A stretch of 64,000 bases of DNA from Sulfurihydrogenibium sp. YO3AOP1 (GTDB taxonomy: Bacteria; Aquificota; Aquificia; Aquificales; Hydrogenothermaceae). The stretch covers positions 248,001-312,000 of the forward strand of contig NC_010730.1 of the NCBI RefSeq assembly GCF_000020325.1, given 5' to 3'. The notes under the pieces are model-generated. The model was not told where the DNA came from and ran no database searches. It saw only the letters and a list, made by a program, of their open reading frames with translations. The stretch's first letter is position 1; every line of letters starts with the position of its first letter. This document shows, piece by piece, positions 1 to 64,000 of this stretch. Both the position numbers and the translations under genes were made by a program.

Positions 1-1400
1 ACTCTATACTGAACAGCTGTTGCTAAATCTTGGACATTCATTATGAATGAACCATCACCTTCTATGGCAAATACTGTTTTATCCGGTCTTCCTATTTTAG
101 CTCCAACAGCAGCCGGAAAACCAAATCCCATTGTTCCAAGACCGCCTGAGTTTAAAAATTGTCTTGGGTACTTATATTTATAAAACATTGCAGCCCACAT
201 TTGATGCTGTCCTACGCCGGCAGAGATGATAGCCTCTCCATTAGTTATATTGTATATCTCTTCTATTACCGCTTGGGGTTTTATTATTTTATCAGACTTT
301 CTGTAATTTAATGGATGCTTTTCTTTCCATTCGTTAATCTGTTTAAGCCATTGCTCTCTTGCTGCAATCCATTCAATAGGTTTTTCTTCTAACTCTTTAA
401 TAAGCTTTCTTAAAACATTCTTAACATCACCAACGATTGGAACGTCAACTGTTATGGTTTTACTAATAGATGCCGGGTCTATATCAATATGAATGATTTT
501 AGCTTCCGGTGCAAATTCATTGATCTTTCCTGTAACTCTATCGTCAAATCTTGCTCCTACAGCTATAAGTAAATCGCTATGATAAACAGCCATATTTGCG
601 TAATATGTTCCATGCATTCCAAGCATGTGTAATGAAAGAGGGTCAGTTTCTGGAAATGCTCCTTTGCCCATATTTGTAGTAGTAACCGGTATTTGGGCCA
701 AGTGTGCTAATTTATAGATTTCTTCTGCAGCATCTGAAAGGATGGCACCACCACCAACGTATAACACCGGTCTTGTTGCTTTTCTAATCAGTTCTGCAGC
801 TTTTTTTATCTGAACCGGGTTTCCTTCTGTATGTGGGTTGTATCCGGGTAAAGATTCTCTAACTTCTTCATCTGTTGGCATTTTGTAAGTTGTTTTTTGT
901 TGAGTTATGTCTTTTGGGATATCAACTAAAACAGGTCCGGGTCTTCCGGTTCTTGCTATATAAAATGCCTGTCTTAAAATAAGGGGTAAATCTTTTATAT
1001 CAGTTACTAAGAAGTTATGCTTTGTGATTGGTCTTGTGATACCTATAACGTCTGCTTCTTGAAATGCATCAGTTCCTATATAATGTCTTGGAACCTGACC
1101 TGTTATTGCAACAAGTGGAATTGAATCCATGTATGCAGTAGCTAATCCTGTAACAAGATTTGTAGCTCCAGGACCTGATGTGGCTATAACTACCCCTACT
1201 TTTCCGGTAGCTCTTGCATATCCATCGGCCATATGACATGCAGCCTGTTCGTGTCTTGTCAGTACGTTTCTAAATGGAGCATCAAACAATGCATCGTAAA
1301 CTTCCATTATTGCTCCACCAGGTAAACCAAAAACAGTATCAACGCCTTCTTTTATTAAAACATCAACTACTATATCTGCTCCTCTTTTTTCTTTAGTCAT
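1..1400 (-). CDS. ilvB: Acetolactate synthase large subunit, 3' part outside window
   Basis: Thiamine-diphosphate enzyme that condenses two pyruvates (or pyruvate and 2-oxobutyrate) in the first shared step of branched-chain amino acid synthesis. I translated it by hand because the gene runs off the left edge. The N terminus begins [20 protein letters not shown], with the ThDP-activating Glu in [14 protein letters not shown]. The visible part ends inside the C-terminal ThDP domain, just after the GDGSF...N cofactor motif. The ATG at 1400 has a good AAGGAG ribosome site about 8 nt upstream. About 466 residues are visible and roughly 100 are missing. The small subunit ilvN is not visible; by common gene order it would lie downstream, off the edge. 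Identity is secure; ilvB versus an ilvG/ilvI-type paralogue cannot be separated here. Confidence 0.95.
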
Positions 1401-1491
1401 GATAAAAACTCCTTTTTAAATAAAAATCTTCTTTAAATGAATAAATATTATAAAGCTTTTTGAATAATTATTATGATTTTTATTATTCTCT

Positions 1492-2747
1492 CTATCTTTC
1501 CAATACGCTTATACTCTCAATATGATAGGTTTGAGGGAACATGTCTATTAATTTAACTTTTTTTAACTTAAATCCATTTTCTACAAACTGTCTCAAGTCT
1601 CTTGATAAAGTTGACGGGTCGCAGGAAACGTAAATAATTTTTCTAACTGTTTGAATTTGTGAAATTTCGTTTACTATTTTTCTGTTTAAGCCGCTACGGG
1701 GTGGGTCAAAAATTACTACTTCTGGTAGAAAGTCTTTTGCATACTTTAAACCTTTTTCTGTTTGGGTTTTTAAAAATTTTACATTTTTTAATTTGTTGTG
1801 TTTTATGTTTGCTTTTGCATCTTTTACGGCTTCTTCGTTGCTTTCTATTCCAAGGGCTTCTTTTACATACTTTGATGCTGGTATTGTTAGCGTTCCAACT
1901 CCACAGTAAAAATCTACCAATTTTTTAAAACCCTTGTCTTTAATTTCACTGACTACTTCATCAATCAGATTTTTTATCTGATATACATTTACCTGAAAAA
2001 AGCTGTCCATGCTCACTCTAAATTTATAATCTCCAATGTTTTCAAAGACTACATCCTCACCAAGTAAGGAATATCTTTTATGTTTGGCATAAAAACCTAT
2101 TCCTTTGATTTTTTCATCAATCTCTTCTCTGAAGATATTCATATCGTAGATGATGTTTGAAAACTGACTTTCATCTAAAAATTCAAATCTAATTAGCTTT
2201 TCTTCTTTTGTGTTTGAGAAAATATGAATGTTAGATGGCATTATTGCATACTTTATGAGAAATTTTTTTAATGGGTTTAGTAGTTTTTCTATATCTTCTT
2301 TTAACAAAAGGCAGTTATCTACATTAACTAAATCGTTTGAATCTTTTTTGTAAAAGCCAAGATTTTTTCCATCAAACTTTAATTGGGCTCTGTTTCTGTA
2401 TCTAAAAGGCTCTTTTGATGGAATTATTTTTTCTATTTCTGTTTCAATCTTTCCAATTCTTAGAAGCTGGTCTTTTAAAATTTCTTTTTTCAATAAAAGC
2501 TGGTTTTCGTAAGTCGTGTGCTGAAAATCACATCCACCGCATGCCGTAAAGTATTCACATGCTGGTTTTACTCTATACTCGGATGGTTTTAATACATCAA
2601 CCAATCTTCCAAGCTTATAATCTTTTTTATCTTCTACTACTTCTATTTCAACTTCTTCACCCGGCAAAGTGTAAGGAACAAAATATACTGTATTGTTTTC
2701 TTTAGCTAATCCGTATCCACCGTAAACAACTTTGTCTATTTTTAATT

Positions 2748-2751
<4 letters not shown>
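1492..2751 (-). CDS. rlmD: 23S rRNA (uracil-5-)-methyltransferase, RlmD/RumA family
   Basis: SAM-dependent enzyme that methylates C5 of a uridine in rRNA. The N-terminal 60 residues look like a TRAM RNA-binding domain. An iron-sulfur cluster site follows with C65, C71, C74 and probably C147. The methyltransferase core has DFYCGVGTL (280-288) for SAM binding, DPPR (349-352), and the catalytic cysteine in SCDPS (C377). The 419-residue length suits the family. The start overlaps the stop of the upstream lipoprotein gene by 4 nt, so the two are probably co-translated. Whether it modifies U1939, U747 or both (RlmD, RlmC or RlmCD) cannot be told from sequence alone; a TrmA-like tRNA role is less likely given the cluster cysteines. 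Confidence 0.9.
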
Positions 2752-4602
<1,851 letters not shown>

Positions 4603-4630
4603 TTATTAGAATTTTCCAAAAATCAACATC

Positions 4631-4728
4631 GTCATTCTGAGCGAAGCGAAGAATCTCCTTTTTGCTCTTCTCCCTTTCAAATAACAATAAAAGAGGAGAT
4701 CCTTCGGACTTACGTCCTCAGGATGACG
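4631..4728. repeat. Composite dispersed repeat, copy 2 (near consensus)
   Basis: The left half-module GTCATTCTGAGCGAAGCG AAGAATCTC and the right half-module GAGATCCTTCGGACTTACG TCCTCAGGATGACGG enclose a T-rich centre. The two halves are imperfect inverted repeats of each other. The copy lies between kdsA and the divergent tRNA-His promoter. Confidence 0.9.
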
Positions 4729-4800
4729 GGTAAAGGTAAACTCATTTTACACATAAATTATACAACTTGCAGGAATTTTAAAGTATTCTCGCTCCAATTA

Positions 4801-4829
4801 TTGCAAAATTTAATGATAGATATTATAAT
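4801..4829 (+). promoter_or_regulatory. Promoter for tRNA-His and downstream genes
   Basis: TTGCAA at 4801-4806 and TATAAT at 4824-4829 are separated by exactly 17 nt, an almost ideal sigma-70-type promoter. The -10 ends 14 nt before the mature tRNA. It probably drives tRNA-His and the following DUF2905-queA-cyclase-ispE-tRNA-Gln-prs run, which has no gap large enough for another obvious strong promoter. Confidence 0.8.
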
Positions 4830-4843
4830 ATATATCTCTTGAT

Positions 4844-4917
4844 GGAGGATGTAGCTCAGTCGGCAGAGCACAAGGTTGTGGCCCTTGGGGTCGCGGGTTC
4901 AAGTCCCGTCATCCTCC
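4844..4917 (+). tRNA. tRNA-His (GTG)
   Basis: The cloverleaf can be folded by hand: acceptor GAGGATG with CATCCTC, D stem GCTC/GAGC, anticodon stem CAAGG/CCTTG with loop TTGTGGC giving anticodon GTG, and T loop TTCAAGT. A genome-encoded G lies at position -1 (4844) opposite discriminator C73 (4917), the identity pair of tRNA-His. CCA is not encoded. Confidence 0.97.
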
Positions 4918-4939
4918 CTTACTTTAAGGTAACCAACAA

Positions 4940-5160
4940 ATGGATAGCATAGGCAAAACTCTAATTTTTATAGGCTTTTTTATAATCTTAATAGGCATTC
5001 TTCTATTATTCATAGAAAAACTACCACTTGGCTTAGGTAGATTACCCGGAGATATCTTAATCAAAAGAGATAACTTTACCTTTTATTTTCCATTAACAAC
5101 TTCTATAATTTTAAGTATTTTGCTAACGCTAATCTTAACTCTCATCTCTAAGTTATCAAA

Positions 5161-5164
<4 letters not shown>
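4940..5164 (+). CDS. DUF2905 family small membrane protein
   Basis: A 74-residue protein with two hydrophobic helices (about residues 6-25 and 52-72). The conserved centre has LPLGLGRLPGDI followed by NFTFYFPL, the signature of the DUF2905 family. Its function is unknown. The stop overlaps the queA start by 4 nt (ATGA), so translation is probably coupled. It is likely an inner-membrane protein. Confidence 0.88.
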
Positions 5165-6171
<1,007 letters not shown>

Positions 6172-6211
6172 GTTAAAAAAATTTATGTTATCATATTTAA
6201 GGATTTGAAAA

Positions 6212-7510
6212 ATGAGGCTAAAAAGAATGCTACAAGAACTACTTAGGGGGTTTCAGGAAAAGATTCCAAAAGAAAAATGGAAAATAGACTCAAAAGATAT
6301 TGAGATAATTTTTGAAGATTTTTCTAAACATTTTGAGACAAATGTATCTTTAAAAATTATATCTGAAGAAGACAGAAAGATATTATTTCGTTTCATTAAA
6401 AGGTATATAAAAAATTATTTGCCTGTATATCCTGATGAAAATAGAATAAAACTTTTGCGAAGACTGGGAGAAAGATTATTAATTAAACTAGTCTCAGAAT
6501 TTTCTGTTGTTGAAGTGTATAAGATTATACTAAGGGCTGTTGAAAAGATAGAAGATGAGGGCAAAAGGGAAATTCTAAAAGAAAAAATTAGCTTTGATTT
6601 TATAATCGTTATTTCACCCTACGTTAATTTATCTTATAAAGAGGATAAAAAAATATTAAAAGATAGTAGTTTAGAGTATGTATTAAGTGTAGAAAAAGGA
6701 ATAAATATTCATTTAAAAATAAAAAATAAATTATTGAGATTTTTATTCTCCGGGAAAAACCATGTTAAAATCAAATCTGCCGAAGACTGTGAATTCACTC
6801 AGTGGTTAAGGGATAGTTTGACAAATTTAGTAAATAACAAAAATATAATCAAAGAAATAGAATCTTTGCATGAAAAATTTCATCTTATGGCTCAAAAAAT
6901 CTTAGAGAGTAAAGACAATTTTACCAAAATATTACTTCTTAAAGATTTAGAGGATAATTCTTTAAAATTAATCTATCTATTGAATAAAATCTATACAGAA
7001 AATCTAAGCCACATAGCAATTTACGATAAATTAACACAAGTTTACAATAGAGCTTTGCTGGATAGTATTTTATATAAATCAGCTAAATATGCAAAAAGAC
7101 ATAAATTGCCTATTTCAATTATTATGTTAGATATAGATAATTTTAAAGGCATAAATGATACATATGGACATTTAGAGGGTGACAGAGTATTAAAAACGGT
7201 CGCTTCTATAATAAAATATTCAATTAGAGAATCGGATTATGTTTTTAGATACGGTGGAGAAGAATTTTTAATACTTTTGCCAAACACAGACATAAATGGC
7301 GCCATTGTTGTTGGAGAAAAAATTAGAAGAAATATAGAAAATTTTGATTTTGGTCTTGATAGAAAAGTTACAATAAGCTGTGGCATAAAGCAAATAGAAA
7401 ATTTTGATAATCCTTATTTGGATATGGAAGAAACCGATAAATATTTATATATAGCAAAAAAATCAGGTAAAAATAGGTGTATCTATGGAAATATTATACT
7501 CACCAGCTAA
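6212..7510 (+). CDS. Diguanylate cyclase with a CZB-like zinc-binding domain (DgcZ-like)
   Basis: Makes cyclic di-GMP from two GTP. The C-terminal GGDEF domain (about 262-432) has LDIDNFKGIND and an intact GGEEF active site (348-352). RESD at 339-342 is spaced five residues before it, as in a product-inhibition I-site. Residues about 160-245 resemble a chemoreceptor zinc-binding (CZB) domain: H167, C193 in DCEFTQWL, H220 and H224 in SLHEKFH give the 3His/1Cys ligand set. That order matches E. coli DgcZ, a zinc-inhibited cyclase. The first 160 residues are helical and unrecognised. There is no transmembrane segment, so the protein is probably cytoplasmic. Its 3' end overlaps ispE by 26 nt. Confidence 0.85.
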   Translation: MRLKRMLQELLRGFQEKIPKEKWKIDSKDIEIIFEDFSKHFETNVSLKIISEEDRKILFRFIKRYIKNYLPVYPDENRIKLLRRLGERLLIKLVSEFSVVEVYKIILRAVEKIEDEGKREILKEKISFDFIIVISPYVNLSYKEDKKILKDSSLEYVLSVEKGINIHLKIKNKLLRFLFSGKNHVKIKSAEDCEFTQWLRDSLTNLVNNKNIIKEIESLHEKFHLMAQKILESKDNFTKILLLKDLEDNSLKLIYLLNKIYTENLSHIAIYDKLTQVYNRALLDSILYKSAKYAKRHKLPISIIMLDIDNFKGINDTYGHLEGDRVLKTVASIIKYSIRESDYVFRYGGEEFLILLPNTDINGAIVVGEKIRRNIENFDFGLDRKVTISCGIKQIENFDNPYLDMEETDKYLYIAKKSGKNRCIYGNIILTS

Positions 7511-8312
7511 AATAAACTTAGGTTTATGGATAGTAGATAAAAGACCGGATGGTTATCATGAAATTTTTACTCTATATCATACTCTTGATTTTTATGACAG
7601 AATTATAATTCAAGAGCATCCATTTTTAGAAGTAAAAACCTCGATGCCGGAGATAAAGCAAGAAGAAAACATAGTGTATAAAGCTATTTCGTTGTTTGAA
7701 AGTTATACAGGCATAGAACAAAATTTACAGGTTATTATTGAGAAAAACATCCCGGTTGGTGGTGGTCTTGGCGGTGGAAGTTCTAACGCTGCTACTGTTT
7801 TAAATTATCTAAATAAAAAACATGACAATATCCTGCCGGAAGAAAAATTATTTGAAATTGCTGTCAAGCTTGGTGCTGATGTTCCGTTTTTCTTAAAAGG
7901 TGGTTTTGCTATAGGAGAAGGCATAGGAGAAAAACTTACATTTTTACCAAAAACTTTAAACGAGGAAATCTTTATAATCTATCCTAACATAAAGTCGGAC
8001 ACAAAAACTGTATACTCCAAGGTTGATAAATCTATATTGACAAATAAAGGAGATTTAAATATAATATTATCTCTGATTAATGAATACGATATAAAGAAAT
8101 TAGAAGCTTACATTGAGAATAAGTTAGGTAATATAGCCTTAGATTTGTATCCAGAGATAAAAGAAGCTTATGATTTTTTAAATTATTTAGGATTTTCACC
8201 GAAAGTATCCGGTAGTGGCAGCTGTGTGTACGTAATAGGAAGGCCAACTGCAGAAGTTGAAAAAGCTGCAGCCATTAAAGGTTGGAGATTAATAAAAACG
8301 AAACTCAAATAA
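7485..8312 (+). CDS. ispE: 4-diphosphocytidyl-2-C-methyl-D-erythritol kinase
   Basis: GHMP-family kinase that phosphorylates CDP-ME in the MEP pathway for isoprenoids. It begins YSPAKINLGLWIVDKRPDGYHEI, the family start with the catalytic Lys and His region. The glycine-rich ATP loop is PVGGGLGGGSSNAA near residues 90-103, then LGADVPFFLKGG, and the C-terminal glycine motif is VSGSGSCVY. At 275 residues it is normal length. Its start lies within the end of the cyclase gene, suggesting coupled translation. tRNA-Gln follows after 6 nt. Confidence 0.96.
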   Translation: MEILYSPAKINLGLWIVDKRPDGYHEIFTLYHTLDFYDRIIIQEHPFLEVKTSMPEIKQEENIVYKAISLFESYTGIEQNLQVIIEKNIPVGGGLGGGSSNAATVLNYLNKKHDNILPEEKLFEIAVKLGADVPFFLKGGFAIGEGIGEKLTFLPKTLNEEIFIIYPNIKSDTKTVYSKVDKSILTNKGDLNIILSLINEYDIKKLEAYIENKLGNIALDLYPEIKEAYDFLNYLGFSPKVSGSGSCVYVIGRPTAEVEKAAAIKGWRLIKTKLK

Positions 8313-8318
8313 ATACAC

Positions 8319-8390
8319 TGGGGAGTAGTTCAGCGGCAGAACACCGGTCTTTGGAACCGGGTGTCGGAGGTTCGAATCCTCCCTCCCCAG
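8319..8390 (+). tRNA. tRNA-Gln (TTG)
   Basis: The cloverleaf has acceptor TGGGGAG with CTCCCCA, D stem GTTC/GAAC, anticodon stem CCGGT/ACCGG with loop CTTTGGA giving anticodon TTG, T stem GGAGG/CCTCC with loop TTCGAAT, and discriminator G. CCA is not encoded. It sits between ispE and prs in the same orientation and is probably processed from their transcript. Confidence 0.97.
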
Positions 8391-8421
8391 CTACAATCAA
8401 AGTTGTCTTCGGAGGATTCAA

Positions 8422-9357
8422 TTGAGTAGAGCCTTAAAAATTATCAGTGGAAATGCCAATCTCTCACTATCTAAAGAAATCTCAAATTACTTAGAAACTC
8501 CATTGGTCGATGTTCTTCTTACAAGATTTAGTGATGGAGAAATCAGAGTTCAAATAAATGAAAATGTTAGAGGTGCTGACGTTTTTGTTATCCAATCTCT
8601 AACCCATCCTACAAACGATAGTATAATGGAACTTTTACTTTTATTAGATGCTTTAAAAAGATCTTCAGCCCATAGAATAACTGCTGTTATTCCATACTAT
8701 GCATATGCAAGACAAGATAGAAAAGATAAACCAAGAGTGCCTATCAGTGCTAAATTACTTGCAGATTTGATTCAAACAGCCGGGGCTCACAGAGTTTTAA
8801 CGGTAGATTTACATTCAGCCCAAATACAAGGATTTTTCAACATTCCGGTTGACAATATTTTTGCATTACCTGTTATATATGAGTATTTAAAAGCAAAAAA
8901 CATAGAAGATTTAGTTATTGTTTCACCTGATGCAGGCGGTGTTGAAAGGGCAAGAATGCTTCAAAATAGGCTTGGCGGTAATCTTGCAATAATATATAAA
9001 AAAAGACCGGCTCCAAACGTAGTGGAAACCCTTGATGTTATTGGTGATGTGAGCGGTAAAAATGCTGTAATCATTGATGATATTATAGATACTGCCGGAA
9101 CTATTGTAGCAGCTGCTGATATGTTAATTTCCAAAGGTGCTAAATCTGTAATTGCAGCATGTACTCATCCTGTTTTCTCAGGACCTGCCGTTGAAAGATT
9201 AAAAAATTCTTCTATTCAAGAGGTAATAGCTACAAACACTATTCCCGTAGATGGAAAAGAGTTTGATAAATTGACAGTTATATCTGTTGCTGAATTGATC
9301 GGAGAAGCTATTAAGAGAATAAATATAGAAAGCTCTGTAAGTTCATTGTTTATTTAA
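8422..9357 (+). CDS. prs: Ribose-phosphate pyrophosphokinase (PRPP synthetase)
   Basis: Makes PRPP from ribose 5-phosphate and ATP for purines, pyrimidines, histidine and tryptophan. Motifs are FSDGEIRVQINENVRG, YYAYARQDRKDKPR (catalytic loop), TVDLHSAQIQGFF, and the PRPP-binding VIIDDIIDTAGTI. The 311-residue length is typical. The start is a TTG preceded by a perfect GGAGG at 8411-8415 with 6 nt spacing; no ATG lies in a suitable place. IspE and tRNA-Gln lie immediately upstream. Confidence 0.97.
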   Translation: MSRALKIISGNANLSLSKEISNYLETPLVDVLLTRFSDGEIRVQINENVRGADVFVIQSLTHPTNDSIMELLLLLDALKRSSAHRITAVIPYYAYARQDRKDKPRVPISAKLLADLIQTAGAHRVLTVDLHSAQIQGFFNIPVDNIFALPVIYEYLKAKNIEDLVIVSPDAGGVERARMLQNRLGGNLAIIYKKRPAPNVVETLDVIGDVSGKNAVIIDDIIDTAGTIVAAADMLISKGAKSVIAACTHPVFSGPAVERLKNSSIQEVIATNTIPVDGKEFDKLTVISVAELIGEAIKRINIESSVSSLFI

Positions 9358-9375
9358 AGTTTAATAAGTGCAAAG

Positions 9376-9646
9376 CCCTCAGGATGACGGTTGGCTGATA
9401 AGTATTAGAGAAAGGATAACCGTTATATGTCATTCTGAGCGAAGCGAAGAATCTCATTTTTGTTTTCATAAGACAAAAAACAGGAGATCCTTCGGACTTA
9501 CGTCCTCAGGATGACAGCGAAAGACGGATTGATAAGTATTATAGGAAGGATAACCTTGTTTGTCATTCTGAGCGAAGCGAAGAATCTCTCACTTTTATTG
9601 AATTTTTAAAAGAGGAGATCCTTCGGCTTACAGCCTCAGGATGACG
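9376..9646. repeat. Tandem array of composite repeats, copies 3 and 4
   Basis: This fills most of the 371-base gap after prs. It starts with a right-end remnant (CCTCAGGATGACGG, 9376-9389), then a linker resembling TGATAAGTATTA...GGATAACC. A full element follows (9429-9516), then the same linker again (about 9525-9560), then a second full element (9562-9646). The repeated linker shows that the duplicated unit is longer than the palindromic module. Beyond the array, CGACGTATTTAA near 9682 matches an outer motif seen at 31,149. I see no gene here. Confidence 0.9.
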
Positions 9647-9728
9647 GCAAAGGTAAACTTACAAAAATTCTGGAAAACTCTCCGACGTATTTAACTTACT
9701 ATTTAAGTATTAATTTGAGAGGAATAAA

Positions 9729-10688
9729 ATGAAGCTTGCAATACTTGATGCTGCAACCCTTGGTGATGATGTTAATTTAGATATTTTTAGAGACTTTGGA
9801 TATCTTGAAATATATCAAATTACAAACTCTAAGCAGGAAGCCGTAGAAAGAGTAAAAGATAAGACAATAATAATTACTAACAAAGTAATCATTGATAAAG
9901 AAGTTATGGATAATGCGCCTTATCTTAAATTAATATGCGTTGCTGCAACCGGATATAACAACGTAGATATAGATTATGCAAAGCAAAAAGGAATTGCTGT
10001 TACTAATGTGTCGGGATACTCAACTAACAGCGTTGTTCAGCATACTTTTGCAATGCTCTTTTATCTTTTAGAAAGTCTTAGATATTACGATGATTATGTT
10101 AAATCAGGAGAGTATGCTAAAAGCCCTATTTTTACACATCTTGGCAGACCATTTTGGGAAATAAGTGGTAAAGTTTGGGGCATAATAGGACTTGGAACCA
10201 TTGGACAAAAGGTTGCACAGGTAGCAGAAAGCTTTGGATGTGATGTAATTTATTACTCAACTTCCGGAAAAAATTTTAATCCAAACTATACACATAAAGG
10301 CTTAGATGAGCTCTTATCAACATCTGATATAATCTCAATCCATGCACCTTTAAATCAAAATACTAAAAATTTAATCACGTATGAAAAACTAAAATTGATG
10401 AAAAAATCTGCAATTTTGCTTAATCTTGGAAGGGGTGGAATTGTTAACGAAGCGGATTTAGCAAAAGCTTTAGATGAAGGATTGATCGCAGCAGCAGGCT
10501 TAGATGTCCTTGAAAAAGAGCCAATAGACCCAAACAATCCATTACTTCATATAAAAAATAAAGATAGGTTATTAATAACTCCACATATAGCATGGACAAG
10601 TATAGAAGCAAGAAATAAGCTTGTTAAAGAAATATATCTCAATATAGAAAGCTTTTTAAGAGGAAAAGAGAGGAACAGAATTTGTTAA
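9729..10688 (+). CDS. D-isomer-specific 2-hydroxyacid dehydrogenase (glycerate/hydroxypyruvate type)
   Basis: NAD(P)-dependent reductase of 2-oxo acids. The Rossmann loop is GLGTIG (154-159). The catalytic triad is R235 (LGRGG), E264 (EKEP) and H286 (PHIAW), all present. VAATGYNNVD and the FWEISGKVWGIIG approach resemble hydroxypyruvate/glycerate dehydrogenases more than SerA; there is no ACT domain, and serA is elsewhere in the window. Substrate is not certain (glycerate, glyoxylate or lactate). The last 7 nt overlap the helicase gene, so they are likely co-transcribed. Confidence 0.88.
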   Translation: MKLAILDAATLGDDVNLDIFRDFGYLEIYQITNSKQEAVERVKDKTIIITNKVIIDKEVMDNAPYLKLICVAATGYNNVDIDYAKQKGIAVTNVSGYSTNSVVQHTFAMLFYLLESLRYYDDYVKSGEYAKSPIFTHLGRPFWEISGKVWGIIGLGTIGQKVAQVAESFGCDVIYYSTSGKNFNPNYTHKGLDELLSTSDIISIHAPLNQNTKNLITYEKLKLMKKSAILLNLGRGGIVNEADLAKALDEGLIAAAGLDVLEKEPIDPNNPLLHIKNKDRLLITPHIAWTSIEARNKLVKEIYLNIESFLRGKERNRIC

Positions 10689-12802
10689 ACGACCCTATCC
10701 TTTCAGGTTTAAACGAAAGACAGAAAGAAGCTGTTTTACATTTTGATTCTCCTTTATTGGTCTTGGCCGGAGCAGGTTCAGGAAAAACCAAAGTTATCAC
10801 TCATAAAATCATGTATTTAGTCAAACATTACGGAATTCCGTTAAACAGAATTCTTGCTATTACGTTTACAAACAAAGCAGCTGAAGAGATGAAGGAAAGA
10901 ATTGAAAAAGCTATCGGAGAAAAGCCTCAATGGGTGATGACTTTTCATAGCTTTGCAGCAAAATTTTTAAGAATGGAAGCAGAAAACATAGGATATGATA
11001 GAAATTTTGTCATCTACGATGAAGAAGACAGTAAAAAATTAATCAAAAAAGTCTTAAAAGATTTAAATTTAAATGAAGAAAAATTTAAACCAGACAAAAT
11101 AAAAGATATCATTTCAAAAATAAAACAAGATGATAATCCAGAAGACCAACTTGAAATTTATAGCATTTCAAACAGTTATATAAAAACCGTTTTTGAGAAA
11201 TACGAAGAAGAGCTTAAAAACAGCAATGCTTTTGATTTTGATGATTTACTTATCAAAACAGTCAAAATCCTGTCTAATCATCCAGAAGTTTTAGAAAGAT
11301 GGAGAAATAAGTTTGATTATATCCTCGTAGACGAGTATCAAGACACAAACAGAATTCAGCATAAACTTTTAAAACTTCTTGTTGGAGATAAGCACACTAT
11401 AACCGTTGTTGGAGACCCGGCTCAGTGTATATACACATGGAGAGGAGCACATCCAGAAAATATTTTAGATTTTGAAAAAGATTTTCCCGGTACAAAGATA
11501 GTTAAATTAGAAAGAAATTACAGAAGCACAAAGAAGATACTTGATTGTGCAAATGCAGTTATTTCAAAATCAAAAGGAAAATGGAAAGGAAAAGTTTTAA
11601 CCCTTTGGACTGATAAGGAGGAAGGAGAAGACATATTTTTGGTTCCATTAGAAAATGAGAAAGAAGAGGCGAGATTTATAGCAAATAAAATAAAACAACT
11701 TGCACAAGATGGTTCTTACGGTGATTTTGCAGTTCTTGTAAGAATGACGTTTTTAACAAGAAATATTGAAGAAGCTTTTATCAGCAACGGAATTCCTTAT
11801 CAGGTTATTGGCGGGCTTAAATTCTTTGAAAGAGCAGAAGTAAAAGATATTTTAGCTTACTTAAAACTTGCAGTAAATCCAAAAGACTATGCAAGCTTTG
11901 AAAGGTCATTGACAGTTCCACCAAGAGGCGTTGGAGACAAAGGTCTTGAATATATCAAATCTAATTTTAAAACAGATTGGATTCAAGCCTTAAAAGACAG
12001 TTATGAAAGGTTTAATAAATCTGTAAAGATAAAATTACAAGAATATTTAGAGCTTATGGAATATGTGTTAGAAAATGCTAAATTCAGTCCTTCAAAAACA
12101 GCAAAAGAAATAGTAGAAAGGATAGGATATCAAGAATATTTACAAAAAGAATATGAAAAAGATTGGGAAGACAGAGTAGAAAACATAAACGAGTTAATAA
12201 TTGCATTGGAAGAGGCAGAAAAAGAAGGAAAAACCTTAGACCAGTTTTTTGAAGAATCAGCTTTAATGCAAGCACAAGATACAATAGACAATCAAAATAA
12301 AGCAAAAATAATGACAGTTCATGGAGCAAAAGGATTAGAGTTTGATACTGTTTTTGTAGCAGGTCTTGAAGAAGGAATATTCCCAAGCGGAAGAGCCTTT
12401 GACGACCCAACCCAACTTGAAGAAGAAAGAAGATTATTCTATGTGGCAATCACAAGAGCAAAAAATAAACTTTATCTAACTTATGCAAAAGAAAGAAAAA
12501 GCTACGGAAATAAAAGCGTTCCAACTAAAAGGTCTCAATTTATTGATGATATCAAAGAACATATAAAACTACCAGTTAAACAAAAAACCCAACCAAACGT
12601 AAGCAACAGACATAATCTAACAATTAAATCTCAATCAAAATCCTACTTTGATTTTGATTCAGATATAAGAGTAGGAATGCTTGTTAAACATGATGTCTTT
12701 GGTAAAGGTGTTGTTAAAAAAATAGTTGGAAAAAATGCAACTGTACTGTTTGAAAAAGTTGGAGAAAAGACTATTAGCGTAGATTTTTTAAAGAGTGTTT
12801 AA
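10682..12802 (+). CDS. pcrA: UvrD/PcrA-type superfamily 1 DNA helicase
   Basis: 3'-5' ATP-dependent helicase for nucleotide-excision and mismatch repair and removal of proteins from DNA. It opens with LNERQKEAVLHFDSPLLVLA and Walker A AGSGKT (31-36). DEYQDTN is Walker B; GDPAQCIYTWRGA, the RNYRST arginine motif, VMTVHGAKGLEFDTVFVAGL and the AITRA motif VI follow. The C-terminal 45 residues (VGMLVKHDVFGKGVV...) form the Tudor-like tail of PcrA/UvrD. It starts with TTG behind GAGG, overlapping the dehydrogenase stop. At 706 residues it is full length. Confidence 0.95.
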   Translation: MLNDPILSGLNERQKEAVLHFDSPLLVLAGAGSGKTKVITHKIMYLVKHYGIPLNRILAITFTNKAAEEMKERIEKAIGEKPQWVMTFHSFAAKFLRMEAENIGYDRNFVIYDEEDSKKLIKKVLKDLNLNEEKFKPDKIKDIISKIKQDDNPEDQLEIYSISNSYIKTVFEKYEEELKNSNAFDFDDLLIKTVKILSNHPEVLERWRNKFDYILVDEYQDTNRIQHKLLKLLVGDKHTITVVGDPAQCIYTWRGAHPENILDFEKDFPGTKIVKLERNYRSTKKILDCANAVISKSKGKWKGKVLTLWTDKEEGEDIFLVPLENEKEEARFIANKIKQLAQDGSYGDFAVLVRMTFLTRNIEEAFISNGIPYQVIGGLKFFERAEVKDILAYLKLAVNPKDYASFERSLTVPPRGVGDKGLEYIKSNFKTDWIQALKDSYERFNKSVKIKLQEYLELMEYVLENAKFSPSKTAKEIVERIGYQEYLQKEYEKDWEDRVENINELIIALEEAEKEGKTLDQFFEESALMQAQDTIDNQNKAKIMTVHGAKGLEFDTVFVAGLEEGIFPSGRAFDDPTQLEEERRLFYVAITRAKNKLYLTYAKERKSYGNKSVPTKRSQFIDDIKEHIKLPVKQKTQPNVSNRHNLTIKSQSKSYFDFDSDIRVGMLVKHDVFGKGVVKKIVGKNATVLFEKVGEKTISVDFLKSV

Positions 12803-12819
12803 AAAATCTTATTCGCTGA

Positions 12820-12862
12820 CTCCTTCTCTCACTTTTATTTAATCTCTCACACAACGTATTTT
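12820..12862. repeat. Repeat-family flank remnant
   Basis: CACTTTTATTTAATCTCTCA followed by CAACGTATTTTA parallels the segment beyond the half-module at 31,130-31,160 (CTTTTATTGATTTCTCAC then CGACGTATTTTTA). Only the outer part of the element is left; the palindromic half-modules are gone. Confidence 0.45.
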
Positions 12863-12863
12863 A

Positions 12864-12892
12864 TTGTAAAATTATTTTTATGGATTTATATT
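12864..12892 (+). promoter_or_regulatory. Promoter of the coiled-coil membrane protein
   Basis: TTGTAA (12864-12869), a 17-nt spacer, then TATATT (12887-12892). It lies 32 nt before the ATG at 12924, which rules out the TTG at 12897 as start because that codon would fall at or before the transcription start. Confidence 0.65.
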
Positions 12893-12923
12893 AAAATTGC
12901 AGTCAACACAAGAGGTGTTAATT

Positions 12924-13310
12924 ATGGCATATGGAATACCACTTGAAGTATATCAGATGTTTGAAAAAGTACTCGGAAAAGAAGATGCTCAAAAAGCTGT
13001 TGAGATACTACAAAAATCTATTAATGAATCCTTAGAGTCTTCTGAAGAAAAATTGAAAATCTCTATCTCGGAGGAGCTTAAAAAAGAGCTTGCTTCTAAG
13101 TATGATATTGAATTATTAAGGCAAGAAATGAAAACGATGGAAGTTGAATTTAAGAAGGAGATTGATATCGTTAGAAAAGAAATTGAAATAACAAGAGTAG
13201 AATTCAAGAAAGACTTAAGAAATGCAGTCATAATTTTAATCGCTATTATAGTAATTTTAAATCAAAATTCCTTAGAATTTTTGGCTAAATTGATCGGTAT
13301 CGTAAAATAA
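12924..13310 (+). CDS. Coiled-coil protein with C-terminal membrane anchor
   Basis: A 128-residue protein of unknown function. A short helical head (MAYGIPLEVYQMFEKVLGKE) is followed by a long charged coiled coil with heptads (ELLRQEMKTMEVEFKKEIDI and onward). It ends in one hydrophobic helix (NAVIILIAIIVIL) and a short tail. This head-stalk-anchor plan resembles the DUF1640 / CCDC90-like prokaryotic proteins, but I assign this from layout only. The ATG at 12924 has GAGGTG just upstream, and a promoter precedes it. It stands alone between repeat-bearing gaps. Confidence 0.7.
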   Translation: MAYGIPLEVYQMFEKVLGKEDAQKAVEILQKSINESLESSEEKLKISISEELKKELASKYDIELLRQEMKTMEVEFKKEIDIVRKEIEITRVEFKKDLRNAVIILIAIIVILNQNSLEFLAKLIGIVK

Positions 13311-13392
13311 TACAACCTTTTCTTAACTGAGAATGCTGCAAAATTTTTTTAAGATATAGAATGTATATGTAGATATAACTTTACTTTTGCCT

Positions 13393-13589
13393 GTCATCTG
13401 AGGACATAAGTCCGAAGGATCTACTCTTTCAAAGAAAGTGAGAAAGTGAATAAGTGAGAAGTAAAATGACGGAGATTCTTCGCTTACGCTCAGAATGACA
13501 CTGTAGAGGGACAAAGGCGGAGATTCTTTGCTCGGCTTTGAAATAGTAATCAAAACGCTATTTAATTTTTAGACTTAGTTAAAATTTTA
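13393..13589. repeat. Composite dispersed repeat, copy 5, with outer motif
   Basis: This fills the 357-base gap before carB. GTCATCTGAGGACATAAGTC (13393 on) and GAGATTCTTCGCTTACGCTC (about 13472 on) form the inverted halves around a stretch of AGTGAGAAAGTGAATAAGTG. A degenerate half-module follows (13519-13540, GGAGATTCTTTGCTCGGC). The outer motif TTTTTAGACTTAGTTAAAAT (13566 on) is shared with 32,392 and, inverted, with 52,325. No gene is visible. Confidence 0.85.
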
Positions 13590-13667
13590 AAGCATCCTTA
13601 CTCTTAACTCTCTATCAAAGTCCCAAGAATGATAAAATATATATTTAAAATTTATCAGAGGTAGAAT

Positions 13668-15344
13668 ATGCCTAAAAGAACGGATATAGAAACGATTCTG
13701 CTTATTGGGTCAGGTCCGATAATAATCGGTCAAGCTGCAGAGTTTGACTACTCAGGAACGCAAGGAGCAAAAGCATTAAAAGAAGAAGGATATAGAGTTA
13801 TTCTCGTAAATTCAAATCCAGCAACCATCATGACAGACCCAAACATAGCAGATAAAACATACATAGAACCATTGATTACACCGGTATTAGAGAAAATCAT
13901 AGAAAAAGAAAGACCGGATGCAATACTTCCCACACTTGGTGGACAGACAGCATTAAACCTTGCAATAGATTTGTATGAAAAAGGAATTTTAGATAAATAC
14001 AACGTTGAGCTTATAGGTGCAAAGTATGAAGTCATAAAAAAAGCAGAAGATAGAGATTTATTTAAAAAAGCTATGGAAAATATCGGTCTGTCTATGCCAA
14101 AAAGTGCAGTAGTAAAATCTATTGCAGAAGCTGAAGAAGTTATTGATTGGATAGGCTTTCCGGTAATCATAAGACCATCTTTTACACTTGGTGGTACAGG
14201 TGGTAGTATAGCATACAACAGAGATGAATTTTATCCAAAAGTAAAAGCAGGTCTTGATGCATCTCCAATTCATGAAGTGCTACTTGAAGAGTCGGTGATT
14301 GGTTGGAAAGAGTTTGAGATGGAAGTTATGAGAGATAAAAATGATAATTGTGTAATCATCTGTTCAATAGAAAACTTAGACCCAATGGGCGTTCATACAG
14401 GAGATAGTATAACAGTTGCTCCTGCAATAACGCTGTCAGATAGAGAATATCAGATCTTAAGAAATTACTCTATAGCGGTAATGAGAGAGATTGGGGTTGA
14501 GACAGGTGGTTCTAACGTTCAGTTTTCACAAAATCCAAAAACCGGCGAATTCTATGTAATAGAGATGAACCCACGGGTTTCTCGTTCATCAGCTTTGGCA
14601 TCAAAAGCTACAGGCTTTCCAATAGCAAAGATTGCAGCAAAGCTCGCTGTTGGATACACGCTTGATGAACTGCCAAACGACATTACTAAAAAAACACCGG
14701 CATCTTTTGAACCAACGATAGATTATATAGTTGTAAAAATACCAAGATTTGATTTTGCAAAATTCCCAGAAGCAGACCCAACCCTTACAACCATGATGAA
14801 ATCCGTCGGCGAAGTTATGGCTATCGGAAGAACGTTTAAAGAAAGTCTGCAAAAAGCGTTAAGAAGTCTTGAACTTGGAAGATATGGATTCTACATGGGA
14901 TTGGAAAATAAAGATGAGCAAACATTAAAAGAAAAAATAATAAAGCCAAATCCAGACAGGCTTTGGTATATTGCTGAAGGTTTTAGAAGAGGCTATAGCA
15001 TAGATGAGATAAACAGATTATCTCACATAGATAAATGGTTTTTAAGTCAAATCAAAGAAATCATAGATTATGAGCTTTATTTATCTACAAAGGATATAAA
15101 CACAATCACAGACCAAGAGCTTGAAAAAGCTAAGCAATGGGGATTTTCTGATAGAGAGCTTGCAAGACTTCTAAAAACAACAGAGGAAGAGATTAGAAAA
15201 AGAAGAATAGAGGTAAGCTATAAAGTTGTTGATACGTGTGCGGCAGAGTTTGAAGCATTTACGCCTTACTACTATTCATCTTATGAAAGTCTTTCCGGAA
15301 AGGTTAAAGATGATAATGTAATAACCTTTAGAGTATCTGAATAA
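13668..15344 (+). CDS. carB: Carbamoyl-phosphate synthase large chain, N-terminal half (split gene)
   Basis: The carboxyphosphate half of the large subunit that makes carbamoyl phosphate for arginine and pyrimidines. It starts [20 protein letters not shown] and has the ATP-grasp domain ([52 protein letters not shown]). It continues through the oligomerisation domain to [20 protein letters not shown]. In the usual 1,070-residue protein a second ATP-grasp half follows that motif; here the frame stops after 558 residues and leuS starts 20 nt later. The C-terminal half must be encoded elsewhere, as in Aquifex, where CarB is known to be split. It is intact as a half, not a frameshift. Confidence 0.95.
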
Positions 15345-15364
15345 AGTTTAAAGAGGTTTAGAAG

Positions 15365-17188
15365 ATGGAATACAACTTTCAAGAAATTGAAAACAGTTTT
15401 TTAAAAGAATGGGAAGAAAATAAAATATTCAAAACAAAAGAGGAAGAAGGAAATAAATATTATGTTCTTGAAATGTTTCCGTATCCATCCGGAAAAATCC
15501 ATATGGGACATGTGAGAAACTATGCAATAGGTGATATAGTAAACAGATATTATAGAATGGCAGGAAAAAATACACTTCATCCGATGGGATGGGATGCTTT
15601 TGGAATGCCTGCAGAAAACGCAGCAATAAAGCACGGCGTCCATCCAGCAAAATGGACTTATGAAAACATAGACTATATGAGACAACAATTAAAAAGACTT
15701 GGCTTTTCTTATGATTGGGACAGAGAAGTGACTACCTGCAATCCGGAATATTATAAATGGAACCAATGGATATTCTTAAAGATGTTTGAAAAAGGAATTG
15801 CATACAGAAAATCAGCAATTGTAAACTGGTGTCCGCATGACCTAACAGTACTGGCAAACGAACAAGTTATTGAAGGAAAATGTTGGAGGTGTGGAACTCC
15901 TGTTGTTCAAAAAGAAATTCCGTCTTGGTATTTAAAGATAACAGACTATGCAGAAAGGCTTCTTGAAGATTTAGAAAAACTAAAAGGAAAATGGCCTTCA
16001 CAAGTTTTGATTATGCAAGAAAATTGGATAGGAAAATCAGAAGGAGCAACGATAAAATTTCCGGTTAAAGATTCATCAGACTACATAGAAGTTTTTACAA
16101 CAAGACCGGACACTATTTTTGGCGTTACGTTTATGGCATTGGCACCAGAAAATCCTCTAGTTTTAGACCTTGCAAAAGACACTCCATATTTTGAAGAAGT
16201 TAAAGCTTTCGTAGATAAAATCAAAGCAATGTCTACAAAAGAAAGGGGAATTGTTGAAGAAAAAGAAGGCGTGTTTACAGGAAAGTATGCAATAAATCCA
16301 CTTACAAATGAAGAGATTCCTATATATGCAGCAAACTATATACTTTGGGGATATGGAACAGGAGCAATTATGGCAGTTCCGGCTCATGATGAAAGAGATT
16401 TTGAGTTTGCAAAAAAATATAACCTTCCTATAAAAGTAGTAGTACAGCCAAAAGATAAAGAATGGGATTTTGAAAAATCAGCGCATGAAGAAGAAGGAAT
16501 TTTAATAAACTCAGGAGAATTTAGTGGACTTGAATCTTCAAAAGCAAAGCAGGAGATTACAAAATATTTGGAAGAAAAAGGTTTAGGAAAGAAAACCATA
16601 AACTATAAACTAAGAGACTGGAACATCTCTCGTCAAAGATACTGGGGCACTCCTATACCTATTATTTACTGTGATGATTGTGGAATAGTTCCGGTGCCAG
16701 AAGAAGATTTACCTGTAGTCCTTCCACAGGATGTAGAATTTACAGGAGTTGGTGGATCTCCGTTGTCAAAGGTGGAAGAGTTTGTCAATACAACCTGTCC
16801 TAAGTGTGGAAAGCCGGCAAAAAGAGAAACCGACACAATGGATACATTCGTTGACAGTTCATGGTACTTTTTAAGATACTGCGACCCAAAAAATGACAAA
16901 CTTCCTTTTGATAAAGAAAAAGTTGACTACTGGATGCCGGTTGATATATACATTGGCGGTATAGAGCATGCTGTTTTACATCTTTTATATTCAAGATTTT
17001 TCACTAAGTTTTTGAAGGATATAGGTTTAGTATCCGTAGATGAACCATTTGAAAAGCTTCTTACCCAGGGAATGGTATTGAAAAAATGGATAAGCATAGG
17101 TAAGCTTCTTGAAATTTTAGGCGTAGATGAGAATGTATCGGTAGATGGGTTTAAAGAGAAGTTAGAGGAGTTTGTAAGTAAAAGGTAG
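15365..17188 (+). CDS. leuS: Leucyl-tRNA synthetase alpha subunit (split enzyme)
   Basis: Charges tRNA-Leu. This piece has the class I HMGH signature (46-49), the NWCPHD...CWRC zinc-type region, and the CP1 editing domain with [20 protein letters not shown] and [15 protein letters not shown]. It also has a second CPKC zinc knuckle and the catalytic-core return ([24 protein letters not shown]). It stops at 607 residues, shortly after LLTQGMVL, where single-chain enzymes reach KMSKS. The last 30 residues (about [20 protein letters not shown]) look like an added tail. KMSKS and the anticodon-binding domain must be on a separate beta subunit, as established for Aquifex aeolicus. The carB half lies 20 nt upstream. 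Confidence 0.96.
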
Positions 17189-17192
17189 AATT

Positions 17193-17424
17193 TGCCAGCT
17201 ACAGAATAACCAATAAGGCAATCGTTAACGTATAATGTGTATGGTAATTCATGATTGCCTATACTATTTCACTTTCTCTGTCATCCTGAGGACTGAGGGT
17301 GTTCCAAAATTTTTTAAATTTGCCTTTCCTAGTCATCCTGAGAGCGAAGTCTGAAGGATCTCTTTTTTGATTTTTTGACTTGAAAAGAAAAAATATGAGA
17401 TTCTTCGCCGGCTTCAGAATGACA
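17193..17424. repeat. Composite dispersed repeat, copy 6, with linker and partial end
   Basis: This fills the 299-base gap between leuS and mtnC. TGCCAGCTACAGAATAACC and GGCAATCGTTAACGTA (17193-17237) match the linker at 32,240-32,280. A short right-end remnant GTCATCCTGAGGAC (17280-17293) is followed by GGTGTTCCAAAATTTT, another outer motif. A full diverged element then runs 17332-17424. No gene is visible. Confidence 0.8.
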
Positions 17425-17487
17425 GGCAAAGACGTAATTGCCTGATGCTTGATAATTATACCATTTTCTGATAGCTTAATCCCACAC

Positions 17488-18180
17488 TCACACCCTCCCA
17501 ATCTCTATCTCATCAAAACTTTCAACCTGCTTGTATGGAAAATTATCTATATGATCAGCATCCAACGGTCTTACAAGTCTAATAACATTATATCCAGCAG
17601 AAGCAGCTGCTATTATTTCATCCGGATTATCTGATAAAAATAAAATCTCTGAAGGACTAAATCCTATCTCCTTTGCAATCTTTACATAAGACTGTTTATC
17701 TTTCTTATTTCCGATGTTGGTATCAAAATAGCCAGAAAATAGATAATTTAAATCTCCATAATTTGTATTAGAGAACAAGAGCTTTTGAGCTTTTACAGAA
17801 CCGGAGGAATATATAAAAATCTTTATTCCAGAATCAAACCATTCTTTTAACTTATTATAAGCATCCGGATATACAAAGCCCTGCAGTTTACCAGATTTAT
17901 AACCCTCTTCCCAAATCAGCCCTTGCAACTCTTTTAAAGGAGTAATTTTTTTATCCTCAACTATCCAACTTTTAAGATTTTCTATCACCTCTTCCAAAGA
18001 AGCATCACTTTTATTAATCTCTTTCTTTACATCTTCTATAATTTTTTGTACTTGTGGATTTTGAAGATTGTTTTTTACAAACTCTTCTATTTTTTCATAA
18101 GAATAAGGAAACAATACATCTTTTACGAAAGAGATTGGCGTTGTTGTGCCTTCTATGTCTGTTAAAATTGCCTTTATCAT
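17488..18180 (-). CDS. mtnC: Enolase-phosphatase E1 (2,3-diketomethylthiopentyl-1-phosphate)
   Basis: Bifunctional HAD-family enzyme of methionine salvage that enolises and dephosphorylates diketomethylthiopentyl phosphate. It starts MIKAILTDIEGTTTPISFVK, the family-specific motif I with the nucleophile Asp (DIEGT). It has FIYSSGSVKAQKLLFSNT (motif II) and EILFLSDNPDEIIAASAGY (motif IV), in line with MtnC/MasA. I use the ATG at 18180, preceded by GAGGAG, instead of an upstream in-frame start at 18216; this gives 230 residues, the usual size. No other salvage gene is in the window. Confidence 0.93.
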   Translation of the reverse strand: MIKAILTDIEGTTTPISFVKDVLFPYSYEKIEEFVKNNLQNPQVQKIIEDVKKEINKSDASLEEVIENLKSWIVEDKKITPLKELQGLIWEEGYKSGKLQGFVYPDAYNKLKEWFDSGIKIFIYSSGSVKAQKLLFSNTNYGDLNYLFSGYFDTNIGNKKDKQSYVKIAKEIGFSPSEILFLSDNPDEIIAAASAGYNVIRLVRPLDADHIDNFPYKQVESFDEIEIGRV

Positions 18181-18206
18181 TGAGTTTTCTCCTCTTTTTT
18201 GATAAG

Positions 18207-18236
18207 ATTTTACCAAATTTAAATTTTAAACATCAA
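18207..18236 (-). promoter_or_regulatory. Putative mtnC promoter
   Basis: On the minus strand TTGATG (18236-18231) and TAAAAT (18212-18207) are separated by 18 nt in the 63-nt divergent gap between mtnC and rnhA. The -35 overlaps the rnhA ribosome-binding region. Confidence 0.5.
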
Positions 18237-18243
18237 GGGAAAG

Positions 18244-18693
18244 ATGAAAACAATAAAAATTTTTGCCGATGGTTCAAGTCTTGGAAATCCTGGACCCGGT
18301 GGTTATTGTAGTATCATAACAGACGGAGAAAAAAAAGCTATTGTAAAAGGTGGAGAAAAGCAAACTACGAACAATCGGATGGAATTGATGGCAGTAATAA
18401 AAGCCCTTGAAAAGATTAAAAATAGCTATAATATAGAGCTTTACACTGATAGCAAATATGTAGTTGATGGTATAAACAGCTGGCTTGAAAAATGGAAGAA
18501 AAACGGCTGGAAAACATCAAATAAGAAAGATGTGCTTAACATAGATTTATGGCAAAAATTAGACCAGCTTTTACAAAGACATAATGTAAAAGCATATTGG
18601 ATTAAAGGACATAACGGACATCCTGAAAATGAATACTGTGATAAAGTAGCAAAAATGGAAGCATTAAAGTATATGCAAAATGAAGAAAAATAA
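18244..18693 (+). CDS. rnhA: Ribonuclease HI
   Basis: Degrades RNA in RNA-DNA hybrids during replication. The four-carboxylate site is complete: D9 (FADGSSLGNPGPGG), E47 (NNRMELMAVIKAL), D69 (LYTDSKYV) and D133 (NEYCDKVAK). H123 is in GHNGHPENE, and the basic protrusion is present (WLEKWKKNGWKTSNKKDV). The 149-residue length is typical. AAGGG precedes the ATG. The last 14 nt overlap radA. Confidence 0.97.
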   Translation: MKTIKIFADGSSLGNPGPGGYCSIITDGEKKAIVKGGEKQTTNNRMELMAVIKALEKIKNSYNIELYTDSKYVVDGINSWLEKWKKNGWKTSNKKDVLNIDLWQKLDQLLQRHNVKAYWIKGHNGHPENEYCDKVAKMEALKYMQNEEK

Positions 18694-20026
18694 GGTAAAA
18701 ACAATTTATGTATGTAATGAGTGTGGGGCAACCTATCCAACGTGGGTAGGAAGGTGTTCTGTATGTGGTGCGTATAATTCTGTTGTTGAAGAGATAAAAC
18801 AAGATACAAAAACAGTTTTCAAACCACAATCAACTTCTCAAGCATTGCCAATAACAAAGTTAAAAAAAGAAGCAGAAGTAAAGCGATATTCAACAGGATT
18901 TGAAAGCTTAGATAATGCACTTGGCGGTGGATTTGTAGATGGTCAGGTTGTTCTTGTCTCCGGTGAGCCGGGGGTTGGTAAGTCTACACTACTTTTACAA
19001 ATCTCATCTTACTTTGCAAATGATAAAAAAGTTTTATACATATCAGCTGAAGAATCTCAGTATCAGATTTACATTAGAGCAGAAAGATTAAATGCCCTAA
19101 AAGAAAATCTTTATATTTTATCTGAGACAAATCTTGAAGCAATTTTACAAGCTATTGAAAACATCAAGCCGGATTTGATAGTTTTAGATTCTGTTCAAAC
19201 TGTCTATTCAGAAAATTTAGAATCTCCCGCCGGCTCTGTAAGTCAGGTTAAGTATGTAAGCAGTAAAATAACAGAAATTTCAAAATCTAAATCAATAATA
19301 TCCTTGATAGTAGGTCAGGTTACAAAGGAAGGAAGCATCGCAGGTCCAAAGGTTTTAGAGCATTTGGTAGATACAGTAGCTCAGTTTGAAGGTGAAAGAG
19401 GTTATGCTTACAGAATCTTAAAAGTGATAAAAAACAGATTTGGCTCTTCCGGAGAGCTTGCAGTTTTTAACATGACAGAAAAAGGAATGGAAGAAGTTCT
19501 ACAGCCCTCTTCTTTCTTCTTGGCAGAAAAGCCAGAATCTGCAAGCGGTAGCGTAATCTTTCCATTTACAGAAGGGTCTAAACCAATACTTGTTGAAGTT
19601 CAAGCTCTTGTATCTAAAACTTTTTATCCTGTTCCACAGAGAAGAGCCCAAGGAATTGATTTAAATAGACTTTCTATAATCATTGCTGTTATAGAAAAAG
19701 AGTTAAAAATAAATCTAAAAGATAAAGATATCTTTGTAAACGTAGTTGGTGGAATAAATATTGATGAGCCTGCAGTAGACCTTGCAGTAGCAACAGCCAT
19801 TTATTCTTCTTATAAAAATCTGCCAATCCCAGAAAAAACAGCAGTTTTTGGTGAAATAGGTCTAACAGGTGAAGTTAGGTCTGTTTACTACACAGACATC
19901 AGATTAAAAGAGTGTGAAAAGCTTGGAATAAAAAATGTTTTATGTCCTGTGCAAAAGGAAGATAGTAAATTAAATATAATCACTATAAAGAAAGTTTCTC
20001 AGCTAAATCAAATATGGCAACCTTAG
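18680..20026 (+). CDS. radA: DNA repair protein RadA/Sms
   Basis: RecA-related ATPase that processes recombination intermediates. A four-cysteine zinc finger (C12, C15, C26, C29) leads, then Walker A GEPGVGKST (95-103), the RadA-specific KNRFG motif (251-255), and the C-terminal Lon-protease-like domain from about residue 290 (VNVVGGINIDEPAVDLAVA). At 448 residues it is full length. It starts inside the end of rnhA, so the two are probably co-translated. Confidence 0.97.
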   Translation: MKKNKVKTIYVCNECGATYPTWVGRCSVCGAYNSVVEEIKQDTKTVFKPQSTSQALPITKLKKEAEVKRYSTGFESLDNALGGGFVDGQVVLVSGEPGVGKSTLLLQISSYFANDKKVLYISAEESQYQIYIRAERLNALKENLYILSETNLEAILQAIENIKPDLIVLDSVQTVYSENLESPAGSVSQVKYVSSKITEISKSKSIISLIVGQVTKEGSIAGPKVLEHLVDTVAQFEGERGYAYRILKVIKNRFGSSGELAVFNMTEKGMEEVLQPSSFFLAEKPESASGSVIFPFTEGSKPILVEVQALVSKTFYPVPQRRAQGIDLNRLSIIIAVIEKELKINLKDKDIFVNVVGGINIDEPAVDLAVATAIYSSYKNLPIPEKTAVFGEIGLTGEVRSVYYTDIRLKECEKLGIKNVLCPVQKEDSKLNIITIKKVSQLNQIWQP

Positions 20027-20050
20027 TTTCACATCTTACATGAAAACTAC

Positions 20051-20085
20051 TGGAAAATATTTTTATATTGTTTTATAATAAAACA
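20051..20085 (+). promoter_or_regulatory. sdhA/frdA promoter with overlapping palindrome
   Basis: A perfect 8-bp inverted repeat with one central base, TGTTTTATAATAAAACA (20069-20085), encloses a TATAAT -10 box (20074-20079). A weak -35 candidate, TGGAAA, lies at 20051-20056, 17 nt upstream. A palindrome over the -10 looks like a repressor site, but I cannot name the regulator. Confidence 0.5.
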
Positions 20086-20113
20086 TTGTTTTATTTTATC
20101 AGGAGGAGCTAAA

Positions 20114-21820
20114 ATGCTAAGCTATGACGTTTTAATAGTTGGAGCCGGTGGAGCTGGATTAATGGCTGCACTTGAAGCAAGCAAAGCAAAAGATGTTAAA
20201 GTAGGGGTTGTTACAAAAGTTTATCCAACAAGGTCTCACACAGGTGCAGCCCAAGGTGGAATTAATGCTGCTCTTGCAAACTTTGACCCATCAGATAGCC
20301 CAGAAGTTCATACTTTTGACACTGTAAAAGGTAGTGATTATCTTGGAGACCAAGACGCTATAGAATTTATGTGTTATGAAGCTCCAAAAAGAATATACGA
20401 ATTAGAACACTTAGGAGTTCCATTTTCAAGATTGCCAGATGGAAGAATAGCACAAAGACCTTTCGGTGGCGCTGGATTTCCAAGGACATGCTATGCAGCA
20501 GATAAAACAGGACACGTAATCTTACATACATTATACGAACAATGCTTAAAAAATGATGTTGAATTTTTAAACGAATGGTTTGTAACAGAGTTAATCATAG
20601 ATAACAACGAAGCCAAAGGTGTTATAGCTATAGATATAAGAAGTGGCGAAGTGCATGCAATAAAAGCAAAGGCCGTTATCTTTGCAACAGGTGGCTATGC
20701 AAGAGTTTACTGGGTAAGAAACACGAATGCTATAGGTTCAACCGGTGATGGAATGGCTATTTGCTACAGAGCGGGCATTCCGCTTAAAGATATGGAGTTT
20801 GTTCAATTCCACCCAACAGGATTAAGGTCTACTGGTATACTTGTTACAGAGGGTGCAAGAGGTGAAGGTGGATACTTAATCAACAATAAAGGCGAAAGAT
20901 TTATGGCAAGATATGCTCCACAAAAGATGGAGCTTGGTCCAAGGGACCTTGTGGCAAGGTCTATAGAGACAGAAATCCTTGAAGGTAGAGGTTGGGGCGA
21001 AGGAATGATGGCATACGTCCACCTTGACCTTAGACATCTTGGAGCTGAAAAAATCAAATCAAGACTTCCTCAGATTAGACAGTTATGCATAGATTTTGAA
21101 GGTGTTGACCCAATAGAAGAGCCAATTCCAGTTAGACCAACAGCTCACTACTCTATGGGTGGTATTGATGTAAGAGACTATAAAACAAGTATGACAGGCG
21201 TTAATGGTGTGTTTGCAGTTGGTGAATGTGCATGTGTTTCTGTTCATGGAGCAAACAGACTTGGGGGAAACTCTTTACTTGACTTAGTAGTATTCGGAAA
21301 ACCGGCTGGAGCTGCTGCAGTTGAGTATGCAAGAAGCAAATCAGCAGATAACTTTAACTTAAAAGCAGAAGAAGAAAGAGCAAGAAGAGAAATTGAACAA
21401 CTTCTTAAAAAAGAAAGCAAAGAAAACATAAATAACATCAGAATTGAGCTTGCTCAAACAATGTGGGATAAAGTTGGAATTTTCAGAGAAGAAAAACCAA
21501 TGCTTGAAGCTATAGAAAAAATTAAGGAGTTAAAAGAAAGATATAAACTCCTTGCTCCGGGTGATAGCGGAAAAATCTTCAATACAGCTCTTATAAACTA
21601 CATAGAGCTTGGATATCTCTTAGACCTTGCTGAGGCTATCGCAACAACGGCAGTGTTAAGAAAAGAAAGCAGAGGTGCTCACGCAAGAAGAGACTATCCA
21701 AACAGAGATGATGAAAATTTCTTAAAGCACAGCTTATCTTATTACACACCAGAAGGTCCAAAAGTAGAATACTCTGAAGTAAAAATCACAAAATATCAAC
21801 CGCAAGAAAGAACTTATTAA
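20114..21820 (+). CDS. sdhA: Succinate dehydrogenase / fumarate reductase flavoprotein subunit
   Basis: The FAD subunit that interconverts succinate and fumarate; in an Aquificota autotroph it would serve the reductive TCA cycle as fumarate reductase. The dinucleotide loop is GAGGAG (10-15). H42 in SHTGAAQGGINA is the covalent FAD-attachment histidine. Active-site stretches include EFVQFHPTGL, TEGARGEGGYL and RPTAHYSMGGI. The 568-residue length is typical and AGGAGG precedes the ATG. No iron-sulfur or membrane-anchor subunit gene is adjacent, so the partners are encoded elsewhere. Direction of catalysis cannot be decided from the sequence. Confidence 0.95.
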   Translation: MLSYDVLIVGAGGAGLMAALEASKAKDVKVGVVTKVYPTRSHTGAAQGGINAALANFDPSDSPEVHTFDTVKGSDYLGDQDAIEFMCYEAPKRIYELEHLGVPFSRLPDGRIAQRPFGGAGFPRTCYAADKTGHVILHTLYEQCLKNDVEFLNEWFVTELIIDNNEAKGVIAIDIRSGEVHAIKAKAVIFATGGYARVYWVRNTNAIGSTGDGMAICYRAGIPLKDMEFVQFHPTGLRSTGILVTEGARGEGGYLINNKGERFMARYAPQKMELGPRDLVARSIETEILEGRGWGEGMMAYVHLDLRHLGAEKIKSRLPQIRQLCIDFEGVDPIEEPIPVRPTAHYSMGGIDVRDYKTSMTGVNGVFAVGECACVSVHGANRLGGNSLLDLVVFGKPAGAAAVEYARSKSADNFNLKAEEERARREIEQLLKKESKENINNIRIELAQTMWDKVGIFREEKPMLEAIEKIKELKERYKLLAPGDSGKIFNTALINYIELGYLLDLAEAIATTAVLRKESRGAHARRDYPNRDDENFLKHSLSYYTPEGPKVEYSEVKITKYQPQERTY

Positions 21821-21834
21821 TATAAATCAAATAG

Positions 21835-21862
21835 GGTGGGCTTCATGGCTCACCTCTTTATT
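21835..21862 (+). terminator. Intrinsic terminator after sdhA
   Basis: GGTGGGC (21835-21841) pairs with GCTCACC (21848-21854), one G-U, across a 6-nt loop, followed by TCTTTATT. It lies 15 nt after the sdhA stop. Confidence 0.75.
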
Positions 21863-21865
21863 AAA

Positions 21866-22205
21866 GTGAGAGAGAATAAGTGAATAGGTGAGAGGTTTTT
21901 AATAATCAAAATGTTTTCAAGTCCATTTACCTGCAATGCCTAATTGATTATTCACCTTTTTATTTTATGCAAGTTGAATTATATATATAAATAAGTAGAT
22001 TTGAATAAGTGTGTTCCAAAAAATTCTAAAGTTTAGAATTGCATAGATTACGCTTTCATTTTACATTTGTGAGAAAAATCTTATTTTTTACTTTTTTGTC
22101 ATCTTGCAGCTACAGTGAAGAACCTCCCACTTTTACCTCTCACTTTCTTACTTTCTCACTTTTTTAAAGAATGAGATCCTTTGACTTTACAGAATCAGGA
22201 CGACG
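21866..22205. repeat. Degenerate composite repeat, copy 7, and GTGAGA tracts
   Basis: This covers most of the 514-base gap between sdhA and the next gene. AGTGAGAGAGAATAAGTGAA (21866 on) is one of several short GTGAGA-type tracts. TTGAATTATATATATAAATA (near 21973) is a diverged copy of the promoter region at 22,263. GTGTTCCAAAAAATTCTAAA (about 22013) is an outer motif. A badly decayed element (22098-22205, GTCATCTTGCAGC...AGAATCAGGACGACG) follows. No coding potential is apparent. Confidence 0.6.
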
Positions 22206-22273
22206 AACAAAGATTATTTTATTTTTAGCTACCGGAATTTTAGCAACAGTCTTTCTTAAACCTTGAATTATAT

Positions 22274-22302
22274 TTGTAAAGAAGTAGATTGTGATATATT
22301 AT
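22274..22302 (+). promoter_or_regulatory. Promoter of the coiled-coil gene at 22335
   Basis: TTGTAA (22274-22279), a 17-nt spacer, then TATTAT (22297-22302), 33 nt before the ATG. Confidence 0.6.
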
Positions 22303-22334
22303 TATTTAATAAAAATCTTTTTTAGGTTAAATCT

Positions 22335-22742
22335 ATGGATATAGGAAACATTTATGAGATATTGAAAGATGGTGTTAACTTCGTAAAGAATGTTCTATAT
22401 AAATTGTTTGATGAAAGAACAAAAGAAATAAAACAAGATTTAATAGTATTAAAAAATGACACGGAAGTGTTAAAAAAGAACTTTGAATATGTTAAAGAAG
22501 AAGTTTCAGAGATTAAAAATGACCAGATAAAGTTAAAAGTAAAAATAGACAAAATAGATAATGATTTAGAAGAAATAAAAAGAGAGTTAAAAGGGAGAGA
22601 GAAAGAAAATGAAGTACTAATAAGAAAGCTTTTGATAGACAGAGTAGATAGGTCAGATAAAGATTTATTATATCTAATCCTAACAGAAATTATGGAGATA
22701 AAAGACGAAATCGGCAAACAAAAAGAAAAAACTTTAAAATAA
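22335..22742 (+). CDS. Soluble coiled-coil protein of unknown function
   Basis: A 135-residue, strongly charged protein. Apart from the first 25 residues (MDIGNIYEILKDGVNFVKNV) it is almost one continuous coiled coil (for example EEVSEIKNDQIKLKVKIDKI), with a break near LLIDRVDRSDKDLLYLI. There is no signal, membrane helix or catalytic motif. The ribosome site is weak (AGG 10 nt upstream), but a good promoter and clean codon use support a real gene. It converges on modB. I do not recognise the family; low-complexity coiled coils give misleading matches. Confidence 0.6.
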   Translation: MDIGNIYEILKDGVNFVKNVLYKLFDERTKEIKQDLIVLKNDTEVLKKNFEYVKEEVSEIKNDQIKLKVKIDKIDNDLEEIKRELKGREKENEVLIRKLLIDRVDRSDKDLLYLILTEIMEIKDEIGKQKEKTLK

Positions 22743-22785
22743 AATCTAATCTGAATATTAGAGAACAAAAAAACCTTTTACATTT

Positions 22786-23481
22786 TCACCTCTTTACCCC
22801 AAATCCTGAACTATTAAACATATAAACCACAAGCAAAATAAAAAACGAAAATCCAAAAAGAATTGCCGAATAAACATGGGCAGATGTATAATCTAACTTT
22901 TCTACTGCATCATAAATTGCAATTGATACAACCTTTGTCTCTCCGTCTATACTACCACCAACCATTAAAACAACTCCAAACTCACCAACAGTATGTGCAA
23001 AGGATAAAGTAATGCCACTTAAAATTGACGGCTTTATGTTAGGAAGAATAACTTTAAAAAGCGTTTTTAATTTAGATTTCCCAAGAGTATAAGATGCTTC
23101 TATCATACCTTTATCAATGCTTTTAAATCCAGAAACCAACGGATGAACCATGAAAGGAAAGCTAAATATTACTGAAGCTATCAAAATTCCTTCAAAATGA
23201 AAAGCAAGCTGATGTCCAAAATACTTTTCCCAAAAACTTCCAAGAAATCCATTTCTGCTTAGTATTAATAGCAGATAAAACCCTAAAACTGATGGCGGTA
23301 ACACAAGAGGCAATGCAATAACTGTTTCAAAGAAAGATTTAAATTTAGATCTTGAATATGCTATAAAGCATGCTACAGGAATGCCAATTATAAGTAAAAT
23401 AATAGTCGTTAAAGATGCAAGCTTAAACGTTAAATAAAATGGCTCAAAATCTATCTGCTTAATAATCTCCAAAAAATCCAA
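22786..23481 (-). CDS. modB: Molybdate/tungstate ABC transporter permease
   Basis: Inner-membrane permease for oxyanion import. Five or more hydrophobic helices are visible, with the binding-protein-dependent transport loop PFMVHPLVSGFKSIDKGMIE ASYTLG and the typical SFAHTVGEFGVVLMVGGSI stretch of ModB. At 231 residues it is normal size. It starts 3 nt after the TOBE gene. The usual ATPase gene modC does not follow: the next gene downstream is on the other strand, 44 nt away. The substrate, molybdate or tungstate, cannot be told. Confidence 0.93.
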   Translation of the reverse strand: MDFLEIIKQIDFEPFYLTFKLASLTTIILLIIGIPVACFIAYSRSKFKSFFETVIALPLVLPPSVLGFYLLLILSRNGFLGSFWEKYFGHQLAFHFEGILIASVIFSFPFMVHPLVSGFKSIDKGMIEASYTLGKSKLKTLFKVILPNIKPSILSGITLSFAHTVGEFGVVLMVGGSIDGETKVVSIAIYDAVEKLDYTSAHVYSAILFGFSFFILLVVYMFNSSGFGVKR

Positions 23482-23484
23482 ACT

Positions 23485-23880
23485 TCAAACTACCTCAAAA
23501 AATATACTTGTAGGTTTTATATGACAAAAGACCTTATCTCCTATTTTTAAATCATATTTATCAGCTTGTTTAGTTAAAACTAAACTTTCTAATTTTATAC
23601 CTTCTTTTTCTAATAAAATATTCGATAGTAGCTTTCCTTTTTCAACCTCCATGATTTTACAATCAAACATGTTTAACAAGTTTTCATCTTTAATTTTAAA
23701 TATCAAAAGTTCCGTTGGATTAAACAGAAGATTAACAGACTTCATTTCTTTAAGATAGCTTGCTGTTTCAGGAGTTTCTAATACTGCTACAAACAAATTG
23801 CCAAGATTAGTATTTACTTCAGCAACAGAGAAGTTATCTTTATAATCTATTTTTATAATCTCTCCAAAAACTCTATTCAA
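23485..23880 (-). CDS. TOBE/Mop-domain molybdenum-binding protein
   Basis: A 131-residue protein with two similar halves of the TOBE (Mop) fold: the first from GEIIKIDYKDNFSVAEV, the second from NILLEKEGIKLESLVLTK to GDKVFCHIKPTSIFFEVV. TOBE pairs bind molybdate and usually occur at the C terminus of ModC or ModE; here they are free-standing with neither an ATPase nor a DNA-binding domain. A separate TOBE protein between modA and modB also occurs in Campylobacter-type mod operons. It overlaps modA by 4 nt (ATGA). It probably stores or senses molybdate. Confidence 0.8.
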   Translation of the reverse strand: MNRVFGEIIKIDYKDNFSVAEVNTNLGNLFVAVLETPETASYLKEMKSVNLLFNPTELLIFKIKDENLLNMFDCKIMEVEKGKLLSNILLEKEGIKLESLVLTKQADKYDLKIGDKVFCHIKPTSIFFEVV

Positions 23881-24656
23881 TCTTTTTCTCCCGGTAAAAC
23901 AAAACCGTATTTTATCATTATCTTTCTTGCTTCCGGCGTGCTCATAAAATCAAAGAATCTTTTTGCTGTTTCTAATTTTTCTTTGTCTGATGAAGCATTT
24001 TTCAAGATTCCCACTCCTTGCAATATTTGCTTATGGCAGGTATCCGGCAGCAGATAATAAACTCCTTCTCTCATTAATTTATCACTTTTAGCAATAGATA
24101 ATGCTATAAATCCAACATCGGCGGCACCTGTCTCAACATACTGAGCTGTTTGACTAATATTTTCCCCTAAAACAAGCTTATTTTTAACTTTATCAAAAAG
24201 TTTATAATGTTCTAAGCATTCCTTTGCTGCAATTCCATAAGGAGCGTGCTCCCAATTTGCAATAGCTATTTTCTTGACTTTTGGGTCTAAGACAGTGTTA
24301 ATTCCTTTTGAAACATCAATACCGCTATTTTTTAATGTCCATAAAACTATTCTTCCAACAGCATAAGGTTTAACCTCTGAAATTATATAACCTTGCTGTT
24401 TTAGCTTTTCAACATAACCCATATCGGCAGAAAAGATAATATCGTAAGGAGCACCATTTATTATTTGTGTGTATCCTTTACCAGATGAGCCGTAGATGAT
24501 TTTAAGTTTGTCTTTTGGAAATTTATTTTCATAAACTTTTTCAATTTCTGTAAATGCATATGTCAAATCCGCAGCAGCATAAACTGTAATCTCTCCTGCT
24601 TTTGATGTGATTGTGAAAATAATCAAAGTAATAAATGAAAGAAAAGCCTTTTTCAT
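23877..24656 (-). CDS. modA: Molybdate-binding periplasmic protein
   Basis: Solute-binding protein that captures molybdate or tungstate. A signal peptide (MKKAFLSFITLIIFTITSKA) is followed by GEITVYAAADLTYAFTEIEK, the family opening with the Ser/Ala oxyanion region. YGSSGKGYTQIINGAPYDII, the FSADMGYVEKL segment and VETGAADVGFIALS follow. At 259 residues it is normal length. It is first in a modA-TOBE-modB operon, with GGAGG before the ATG and a consensus promoter upstream. No ModE-like operator was recognised. Confidence 0.94.
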   Translation of the reverse strand: MKKAFLSFITLIIFTITSKAGEITVYAAADLTYAFTEIEKVYENKFPKDKLKIIYGSSGKGYTQIINGAPYDIIFSADMGYVEKLKQQGYIISEVKPYAVGRIVLWTLKNSGIDVSKGINTVLDPKVKKIAIANWEHAPYGIAAKECLEHYKLFDKVKNKLVLGENISQTAQYVETGAADVGFIALSIAKSDKLMREGVYYLLPDTCHKQILQGVGILKNASSDKEKLETAKRFFDFMSTPEARKIMIKYGFVLPGEKD

Positions 24657-24694
24657 ATTAAATCCTCCATTAATTTTATGGCAGAAAATATTTT

Positions 24695-24722
24695 ATCATA
24701 ATTAGTTTTTCCGATATGTCAA
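24695..24722 (-). promoter_or_regulatory. modA promoter
   Basis: On the minus strand a perfect TTGACA (24722-24717), a 16-nt spacer, then TATGAT (24700-24695), 39 nt before the modA ATG. Confidence 0.75.
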
Positions 24723-24783
24723 TAAAGTTATTTCGCATTTCTATGCTAAAATATTTTTCAAAACAACCGAAATTATAAATAAA

Positions 24784-25290
24784 ATGGATAAGATGATGAG
24801 AAAAATATTAATAACTCTACTTTTAACAATAGGAATTTCTTTTGCTGAAGTGCCTTATCAAGAATGTTTTGTTAAAGCGGCTGCTCAATATGATATACCT
24901 TATCAGCTTCTTGTAGCAATAGCAAAGGTTGAGTCAGGATTTAGACCATGGGTTATAAATATTAATCAAAATGGAATGTCTGTTAAAGTAATAAATCCTA
25001 AGTCTGTGGAAGAGGCAGCTATATATCTTCAGTATTTACATGACAATGGATACAATTATGATGTTGGTGTAGGTCAGATTAATGCAAGAAATATCAAAAG
25101 ACTAGGCTTAAGACCGCAACAGTTGTTAGACCCTTGTTCTAATATATTGGTTTCAGCTTATATTTTAAAAGAAAATGTTTTGAGATACGGGCTTACATGG
25201 GATGCAATATGGCGTTATAACGGTAGAAAAGATTACGCTTATAAAGTATATAACGCTTTAATTTCTATGGGTGCTATAGCTCGCAGGTAA
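24784..25290 (+). CDS. Secreted lytic transglycosylase (SLT domain)
   Basis: Cleaves peptidoglycan glycan strands. A signal peptide of about 21 residues (ILITLLLTIGISFA) is followed by a single SLT domain. ECFVKAAAQYDIPYQLLVAI leads to the catalytic Glu in AKVESGF (E50), then YDVGVGQIN and a C-terminal WRYNGRKDYAYKVY. At 168 residues it is a minimal enzyme of the VirB1/IagB type, which open local gaps for envelope machines, but no secretion-system genes lie nearby. The start may be ATG 24784 or the ATGs 9-12 nt on. It converges on ybeY with a 17-nt overlap. Confidence 0.9.
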   Translation: MDKMMRKILITLLLTIGISFAEVPYQECFVKAAAQYDIPYQLLVAIAKVESGFRPWVININQNGMSVKVINPKSVEEAAIYLQYLHDNGYNYDVGVGQINARNIKRLGLRPQQLLDPCSNILVSAYILKENVLRYGLTWDAIWRYNGRKDYAYKVYNALISMGAIARR

Positions 25291-25732
25291 GTTTGTCAAA
25301 AATTTTATCTTGCAAATCAAACATTATTTTTGCATCTTCTTCGTTTGTTTCATGGTCATAGCCAAGTAAATGTAAAATTCCATGAACCAATAATCTCAAA
25401 ACTTCTTCTCTAAGAGTAAGCCCTATTTCTTCTGCTTGAGCTTTTGCGTAAGGAAGGGAGATGATAACATCTCCCAAAAGTCTATATTTATATCCAATTG
25501 TTTCATCTTGTGGAAAGGATAGAACATCTGTAGGCTTGTCTTTTCCTCTCCATTCTTTATTTATTTCTCTTATTCTTTCATTATCTGTCAATGTGATGCT
25601 TATTTCAACATTATTAAGATTAAGCTCTGATAAAATTTTTTCAGTAATATCTTTTAAAAATTTCTTTGTTATTTCTTTGCTATAAACTTCTTTGTTGATT
25701 AAAATTCTATTCTTTTGAGTTTTGTTCTTCAT
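25274..25732 (-). CDS. ybeY: Endoribonuclease YbeY
   Basis: Metal-dependent RNase for 16S rRNA 3' maturation and ribosome quality control. The HxxxH-x5-H zinc site is complete (H117, H121, H127 in LVHGILHLLGYDHETNEEDA), preceded by the family stretch DKPTDVLSFPQDE. The 152-residue length is typical. It overlaps the 3' end of phoH by 26 nt, the common phoH-ybeY order. Its own tail overlaps the convergent transglycosylase gene. Confidence 0.96.
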   Translation of the reverse strand: MKNKTQKNRILINKEVYSKEITKKFLKDITEKILSELNLNNVEISITLTDNERIREINKEWRGKDKPTDVLSFPQDETIGYKYRLLGDVIISLPYAKAQAEEIGLTLREEVLRLLVHGILHLLGYDHETNEEDAKIMFDLQDKIFDKLTCEL

Positions 25733-26693
25733 ATCTACTATAAGCCTCTATTATTCTTTGTACTATTGGATGTCTGACAACATCTTTTTCAGAAAATTTA
25801 ACAAACCCAATCCCTTTGACATCTTGTAAAACATTTATAGCTTCTACTAAACCAGATTGGGCTGTTTTTGGTAGGTCTATTTGAGTAATATCTCCCGTGA
25901 TAACAGCTTTTGAGCCAAAACCAATTCTTGTGAGGAGCATTTTCATCTGTTCTTTTGTTGTATTTTGTGCTTCATCAAGAATGATAAAAGCATCGTTTAA
26001 AGTCCTTCCTCTCATGAATGCAAGGGGTGCAACTTCTATAACTTTTTTTTCTATCATATCAGCCACTTTCTCCGGGTCTACCATATCGTAAAGTGCATCA
26101 TACAATGGTCTTAGATACGGGTCTACTTTCTCTTCTAAGGAGCCGGGTAAAAATCCGAGCTTTTCTCCTGCTTCTACTGCTGGTCTTGTAAGAATTATTC
26201 TATTTACTTTATTTTGTTTTAAATAAGAGACTGCTACAGCCATTGCAAGGTATGTTTTACCTGTTCCAGCTGGACCAATTCCAAATGTTATATCATTTTG
26301 TTTTATAGTTTCTACGTAAAGCTTTTGAGTTGGGGTTTTAGCCATTATTGGCTTTCTTTTATGAGAAAATAGGATAGTATCAGTAAAATCTTCTTCTTTT
26401 GGAGCTTTTAGGCTTTCTTTTTCAAGTTTAAAGCCAATGGCAAGATTTCTAATATCAGAAGGCATTAAAACGTGTCCAACTTCAAAATAAGAAGACACTT
26501 TTTCCATAAATTCTTCAAATCTGTCTAAATTTTCTTCTTTTCCTGATGCTATGATTGACGTTCCTCTTGCAAAGATTTTTAATCCAAAGATTTCTTCAAA
26601 GAATCTGAGATTTTCATCCTTTGTTCCTACAACGTTAAAAAATGCTTCCGCCGGGATTTGAACTTCTAATTTTAAAATCCTTTTTACCTCCAA
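25707..26693 (-). CDS. phoH: PhoH-like ATPase; possible AUU start
   Basis: P-loop ATPase that travels with ybeY and is linked to RNA metabolism. Walker A is GPAGTGKT (140-147), followed by LTRPAVEAGEKLGFLPG, RGRTLNDAFIILDEAQNTT (Walker B) and LTRIGFGSKAVITGDITQIDLP. The start is odd. The in-frame TTG at 26693 overlaps the GGAGG ribosome site itself, and no ATG or GTG lies nearby. The codon 8 nt after GGAGG is ATT at 26678, and starting there gives LKLEVQIPAEAF, which fits other PhoH N termini. I list the longest frame; the true start may be 26678, by rare AUU initiation. Confidence 0.93.
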   Translation of the reverse strand: MEVKRILKLEVQIPAEAFFNVVGTKDENLRFFEEIFGLKIFARGTSIIASGKEENLDRFEEFMEKVSSYFEVGHVLMPSDIRNLAIGFKLEKESLKAPKEEDFTDTILFSHKRKPIMAKTPTQKLYVETIKQNDITFGIGPAGTGKTYLAMAVAVSYLKQNKVNRIILTRPAVEAGEKLGFLPGSLEEKVDPYLRPLYDALYDMVDPEKVADMIEKKVIEVAPLAFMRGRTLNDAFIILDEAQNTTKEQMKMLLTRIGFGSKAVITGDITQIDLPKTAQSGLVEAINVLQDVKGIGFVKFSEKDVVRHPIVQRIIEAYSRYEEQNSKE

Positions 26694-26739
26694 TCTAAAA
26701 TTTTGTGTTTAATTTATGCAAGTTTTTATAGTTTGCCAT

Positions 26740-26879
26740 ACATATACGTCGGGTTAAAAATTCAATAAAAGTTGGAGATTCTTCGCTTCGCTCAGAATGA
26801 CAGACAAGGATGTCCTTCCTCTAATCTTATCAATCAACCTTTTCCTGTCATCCTGAAGACTTTAGTCTAAAGGATCTCC
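26740..26879. repeat. Inside-out composite repeat, copy 8
   Basis: Half-module GGAGATTCTTCGCTTCGCTC (26774-26803), then a linker (ACAAGGATGTCCTTCC...TATCAATC), then half-module CTGTCATCCTGAAGACTT (26845-26879). Relative to a normal copy the halves point outward, so this is the junction between two tandem units, as between copies 3 and 4. An outer ATACGTCGGGTTAAAAATTC lies just before it. The rest of the 427-base gap up to 27,121 shows nothing beyond the leader and ribosome site of the next gene. Confidence 0.8.
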
Positions 26880-27120
26880 TTATCCAAATTTTGTAAAAAT
26901 CCATGCTTTCTCACCAAAAGCATTTTAACATATTTTTTATTTGTTCAGGATAGCAAAAATAAAACTTCCAAATAAAAAGTGATTTTGAGCAAGCGAGTAA
27001 TCCCAGAATAAAACTTTTTCAAATCTATACTTCCAATACTTCTTTTCACTAATACAATATGTCAGAAAATGGAAAATTTTTCGTTTATAGTATTAGAAAA
27101 AATTTGCAGGAGGGTTTCTT

Positions 27121-27918
27121 ATGAAAAAAATCTTCTTATCAGCTTTAGCAGTTGCTACAGTCTCTAGCTTTGCATTTGCAGGAGATGAAACGAAAGTACA
27201 GTAAAACAAGCTACCTATCGTAAAATGCTCTCAGCCTGTAATGACCGTTGCTTTAGGTTCTGTTGATTGCAAAGCTCAAGCTTGTGAAGCTCCAGCTGAC
27301 CCTAAACAAAACATGCTTGCAGCTATTTTTGGTGGAAGTGCTAATGTGCAAGGAATTGGAAAAGGACTTGGGAACATGTTAATTACCGCCCTTAAAGAAA
27401 GTGGATGTTTTAAAGTTATTGACTTAGACCAATTCGAACAAGTCAAGAAAAAATTAGAAGCAACAGGACAAAAAGTTCAACCTCCAAAAATTGATAAGTT
27501 TATAAACTTAACTATTACTCAAATTGCTTTATCAAGAAGCTCTGGTGCATTAGGTGGTGGTCTTATACCCATAATTGGTGCAATTAAAAAAGATACCCAA
27601 TCTGCAGAAGTTGGCATAGATGTAGCTTTAATGGACCCTGTTACATTAGAGATTAGTGAAGCTAAAAGCTTTAAAGCTAACTCTGAAAAAACATCATGGG
27701 GACTCTTTGGTGCTGGTGGAGTTGGTGGCTTCGGTGGTGGCGGTGGATGGAGCTGGTCGAATAATTTAGCATTGGATACTGTTGCAAGAGAGGTTATTGT
27801 TGAAGCTACAAACTATTTAGCAGAAACCTATGCTAAAGATAAAATCATAGAAAGACCAGTTATAGCTAAAGAAAACGAAAAAAAGGATGAAAAAAAGGAA
27901 GAGAATAAAACTTGGTAA
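27121..27918 (+). pseudogene. CsgG/HfaB-like secreted protein interrupted by an in-frame TAA
   Basis: A strong AGGAGG site precedes ATG 27121 and a clean signal peptide (MKKIFLSALAVATVSSFAFA). The frame then meets TAA at 27202-27204, but the same frame continues for 226 codons from 27241. The remainder resembles CsgG family outer-membrane secretion/anchoring proteins: GIGKGLGNMLITALKESGCF, VIDLDQFEQVKKKLEATGQK, VGIDVALMDPVTLEI, a glycine-rich loop, and a charged lysine/glutamate tail. One substitution would restore a single 265-residue gene. The ATG at 27241 has no ribosome site and would lack a signal peptide. Possible explanations are a nonsense mutation, a sequencing error or stop readthrough. 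No other curli or adhesin genes lie nearby. Confidence 0.75.
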
Positions 27919-27928
27919 TACATCAAAA

Positions 27929-27960
27929 GGAGGTAGTTACTCTCCTACCTCCACCTCTTT
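27929..27960 (+). terminator. Terminator after the CsgG-like gene
   Basis: GGAGGTAG (27929-27936) pairs perfectly with CTACCTCC (27945-27952) over an 8-nt loop, followed by ACCTCTTTTT. The 3' arm and loop overlap the last codons and stop of the convergent DUF167 gene, so the same DNA serves both. Confidence 0.7.
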
Positions 27961-28158
27961 TTCTCTACTTGTTTGACCTTTAACTATCTTTATTTTACTT
28001 TTTGGAACATCGAAAAAATCAGATAAAAGCTCAACAACTTTTTCGTTTGCCTTTCCTTTCTCCGGTATTGTAGTTGTTCTTACTTCATAAAGATTTTCAT
28101 CTATCTTTTTAACTTCGTTTTTACTTGTACCCGGCTTAACTTTTACCTTTATTCTCAC
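27937..28158 (-). CDS. DUF167 (YggU) family protein
   Basis: A 73-residue protein with the family pattern: [14 protein letters not shown] at the start, [20 protein letters not shown] in the middle, and [20 protein letters not shown] at the end. The function is unknown; the fold is a small alpha/beta domain. It overlaps the inositol-phosphate synthase gene by 4 nt and is translated after it. Its last codons form part of a terminator hairpin for the opposite strand. Confidence 0.9.
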
Positions 28159-29264
28159 CTTTCTCTAATTCCTGCTATAAATTCTTCAACCATCTGTCTT
28201 GCTTGATAGTCTTTATACTGGATTGGTGGATGTTTCATCGTATATGCAGAAATAGAATATAACGGACCACCTATTCCTCTGTCTTGAGCAAGTTTAGCAC
28301 ATCTTATAGCATCTATTGCAACCCCTGCACTGTTAGGTGAGTCTTCAACTTCCAATCTAAGTTCAATGTTCATAGGAACATCACCAAATAATCTTCCTTC
28401 TATTCTGATAAAAGCAAGTTTTTTATCTTTTAGCCATGGTACATAATCACTTGGTCCAATATGAACGTTTCTTGAGTCTATGCCGTAAGGTATTAAAGAT
28501 GTAACAGCTTCTGTTTTAGATTTTTTCTTAGTCTCTAATCTACTTCTTTCAAGCATATTTAAAAAGTCAGTATTGCCACCAACGTTTAATTGATATGTTC
28601 TATCTACTTTAACGCCTCTTTCTAATAAAAGCTGAGTAAGAACTCTGTGAGTTATTGTTGCTCCAACTTGTGATTTAATGTCATCTCCGATTACCGGTAT
28701 GCCTGCTTCTTCAAATTTTTTAGCCCATTCATCGTCAGATACTATGAAAGTTGGCATACAGTTTATGAATGAAACACCCGCTTCTAAGCATGCTTGAGCA
28801 TAAAATCTTGCTGCCTTTTCAGCTCCAACTGGCACATAGTTAACTAAAACATCTGCTTTTGATTCTATCAATACTTTCACAACTGTTTCTAAACTATCTT
28901 CTTTTGCATCTGCTAAGACAAAAGCATTTTCTGGTGGGTAGTTTTTCATATGTTCTGGATAGCCGTCAAGGACTTTACCCATTCTGACTTTAACGCCCAT
29001 ATATGGAACATCATTTTTAAAAATTGTCGTACAGTTTGGTTGTGCAAAAATTGCCTGACTTACATCAAAACCTACTTTTCTGGCATCTATATCCCATGCT
29101 GCCACTATTTCTATGTCCCAAGGTTTATATCCGCCTATCTCTTCATGCATTATTCCGCTTGCTTCTAAATTTTGCTTATCTTTGTAATAATAAATTCCTT
29201 GAATCAAAGCACTTGCACAGTTTCCAACCCCGGCAATAGCTACTCTAATTTTCTTATCAGACAA
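28155..29264 (-). CDS. ino1: Inositol-3-phosphate synthase
   Basis: NAD-dependent enzyme converting glucose 6-phosphate to myo-inositol phosphate. The N-terminal Rossmann motif is [14 protein letters not shown]; other family stretches are [53 protein letters not shown] and [17 protein letters not shown]. At 369 residues it matches the short archaeal/actinobacterial type rather than the 500-residue eukaryotic one. In thermophiles the product feeds phosphatidylinositol-type lipids or di-myo-inositol phosphate, a heat-protective solute; which applies here is not shown. It is coupled to the DUF167 gene, with serA upstream. Confidence 0.93.
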
Positions 29265-29276
29265 TTTATCGCCTCC

Positions 29277-30866
29277 TTATAATATAACTTGTTTTGCTTT
29301 TATAATTTCTGGTATTTGATGAATTTCCTCTAAAACTTCTTCATTTAATCTATCGTCAAGCTGAAGAGCTCCAAGAGCTATTTTACCCTTTTCTAATCTT
29401 CCAAGTCTAAATCCTGCTATGTTTACATTATGTTTTGCAAGCAATGTCCCAAGTTTTCCGATTACACCAGGAACGTCTTTATTTTCAAACATTAAAATCA
29501 CACCTTGTGGTTCAATATCTATCCAGTAGTTATCAACCATCATGATTCTTGGGAATTTGTCATAAAGAGCAGTTCCACCGACAGACACTTCTTTATCTTT
29601 AGACCTTGCAGTAACTTTTATAAACTCTTTAAAGTTAAGCCCTGCCTCTCTTGTAGATTTGACGATATTAACCCCTCTTTCTTTTGCTATGAAAGGTGCA
29701 TTAATTATATTAACAGGTGTATCTAAAATTGGCGATAAAAAGCCTTTTAAGAAAAATGCTGTTATCGGTTCTATATGCTGTTTTATACTTCCTCTAACTT
29801 CTATGTTTATTTCTGTAAAATGTCCTCCTGCATACTGAGTTAAAAAGCTTCCAAGCTTTTCTGCTAGTTCAAGATATGCTTTTATGTTTTCAAATCCTTC
29901 TGTTATTGTAAATGGTGCATTTACTGCCACCTCAACAAACTGACCTTTTAAAGCAGCTATAACATACTGAGCTATTTTAATTGCCACGTTATCTTGTGAT
30001 TCATAAGTATTTGCTCCAATGTGTGGAGATAGGCTAATATTTGGAAATTCAAATAATCTTCTGATTCTTTCATCCGGTGGCTCTTTTGAGAATACATCAA
30101 GTCCAAGCCCGGCTATTTTGCCTTCTTGAATTGCATCATACAAAGCATCTTCATCAACGATCCCGCCTCTTGCACAGTTTATGAAATAAACACCTTTCTT
30201 CATAAGGTCAAATTCTTTTTTTCCTATCATATTTCTTGTTTCTTCTGTTAATGGGCAATGAAGAGTAATAATATCAGATATCTTTATAAGCTCATGTAAA
30301 TCGTCTATTATCTCAACACCGAGCCTATCACCTTTTTCTTTTGGAATGTATGGGTCATAAGCTATAACCTTTGCTCCTGCTGCTTTACATCTGATAGCAA
30401 CTTGAGAACCAACATTACCAAGACCAATTATTCCAACCACCTTTCCGTCTAACTCTTCACCCATAAACTTTGACCTTTTCCACTCACCAGCCTTTACAGA
30501 GTCATGAGCTAAATGCAGCTTTCTTAAGACTGCATATAGATGCGCCATTGTGATTTCAGCAGCACCGATCGTATTAGCCCCCGGAGTATTTACAACTAAA
30601 ATACCTCTTCTAGAAGCTTCTTCTAAATCTACGTTATCAACGCCTACTCCAGCCCTACCTATTACCTTTAATTTTTCTGCTCTTTCTAAAAGTTCTTTTG
30701 TAACCGGCGTTCTACTTCTTGTGATAATCGCATCATAATCTTTAATTATTTCAAGCAATTCATTAAATTTAATCTCTGGTTGATAATCAAGGTCTATTTC
30801 TTCATCGTTGCTTAATATTTCCAATCCTTTTGGAGATATATCATCAGTGACCAAGACTTTATACAT
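29277..30866 (-). CDS. serA: D-3-phosphoglycerate dehydrogenase (long form with ACT domain)
   Basis: First committed step of serine synthesis. The substrate domain begins VLVTDDISPKGLEILSNDEE. The NAD loop is GIIGLGNVGSQVA; the catalytic Arg is in INCARGGIVDEDAL, Glu in FSKEPP and His in LSPHIGANTYESQ. An intervening (ASB) domain follows, then a C-terminal ACT domain (VILMFENKDVPGVIGKLGTL) for serine feedback. The 529-residue length is that of the long type I enzyme. AGGAGG precedes the ATG. The inositol-phosphate synthase gene starts 12 nt after the stop. Confidence 0.96.
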   Translation of the reverse strand: MYKVLVTDDISPKGLEILSNDEEIDLDYQPEIKFNELLEIIKDYDAIITRSRTPVTKELLERAEKLKVIGRAGVGVDNVDLEEASRRGILVVNTPGANTIGAAEITMAHLYAVLRKLHLAHDSVKAGEWKRSKFMGEELDGKVVGIIGLGNVGSQVAIRCKAAGAKVIAYDPYIPKEKGDRLGVEIIDDLHELIKISDIITLHCPLTEETRNMIGKKEFDLMKKGVYFINCARGGIVDEDALYDAIQEGKIAGLGLDVFSKEPPDERIRRLFEFPNISLSPHIGANTYESQDNVAIKIAQYVIAALKGQFVEVAVNAPFTITEGFENIKAYLELAEKLGSFLTQYAGGHFTEINIEVRGSIKQHIEPITAFFLKGFLSPILDTPVNIINAPFIAKERGVNIVKSTREAGLNFKEFIKVTARSKDKEVSVGGTALYDKFPRIMMVDNYWIDIEPQGVILMFENKDVPGVIGKLGTLLAKHNVNIAGFRLGRLEKGKIALGALQLDDRLNEEVLEEIHQIPEIIKAKQVIL

Positions 30867-30940
30867 AAAACAAAATCCTCCTGCGAATTTTTTAAAGTAT
30901 TATTATAACTCAAATCATTGATTATATGTTAAAATAAACA

Positions 30941-30969
30941 TTGTTTAAAACACGGCAGTTGATTATTAT
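30941..30969 (+). promoter_or_regulatory. Promoter-like segment, upstream copy
   Basis: TTGTTT (30941-30946), 17 nt, TATTAT (30964-30969). The surrounding ACATTGTTTAAAACACGGCAG resembles the segment at 31,206 that precedes the radical SAM gene, so this may be that gene's displaced original promoter or a duplicate of it. Confidence 0.4.
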
Positions 30970-31023
30970 ATTTATCAAAAATACCTTGGATGAGAAATTA
31001 GAAATTTTTATTAAACTTAAGAA

Positions 31024-31165
31024 GGAGATCCTTCGGACTAAAGTCCTCAGGATGACAGTCAAAGGTTGAATAGTAAGCAATAGAAAAAGGGTAATCTTAT
31101 TTGTCATTCTGCAGCCGTGCGAAGAATCTCCTACTTTTATTGATTTCTCACTCGACGTATTTTTA
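31024..31165. repeat. Inside-out composite repeat, copy 9
   Basis: Half-module GGAGATCCTTCGGACTAAAG (31024-31058), a linker (TCAAAGGTTGAATAGTAAGC...), then half-module GTCATTCTGCAGCCGTGCG (31103-31131), and the outer segment CTTTTATTGATTTCTCAC with CGACGTATTTTTAA. The arrangement is the inverse of copy 8. Together with the two promoter-like copies it accounts for the 405-base gap between serA and the radical SAM gene. Confidence 0.8.
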
Positions 31166-31207
31166 AATTTATATCTATATTTTTTTTAAATAGAATGAGG
31201 TTATACA

Positions 31208-31235
31208 TTGTTTAAATAAGGTGGCAGACTATATT
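31208..31235 (+). promoter_or_regulatory. Promoter of the radical SAM gene
   Basis: TTGTTT (31208-31213), a 16-nt spacer, TATATT (31230-31235), 37 nt before the ATG. It lies in the downstream copy of the duplicated segment. Confidence 0.55.
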
Positions 31236-31271
31236 AAATTAACAAAAATCTCTCTACAAGGACGGTAAAAA

Positions 31272-32195
31272 ATGTATTACAGAAAGTTTAATGATTATCT
31301 TAAAGAAAAATACGGTGGAAGAATTCAGAAAATAGCAATAGATGCAGGTTTTACATGTCCAAACAGAGACGGGTCTAAAGCATCGGGTGGATGTACATTT
31401 TGTAATAATGAATCTTTTAGCCCGTATGCTATGACAAAACAAACTGTAAAAGATCAGATAGAAAAAAGCATGGAATTTTATAAGAATAAATTTAAAAACA
31501 CAAAAGGTTTTCTTGCATACTTTCAGGCATTTACAAATACTTATGCACCAGTTGAAAAGCTTAGAGAAGTTTATGACCAGGCAATGAGTTATCCAGAAAT
31601 AATCGGAATGTCTATCGGAACAAGACCAGACTGTGTACCGGAGGAAGTTCTTGATCTGATAGCTTCTTACACCATTGAAAAACCTGAAATATGGGTAGAG
31701 TATGGTCTGCAAACAGCCCATTATAAAACACTAAAAAAAATAAACAGAGCTCATGGAGTTTCTGAATTTGTTGATGCAGTTTTAAGAACTAAAAAAAGGT
31801 CTTCAATAAAAATCTGCGTCCATGTTATTCTTGGACTTCCTGGTGAAGACTATGATGATATGATGGAAACAGCAAAGCTTATTGCGGCACTGCCAATAGA
31901 TGGCATAAAAATCCATCCACTTCATATAGTAAAACATACTGCGATGGAAAAGCAGTATCACAGAGGAGAAATAAAAGAGCTTGATATGAAAGAATATGCA
32001 AAATTAGCCGTTGATTTCTTATTATACCTGCCAAAAGATATAATAGTCCATAGGATAACAGGAGAAGCTACGGAAGATGAACTTGTAGCTCCATATTGGT
32101 GTTCTCCAAAATATAAAATGGAAGTTTTAAAAGCTATAGAAGAAGAGTTTCAAAGAAGAGAAAGATTGGAAAAGTTGAGTTTAAAAGTTGTTTAA
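31272..32195 (+). CDS. TIGR01212/YhcC-type radical SAM protein
   Basis: Radical SAM enzyme with an atypical cluster motif: C29, C41 and C44 in TCPNRDGSKASGGCTFC. The family-specific FNDYLKEKYGGRIQKIAIDA, GLQTAHYKTLKKINRAHG, HVILGLPGEDYDDMMETA and KIHPLHIVKHTAM follow. The substrate is not established for the family; a nucleic-acid or small-molecule modification has been suggested for homologues. At 307 residues it is full length. It stands alone behind its own promoter. Confidence 0.9.
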   Translation: MYYRKFNDYLKEKYGGRIQKIAIDAGFTCPNRDGSKASGGCTFCNNESFSPYAMTKQTVKDQIEKSMEFYKNKFKNTKGFLAYFQAFTNTYAPVEKLREVYDQAMSYPEIIGMSIGTRPDCVPEEVLDLIASYTIEKPEIWVEYGLQTAHYKTLKKINRAHGVSEFVDAVLRTKKRSSIKICVHVILGLPGEDYDDMMETAKLIAALPIDGIKIHPLHIVKHTAMEKQYHRGEIKELDMKEYAKLAVDFLLYLPKDIIVHRITGEATEDELVAPYWCSPKYKMEVLKAIEEEFQRRERLEKLSLKVV

Positions 32196-32424
32196 GAAGT
32201 GAGAAAGTGAGAAAGTGAGAGGTAAATTTAAGAAATTTTTCGCCGGCTACAGAATGACAAATAAAGCAATTGTTAACATACTTTCGCTTTCTCTGTCATC
32301 CTGAGGCCGTAAGGCCGAAGGATCTCCTCTTTTAAAAGTGAGGAAAAAGGAGATTCTTCGCTTACGCTCAGAATGACGATCAAGAGACTGGTTAATTTTA
32401 GACTTGGTTGAAACTTGGAACACC
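32196..32424. repeat. Composite dispersed repeat, copy 10, with linker and outer motif
   Basis: This fills the 288-base gap before yggT. A GTGAGAAAGTGAGAAAGTGA tract opens it. A degenerate half-module (CGCCGGCTACAGAATGAC, about 32243) and linker (AAAGCAATTGTTAACATAC) follow, then a full element (32295-32377) with palindromic GAGGCCGTAAGGCCGAAGG. The outer motif TTAATTTTAGACTTGGTTGA, then GGAACACC, runs 32392-32424. A further GTGAGAAAGTG tract lies near 32450. No gene is visible. Confidence 0.85.
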
Positions 32425-32483
32425 CTAATTTTAAAAAGTTGTTTAAGAAGTGAGAAAGTGATTAATAAATTATAAAAGCCTGG

Positions 32484-32783
32484 TTATCTTAAACTCATAC
32501 CAAAATTATAAATAATTGGGACTAAAAACTTTTGAAGAAAAATAATAATTAGAATCACAATAAAAGGAGCAAAATCTACGTTATAAATAACTGTTGGAAT
32601 ATATCTTTTGATTAATCTAAAAATCGGTTCGGTTGCATTTCTTAGAAATTTTACGATTGGATTATAAGGGTCTGGATTTACAAAGGATATTAAGGTGGCA
32701 ATTATGACAATCCACTTATAGAGTTCAAGGGCAATGTCCAAAACTTCAGACATTGCCACAAAAAATTGAGATATGATAAACAT
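32484..32783 (-). CDS. YggT family membrane protein
   Basis: A 99-residue inner-membrane protein with two hydrophobic helices and the loop SFVNPDPYNPIVKFLRNATEPIFRLIKRYIP, recognisable as YggT (the N-P-[YP]-NP..+..L...TEP pattern). The function is uncertain; homologues are tied to cell division or osmotic stress. It begins directly after the rplQ stop and is the last gene of the superoperon. Confidence 0.9.
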   Translation of the reverse strand: MFIISQFFVAMSEVLDIALELYKWIVIIATLISFVNPDPYNPIVKFLRNATEPIFRLIKRYIPTVIYNVDFAPFIVILIIIFLQKFLVPIIYNFGMSLR

Positions 32784-33149
32784 TTAGCTTGGATATTCTA
32801 CAAACTCAATTAGAGCCTTTTCTCCACCATCGCCAATTCTTCTGTTTTCTAATTTATAAATTCTTGTATATCCACCATTTCTCTCTTTAAATAATGGTGC
32901 TATTTCAGTGTACAGCTTCTTTGCAACTTTTTGGTCTTTTAATCTTTGAGCTACCAACCTTTTTGAATGGATAGTGTCTTCTTTAGCCAAAGTTACAAGC
33001 TTTTCAACAAAAGACCTTAAGGCTTTCGCTTTTGGAAGAGTTGTTTCTACCTTGCCATTTAGTATTAAACTTTTAGCAAGATTTATAAATAAAGCTTCTC
33101 TCTGTTCTTTTTTTCTATGAAAACTTTTCGTTTTTACTCTATGACGCAT
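32784..33149 (-). CDS. rplQ: 50S ribosomal protein L17
   Basis: Large-subunit protein near the exit tunnel. It begins MRHRVKTKSFHRKKEQREAL and continues NLAKSLILNGKVETTLPKAKALR, both diagnostic. It ends GYTRIYKLENRRIGDGGEKALIEFV. At 121 residues it is typical. It follows rpoA by 18 nt, the conserved alpha-operon end. Confidence 0.97.
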   Translation of the reverse strand: MRHRVKTKSFHRKKEQREALFINLAKSLILNGKVETTLPKAKALRSFVEKLVTLAKEDTIHSKRLVAQRLKDQKVAKKLYTEIAPLFKERNGGYTRIYKLENRRIGDGGEKALIEFVEYPS

Positions 33150-33167
33150 TTTTAAGCCTCCTTTTTA

Positions 33168-34142
33168 TTAAGATGTTAATTTTGATGGGGCTAATTCTAA
33201 TCCCATTTCTGCTAAAGCATCTTTGATCTCTTTTAAAGATTTTCTACCAATGCTTTTAGCTTCTCTTAAATCTTCTTCAGACAATCTCACTAAATCACCA
33301 ATTGTGTTTATTCCCAGCTTTCTAAGAGTATTTATAGCCCTTGAAGAAATTTCAAGTTCATCTATAGATAAAGAAAGTTTATCTTCTTCAATTTTTATTT
33401 CTTCAGATTTTGGAGCTACGGTTTTCTTAATTACTTGAACTTTTTTAACAGTTGGTTTTTGTAAAATATTAAAATGATCAATAAGAATATTTGATGCCTT
33501 TGTTAATGCTTCATCCGGTGTAATTGTCCCGTCTGTTTCAATTTCCAAAATTAATTTATCATAATCTGTTTTATCTCCAACCCTTGTAGGTTCTACATTA
33601 AACGCGACCTTTCTAATTGGAGAGAAAGCTGTATCTATAATTATCCAACCTATTTCTGAAATAGGTTCTAATTCTTCGACTGTTTTATAACCAATGCCTC
33701 TTTCTACTCTAAATTCCATTTGCAACTTCGTCGGTTCAGAGATTGTACAGATATGCACATCCGGTGTAACTAACTCTATTCCTGCTGGAAATTTTATATC
33801 TTTTGCATATACTTTACCTACATTTTCTGCTTCTAATATAGCAAAATCTCTTTCTATATTCTCATCTATTTTCAATCTTATTTGTTTTAAATTTAATACT
33901 ATTTCAACTACATCTTCTAGTACACCTTTAATTGTTGTAAATTCATGAGGAACACCCATTATCTTAACAGCCGTAATTGCTCCTCCGGGCAATGAAGAGA
34001 GTAAAACTCTTCTTAAGGCATTACCAATAGTTATACCAAATCCTCTTTCTAATGGTTCAACATAAAGCTTTCCGTATGTATCTGTTTTAGTTGCTTCATC
34101 CCAGTAAATTTTTGTTGGCATTACAAAATCTAATAATGACAT
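33168..34142 (-). CDS. rpoA: RNA polymerase alpha subunit
   Basis: Dimerises and nucleates RNA polymerase assembly. The N-terminal domain has PLERGFGITIGNALRRVLLSSLPGGAIT, and the C-terminal DNA/activator-binding domain has the helix-hairpin-helix set LRKLGINTIGDLVRLSEEDL and GRKSLKEIKDALAEMGLEL. At 324 residues it is complete. GGAG lies 7 nt before the ATG. A GC-rich structured leader separates it from rpsD, the only notable gap inside the alpha group. Confidence 0.97.
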   Translation of the reverse strand: MSLLDFVMPTKIYWDEATKTDTYGKLYVEPLERGFGITIGNALRRVLLSSLPGGAITAVKIMGVPHEFTTIKGVLEDVVEIVLNLKQIRLKIDENIERDFAILEAENVGKVYAKDIKFPAGIELVTPDVHICTISEPTKLQMEFRVERGIGYKTVEELEPISEIGWIIIDTAFSPIRKVAFNVEPTRVGDKTDYDKLILEIETDGTITPDEALTKASNILIDHFNILQKPTVKKVQVIKKTVAPKSEEIKIEEDKLSLSIDELEISSRAINTLRKLGINTIGDLVRLSEEDLREAKSIGRKSLKEIKDALAEMGLELAPSKLTS

Positions 34143-34158
34143 TTTAACTCCATATTAA

Positions 34159-34230
34159 ACCGGTGTACCGGTACCGGGCTATTTATTTACCGCCCATTTT
34201 AACCCCTATACCCGGCAGGCGGTTTTGGGG
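34159..34230 (-). promoter_or_regulatory. Structured, GC-rich rpsD-rpoA intergenic RNA, possible pseudoknot
   Basis: In the transcript CCCC (34230-34227) can pair with GGGG (34206-34203), and ACCGCC (34223-34218) with GGCGGT (34194-34189). The order a-b-a'-b' is an H-type pseudoknot. Beyond it lies the palindrome CCGGTACCGG (34177-34168) next to a further ACCGGT. This is much more GC-rich than its surroundings. S4 (rpsD) binds a pseudoknot in the E. coli alpha-operon leader, so autoregulation is a reasonable guess; a partial terminator or processing site is the alternative. Confidence 0.5.
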
Positions 34231-34237
34231 AATATCA

Positions 34238-34852
34238 TTACATCGAGTAGTACTCAATGATATACTGAACGTTAACTGGAATTTCTAATTCAATTTCCTC
34301 TGGAATTTCAACAACCTTTCCTCTAAAATTGTCTTTATCGATCTCCAACCATCTTGGAACAGAACGAGGATCTCTACTCTCTAAATTTTCTTTAAAAACT
34401 TCTAATTTTTTGCTTTTTTCTCTAACTTCAATAATATCGCCTTTATCAAGTTCATAAGATGGGATGTCTACTTTTTTTCCGTTTACTAAGAAGTGGCCAT
34501 GTTTTACCAATTGTCTTGCCTGAAGCCTTGTTTTTGCAAAACCAAGTCTGTATACAACGTTATCAAGCCTTCTTTCAAGTAATTGTAATAATACTGTACC
34601 AGTATTTCCAGCCGCTTTAGATGCTCTCTCAAAATATCTTTTGAATTGTCCTTCTCTAATTCCGCCGTATAAAAATCTTAATTTTTGTTTTTCTTGCAAT
34701 CTAACTCCATAGTCTGAAAGCTTCTTTCTTCCTTGAGTTCTACCATGTTGACCTGGTGGAAAATTTCTCTTTTGAAAAGATTCTATATCACCGCCAACAA
34801 AAACTCCTAATCTTCTACTAACTTTTGTTAATGGCCCAATATATCTACCCAT
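34238..34852 (-). CDS. rpsD: 30S ribosomal protein S4
   Basis: Primary 16S rRNA-binding protein. It starts [20 protein letters not shown] and has the S4 RNA-binding domain [42 protein letters not shown]. At 204 residues it is normal. The N-terminal region has no zinc cysteines (the C-minus form). It follows rpsK by 3 nt. Confidence 0.97.
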
Positions 34853-34855
34853 AAA

Positions 34856-35245
34856 TTAAACCCTCCTTTTACTTGTTGGACGACATCCATTGTGAGGTAT
34901 AGGCGTAACATCTCTAATCGCTTTAATTGTAAGTCCCATTGCAGCCAATGTTCTTATAGCTGGTTCTCTACCCGCACCTGGACCTTTAACCCATACTTCA
35001 ACTTCTTTTAATCCATATTCATCCATAGCTTTTTTTGCTGCTTTTTGAGCCGCAAGCTGAGCGGCATATGGAGTACTCTTTCTTGTTCCCTTAAAACCTT
35101 CTGTACCACCTGTTGCCCATGTTAAAGCATTTCCTTCTTTATCAGTAATAGTTACAATTGTATTGTTAAATGTAGATTGAATATGAGCAATCCCAGATGT
35201 TACTGTTCTTTTTACTTTTTTAACAGTTCTTCTTTTTTTCGCCAT
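34856..35245 (-). CDS. rpsK: 30S ribosomal protein S11
   Basis: Platform protein of the small subunit. [50 protein letters not shown] and the C-terminal [18 protein letters not shown] are diagnostic. I start at the ATG at 35245 (MAKKRRT), which has AGAGG 8 nt upstream, not the GTG at 35254; this gives 129 residues. Confidence 0.97.
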
Positions 35246-35268
35246 TTTATGCACCTCTTTTTATTAAA

Positions 35269-35619
35269 TTACTTCTTTCTTTTTCCTCTTCTTGTTTTTG
35301 CATTAGTTTTTGTTCTTTGACCTCTAACAGGGAGACCTAATCTATGTCTAATCCCTCTATAGCAACCCATATCGACAAGCCTTTTAATTGCAAGAGATAC
35401 TTCCCTTCTAAGGTCACCTTCAACTTTATAATTTTGTTCTATAAATCTTCTAATTGTATTTAATTCGTCTGGAGTTAATTCCCCAACTCTTTTCATTCCA
35501 TCAATTCCAGTCTTTTCCAAGATTTCCTTAGCTCTTGTCTTACCTATTCCATAAATGTAAGTTAAGGCGATTTCTAACCTTTTTCTATCTGGTAAATCTA
35601 CACCTGCTATACGTGCCAT
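35269..35619 (-). CDS. rpsM: 30S ribosomal protein S13
   Basis: Head protein contacting L5 and the P-site tRNA. It begins [20 protein letters not shown] and has [14 protein letters not shown] and [31 protein letters not shown] at the basic C terminus. At 116 residues it is typical. It lies between rpmJ and rpsK. Confidence 0.97.
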
Positions 35620-35634
35620 ACTGAATTAGCCTCC

Positions 35635-35748
35635 TTAACCTTGTTTTTGCTTATGCTTTGGATTTTCACAGATAACCATAACTCTACCGTTTCTTCTTAT
35701 AATCCTGCATTTTTCACATCTTGGTTTAACAGATGCTTTAATTTTCAT
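35635..35748 (-). CDS. rpmJ: 50S ribosomal protein L36
   Basis: The translation is [14 protein letters not shown] followed by [20 protein letters not shown] and KQG, 37 residues. The zinc-ribbon ligands C11, C14, C27 and H32 are all present, so this is the zinc-binding form. AGGAGG sits upstream of the ATG. It sits between infA and rpsM, the usual place. It is easily missed because of its size. Confidence 0.96.
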
Positions 35749-35764
35749 AATTATTCCTCCTTCT

Positions 35765-36001
35765 TTAAACTCTAAATATAATTCTTCCTCTGGTTAAATC
35801 ATAAGGTGACAGCTCAACTTTAACTTTATCACCTGGAAGTATTTTTATGAAGTGCATTCTCATCTTACCTGAAACATGGGCTAATATTTCATGCCCTGTT
35901 TCTAATTGGACTTTAAACATAGCATTAGGTAAGGCCTCTAAAACAGTACCTTCTAAAACTATTCCTTTTTCCTTTTCTTGAGCTTCTTTTTTCTTTCCCA
36001 T
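35765..36001 (-). CDS. infA: Translation initiation factor IF-1
   Basis: OB-fold factor binding the A site during initiation. The core runs [20 protein letters not shown], then [38 protein letters not shown]. At 78 residues it is a few longer than usual because of a charged leader ([12 protein letters not shown]). It sits between map and rpmJ. Confidence 0.97.
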
Positions 36002-36016
36002 TTCTATTTCATCCTT

Positions 36017-36766
36017 TTAAATTTTTGATAAAACATATGGTCCATTTTCTGTAATTGCTACGCTATGTTCAAAATGGGCAGCATGGGTTTTATCAGTTGT
36101 AACTATCGTCCAATTATCCTTTAATTTTCTGATTTTCCCTTTGCCTAAGTAAGCCATCGGTTCAATGGCTAAAACCATTCCCGGTTTCAATTCAATATTT
36201 TCTGCATTTGTCAAGCAATTTGTGACATGAGGCTCTTCATGTGGCTTTCTACCTATACCATGCCCGCCATAAGTACAAACAGGTGTTAATTTATAACTTT
36301 TTAACGTTTCTTCTATAACTCTTGCTATATCCTTTAAATTATTACCCGGATAACAAAGTTCAATAGCTTTATCCAATGCTAATTTGACACCTTCTATTAA
36401 CCTTTGTTTTCTATCACTGATTTCTCCAACTGCCACCGTTATAGCAGCATCACCATACCAACCATCGTATTCTACGCCAAAATCAAGACTTACCAAATCG
36501 CCTTCTTTTATGATTTTATCCTTCCTTGGAATACCGTGTACAACTTCCTCATTTATTGAAACACATAATGAAGCTGGAAAACCGTATAAACCTAAAAAAG
36601 CAGGTCTGACATTTCGTTTTTTACATTCATTGAAAGCAATTTCATCAAGCTCAGCAGCACTAACTCCAGGCTTTACATATTCAGTTAATAAATTTAAAAT
36701 TTCTGCTACGTGTATGTTGGCAATCCTTAACTTCTCAATTTCTTCTTTAGTTTTTAATTCTATCAT
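36017..36766 (-). CDS. map: Methionine aminopeptidase, type I
   Basis: Removes the initiator methionine. Metal ligands appear in LVSLDFGVEYDGWYGDAAIT (two Asp), GHGIGRKPHEEPHV (His), GMVLAIEPMA (Glu), and the final Glu in FEHSVAITENG. I use the ATG at 36766; the TTG at 36775 has no better ribosome site. About 249 residues. It starts 12 nt after adk. Confidence 0.95.
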   Translation of the reverse strand: MIELKTKEEIEKLRIANIHVAEILNLLTEYVKPGVSAAELDEIAFNECKKRNVRPAFLGLYGFPASLCVSINEEVVHGIPRKDKIIKEGDLVSLDFGVEYDGWYGDAAITVAVGEISDRKQRLIEGVKLALDKAIELCYPGNNLKDIARVIEETLKSYKLTPVCTYGGHGIGRKPHEEPHVTNCLTNAENIELKPGMVLAIEPMAYLGKGKIRKLKDNWTIVTTDKTHAAHFEHSVAITENGPYVLSKI

Positions 36767-36778
36767 TTGAACCAAATA

Positions 36779-37414
36779 TTATATCATAGATGCAATTTTA
36801 TTGTAAATATTTTTTGGGTTATCTGTTGCATCTATTTCTACTATCTTATTTTTATAATATTCAATCAATGGTTTTGTTTGTTGATGGTAAACTTCCAATC
36901 GCTTTCTTATAACCTCTTCTTTATCATCATCTCTTTGTATCAATCTGGCTCCACACTTATCACATATTTCATCAGTCTTTGGAGGATTGTAAATCATATG
37001 ATAAACTGCTCCACAAGACGGACAAACTCTTCTCCCTGCGAGTCTTTTTACTACTTCATCATCTTCGATTTTAAAGAGAATAACAGCATCAACGTTTTTA
37101 TTTAGATGGGATAACAAATTATCTAAGCTTTCAGCCTGTGGAATTGTTCTTGGAAAGCCATCAAAAATTATATTTTTATCCGCATATTCTTGTAATTTTT
37201 CCTTGATTAAAGAGATAATAAGGTCGTCTGGAACAAGTTTTCCTTCGTCCATATATTGTTTTGCTAATTTACCTAATTCTGTTTGATTTTTTACTGCTTC
37301 TCTTAATAAATCTCCCGTTGAAATTTGAATAAAGCCATTTCTTTCTTTTAATAATTGTGATTGTGTTCCTTTGCCAGCTCCCGGTGGTCCAAGAAAGATA
37401 ATTATTTTAGACAT
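36779..37414 (-). CDS. adk: Adenylate kinase
   Basis: Interconverts 2 ADP with ATP and AMP. The P-loop is GPPGAGKGT (9-17), AMP binding is in ISTGDLLREAV and FDGFPRTIPQAESL, and the LID carries a four-cysteine zinc site (C131, C134, C151, C154), the long zinc-stabilised form common in thermophiles. At 211 residues it is complete. secY ends 3 nt upstream. Confidence 0.97.
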   Translation of the reverse strand: MSKIIIFLGPPGAGKGTQSQLLKERNGFIQISTGDLLREAVKNQTELGKLAKQYMDEGKLVPDDLIISLIKEKLQEYADKNIIFDGFPRTIPQAESLDNLLSHLNKNVDAVILFKIEDDEVVKRLAGRRVCPSCGAVYHMIYNPPKTDEICDKCGARLIQRDDDKEEVIRKRLEVYHQQTKPLIEYYKNKIVEIDATDNPKNIYNKIASMI

Positions 37415-37417
37415 TTC

Positions 37418-38710
37418 CTAACCTCTCTTTAAAAATCCTTCATACTTTTTCATGGCTAAATAAGCTTCAATTTGATGAATTGTATCAAGGGCAACAACTA
37501 CTACGATTAAAGCTGATGTACCGCCAAAATAGAATGGAACATTTAAGAGTTTAATTAGTATCATTGGTAATACCGCTATAACAGCTAAGAAAATTGACCC
37601 TGCAAAAACAAGCCTTGTTAATACATAATTTAAATATTCAACCGTTTGAGTTCCTGCTCTAACACCAGGTATAAATGCACCGCTTTTTCTCAAGTTATCT
37701 GCAATATCTACAGGATTAATTAAAATTGCAGTATAAAAATATGCAAAAAAGATAATTAGTCCAACGTATAAAGCAAAATAAACATAACTTTGTGGAGATA
37801 AATAATCAACGATAATACGTGCTATTTCACTATGTCCTGCAAAAAATTGAGCTATTGTTGCTGGGAACATTAAAATTGCAACGGCAAAAATAATTGGAAT
37901 CACACCAGATGGATTAAGTTTAAATGGAAGGTAAGATGCAGATTGATTTGTAATTGATATAGACCTTCTTGCATGGTGTATAGGAATTCTTCTTTCTGCT
38001 TCTTGAATATAAACAATACCAGCTACAACCAATACTATTATCAATATAGCTAACAAAAGTGTCAATATTGAAAGTTCGCCAACTTTTAAAAGCTCATATG
38101 TTTTTAAAATAGCAGGAATTATGCCAGCAACTATACCTGCCAAAATAATCATTGAAATACCGTTTCCAATACCAAATTCAGTAATTTTCTCGCCAATCCA
38201 CATTAAAAATACCGTCCCTGTTGTAACTATAACGGTTGTAAGAATTACAAACCAAAAAGGAGATATAGAAATTAGAGATGCTCCAGCCTCAGTTTTAAGA
38301 TTAGATAACCATATAGATAAACCTAAGGATTGAAAGCCCGCAATTGCAATTGTTAAATATCTTGTGTATTGAGAAATCTTCCATCTACCATAGTCACCTT
38401 CTTCTTTCTGAAGGCGTTCTAAGGATGGAATGACAGCAGTTAAAAGCTGCATGATGATTGATGCAGAAATGTATGGCATTACTCCAAGGGCAAAAATGGA
38501 GAATCTTCCTAAGGCTCCACCTGAGAATAAATTGTAAATGTTAAAAAGTGCTCCACCTGAAGAGTTAAAATAATGAAGTAAAGTTTCGGAATTAATACCG
38601 GGGACTGGAATATGAGTCCCCAATCTGTAAACAGAGAGCATAATTAAGGTAAAAAGAATTTTATTTCTTAATTCTTTTATTTGGAGTATGTTGATTATTT
38701 TTTCTATCAA
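37418..38710 (-). CDS. secY: Preprotein translocase subunit SecY
   Basis: Channel of the Sec translocon, about ten transmembrane helices. Signature stretches: [11 protein letters not shown] near the N terminus, [33 protein letters not shown] in cytoplasmic loop 4, [15 protein letters not shown], and a second loop [15 protein letters not shown]. At 430 residues it is typical. It overlaps rplO by 4 nt. Confidence 0.97.
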
Positions 38711-39165
38711 GTTGTCTCCGCTGTTATTTTTTCAGCTATTCCGCCAACTGATTTGATTTTCTCTTCAGCTGAAGCTGAAAAAGCGTGGGCTTTAACAGTT
38801 AATTTTTTGGTTAACTGACCATCACCAAGGATTTTTACACATTCTCCTTTTTTCACCAATCCTTTTTCTTTTAAGGTTTGAGGATTAACTTCTTCATTTT
38901 CATTAAATTTATTTTCAAGAGCTTTTAAATTAACGATTTCGTATTCTATCTTCGAAGGATTTTTGAATCCTCTTTTTGGAATTCTCATTATAAATGGAGT
39001 TTGTCCACCTTCAAATCTTGCTGGAAGCTTAGAATCGCCAGACCTTGATGTCTGTCCTTTTTGACCTTTCGTTGAAGTCTTACCATGTCCTGATCCGATT
39101 CCCCTGCCTACTCTTTTCTTTTTATGAGTTGCACCTTCGTTAGGTTTTAATTCATGTAATCTCAT
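38707..39165 (-). CDS. rplO: 50S ribosomal protein L15
   Basis: Late-assembly 50S protein. It begins [20 protein letters not shown] and has [38 protein letters not shown] and the C-terminal [17 protein letters not shown]. At 152 residues it is normal. It shares a TAATG junction with rpmD. Confidence 0.97.
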
Positions 39166-39344
39166 TATTCAACTTCCTCCACTTTAACTAAGTGTCTTAC
39201 TTTATCTAAATTGCCAAGTACCGCAGGATTTTTTTCTAAAATTCTTTCTTCATAAATCTTCTTTAATCCAAGAGATCTTAATGCTTGTTTTTGTTTTTGA
39301 TCTTTACCAGCCAATCCTTTAATTAATTTCACTTTTATTTTCAT
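39165..39344 (-). CDS. rpmD: 50S ribosomal protein L30
   Basis: Translated by hand: [40 protein letters not shown], then [19 protein letters not shown], 59 residues with the L30 pattern (the LRSLGLKK core and [10 protein letters not shown] terminus). It overlaps rpsE by 4 nt and rplO by 1 nt. Too short for routine ORF listing. Confidence 0.96.
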
Positions 39345-39925
39345 CTTACAGGCACTCCTCCTGCATATATTCTATATACAGATTTTATTTTTTCTTCTTC
39401 TAATCCTCTTACTTTTGCAACTTCTTCTGGAGATTTGAGCTTTAAAAGTGCGTCAAACGTTGCTCTAACTACAGCATTAGGATTTGTAGTTCTTCCAACG
39501 ATTTTTGCTAAAACGTCGGTAACTCCCAAGAGCTCTAATACTGGTCTCATTGGTCCACCTGCAACCACACCAGTACCTCTCCTTGCAGGTTTTAATAAAA
39601 CCACTGCTGAGTCATACTCTCCATAAACATCGTGCGGAACAGTACCCTCAATTAAAGCAACTTTAATAATTCTTTTTTTCGCATCTGCTATAGCTTTTGC
39701 GATAGATGGCGGAACCTCTCTTGCTTTACCATGTCCAAATCCAACATGACCATTTCTATCGCCTACTATAGCAAGTGTGCTGAATGAAAAACGTCTTCCA
39801 CCTTCCATAACACGAGTGGTTCTTCTGATTTCAACAACTTTTTCTTCTAAGTTAAGTATATCTGGATTTATTGGATTTTCTTTAATTCTTTGCTCAATCA
39901 ATCTTTCTATATTTCTTACACCCAT
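39341..39925 (-). CDS. rpsE: 30S ribosomal protein S5
   Basis: Decoding-fidelity protein. Family stretches: LEEKVVEIRRTTRVMEGGRR, FSFSTLAIVGDRNGHVGFGHGKAREVPPSI, IPHD-like VPHDVYGEYDSA, and GGPMRPVLELLGVTDVLAKIVG. The ATG at 39925 has GGAG upstream at better spacing than the preceding GTG at 39928. About 194 residues. Confidence 0.97.
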   Translation of the reverse strand: MGVRNIERLIEQRIKENPINPDILNLEEKVVEIRRTTRVMEGGRRFSFSTLAIVGDRNGHVGFGHGKAREVPPSIAKAIADAKKRIIKVALIEGTVPHDVYGEYDSAVVLLKPARRGTGVVAGGPMRPVLELLGVTDVLAKIVGRTTNPNAVVRATFDALLKLKSPEEVAKVRGLEEEKIKSVYRIYAGGVPVR

Positions 39926-39936
39926 CACTCTCTCCT

Positions 39937-40308
39937 TTAAAAGTTTAATCCAGCTTCTCTTGCTGCATCAGCAAAGGCTTTAACTTTTCCGTGATATAAG
40001 AAGCCTCCTCTATCAAAAACAACATTCTGTATGCCTTTTGCAATAGCTTTTTCAGCTAAAAACTGACCTAATTTTTTAGCATCTTCCATAGATTTTCCGC
40101 CTCTTTTTCCATACTTAGCAACATAATCTCTATCAATAGTTGATGCTGATAAAAGAGTTTCACCTGTTTCGTCATTTATTATTTGTGCATAAATAGCATT
40201 CAAACTTCTATAAAAAGCCAATCTTGGTCTTTCAGCCGTTCCAAAGATTTTTTTTCTTATTCTTTTATGTCTAATTACCCTTGATTCATTTCTACTTTTT
40301 ACTGCCAT
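39937..40308 (-). CDS. rplR: 50S ribosomal protein L18
   Basis: 5S rRNA-binding protein. [21 protein letters not shown] and the end [28 protein letters not shown] are diagnostic. At 123 residues it is typical. It lies between rplF and rpsE. Confidence 0.97.
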
Positions 40309-40324
40309 CTTTTACGCTCCTTGA

Positions 40325-40870
40325 TTATTTTTTACCGACAGTTTTACCAGCTTTTAGCTTAATCACTTCACCTTTATACCTTATGCCTTTTCCTTTGTAT
40401 GGGTCTGGTTCTCTAAATGACCTAATTTCTGCAGCAACTTGACCAACTCTTTGTTTGTCAATACCACTAACTTTAATGTTAGTATTCCCTTCTACGGTTA
40501 TTTGTACATCTTTTGGAATTGGATAAATTACAGGATGGGAATAACCTAAGGTTAATTCTAAGTTATTTCCTTTTACAGCTGCTCTATAACCAATACCAAC
40601 AATTTCAAGCTCTTCTGTAAAACCTTCTGTTACACCTTTGACCATATTGTTTAAGAGTGCTCTTGTAGTTCCATGAACTGCTCGTGAAAATGGGTCTTCA
40701 GATTTTCTTTCAATTATGATTTGATTTTCATTTTTTGTGATTGAGATACTTGGATGAAATTTATAAGAGAGCTGCCCCTTTGGACCTTTCACGCTAACAG
40801 TATTGTCCGGAGCGATTGAAACCTCAACTCCCTTAGGTATATCTATCGGTTTTTTTCCAATTCTTGACAT
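40325..40870 (-). CDS. rplF: 50S ribosomal protein L6
   Basis: Binds near the sarcin-ricin loop. It begins [20 protein letters not shown], with the two repeated L6 domains and the C-terminal signature [21 protein letters not shown]. At 181 residues it is typical. Confidence 0.97.
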
Positions 40871-40889
40871 TTATTGCCTCCTTATTTTA

Positions 40890-41300
40890 TTACCAGACAT
40901 AACATATGATTTCGCCGCCAAGTCTTTGCTTTCTTGCTTCTGAGTCTGTCATTATACCTTTGTTTGTCGTAAGAATAGCGATGCCAAGTCCTTTTTGAAC
41001 ATATGGCATTTCATCGACGGATACGTATTTTCTCAAACCAGGTTTTGAAACTCTTTGAATTTTAGAAATTGCAGGTTTAGTATTTCTTCTTCCTAAGTAT
41101 TTTAATTTTATTATGAGGGTTCCTTGATTACCTTTTTTATTTTCCTCAGATACAACATAATCTTCTATATACCCTTCTCTTTTTAAAATTTCTGATAATT
41201 GTTCTTTGATTTTAGAAGTTGGAACACTTACCTCATCTTTTCTTGCTTTAATTGCATTATTTATTCTTGCAATCATATCAGCGATTGGGTCTGTTATCAT
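40890..41300 (-). CDS. rpsH: 30S ribosomal protein S8
   Basis: Primary 16S binder. DPIADMIARINNAIKARKDEVSVPTSKIK at the start and GLGIAILTTNKGIMTDSEARKQRLGGEIICYVW at the end are diagnostic. At 136 residues it is typical. In E. coli S8 is the translational repressor of the spc operon; no equivalent site was identified here. Confidence 0.97.
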   Translation of the reverse strand: MITDPIADMIARINNAIKARKDEVSVPTSKIKEQLSEILKREGYIEDYVVSEENKKGNQGTLIIKLKYLGRRNTKPAISKIQRVSKPGLRKYVSVDEMPYVQKGLGIAILTTNKGIMTDSEARKQRLGGEIICYVW

Positions 41301-41312
41301 ATTTCTATCCTC

Positions 41313-41501
41313 CTACCAGCTTGCTTTTCTTACCCCAGGTATTTCACCCCTGAGTGCTTTTTCTCTAAAACATATTCTACACATTCCAAATTGTCTAATA
41401 TAACCTCTTGGTCTTCCGCATAATGGGCATCTTGATTTATTTCTTGTTGAATATTTTGGTTTTTTTATAAAAGATTTTACTAATAAACATTTACGAGCCA
41501 T
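41313..41501 (-). CDS. rpsN: 30S ribosomal protein S14, zinc-binding (type Z)
   Basis: A 62-residue short form with four zinc cysteines (C25, C28, C41, C44) in [20 protein letters not shown], then [18 protein letters not shown]. This is the zinc-containing type found in thermophiles and Gram-positives, not the 100-residue C-minus form. It lies between rplE and rpsH. Confidence 0.97.
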
Positions 41502-41518
41502 TTAATTTTCCTCCTAAA

Positions 41519-42082
41519 TTATACTGACCTGATTGGTAAACCTATTAAAGACAACAACCAAAGGGCTTCTTCGTCAGTTTTTGCAGTTGTTTCAATAATT
41601 ATGTCCATTCCTCTGATTTTATCAACTTTATCATAATCAATCTCAGGGAAGATAATTTGTTCAGATAAACCAAATGAGTAATTACCTCTACCGTCAAATG
41701 ATTTTGGATTAAGGCCTCTAAAGTCTCTTACCCTTGGAAGAGCTACAGAAATTAACTTCTCAAGAAAGTCCCACATTCTATCTTTTCTTAATGTTACTTT
41801 AGCACCAATTGGATGCCCTTTTCTTAATTTAAAAGCAGCTTCTGATTTTTTAGCCCTTGTGATTACAGGTTTTTGACCTGCAATAGCTGTAAGGTCTTCC
41901 ACCGCTCTATCTAATAATTTAATATCTTCTGTCGCTTTTCCAATACCCATATTGACAACTACTTTTTTGATTTTTGGAACTTGCATTGGGCTTTTATAAC
42001 CGAATCTTTCCATAAGTTTCTTCACAACTTCTTGCTCATATTTAGTTTGAAGTCTTGGTTTATACCCTACTACTGCAGCCAT
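41519..42082 (-). CDS. rplE: 50S ribosomal protein L5
   Basis: 5S rRNA-binding protein contacting S13. [43 protein letters not shown] and [31 protein letters not shown] are diagnostic. At 187 residues it is typical. Confidence 0.97.
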
Positions 42083-42085
42083 TTA

Positions 42086-42445
42086 CTATACCTCTTTTTT
42101 AATTTTTTCCCATACTTTATCTATAATTTCGCCGGACTTTTTATTTATTCTTACTTTTGAAATTTTATTTCCTTCTACTACATACTTTATTCCAACCTTT
42201 ACAGGTCTTTTTGATTTTTCATCGTAATATGCAACATTTGAAATATCTATTGGCTTTTCAATTTCAACAATTCCACCTTCTCTAACTCCTTGTATAGGTC
42301 TTAAATGCTTTTTAACAACATTTACACCTTCTACTACAACTTTAACTTTTCCATCTTTTCTAATAATTTGTTTTATTTTGCTAACTTTCCCTTTATCTTT
42401 TCCAGTTAAAACTATTACAGGGTCGCCTTTTTTAAGCTTTATCAT
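42086..42445 (-). CDS. rplX: 50S ribosomal protein L24
   Basis: Assembly initiator with a KOW motif (KKGDPVIVLTGKDKGKVSKI), then VVEGVNVVKKHLRP and GGIVEIEKPIDISNVAYY. At 119 residues it is slightly longer than usual, with a charged C terminus. It sits between rplN and rplE. Confidence 0.97.
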   Translation of the reverse strand: MIKLKKGDPVIVLTGKDKGKVSKIKQIIRKDGKVKVVVEGVNVVKKHLRPIQGVREGGIVEIEKPIDISNVAYYDEKSKRPVKVGIKYVVEGNKISKVRINKKSGEIIDKVWEKIKKEV

Positions 42446-42447
42446 TA

Positions 42448-42816
42448 TTAAATTACCTCCGGAGCAAGGGATACGATTCTATAAAATCCTTTTGACCTTA
42501 ATTCTCTACATACAGGTCCAAGTATACGTGTTCCTATTGGTTCAAGCTGGTTATTTAAAAGCACGACTGCGTTATCATCCGCCTTTACATAACTACCATC
42601 AGGACGAGCTACTTCTTTTTTTGTTCTAACAACTACAGCTTTATAAACTTTCCCCTTTTTTGCGGTTCCGCTTGGGATAGCAGACTTAACAGTAACGGTG
42701 ATTACATCTCCTACGGTAGCATGCATTTTTTTTGCACCGCCGGGGATACCTATACACTGTACCAATTTAGCTCCTGAATTATCTGCAGTATTTAAATATG
42801 TTCCTCTCTGTATCAT
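42448..42816 (-). CDS. rplN: 50S ribosomal protein L14
   Basis: Intersubunit-bridge protein. It begins [27 protein letters not shown] and ends [26 protein letters not shown], both diagnostic. At 122 residues it is normal. A consensus promoter lies upstream, so transcription of the spc group can start here. Confidence 0.97.
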
Positions 42817-42858
42817 AACTGCCGCTCCTTTTTACCTTTTTTAGAAAGACAAACTAAT

Positions 42859-42887
42859 ATTATACTACTTTTTATTTCTTAAATCAA
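42859..42887 (-). promoter_or_regulatory. Internal promoter upstream of rplN
   Basis: On the minus strand TTGATT (42887-42882), exactly 17 nt, then TATAAT (42864-42859), in the 73-nt gap between rpsQ and rplN. Its -35, spacing and -10 are the same as those before rpsL (52283-52311). This is the classical boundary of the spc operon in other bacteria. Confidence 0.75.
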
Positions 42888-42889
42888 TA

Positions 42890-43162
42890 TTATTTTTTCG
42901 CACTCTGAATAATTTCAACAACAACCCATCTCTTTAACTTTGACAACGGACGAGATTCTCTTATTCTTACAATGTCGCCTTCATTACATTTATTTTCTTC
43001 ATCATGGGCATAAAACTTTTTTGTTTTCTTAACTTGTTTTCCATAAAGTGGGTGTGGAAATTTTCTTTCAACAGCAACGACCACGGTCTTATCCATTTTA
43101 TTGCTAACAACCTTTCCTACAAATTCTTTAACTCTTTTTTTAGTTTCATTACCTACTGTCAT
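42890..43162 (-). CDS. rpsQ: 30S ribosomal protein S17
   Basis: OB-fold primary binding protein. [20 protein letters not shown], then [45 protein letters not shown] are diagnostic. At 90 residues it is typical. It is the last gene before the gap with the internal promoter. Confidence 0.97.
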
Positions 43163-43172
43163 TTTTCACCTC

Positions 43173-43376
43173 TTAACCATTTGTTTTGTTTAATTCTCTT
43201 TCTCTTAGAATAGTTAAAATTCTTGCAATATCTTTTTTAGTTTGATTGATTTCCGCAGTATTGCTGATAGAACCAATTTTATTTTGGAATCTTAAATTAA
43301 ATAGTTTCTTTTTTAATTCCAATATTTTTTCTTTTAACTCTTCGTTTGATAATTTTCTTAATTCTGATGCCTTCAT
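43173..43376 (-). CDS. rpmC: 50S ribosomal protein L29
   Basis: Small helical-hairpin protein at the tunnel exit: MKASELRKLSNEELKEKILE, LKKKLFNLRFQNKIGSISNT, then IARILTILRERE. The ATG at 43376 has GAGGTG 6 nt upstream; the GTG at 43385 is part of that ribosome site and is not the start. 67 residues. Confidence 0.96.
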   Translation of the reverse strand: MKASELRKLSNEELKEKILELKKKLFNLRFQNKIGSISNTAEINQTKKDIARILTILRERELNKTNG

Positions 43377-43387
43377 GCTATTCACCT

Positions 43388-43804
43388 CTACTCAACACTT
43401 TTTACTAATCTTGTTTTAATTGGAAGTTTGTGACCTGCTTTTCTAAATGCTTCTGCTGCAACCTCTTCAGGAACACCGGCAAGTTCAAAAAGGATATGAC
43501 CAGGTTTTACGATTGCTTCGTAGTGGTCTAAATCACCTTTTCCTTTACCCATACGAGTTTCAGCAGGTTTTTTAGTAACAGGCTTGTGTGGAAATACTCT
43601 GATCCAAACTTTAGCACCTTTTTTTGCTTCTCTTACGATGGCAATTCTGGCAGCTTCTATTTGTCTTGATGTTAATCTTCCCGGTTCTAACGCTTGTAAT
43701 CCATATTCGCCAAAATCAACTTGATTTCTTCTTGTAGCCTTCCCTTTTGTTCTACCTTTTTGAGGTTTTCTCCATTTAACTTTTCTTGGTTGAAGTAAAG
43801 ACAT
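43388..43804 (-). CDS. rplP: 50S ribosomal protein L16
   Basis: Peptidyl-transferase-centre region protein. [40 protein letters not shown] and [20 protein letters not shown] are diagnostic. At 138 residues it is typical. Confidence 0.97.
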
Positions 43805-43829
43805 ATTTTAAACCTCCTTGATTTCTAAA

Positions 43830-44513
43830 TTAAGTTGTGTGAAGTTCTTCTTCTACTCTGCTAAGAACTTCTTCCGCTTTTCCTTCTAATTTATCGCCTT
43901 TATATATCCATACTTTAATTCCAAGGATACCGTATTTTGTAGAAGCTCTGGCTGTTCCATAGTCAATATCTGCTTTTAAAGTTTGGAGTGGCATTCTTCC
44001 AGCCATAAACCACTCTTTTCTTGCTAAATCCACACCGCCTATTCTTCCACCAACTTGTGTTTTAATTCCTTTTGCACCAGCTTTTAAAGCAGAATCTATA
44101 GCCTTTTTCATTGCTCTTCTGTGAGTTACCCTTCTTTCTAATTGAAGAGCGATATCTTCAGCAACTAATTTGGCGTCTAATTCTGGTTTTTTCACTTCAT
44201 CAACGTTTACAATTACTTCTTTTGTAGATGTTAATTTTTTGATTATTTCATTTAATTTCTCAACTTCAGCACCCTTAGCACCTATAACGATACCTGGTCT
44301 TGCAGCCATGATTTTAACTCTCATTCTATCCCCAAGCCTTTCTATCAATACAGAAGAGATTCCAGCTTGTTTGTATCTTTCTTCAATAAACTTTCTTATT
44401 TTTATATCTTCATGGAGAGTTTGAGTATACTTTTTCTTTTCAGAGTACCATTTTGATTTCCAGTCTTGTGTTATACCTAATCTAAATCCTGTTGGATGTA
44501 CTTTTTGACCCAT
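43830..44513 (-). CDS. rpsC: 30S ribosomal protein S3
   Basis: mRNA-entry and helicase-region protein. It begins [20 protein letters not shown] and has the KH domain ([20 protein letters not shown]) and C-terminal [31 protein letters not shown]. At 227 residues it is typical. Start and rplV stop overlap (TAATG). Confidence 0.97.
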
Positions 44514-44863
44514 TACTTATCCTCCTGCTGCTTTTCAGCCAAGTATACATATATATGACTAAATCTTCTTCTAATCATTGTTGCTCTTCCATGTGCTTTT
44601 GGAGTATATCTTTTTAACATTGGTCCTTCTTCTGCATGGATTTTAGAGATATAAAGGTTGTCAATGTCCATTCCTTTAAACTCGGCGTTTGCTATCGCAC
44701 TTTTCAAAACTTTTTCAACTATTCTTGCCGACTTTTTAGGAATTTGAGATAAGATAGCCAAAGCCGTTGCAATATCTTTTCCTCTGATAAGGTTTATTAC
44801 CTGTCTTGCCTTATAAGGTGAAAGGTGAGCGTATCTTAAAATTGCTCTTGCGGTATTCTCCAT
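44513..44863 (-). CDS. rplV: 50S ribosomal protein L22
   Basis: Lines the exit tunnel. [21 protein letters not shown] and the hairpin [32 protein letters not shown] are diagnostic. At 116 residues it is typical. Confidence 0.97.
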
Positions 44864-44876
44864 TTTTTACTCCTCT

Positions 44877-45176
44877 CTACTTTTTCTTTACAACTTTTGC
44901 TGATTTGTCTGGGTGCCCTCTAAATGTTCTTGTTAAAGAGAACTCGCCAAGTTTGTGTCCAACCATTTCTGGCTGGATGTAAACTGGTATAAATTTTTGT
45001 CCATTATAAACAGCAATTGTATGTCCAACCATTTCTTGTGTAATAGTGCAAGATCTATCCCATACTTTTATAATTTTTCTTTCACCTGTTTCATTCATTT
45101 TTATAATTTTTTTAAGTATTTTTTCATTTACATAAGGATTTTTATTTCTTTCGTTCCACTTTCCTTTATAACCCAT
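44877..45176 (-). CDS. rpsS: 30S ribosomal protein S19
   Basis: Head protein. [52 protein letters not shown] is the diagnostic stretch. The 99 residues include a slightly longer basic N terminus ([20 protein letters not shown]). It lies between rplB and rplV. Confidence 0.97.
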
Positions 45177-45178
45177 TG

Positions 45179-46003
45179 TTATTTACCTCTACGCTTTATT
45201 ATGAATTTATCAGAGTATTTTGCACCTCTCCTTGTTTTGTATCCCTTAGTTGGTAATCCCCAAGGAGAAACTGGATGCTTACCAAAAGTTCTACCTTCAC
45301 CACCACCGTGTGGGTGGTCTGCTGGGTTCATTGCAGTACCTCTAACAGTAGGTCTAATTCCAAGCCATCTTGACCTTCCAGCTTTACCAAGCTCTAAAAG
45401 TTCATGCTCAGCAAGACCAACTGCTCCAATCGTAGCCATGCACTTTTTATAAACCAATCTTAGCTCCCCGGATGGCAATCTTATTTGTACATAATCGCCT
45501 TCTCTTCCAAGTATTTGAGCAGACATTCCAGCGGCTCTAACAAGCTGGCCACCTTTACCCGGTGTTAATTCAATGTTATGAACAAGTGTACCAACCGGTA
45601 TGTTTTCAAGAGGTAGTGCATTGCCGACTTTAATCTCTGCATCCGGTCCAGCCATTATATAATCACCCACTTTTAATCCTTCTGGCCAGATGATGTATCT
45701 TTTTTCACCATCTAAGTAGTGTAAAAGAGCGATTCTTGCACTTCTGTTTGGGTCATACTCAATCGCCGCAACTTTTGCAGGAATTCCCCATTTGTCTCTT
45801 TTGAAATCTATAATTCTGTATAGTCTTTTATGACCGCCACCTCTGTGTCTTACAGTGATTCTACCTTGATTATTTCTTCCTGCATGCTTTTTAAGTGGCT
45901 CAACTAATGATTTTTCCGGTTCTGATTTTGTAATTTCAGCAAAATCATATAGGATTGCATGTCTTGTTCCATTTGTTACTGGTTTTAATTTTCTAACACC
46001 CAT
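45179..46003 (-). CDS. rplB: 50S ribosomal protein L2
   Basis: Required for subunit joining and peptidyl transfer. [42 protein letters not shown] and the C-terminal [25 protein letters not shown] with the conserved His are present. At 274 residues it is typical. Confidence 0.98.
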
Positions 46004-46014
46004 TTTTTATCACC

Positions 46015-46308
46015 TCATACTAATTCAGCTATATTGATTGGTTTTTCAGACTCTACTTTTACAATAGCTTTTTTCCATGCTTTCTTGTATCCAGAGGACC
46101 TAAAGCCAAATCTTTTTGGCTTTGGTTTAACTATCAGAGTTCTTACTTCTTTAACTTTTACGTTAAAAATCTTTTCTACCGCTTCTTTGATTTCTGTTTT
46201 ACTTGCGTTCATGTCAACTTCAAAAGTTAAAGTGTTCTTTTTTTCATTGTCTTTTACAGCTTTTTCTGTAAGAACAGGTCTAATTATAATGTCATAGATG
46301 GTTTTCAT
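46015..46308 (-). CDS. rplW: 50S ribosomal protein L23
   Basis: Tunnel-exit docking site for trigger factor and SRP. DIIIRPVLTEKAVKDNEKKN, FEVDMNASKTEIKEAVEKIFNVKVKEVRTL are diagnostic. At 97 residues it is typical. It overlaps rplD by 4 nt (ATGA). Confidence 0.97.
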   Translation of the reverse strand: MKTIYDIIIRPVLTEKAVKDNEKKNTLTFEVDMNASKTEIKEAVEKIFNVKVKEVRTLIVKPKPKRFGFRSSGYKKAWKKAIVKVESEKPINIAELV

Positions 46309-46931
46309 TGTGCTAACCTCTCTTGAATCTTTTCTAATGCAGACTTAAATATAATTACTTTATCATTGTTTAAAACATCGTAAGAGTTTATACCTTCTGC
46401 AAGTAATATTTTTACTTTTGGAATGTTTCTAAAGGATTTAATGACATTTTCTAATTTTTCTGGTAAAACCAATAAAACTTTTGAATTTTCTAAACCAAAA
46501 CTTTTTAATACTTCTATAGCATTTTTCGTTTTAGGTGCTTCAAAGTTAAAGTCATCTACAACTATTAATTCGTTGTTATTTAACTTGTAAGTAAGAACGC
46601 CCTTTAATACTTTTCTTCTTACTTTCTTGGGCAGAGCAAAATAATAATCCCTTGGATGTGGTCCGTGAGCAACTCCGCCACCTACAAAGATATTTGCTTT
46701 TATATCACCATGTCTTGCTCTACCAGTTCCTTTTTGTGGGTAAATTTTTCTGTTTGACCCTGCAACTTCAGCTCTTGTCTTTGTGCTTGCTGTCCCTGCT
46801 CTTTTAGATGCAAGATGCCATTTAATTACTTCCCAAACTGTACCTTGGTTTACTTCTGTTTTAAATATATCTTCTTTTAAATTTATTTTTCCAATAACTT
46901 CGTTTTTATTATTAACTACATTAAATTCCAT
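46305..46931 (-). CDS. rplD: 50S ribosomal protein L4
   Basis: Tunnel-constriction protein; in E. coli it also regulates the S10 operon. TKTRAEVAGSNRKIYPQKGTGRARHGDIKANIFVGGGVAHGPHPRDY is the long-loop signature; the C-terminal NVIKSFRNIPKVKILLAEGINSYDVL is typical. 208 residues. It precedes rplW. Confidence 0.97.
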   Translation of the reverse strand: MEFNVVNNKNEVIGKINLKEDIFKTEVNQGTVWEVIKWHLASKRAGTASTKTRAEVAGSNRKIYPQKGTGRARHGDIKANIFVGGGVAHGPHPRDYYFALPKKVRRKVLKGVLTYKLNNNELIVVDDFNFEAPKTKNAIEVLKSFGLENSKVLLVLPEKLENVIKSFRNIPKVKILLAEGINSYDVLNNDKVIIFKSALEKIQERLAQ

Positions 46932-46954
46932 CTAATTCACCTCTTTCGTAGAGT

Positions 46955-47641
46955 TTAAGCATACATTGCTTTTGATTTTGCTAATTTTAATTTTCCTTTT
47001 CTTCTATCAGCTATTACACTTTGTTTTAAGAATACTGTTGAGTTTGGAGCACCAGGTACAGACCCTTTTACTAATATTACATTTTTTTCTGGAATTATAT
47101 CAACAACTTCAAGGCCAAGTACTGTTACTGTTTCATTACCGTAATGACCCGCCATTCTCTTTGTCTTCCAAACTCTACCTGGCTCTGTTCTACAACCGAT
47201 AGAACCTACAGCTCTGTGATATCTATGACCATGAGATTTAGGAAATCCTGCAAAGTCCCATCTTTTCATTACAGAGGTAAAACCTCTACCTTTTGATTTG
47301 CCTGTGATATCTACTAAATCACCTTTTTCAAAAACATTTTCGATCCTAATTTCTTGTCCAGGCTCTACGGTTTCTCCATCTTTTAAAGGAAATTCCTTAA
47401 TAACTTTTGCAGGTTTTATGTTAGCTTTTTTGAAAATTGCAAGTAATGGCTTTGGAATATTTTTTTCTTTTCTTTCTCCAAAGGTAAGAGCAACTGCATT
47501 ATACCCATCCTTTTCCTGGGTTCTTGTATAAGCCACATAGCAAGGTCCAGCTTGTATAACTGTTACAGGAATTGCCTTTCCATTAACAAAAACTTTCGTC
47601 ATTCCTATTTTTTTTCCAATTATGCCTTTTGGCATTGCCAT
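46955..47641 (-). CDS. rplC: 50S ribosomal protein L3
   Basis: Early-assembly protein whose loop reaches the peptidyl-transferase centre. MPKGIIGKKIGMTKVFVNG and GFTSVMKRWDFAGFPKSHGHRYHRAVGSIGCRTEPGRVWKTKRMAGHYG are diagnostic. At 228 residues it is a little longer than the E. coli protein. Confidence 0.97.
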   Translation of the reverse strand: MAMPKGIIGKKIGMTKVFVNGKAIPVTVIQAGPCYVAYTRTQEKDGYNAVALTFGERKEKNIPKPLLAIFKKANIKPAKVIKEFPLKDGETVEPGQEIRIENVFEKGDLVDITGKSKGRGFTSVMKRWDFAGFPKSHGHRYHRAVGSIGCRTEPGRVWKTKRMAGHYGNETVTVLGLEVVDIIPEKNVILVKGSVPGAPNSTVFLKQSVIADRRKGKLKLAKSKAMYA

Positions 47642-47649
47642 CTCTCCTT

Positions 47650-47958
47650 TTAACTTAGTTTGATTTCAACTTCAACACCAGCTGGAAGGCTTATGTCCAT
47701 TAAAGCCTCTATAGTTTGAGGTGTTGCATTTTCAATTTCTATAAGTCTTTTATGAATTCTCATCTCAAAATGTTCTCTGGATTGTTCAAACTTGTGTGGC
47801 GATCTGTGTACACACCAAACTCTTCTTCTTGTAGGCAAAGGGATAGGACCCTTTACGAGTCCTCCACCTCTTTTAACAGTATCAACAATTTGTTTTACAG
47901 ATTGATCTAAAACTTTATGGTCAAAAGCTTTTAACTTTATTCTGATTTTCTCCTGCAT
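47650..47958 (-). CDS. rpsJ: 30S ribosomal protein S10 (NusE)
   Basis: Head protein and transcription-antitermination partner of Nus[60 protein letters not shown] are diagnostic. 102 residues. It lies 16 nt after tuf, linking the str and S10 groups with no promoter-sized gap. Confidence 0.97.
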
Positions 47959-47974
47959 CTTCTATTCCTCGCGA

Positions 47975-49165
47975 TTATTCAATTATTTTAGTAACAACAC
48001 CAGCACCTACTGTTCTTCCACCTTCTCTTATCGCAAATCTCATTTGCTCTTCCATAGCTACTGGTACCATTAACTCTACTGTTAACTCTACGTTATCTCC
48101 TGGCATTACCATCTCTTGCCCTTCTGGTAATTCTACTACTGTTCCTGTTATGTCTGCTGTTCTGATGTAAAACTGTGGTCTGTATCCTAAGAAGAATGGT
48201 GTATGTCTTCCACCTTCTTCTTTGCTTAATACGTATACTTGTGCTTTGAATTTCTTGTGTGGTGTGATTGTTCCCGGTTTTGCTAATACTTGTCCTCTTT
48301 CTACTTCGTCTTTTGTGATTCCTCTTAATAGTACTCCTACGTTGTCTCCTGCTATTGCTTCATCTAATTGTTTTCTGAACATCTCGATTCCTGTTACTAC
48401 TGTCTTCTTCTTCTCTTCCGATAGTCCTACTATCTCTACTTCGTCACCTACTTTTAATGTTCCTCTTTCTACTCTTCCTGTTACTACCGTTCCTCTTCCT
48501 GTTATTGTGAATACGTCTTCTACTGCCATTAGGAATGGTTTGTCTGTTTCTCTTGGAGGTGTTGGTATGTATTCATCCATTGCTTTTAATAGCTCTTCTA
48601 CTGATGCAAACCATTTTGGGTCATCGTTTAATGCTCCAAGTGCTGACCCTCTTATTACAGGCACTTCATCTCCTGGAAAGTCATATTTACTTAGTAGTTC
48701 TCTTACTTCCATTTCTACTAAGTCTATTAGTTCTGGGTCGTCTACCATGTCGCATTTGTTTAAGAATACTACGATGTATGGTACGTTAACCTGTCTTGCA
48801 AGGAGTACGTGTTCTCTTGTTTGTGGCATTGGTCCGTCTGCTGCTGATACTACAAGGATTGCTCCATCCATTTGCGCTGCACCGGTGATCATGTTCTTGA
48901 TGTAGTCTGCGTGTCCTGGGCAGTCTACGTGTGCATAGTGTCTTTTTTCTGTCTCATATTCTACGTGTGTGATATTGATTGTAATTCCTCTTTCTCTTTC
49001 TTCTGGAGCTTTGTCTATGTCTCCATATCCAACAAATTTTGCTAATCCTTTTTTGCTTTGTACGTATGTGATTGCTGCTGTTAATGTTGTTTTTCCGTGG
49101 TCAACGTGCCCTATTGTTCCTACGTTTAGGTGCTCTTTTCCTCTTACAAATTTCTCTTTTGCCAT
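47975..49165 (-). CDS. tuf: Elongation factor Tu
   Basis: GTPase that delivers aminoacyl-tRNA. G1 is [11 protein letters not shown]2 region [13 protein letters not shown]3 [22 protein letters not shown]4 NKCDMVDD, and G5 RGSALGAL. Domain III closes with the conserved [20 protein letters not shown]. At 396 residues it is complete. A long open frame lies on the opposite strand (48,222-48,905), a by-product of biased codon use. Confidence 0.98.
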
Positions 49166-49188
49166 TTATTTTTACCTCCTAAATATTT

Positions 49189-51270
49189 TTAAGCGTTAGC
49201 TTTACTTCTTTGTCCTGCAACTTGTTCAGCAATATGTCTTGGAACTTCTTCATATCTTTCAAATGTCATTACAAACGTCGCTCTACCTTGTGTAATAGAC
49301 CTTAAATCTGTAGCATATCCAAACATTTCTGCCAATGGAACTTCAGCTTTAATAGTTACAGTATTCCCTCTTTTTTCCATTCCGAGGATTCTTCCTCTTC
49401 TTCTGTTAAGGTCACCCATTACATCACCCATGTATTCTTCAGGTGTATCTACTTCGACGTGCATGATAGGCTCAAGCAATACTGGGTCTGCTTTTTTCAT
49501 AGCATCTCTAAATGCCATAGAACCAGCTATTTTGAACGCTATTTCAGATGAGTCAACTTCGTGGAAAGAACCGTCAAAAAGTGTAGCTTTTACGTTTATA
49601 ACAGGATAGCCTGCTACGACACCTTGGTTCATTGCTTCTCTAATACCTTCATCTACAGCTGGGATAAATTCTTTTGGTATCACACCACCAACGATTTTAT
49701 CTACAAACTCATATTCTTTTTCTTGATTTGGTTCTATATCTATCCAAACGTGACCGTATTGACCTCTACCACCAGACTGTCTTATAAATTTACCTTCTGC
49801 CGTTGCTTTTTTCTTGATAGTTTCTTTGTATGCAACCTGTGGTTTACCTACGTTAACTTCAAGTTTGTGTTCTCTTTTCATTCTATCTATTATGATTTCA
49901 AGGTGTAATTCACCCATTCCGTGGATTAATGTTTGGTTTGTTTCTGGGTCTACAGAAACTTTAAATGTTGGGTCCTCTTTCATAAATTTATTTAAAACTT
50001 GAGATAACTTTTCTTGGTCTGATTTTGTTTTTGGTTCTATAGCCATCGCAATAACCGGCTCTGGAAATTCCATTTTTTCAAGAACAATAGGTGCTTTTTC
50101 ATCACAAAGCGTATCACCAGTGGTTGCATCTACACCAACAGCAGCTGCGATATCTCCAGCATAAACTTCTGAAATCTCTTCTCTTTGGTTAGCATGCATT
50201 CTTAAGATTCTACCAATTCTTTCCTTTTTACCTTTGTTTGAAACATAAACAGTTTGACCAGCTTTTACTGAACCGGAGTAAACTCTAAAGTAAGTTAGCT
50301 GTCCTGCATAAGGGTCTGCCATAACTTTAAATGCTAATGCACAGAAAGGTTCATCATCTGATGCATGTCTTGCCTCTTCTTCGCCGGTATTTGGATTAGC
50401 TCCTTTTACAGGAGGAACATCTACAGGAGAAGGTAAGAAATCTATTACTGCATCTAACATTGGTTGAATACCTTTATTTTTAAACGCCGTTCCACAAAGC
50501 ATTGGAACAAGCTTTCTTTCTATTGTTGCTTTTCTTAATGCTTTCTTTAAGTCTTCAGCCGGTATTTCTTCTCCGGCAAAGTACTTTTCCATTAAAGATT
50601 CATCTGTTTCTACGATAGCTTCAATCATTTTTTCACGCCATTCTTGTGCTAAGTCTATAAGCTCTGCTGGAATTTCTTTCTCTTCAAATTTAGCACCAAG
50701 CTCATCACCTTCCCAAATGATAGCTTTCATATTAAAAAGGTCTACAACACCTTTAAAGTTATCTTCAGCACCAATTGGTACTTGGATAGGGACAGGGTTT
50801 GTTCCAAGCTTTTTCTTCATATCTTCGTAAACGCCAAAAAAGTTTGCACCAACTCTATCCATTTTATTAACAAATGCTATTCTTGGAACTCCAAATCTAT
50901 CAGCCCATCGCCAGTTTGCCTCTGACTGTGGTTGAACGCCTTCAACCGAAGCAAAAACGAAAACGATACCATCAAGAGCTTTCATAGACCTAACAACTTC
51001 AACACCAAAGTCAACGTGCCCTGGAGTGTCAATTATGTTTAATTGGTATCCCTTCCAGTATGCAGCTGTTGTTGCTGATGTAATTGTAATACCTCTTTCT
51101 TTTTCTTGTTCCATCCAGTCCATGGTAGCAGCGCCTTCATGGACTTCACCGATTTTGTAAGTTTTTCCGGTGTAAAATAATATTCTTTCTGTTGTTGTTG
51201 TTTTTCCAGCGTCAATATGGGCAACTATTCCTATATTTCTTAATTTTTCAATTGGTACTTGCCTTGGCAT
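49189..51270 (-). CDS. fusA: Elongation factor G
   Basis: Translocase GTPase. G1 is [20 protein letters not shown]3 [17 protein letters not shown]4 [10 protein letters not shown]; domain IV has [15 protein letters not shown] and [20 protein letters not shown]; domain V has [18 protein letters not shown]. At 693 residues it is full length. It lies between rpsG and tuf in the standard str order. Confidence 0.98.
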
Positions 51271-51317
51271 TTTTTATTTTCCTCCAACATTCTGATTTAA
51301 TTTAATTCTAATTTTGA

Positions 51318-51797
51318 TTACCATTTATAGTGTGCAAAAGCTTTATTCGCTTCAGCCATTCTATGAGTATCTTCTCTTTTCTTGATTGCATTTCCTCTAT
51401 TATGGTATGCATCTAATAATTCATTTGATAATTTTTCCAACATTGTATAATTTCCTCTACCACTTCTGTTTCTTGCAGCTTCAACCAACCATCTCAGCGC
51501 CAAAGATATTTGTCTTCTTGGAGGGACTTCCATAGGAACTTGATAAGTAGCACCACCTACCCTTCTTGGTCTAACTTCTAATATTGGTTTTAAATTTTCT
51601 ATAGCCTTATGCAAAGCTTCTAATGGTTGTTCGCCGGTTTTTTCAGCTAAAATTTGCATAGCACCGTAAACTATTTTTTCTGCTTTTGACTTTTTGCCAT
51701 CTACCATGACTTTATTGATTAATTTGTGCACCAAAACATCTCTATAAATTGGGTCTGGCATTATCTCTCTTGGTTTAACTGGTCCTTTTCTTGGCAT
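51318..51797 (-). CDS. rpsG: 30S ribosomal protein S7
   Basis: Head-assembly initiator. [61 protein letters not shown] and [20 protein letters not shown] are diagnostic. At 159 residues it is typical; it ends [13 protein letters not shown]. Confidence 0.97.
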
Positions 51798-51821
51798 TTT
51801 TTACCTCTCCTTAAAAATTAA

Positions 51822-52229
51822 TTACTTTTTCTTTCCAGTAGTAGCAGCAGCTTGACCTGGTTTTGGTCTCTTAGCACCATACTTAGACCTTGATTGTTTT
51901 CTATCTTTAACACCAGCAGCATCGAGAGCACCACGAATAATTTTGTACCTTACCCCTGGTAAGTCCTTAACCCTTCCACCTCTAACAAGAACAATAGAGT
52001 GCTCTTGCAGGTTATGACCAATTCCTGGGATATAGCAAGTTACTTCGTAACCATTTGACAATCTCACCCTTGCAACCTTTCTCAAAGCTGAGTTTGGCTT
52101 TTTAGGTGTTGTAGTATATACACGAACACAAACGCCTCTTTTTTGAGGGTTTCCTTGCAATGCTGGAGCTTTTGATTTTTTCTCTACTTTCTCTCTACCT
52201 TTTCTAACCAATTGGTTAATAGTTGGCAC
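51822..52229 (-). CDS. rpsL: 30S ribosomal protein S12
   Basis: Decoding-centre protein. [20 protein letters not shown] and [20 protein letters not shown] carry the conserved lysines at which streptomycin resistance arises; both are wild-type here. 135 residues with a basic tail ([16 protein letters not shown]). It is first gene of the str group, with its own promoter 53 nt upstream of the start codon. Confidence 0.97.
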
Positions 52230-52282
52230 TGTAAACCTCCTAAATTAAAAACAGATTTTTTCTATTATAAACTAAAACAAAT

Positions 52283-52311
52283 ATTATAATTAAAATTTGT
52301 ATAAAAATCAA
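52283..52311 (-). promoter_or_regulatory. Promoter of the str group (rpsL)
   Basis: On the minus strand TTGATT (52311-52306), exactly 17 nt, then TATAAT (52288-52283). A second TATAAT lies nearer the gene (about 52268-52263). It sits downstream of repeat copy 11, separating rpoBC from rpsL transcriptionally. Confidence 0.8.
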
Positions 52312-52324
52312 GCAGTTAAAGAGA

Positions 52325-52527
52325 GTGTTTCAAATTTTAACTAAGTCTAAAATTTATTAATCTTTTGATCGTCATTCTGAGCGTTAGCGAAGAATCTCCG
52401 TCCTTTTACCTCTTGTTTATTTCACTTACTCACTCTCTCATGTTCTTTAAAAGAGGAGATCCTTCGGACTAAAGTCCTCAGGATGACAGACAAAAGTAAT
52501 AATACAGCATTAGCGAAGAATCTCTAT
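52325..52527. repeat. Composite dispersed repeat, copy 11, in the rpoC-rpsL gap
   Basis: The outer motif GTGTTTCAAATTTTAACTAA, then GTCTAAAATTT (52325-52354), is the inverse of those at 13,566 and 32,392. A near-consensus full element occupies 52371-52489 (GTCATTCTGAGCGTTAGCGA to TCCTCAGGATGACAG). A loose half-module (GCATTAGCGAAGAATCTCT, about 52508-52526) follows. With the rpsL promoter and rpoC terminator it explains the 415-base gap. Confidence 0.88.
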
Positions 52528-52605
52528 ATATATTTACATATTTCCTTTAACTTGAACAAAGTTTTAAAAATCCTTAATTAAAATATCTTTTAAACTATAA
52601 ACTAT

Positions 52606-52631
52606 CCGGACCCCCGATTCAAGGGATCCGG
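52606..52631 (-). terminator. Hairpin after rpoC
   Basis: In the transcript CCGGATCCC (52631-52623) pairs with GGGGTCCGG (52614-52606) with one G-U, loop TTGAATCG. A weak U-rich tail (ATAGTTTATAGTTT) follows. It begins 14 nt after the rpoC stop; likely the end of the rplKAJL-rpoBC unit. Confidence 0.65.
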
Positions 52632-52644
52632 TAGTTATACTATT

Positions 52645-55600
52645 TTACACTTCCTCTTTTTCTTCTTCTTTTAACACTACTTCAACTTCCGAATACTCTT
52701 TTATACCTGTACCGGCTGGAATAATTCCACCAATGATAACGTTTTCCTTCAATCCTTTTAATGGGTCTACTTTTCCTTCAACCGCCGCATCTGCAAGAAC
52801 TCTTGTTGTTTCTTGGAATGACGCTGCAGAAATCCAGCTTCTTGTAGTTAATGCAGCTTTTGTAATACCAACAAGAACAGGCTCAGCTTTTGGTGGTCTT
52901 CCACCTTCAGAAATTACCTTATTAATCTCTTCTTCAAGGTCAAGTTTGTCTACTATCTCGTTGAGTAAAAATCTGCTATCTCCTGGGTCTACAATTTTAA
53001 CTTTTCTAAGTATTTGTCTTATGATTACTTCAAAGTGTTTATCGTTGATTTCAACACCTTGTAATCTGTAAACAATTTGTGCTTCTTTTACTAAGAATGC
53101 CGCAAGCTCTTCTATACCCATTACTCTTAATATGTCGTGTGGGTTTGGAGTACCATCTGTTAGAGGGTCTCCAGCTTTTACAACAGAGTTATCTTTAACA
53201 ATAATGAATTTTCCTTTTGGAACTTTGTAATCTTTCTGTTGTCCAGTTTCTTTATTAAACACAACTATTCTTGAACCTTCACTTTTTAGTCTTACCATTC
53301 CATCAAATTCTGCGACGATACTTCCATCATCAACTAAGCTTTGTCCAGCTTTTACAAAGGAACCATTTTTTACAATGACAAACGTGGTATCCGGAACTTT
53401 GTAAGTCTCTGTTTTTCCTTCCTTAGGATTTATTAATGTAATTTCTTTTGCATCTTCGTAGATTTTTACAATACCGTCTATTTCTGTGATGATAGCTTTA
53501 TTTTTAGGTTCTCTTGCTTCTAACAACTCTTCAACTCTTGGTAAGCCACCAACGATGTCTCTAACTTTTGCTTTTTCTTTTGGTATTTTAGCAACTACAT
53601 CACCTTCTGATACCTTAAAGCCTTTTTTAACTTGTAAATATTTGTGGTGAATATCTGTTTTTTCTGCTTCAGAACATGCAAAACATTTATCCCAAACTTC
53701 TTCAAGATTTTCTTTTGGAATTAACAAGATTGTATTTACTGGAAGGTCATAAACATACTCGTTTCCATCTTCACCTTTAATTACCAATCTTGGAGTATGG
53801 AGTTGTGCGTCTTTTGGTCTTAAGAATGTGATTGTATAAATTGTTTTACCCGTGATGTTATCCCTTTCTTCTTTTAATGTAACATCTAAGATAACGTCTC
53901 TTAATTCTACTTCTCCACCTTTTTCTGCAATGATTGGGTCGCTAAATGGCTCCCATTCAGCTAAAATTGTACCTTCTTTTACTTCTTGACCATCTTCAAC
54001 GTATAAAACTGCTCCATATGGTGCCGGAAATCTTTCTATTGTTTTTCCTTCTTTATCAAGGATTTTAATCGAACCTTCTCTATTGATGATTAATTTTCTA
54101 CCTTTTTTATCTACGACAAATTTTACATTTTGAAGTTTTACTGTTCCATCATGGGTTGCTTTATGCTGAGTTTGGACTTCCTTAGCTGTAGCAGCACCAC
54201 CAATGTGGAACGTTCTCATTGTAAGCTGAGTACCCGGTTCACCAATAGACTGAGCAGCGATTATTCCAACCGCTTCACCTATATCAACAAGCTTTCTTTG
54301 TGCTAAGTCTCTGCCGTAGCATTTTGCACAGACACCATGAGGCATTTCACAAGTTAATACAGACCTGATTTTTACTTTTTCAATACCTGCTTTTTCAAAT
54401 TTATCAACAACTTCTTCTGTGATTTCTTCGTTTGCAGAAATTAGTAGTTCTCCAGTATATGGGTCATAAACATCTTCTGCTGTGTATCTTCCAATTATTC
54501 TGTCTTTAAATGGTACAACAATTTCACCACTTTCAATAATAGAGCTAACCGTTATACCTTTTAATGTTCCACAGTCTTCTCCTGTAATTATAACGTCCTG
54601 TGCAACGTCTGCTAATCTTCTTGTAAGGTATCCTGCAACTGCAGTTTTTAAAGCTGTGTCAGCAAGACCTTTTCTTGCACCGTACGTTGAAATAAAGTAC
54701 TCAACAACAGATAATCCTTCTCTAAAGTTTGACATGATTGGAGTTTCGATAAATTCACCTGAGTGTTTTGCCATAAGACCACGCATACCTGCAAGCTGTC
54801 TTATCTGGTCTCTACTACCTCTTGCACCAGAAGATGCCATCATATAAACCGGATTGAAATAACCCGGATATTTTTTACCGTTTTCTACTCTTTCAGATTT
54901 TTCTATCTCGTTAAACATTTCTTTTGCTACTTCGTTTGTAGCCTGAGACCATATATCAATGATTTTGTTGTGTCTCTCACCTTTTGTGATGATTCCATCT
55001 ACGTACTGCTTCCAAACTGTTTCAGCTTCTTTTATAGCTTTCTCAAGAATTTTAGCTTTTTTCTTAGGAACAACTAAGTCAGCAACAGAAATAGATACAG
55101 CTGCTTTAGTAGCAAATCTAAAACCTATTTCTTTAATTTTATCCAATGTCTGAGCAGCAATCTCATTTCCGTATTTTTCATAAATATCTGAAATCAATTT
55201 GGAAATTTTCTTCTTATCTAATACTTCATTTACAAATTTATAACCTTCCGGAAGTATTTGATTGAAGATTATTCTACCGGCTGTAGTTTCAACAATTTTG
55301 CCATTTATTCTAACTTTTATTTTAGCTAGTAAGTCTATTGTGCCTAATTCGTAAGCAGTTACAGCTTCTTCCGGAGAGCCAAATATCTTTCCTTCACCTT
55401 TAGCATTTGGTAATTCTTGAGTCATATAGTGAACGCCAAGAATAATATCCTGTGATGGCATAGTAACTGGTTTACCATGGGCTGGTGAAAGAATGTTTTG
55501 AGTAGATAACATTAATATGTAAGATTCAAGCTGAGCTTCAACGGATAGTGGTACATGAACAGCCATCTGGTCGCCATCAAAGTCTGCGTTAAATGGAGGG

Positions 55601-57384
55601 CAAACTAATGGATGAAGTTTTATAGCTTTTCCTTCTACTAATTTTGGCTCGAATGCTTGAACAGACATTCTGTGTAATGTCGGTGCCCTGTTTAAAAGAA
55701 CAGGATGTTGTTTTACAACTTCTTCAAGACATTCGTAAACTTCTGGTACCTTTTCTTCAACTAATTTTTTAGCTGATTTTATAGATGTAGCATAACCTTT
55801 TTCTTCAAGTCTTCTATATATAAATGGTTTGAATAGCTCTAAAGCCATCTGCTTAGGAAGACCGCATTCATGCATCTGTAATTCAGGACCTACAACGATT
55901 ACAGAACGTCCTGAGTAGTCTACTCTTTTGCCAAGAAGGTTTTGTCTAAATCTTCCTTCTTTACCTCTTAATGAGTCTGAAAGAGATTTTAATGGTCTGT
56001 TGTTTTGAGTGACCATTCTTCCACGTCTACCATTATCGATAAGAGCATCGACAGCCTCTTGGAGCATTCTTTTTTCGTTTCTAATGATGATTTCTGGAGC
56101 GTCTAAATCGATAAGTCTTTTTAAACGGTTATTTCGGTTAATAACTCTTCTGTAAAGGTCGTTAAGGTCTGAACTTGCAAATCTGCCACCATCTAAAGCT
56201 ATCAAAGGTCTTAAATCTGGTGGAATAACCGGTAAAACTTCAAGTATCATCCATTCAGGTTTATTTTCAGACTCTATAAAACCTTCTACAAGTCTTAATC
56301 TTCTAATGATTTTCTTCAGTCTTGCATCTGTTCCTTCTTTTAATATTACATTTCTAACAGATTCTTTGATAACTTCAAAAATTGGTATTTCTTTTACTTT
56401 TTCTCTATAAGCTTTATATAATTTTTCTAATGCCTCAACCCCTGTAAGAGCAATAACGCCTTCAGGTAGAGAATCTACATTTTCTGGATTTATGATCTGT
56501 CCAAATTTTAAATCTGAAGAAGCTGGGTCTATTACAATGTAATATCCTTGTGATATAATAACATCTATCTCTTTTTCTGTTGGCTCTATATCTCCAAATC
56601 TTAGTCCTACTTCTGAAAACTTTCTTGCAATTTCAATGATAGCTTTATTGTAAAGTCTTGGATAGTTCATTTTGTAGCTTAGATTTAAGTCGTCAAACGT
56701 TCCTGCATATCCATGAAGGTCTTTTTTAAGTCTTTTTGCAAGTATTTCTAAGTCTATTCTTGCAAGAACATCTTTAACTTTTTCAGCTCCCATTCCGTAT
56801 TCGTATTTTTCTGCATTTGAATACTCATATTCTCTTTCTCTAAATTCATCTTCAGAAACAACGTGTAATTTTACATATTTTGTAAGGCCACCTTCCATTA
56901 GAGGTAAAGATTTAGGGTCTTTTTCAAAAGCTTCCTCTTCTTCCTCTGTTGGATGTTCTATTACTAAATAAGATTCAAAATAAACAACTCTTTCAATATC
57001 TCTTGATGTTAAATCTAACAAACTACCTATTTTACTTGGTGTAGATTTTAAATACCATATGTGAACAACTGGAGATGCAAGCTCTATATGTCCAAATCTT
57101 TCTCTTCTAACATCAGAACGTGTAACTTCAACACCACATCTATCACAAATTGTTCCTTCATACTTTCTTTTTTTATATTTTCCACATAAACATTCATAGT
57201 CTTTTATAGGTCCAAATATTCTTGCATCAAAAAGTCCATCTTTTTCTGGTTTTAATGTTCTATAGTTAAGAGTTTCTGGTTTTTTTACTTCTCCATGAGA
57301 CCAGGACCTAATTATTTCAGGTGAAGCAAGAGATAATCTAATAGCATCAAATCTAACTGTTTCTTTTCTTTCTTTTGCTTCCAC
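52645..57384 (-). CDS. rpoC: RNA polymerase beta' subunit
   Basis: Catalytic subunit. The N-terminal zinc ribbon is [20 protein letters not shown]. The clamp and [20 protein letters not shown]-like [15 protein letters not shown] lid region follow, then the Mg-binding [16 protein letters not shown] near residue 600, the bridge helix region [23 protein letters not shown], and the second zinc site [13 protein letters not shown]. Near residues 1297-1411 the barrel-like unit ending KAGxxLxDG occurs twice in tandem where most bacteria have one. It starts GTG with AGGAGG upstream. 1,579 residues. A terminator-like hairpin precedes it. Confidence 0.97.
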
Positions 57385-57405
57385 AGCAAATTACCTCCTT
57401 ATTGT

Positions 57406-57432
57406 TTAAAAAACCTCCCAAAAAGGGAGGTT
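57406..57432 (-). terminator. Intrinsic-terminator-like hairpin between rpoB and rpoC
   Basis: In the transcript AACCTCCC (57432-57425), loop TTTTT, GGGAGGTT (57419-57412), then TTTT. This is a perfect 8-bp stem followed by a U tract, in the 58-nt gap just after the rpoB stop. Inside an operon it would set the rpoC:rpoB ratio by partial termination, unless antitermination overrides it. Confidence 0.7.
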
Positions 57433-57442
57433 AAAATCTATC

Positions 57443-60400
57443 CTAATTTAACTCAGGCTTTTTCTTTTCTAGTTCTGAAGTATCACAGGCTTGAGGCTCT
57501 CCTTCAACTATACATTCAACGTTTAAACCAAGAGCTTTTAACTCTCTAACAAGAACTTTAAAGGATTCTGGTACGCCTATATCGTAGTAGTGTTTCCCTT
57601 TAATGATGGCTTCGTATACTCTCTTTCTTCCTTCAATATCGTCAGACTTAACTGTTAACATCTCTCTTAATGTATATGCTGCTCCGTGTGCTTCAAGCGC
57701 CCATACTTCCATCTCACCGAATCTTTGTCCACCAAACTGAGCTCTGCCACCAAGTGGCTGTTGTGTGATAAGAGAATAAGGTCCGGTTGAACGTGCGTGT
57801 ATTTTATCATCAACCATATGTATCAGTTTAAGCATATACATGTACCCTGCAGTAACTTCCAAGTCAAAAGCTTCTCCACTTCTACCATCAATAAGTTTAA
57901 CTTTACCATTATCTTTTATACCTGCATAATTAAGAAGTTTCTTGATATCTTCTTCTGATGCACTTTCAAAGATTGCAGTTTCGACAGGAATGCCAATTTT
58001 AGTTAAATCTCTAACTAAGTCTCTTAAAGATTCGTCGTCAAGTTTCGATAAGGCTTCTCTTAACTCTTGAGAGTCTTTCTTTCTTTGTTTAGTAAGGATT
58101 TTGTTATCTGTGTCATTTACAATGCTGTAATACTCAACAATCTTATCGATAATCTTTTCTCTATCAAAGATTTTTTCAAGCTCTTTTCCAAGTTTTTCAC
58201 CAAGTTTTTTAGCAGCTAATCCAAGGTGGGTCTCAAGTATTTGTCCTACGTTCATACGAGAAGGAACACCAAGAGGGTTCAAAACTATATCCACAGGAGT
58301 ACCATCTTCCATAAATGGCATATCTTCAACAGGAAGAACGACAGAGATTACGCCTTTATTACCGTGTCTACCTGCCATTTTATCACCGACCTGGATCTTT
58401 CTCTTTTGAGCTATGTAAACTTTAACAAGCTCGTTAACTCCAGGCTTTAAATCTGCTCCTTCTTGAACAGCTTCTTTTCTTTTTTCGTAAATCTTTTCCC
58501 AAAGCTCAATTTGAGATTTTGCTTTTTCAATGATAGATTCTACTTTTTTAATTAATTTTTTGTCTTTAATAAAGTTAGATGGATTGATAGCTATTATTTT
58601 TATAGCCTGAGAAACATTGTTTTCAGTTATATATTCTCCTTCAGGAATAATAACTTCACCAGCCACTTTGACATCCTTAGCAACTTTCACACCGATAAGA
58701 ATTTCCCTAAGCCAAGCATCTCTTTTATCTAATATGAACTTTTTCTTCTCTTCCAACTCTAAGTTAAGTTTATCAACTTCTTGTTTAATCAAAGTGTCTA
58801 AATACTTCTCTCTTTTTTCTTTTTTATCCTTTTTCTTCTTAGCAAAGATTTGGACATCAACTACCACACCTTCAACGCCCACAGGAACTCTTAATGAAGA
58901 ATCTTTTACTTCGCTCGCCTTTTCTCCAAAGATGGCAAATAAAAGTTTTTCTTCTGGTGTTAGCGCTGTTTCTCCCTTAGGAGTAACTTTACCAACCAAA
59001 ATATCTCCTGGTTTAACATATGCACCAACTCTTATAACGCCATGTTCATCGAGGTTTGCAAGCTGTCTTTCGTTAATACCTGGTATATTTCTTGTTATCT
59101 CTTCCGGACCTAACTTTGTTTCTCTTGCTTCTATTTCAAACTCTTCTATATGAATAGATGTAAATACATCATCTTTAACAAGTCTTTCTGAAATTACGAT
59201 AGCATCCTCGAAGTTATAGCCTCTCCATGGCATGAATGCAACAAGGACATTCTTTCCAAGTGCAAGCTCGCCTTTGTATGTAGAAGTCCCATCCGCTATT
59301 GTTGCACCTTTTTCTACAATATCACCTTTTCTAACAAGAGGTCTTTGATTCATGCATGTAGCTTGGTTAGAACCTTTAAATTTGTTTAACTTATAAATAT
59401 CCATACCAATATCTAACGGGTCATGGGGGTTAATCTCGTCTTCATTTACTTTTATAACGATAGTATTTCCATCAACTTTAACGACTTCACCACCTCTTTT
59501 TGCAACAATTACAGAACCAGAATCCTTGGCAATACTAACTTCCATTCCTGTACCAACGAGAGGATACTCTGTTCTCACAAGAGGCACCGCCTGACGTTGC
59601 ATGTTAGAACCCATAAGAGCCCTGTTAGCATCATCATGTTCAAGGAAAGGAATCAACGATGCAGACGGAGAAACTACTTGCTTAGGAGATATATCCATAT
59701 AGTGAACTTCGTTTGGTTCTACTAATCTTATATCACCATACGCCCTTGCAAGAACTCTATCTGTTAAGAATCTTCCTTTTTCATCTATTTCAGCATTAGC
59801 TTGAGCAATAACATACTTTTCTTCTTCGTATGCCGTTAAATATTCAATTTCGTTAGTAACAACGCCATCAACAACCTTTCTATACGGAGAAATTAAAAAT
59901 CCAAACTCATTTATTCTTGAATAAACAGTCATTGAAGAAACTAAACCGATGTTTTGACCCTCTGGCGTTTCTATCGGACATATTCTTCCATAATGAGATG
60001 GATGAACGTCCCTTATTTCAAATTTAGCACTCTCTCTTGTAAGACCACCTGGACCTAAAGCTGACAATCTTCTTTTATGTGTTAATTCAGATAATGGATT
60101 TGTTTGGTCCATAAATTGTGAAAGCTGACCGCTTTTTAAGAATTCAAGAATAGAGTTAGTTAAGTATCTTGGATTAATAAGCTCGCTTGGTTTTAAGTTA
60201 GGGTCTTCTACGTCAACGGTAGCAACTCTATCTCTAAATGCTTTTTGCATTCTCGCAATTCCAATTCTTGCCTGAGCCTCTAAAAGCTCTCCAACAGGTC
60301 TAACTCTTCTATTTCCTAAGTGTGCTATATCATCTAAGCTTTTCTTTCCATATCTTAATTCTAATAAATACTTAACTATTGCAATGATGTCGGCAAGCTG

Positions 60401-61909
60401 TAACGTTCTTGCTTCTTCGTCTAAGTACTCTTTTACTTTTATCTCTTTGAATGAAGTTTCTTTTAATTTTTCTAATACTACCAGGTCTATCTTTGTTCCT
60501 TTTGGAATAACCCCATTTTTAGTTTTTACATCTTCATCAAGAGCTAAAAGTGGGAATTTTTCAAAGAAATCTTCAAGGTCTAAAGGTTTAATAGTTTTTG
60601 GAACGTTATGTACTTTTGCATTTAGCTTAACTCTACCAACTCTTGAAAGGTCGTATCTTTGAATATCTGCAAACATATTGTTAAATAACTCTTTAGCTCT
60701 CTTCATAAAGGCTTTTGGGTCTAAAACTGCAGTATCCGTAGGTCTCATTTTTCTATAAATTTCCACAAGAGCAGCATCTCTAAAAGTAAAGAGAGCATTA
60801 ATTTTTGGTTCATCTTTCTTTAATGTTTCAACAATAACTCTTTGATATGGTGATTTGTTTATAACTTGAGGTTCTACAGTAACGACTTCTTCTATTCTGA
60901 TTCTATCATCGTTTAAAAGTTTTTCTAAATTTTCTACAGAAACATACTTCTCTTGCTTAATAGGTACTGGTTGACCTTTTTCAGATATTTCTTCATATAC
61001 ATATGTTACAAAAATATCCCTATTCATTAATTCTTCTAAATTAACGGGAATCTTTGTATTTTCAAGTACTAATTTACCATCTTCAACAATATATCTATCT
61101 ACCTTTCCGTAAAAGTTTTTAAGAATTTTATAAGTAGTATCTAATCCAAATGCTCTAAGGAGTGTTGTTCCAAGGATCTTTCTTCTATCTATCTTTGCAT
61201 AGAAAATTTCTGAATTTGTTGCATACTGAACCTCTACCCTTGAACCTTTTTCTGGAATAACACTTCCTTCATAAATAACCCTTGTAATAATGTCTTTTGT
61301 TTTGTCTTCTTTTCCTGAGAAGAATATACCCGAAGACCTAATTAATTGAGATACAATAATTCTTTCACTACCATTTATCATAAAATAAGCATAATCTGTT
61401 AGGAGAGGAATCTCACCAAAGTATATTTTTTGTTTTTTTATAGTCTTAGGAATTATTTCTCCCGTTTTAGGGTCTGTATGATTTATCACAAGCTCTAATA
61501 AAACTCTTAAAGGAGCACCATATGTTAATCCCTTAAATTTACACTCCTCAACAGTTAGCTTTTCTTTATATATTAACGGACCGCCACAATGTGGACAATC
61601 AACTTCTGGTCCACCGAGAACCTCATCAGGTAATGCTTTTCCACATTTTCCACATTCCCAATCACCAATCTCGTATCCAATATATCTAACTTCTAATTGA
61701 CCGTTTGGATCTACAAAAGGAAAAGATGTTCTAAGTAAGCTTTCAAGACCTTTATTTGGATCTCTTTTTAGAGGATTTGTATGAAATTGAACGAAGTTTT
61801 CGAAAGATTCTTTTGGAACGGATAAAAGGTCAGGAGGTGTTATTATTTCTCTTCTTCTTGAAAGTATTTTACGAAAAGGATTTCGTTTTAAATTTTTTAA
61901 CTCTCTCAT
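57443..61909 (-). CDS. rpoB: RNA polymerase beta subunit
   Basis: Core subunit. The rifampicin region reads [29 protein letters not shown], followed by [20 protein letters not shown], and C-terminal [13 protein letters not shown] and [26 protein letters not shown]. Two unusual features stand out. A four-cysteine zinc-ribbon-like insertion (C86, C89, C105, C108) lies in the N-terminal beta1/protrusion region, and a lysine-rich coiled insertion follows [15 protein letters not shown]. At 1,488 residues it is about 145 longer than the E. coli subunit. The wild-type rifampicin-pocket residues are present. Confidence 0.97.
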
Positions 61910-61941
61910 CCTTACACCACCTTATTTGATTTTAAAATAAA

Positions 61942-61972
61942 TAAAGGTAGATTGCCATAAAGACAATCTACC
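61942..61972 (-). terminator. Attenuator-like hairpin between rplL and rpoB
   Basis: In the transcript GGTAGATTG (61972-61964) pairs perfectly with CAATCTACC (61954-61946), 9-nt loop, then TTTATTTATTT. The rplL-rpoB gap carries a partial terminator in E. coli too, which keeps L7/L12 in excess of polymerase; position and form match that role. Confidence 0.7.
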
Positions 61973-62025
61973 CTTTCTTAAACTTGTTGAAAATTCTTTA
62001 TTGAGATAATGTTTATCAAGATTTA

Positions 62026-62412
62026 TTATTTTACTTCTACAGTAGCTCCAGCTTCCTCTAATTTTTTCTTAATTTGTTCTGCTTCATCCTTAGAAACTCC
62101 TTCTTTAACTGGTTTTGGAGCTCCATCTACGAGATCTTTTGCTTCTTTTAATCCAAGACCTGTGATTTCTCTAACAACTTTGATAACGTTGATTTTGTTT
62201 GCCCCTGCGTTTGTTAAAATAACATCAAATTCAGTTTTTTCTTCAGCTGGAGCAGCCGCACCTGCAGCACCACCAGCAGCTGGAGCAGCAGCAACCATAG
62301 CAGCTGCAGAAACACCAAACTCTTCTTCTAAGTCTTTTACAAGCTGTGCTAACTCTAACACTGTCATTGACTTAATAGCTTCTTTAATCTCTTCTCTTGT
62401 AATTGTTGCCAT
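62026..62412 (-). CDS. rplL: 50S ribosomal protein L7/L12
   Basis: Multicopy stalk protein recruiting GTPase factors. An N-terminal dimerisation helix ([20 protein letters not shown]) and an Ala/Gly/Pro hinge ([18 protein letters not shown]) precede a C-terminal domain with [31 protein letters not shown]. At 128 residues it is typical. Confidence 0.97.
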
Positions 62413-62440
62413 ATTTTTAAAACCTCCTATAAAATTTTAT

Positions 62441-62986
62441 TTAAGATTGTTTTTCTTTTTCTTGTCTTATAGCATCTAAAACTAAAACAGTTTTTTGCGG
62501 TAAAGCGTTAAGTACGCGTACAAGGTTTGTAATAGGTGCTTGTAGTACAGCCAATAGCTGAGCAACAAGTACTTCCTTGCTTGGTAGAGATGCAAGATAA
62601 TCAATCTTTTGTGCATCAGCAAATACGCCTTCTACTAAACCACCTTTTACTTTTGCATCTTCTTTTCCTTTCAAAAACTCTTTCAATAATTTAGCTGGTG
62701 CAACAATATCACCATATCCAAAAATAACTGCAGTTTGCTCTTTAAAAATATCTATTTTATCATAAAGTTGTGTTCCATTGCAAGCTCTGTATAAAAGTGT
62801 ATTTTTAACAACTTTCAATTCAGCATTTTCTTTTTTCAGCGTTTTCCTAAAATCTGCTACTGAGTTAGCATCTACACCTTTAAAATCTAAAAGTATAACA
62901 ACTGGTGCTGATTCTATTTTTTGTTTGAGGTCAGCAACTAACTGACTCTTCTTCTGGATCGATTTTCTATCTGTAGTTAATGCCAT
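62441..62986 (-). CDS. rplJ: 50S ribosomal protein L10
   Basis: Stalk base carrying L12 dimers. VILLDFKGVDANSVADFRKTLKKENAELKVVKNTLLYRAC is diagnostic, and the C-terminal helix (PITNLVRVLNALPQKTVLVL) binds L12. At 181 residues it is typical. Only 11 nt separates it from rplA, so there is no room for the long L10 autoregulatory leader known elsewhere. Confidence 0.96.
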   Translation of the reverse strand: MALTTDRKSIQKKSQLVADLKQKIESAPVVILLDFKGVDANSVADFRKTLKKENAELKVVKNTLLYRACNGTQLYDKIDIFKEQTAVIFGYGDIVAPAKLLKEFLKGKEDAKVKGGLVEGVFADAQKIDYLASLPSKEVLVAQLLAVLQAPITNLVRVLNALPQKTVLVLDAIRQEKEKQS

Positions 62987-62997
62987 GGCTCTACTCC

Positions 62998-63726
62998 TTA
63001 AGCTGCTTTAGTTTCTAAAGCTTTTTGTAATTCAGCTGGATTTAATTTAACTGAAGGGCTCATCGTTGTTTTTAAAACAACATTTCTTATATACTGACCT
63101 TTTGCACCGGGTGGCTTAGCTTTCAATACCGCATCTACAACAGCTAAAATATTTTCTTTAAGCTTATGATCTTCAAATGAAATTTTACCAACTGGAACAT
63201 GCAAGTTACCTGTTTTATCAACTTTAAACTCTACTCTACCTTTTTTAGCTTCTGTAACTGCTCTTTTAACGTCAGTCGTAACAGTTCCAACCTTAGGGTT
63301 TGGCATTAAGCCTCTTGGTCCTAAGATTTTACCGAGCTTAGCCAATTTGGGCATCATATCTGGAGTTGCTATCACAATGTCAAAATCTATCCAGTTTTCA
63401 TTTGCGATCTTATTGATAATCTCTTCACCTCCTGCATAATCAGCACCTGCCTCTTCTGCCTCTTTTAACTTTTCACCGGAAGCGATAACAAGAACTTTTA
63501 ACTCTCTTCCTAATCCATGAGGGAGCACTACTGAACCTCTTACCATTTGGTCAGCATACTTGGGGTCAACACCTAATCTAAAGATAAGCTCTACTGTTTC
63601 ATCAAACTTTCTCTGCAGAATTTTTTCCACTTCTTTTAGTTTTTGGATAGCTTCATCAAGGCTGTAAGTCTTTTCTTTATCAATGAGCTTTAATGCTTCT
63701 AAATATTTTTTTCCTCTTTTAGCCAT
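62998..63726 (-). CDS. rplA: 50S ribosomal protein L1
   Basis: Mobile L1-stalk protein. [60 protein letters not shown] and [22 protein letters not shown] are diagnostic. At 242 residues it is slightly long. In E. coli L1 represses its own operon; a site would lie before rplK, outside the window. Confidence 0.97.
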
Positions 63727-63731
63727 AGCAC

Positions 63732-64000
63732 TTACCCCTTATATCCTTCAATTTCAATTCCCATACTGCGAGCAGTACCAGCTATAGTTCTCATAGCCAT
63801 CTCAATGTCTTCAGTGTTAAGGTCTTTTAATTTCATTTCAGCAATTTCCCTTAGCTGATTAACTGTAATTTTTCCAACCTTATTTCTCTTAGGATCTCCA
63901 GAACCTGTTTTGATGCCTGCAGCTTCTTTAAGGAGATAAGATGCTGGTGGAGTTTTAAGAATGAACGTAAAAGACCTATCTGAATAGATAGTAATTACTA
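63732..64000 (-). CDS. rplK: 50S ribosomal protein L11, 5' part outside window
   Basis: GTPase-centre protein. The visible C-terminal 88 residues, translated by hand, read [40 protein letters not shown], then [20 protein letters not shown] and [20 protein letters not shown]. This is the RNA-binding domain with the PPA and AGI motifs. About 50 N-terminal residues lie beyond the edge. The stop (63732-63734) is 5 nt before rplA. Confidence 0.96.

Follow-up and report, generated by a model that had tools for sequence, protein, structure and literature searches.

Bacterial pseudogenes created by a single nonsense mutation share three traits: one in-frame stop, an intact orthologue in a relative, and conservation of the remaining gene. 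A study of two insect endosymbionts reports that pseudogene transcripts can still be detected, that many of them are ribosome-bound in one of the two, and that relatively few pseudogenes yield detectable protein (PMC13345370).

The gene analysed here belongs to the CsgG family (PF03783), which comprises the outer-membrane secretion channel of curli and its relatives. CsgG of E. coli carries a lipidated cysteine at its cleavage site, although a lipoprotein cysteine is not taken here as defining for the Pfam family. A literature search yielded no paper joining CsgG with PEGA and lipoprotein. Among the matches listed for Sulfurihydrogenibium with curli or CsgG, the subject is surface display in E. 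coli; for CsgG with Aquificae, it is outer-membrane pore families. In the available part of the main text of PMC3879981, the words pseudogene and curli do not occur.

Results

The window is a stretch of 64,000 nucleotides from the hot-spring bacterium Sulfurihydrogenibium sp. YO3AOP1. Translation bears out the original prediction of a signal peptide and seven further codons, a TAA at 27202 and continuation of the same frame. On the plus strand, the frame 27121-27918 is interrupted at codon 28 by an in-frame TAA (27202-27204). The part before the stop begins at ATG 27121 and encodes 27 residues (MKKIFLSALAVATVSSFAFAGDETKVQ), which by eye resemble a signal peptide followed by 7 residues. After the stop the frame stays open for 237 codons, to a terminal TAA at 27916-27918. 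A chance frame is ruled out by G002, the nearest relative to have the gene, where a single intact frame covers all 265 residues at 94% identity; the window frame is thus one gene. (G000 denotes the genome of the window; other G numbers denote genomes of the same order, Aquificales.) The features are collected in Table 1.

Table 1. Features of the interrupted gene and its surroundings (window coordinates).
Feature	Position	Strand	Basis and remarks
Dispersed repeat element, ~181 bases	26741..26921		Present in G000 and G005, absent at the site in G002
Ribosome-binding site AGGAGGG	27108..27114	+	6 bases 5' of ATG 27121; sequence; leader aligned with G002 and G005
Upstream fragment, ATG to TAA 27202-27204, 27 codons, signal-peptide-like	27121..27204	+	Translation; sense codon in the G002 orthologue
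Remainder of the same frame, 237 codons and stop, CsgG-family domain	27205..27918	+	Translation, Pfam, G002 comparison
Longest ATG-started ORF past the stop, 225 aa, without signal peptide or invariant Cys36	27241..27918	+	ORF list, alignment
Terminator-like hairpin, then T-rich tail	27929..27952	+	Consensus scan

The regulatory parts had been described as looking intact. The terminator-like hairpin is close to the shuffled expectation (2 terminator-like sites, one place on both strands, against a shuffle mean of 1.2 in the consensus scan). Promoter-like sites show no excess in the same scan (4, against 4.4 in shuffles). With both classes near their shuffled expectation, the ribosome site is the main support for intact regulatory parts.

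Between 26600 and 28000, a search for repeats returned short imperfect pairs only. The 21-base core of the dispersed repeat upstream has 40 exact occurrences in the genome and 0 in a reversed-pattern control; within the window it is also found at 4630, 9428 and 9561 (minus strand). In G002, a stretch 71% identical to the repeat lies elsewhere on the same contig.

Orthologues were sought in 112 genomes of the order with the 265-residue G002 protein as query (E <= 1e-25). The search returned 18 rows in 16 of the 112 genomes, G000 included. Two rows from G058 represent one gene, leaving 17 gene copies: 14 that are full-length and open; one cut by a contig end (G086), kept outside the full-length count and the alignment; one frameshifted (G058), kept outside the alignment; and the window copy with its TAA. 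Within the genus, the gene is found in 2 of 7 genomes (G000 and G002); the five without it include the drafts G001 (89% complete) and G005 (82% complete). A more permissive search (E <= 0.001) finds matches in 24 of 61 relatives, many in frames of ~250-600 codons. These distant CsgG relatives, which include a 491-codon frame at 32% identity in a genome of the genus (G006), are kept out of the orthologue count. A pattern search of the genome contigs gave 92 matching stretches, none of which encodes a relative by tblastn.

Two of these genomes show peculiarities of their own. In G058, which belongs to another family of the order, the CsgG-like gene is frameshifted in a glycine-rich stretch (L121 1856-1935, G058:C7), either a real change or a draft error. 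G098 (70% complete) holds two full-length CsgG-like copies on two contigs (L110, L122), which may reflect a duplication or a mixed draft.

A sense codon one substitution away had been expected in orthologues at the position of the stop, and this is what the alignment contains. At codon 28, G002 reads CAG CAA AAC where the window reads CAG TAA AAC, a glutamine codon one transition away. Glu occupies the position in 12 of the other 13 full-length copies and Gln in the remaining one, and the premature stop is missing from the orthologues aligned. An orthologue beginning at the internal ATG, which would have spoken against an interrupted gene, was looked for and not seen: all 14 full-length homologues have an in-frame upstream N-terminus, and the internal ATG is rejected as the true start.

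The frame is otherwise conserved, with no second lesion besides the TAA at codon 28. Past the stop, G000 and G002 differ by 29 synonymous and 12 non-synonymous changes over 237 codons (dS 0.21, dN 0.022, ratio 0.10). Four genes nearby, one of which was compared in part, have values of 0 (without any non-synonymous change), 0.05, 0.06 and 0.125 between the same two genomes; the post-stop ratio is not clearly above these and gives no sign of relaxed selection. For the 27 pre-stop codons the ratio is 0.15, calculated from few sites. Judged by these substitution counts, the rest of the frame is under purifying selection. Eleven residues differ after the stop. Four were judged polarisable by outgroups, with 38 and 152 changed in G000 and 153 and 202 in G002; the other 7 of the 11 (95, 148, 174, 201, 220, 252 and 265) were left unpolarised.

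Had the G000 branch been neutral throughout, ~61-65 non-synonymous differences would be expected, against the 12 observed. A crude model, in which dS is halved between the branches and counts are taken as Poisson, fits a neutral fraction of 0-13% of the G000 branch; its upper bound varies with the baseline ratio, from 14 to 26%. Together, the fit and the deficit of differences suggest that the stop is young, or not real. With purifying selection past the stop and no other break, the stop, if real, would have arisen late on the G000 branch.

The ORF that starts at ATG 27241 matches Pfam CsgG at 55.8 bits (cut-off 20.8), covering profile positions 34-203 of 210, and a whole-genome search found no other CsgG match in the 1,838,442 bases. 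The only NCBIfam match is weak (13.7 bits, cut-off 279) and concerns an unrelated family, the CsgG family profile matched no solved structure in the PDB at E <= 0.01, and a single-sequence model of the read-through protein has a mean pLDDT of 33, unusable for fold. The significant Pfam match and the signal-peptide-like N-terminus are shared with the CsgG family. In contrast to E. coli CsgG, the first 27 residues, by reading, contain no cysteine and hence no lipobox. In contrast to the curli (type VIII) secretion system, the genome contains no match to CsgE or CsgF at E <= 0.001, where both searches were positive in an E. coli control. With neither these partners nor a lipobox cysteine, the gene is not classed as curli secretion. 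Going by family and signal peptide, the product of the unbroken gene is most likely a small, exported cell-envelope protein of the CsgG family.

The site of this gene is occupied by a different one in G005, a fragmented draft of the same genus (2% contaminated). Its neighbouring genes are ~96% identical to those of the window over the long stretches aligned on either side, and identity in the leader (26700-27120) is 87%. Homology continues past the ribosome site into the first coding bases, as far as 27131, and resumes at 27922. The product of the intervening gene (window site 27131-27922; L051, G005:C171) resembles a lipoprotein, is 142 residues long and contains a PEGA domain (29 bits against a cut-off of 20.8). 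Relatives of this protein are found in 6 of 61 genomes, including G047 of another family (80% identical) and G006 of the same genus (53%). The G006 copy adjoins the same downstream neighbours as the window site, but a different upstream gene.

G000, G002 and G005 are nearly equidistant. Upstream of the gene, informative sites group G000+G002 at 42, G000+G005 at 52 and G002+G005 at 39; downstream, the respective counts are 46, 26 and 31. Alignment bins touching the gene (27100 and 27700) are excluded from the left and right sums. The grouping shifts mildly between the flanks (Fisher p 0.018, uncorrected, for G000+G002 against G000+G005).

Discussion

The structure of the frame and its comparison with orthologues probably reflect a recent nonsense mutation in a dispensable, patchily kept CsgG-like gene, making this a young nonsense pseudogene. 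The proposed course of events involves: a single C-to-T transition converting the Gln codon at position 28 to TAA; initiation of translation at the intact ribosome site; and termination after the signal peptide and 7 residues. Such termination would leave no mature exported protein, apart perhaps from traces. The change would be recent and the gene dispensable. This account takes the base to be correct, glutamine to be ancestral, a functional protein to be absent and its loss to be tolerated.

Consistent with this proposal, the gene has a patchy distribution (found in 16 of the 112 genomes searched in the order and in 2 of 7 in the genus), it is frameshifted in G058, and another gene occupies the site in G005. 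Counting against it, the frame, the ribosome site and the rest of the coding sequence are all retained, which would equally be expected of a base error or of tolerated read-through, and the post-stop ratio is not clearly above that of the neighbouring genes. The case is ordinary in kind: it shares with single-nonsense bacterial pseudogenes the one in-frame stop, the intact orthologue and the conserved remainder, and there is no difference in kind between them. The original prediction had left the break as recent, an error or suppressed; a recent break fits best, an error is a rival, and suppression finds no support.

A sequencing or finishing error would imply a sense codon in the living strain, and a normal protein. 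One base would account for everything, in a frame otherwise under purifying selection and free of a second lesion. PMC2613243 lists the genome among the completed JGI genomes of 2008. Even a low residual error rate would be expected to leave some false stops per genome. Against this, any one gene of a finished genome rarely carries an isolated substitution error, and homopolymer-run errors, the frequent kind, are indels, whereas the TAA site is a substitution. The frameshift in G058, which may itself be erroneous, and the different gene at the G005 site make loss of the gene plausible in itself. We consider a base error unlikely.

Restart at ATG 27241, which lies in frame 36 bases past the stop, would have to give a functional 225-residue protein. 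No Shine-Dalgarno-like run is present between the stop and this ATG, and the product would be devoid of the signal peptide and of Cys36, one of four cysteines (C36, C50, C55 and C96) that are invariant in a five-sequence alignment. None of the 14 full-length homologues starts at this position, and G002 alone among them has a Met there. A restart product would probably be misplaced and inactive, making functional restart very improbable.

For suppression, the TAA would have to be decoded at useful efficiency so that the full protein is made. The intact, constrained frame after the stop agrees with this, but the constraint is equally explained by the recency of the stop. Scoring 150 of 189 first-look candidates with RF00005 gave 36 tRNA-family matches in the genome, and ARAGORN assigned no anticodon reading UAA, UAG or UGA at the 36 loci covering them; where taa, tag or tga is written as an anticodon, the tRNA is one for Leu or Ser and decodes sense codons. 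The genome also carries two release-factor genes (RF1 and RF2 not told apart). A codon-usage scan of the window, requiring at least 20 codons before and at least 60 after a stop with a positive codon score on both sides, and so missing smaller splits, gave nine same-frame ORF pairs. By translation the other eight are ordinary neighbouring genes, which we take to be secY, adk and ribosomal protein genes among others, and 27121-27918 is thus the only split gene in the scan; several of the eight terminate with TAA, which further disfavours suppression. Useful read-through is likewise very improbable, and a recoded genome is rejected, with no stop-reading tRNA at the 36 loci, two release-factor genes and no second split gene in the scan.

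A nonsense pseudogene thus remains our preferred reading of the gene itself. The site in which it lies varies within the genus, either because one gene replaced the other or because an older tandem lost different members: G000 and G002 hold the CsgG-like gene, and G005 the gene for the PEGA-domain lipoprotein. A further, rather unlikely reading is that the site is an exchangeable expression slot, in which alternative exported-protein genes, swapped by recombination, share one leader (ribosome site plus ATGAAAAAAAT start) and one 3' flank. If this is true, the stop in G000 would add another silent allele to such a slot.

A young nonsense pseudogene would mean that one base removes an exported protein while all else in the gene looks functional. 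Automatic annotation could misplace the start of the gene at the internal ATG. That sister genomes place two unrelated exported-protein genes behind one start region is a more curious lead than the stop.
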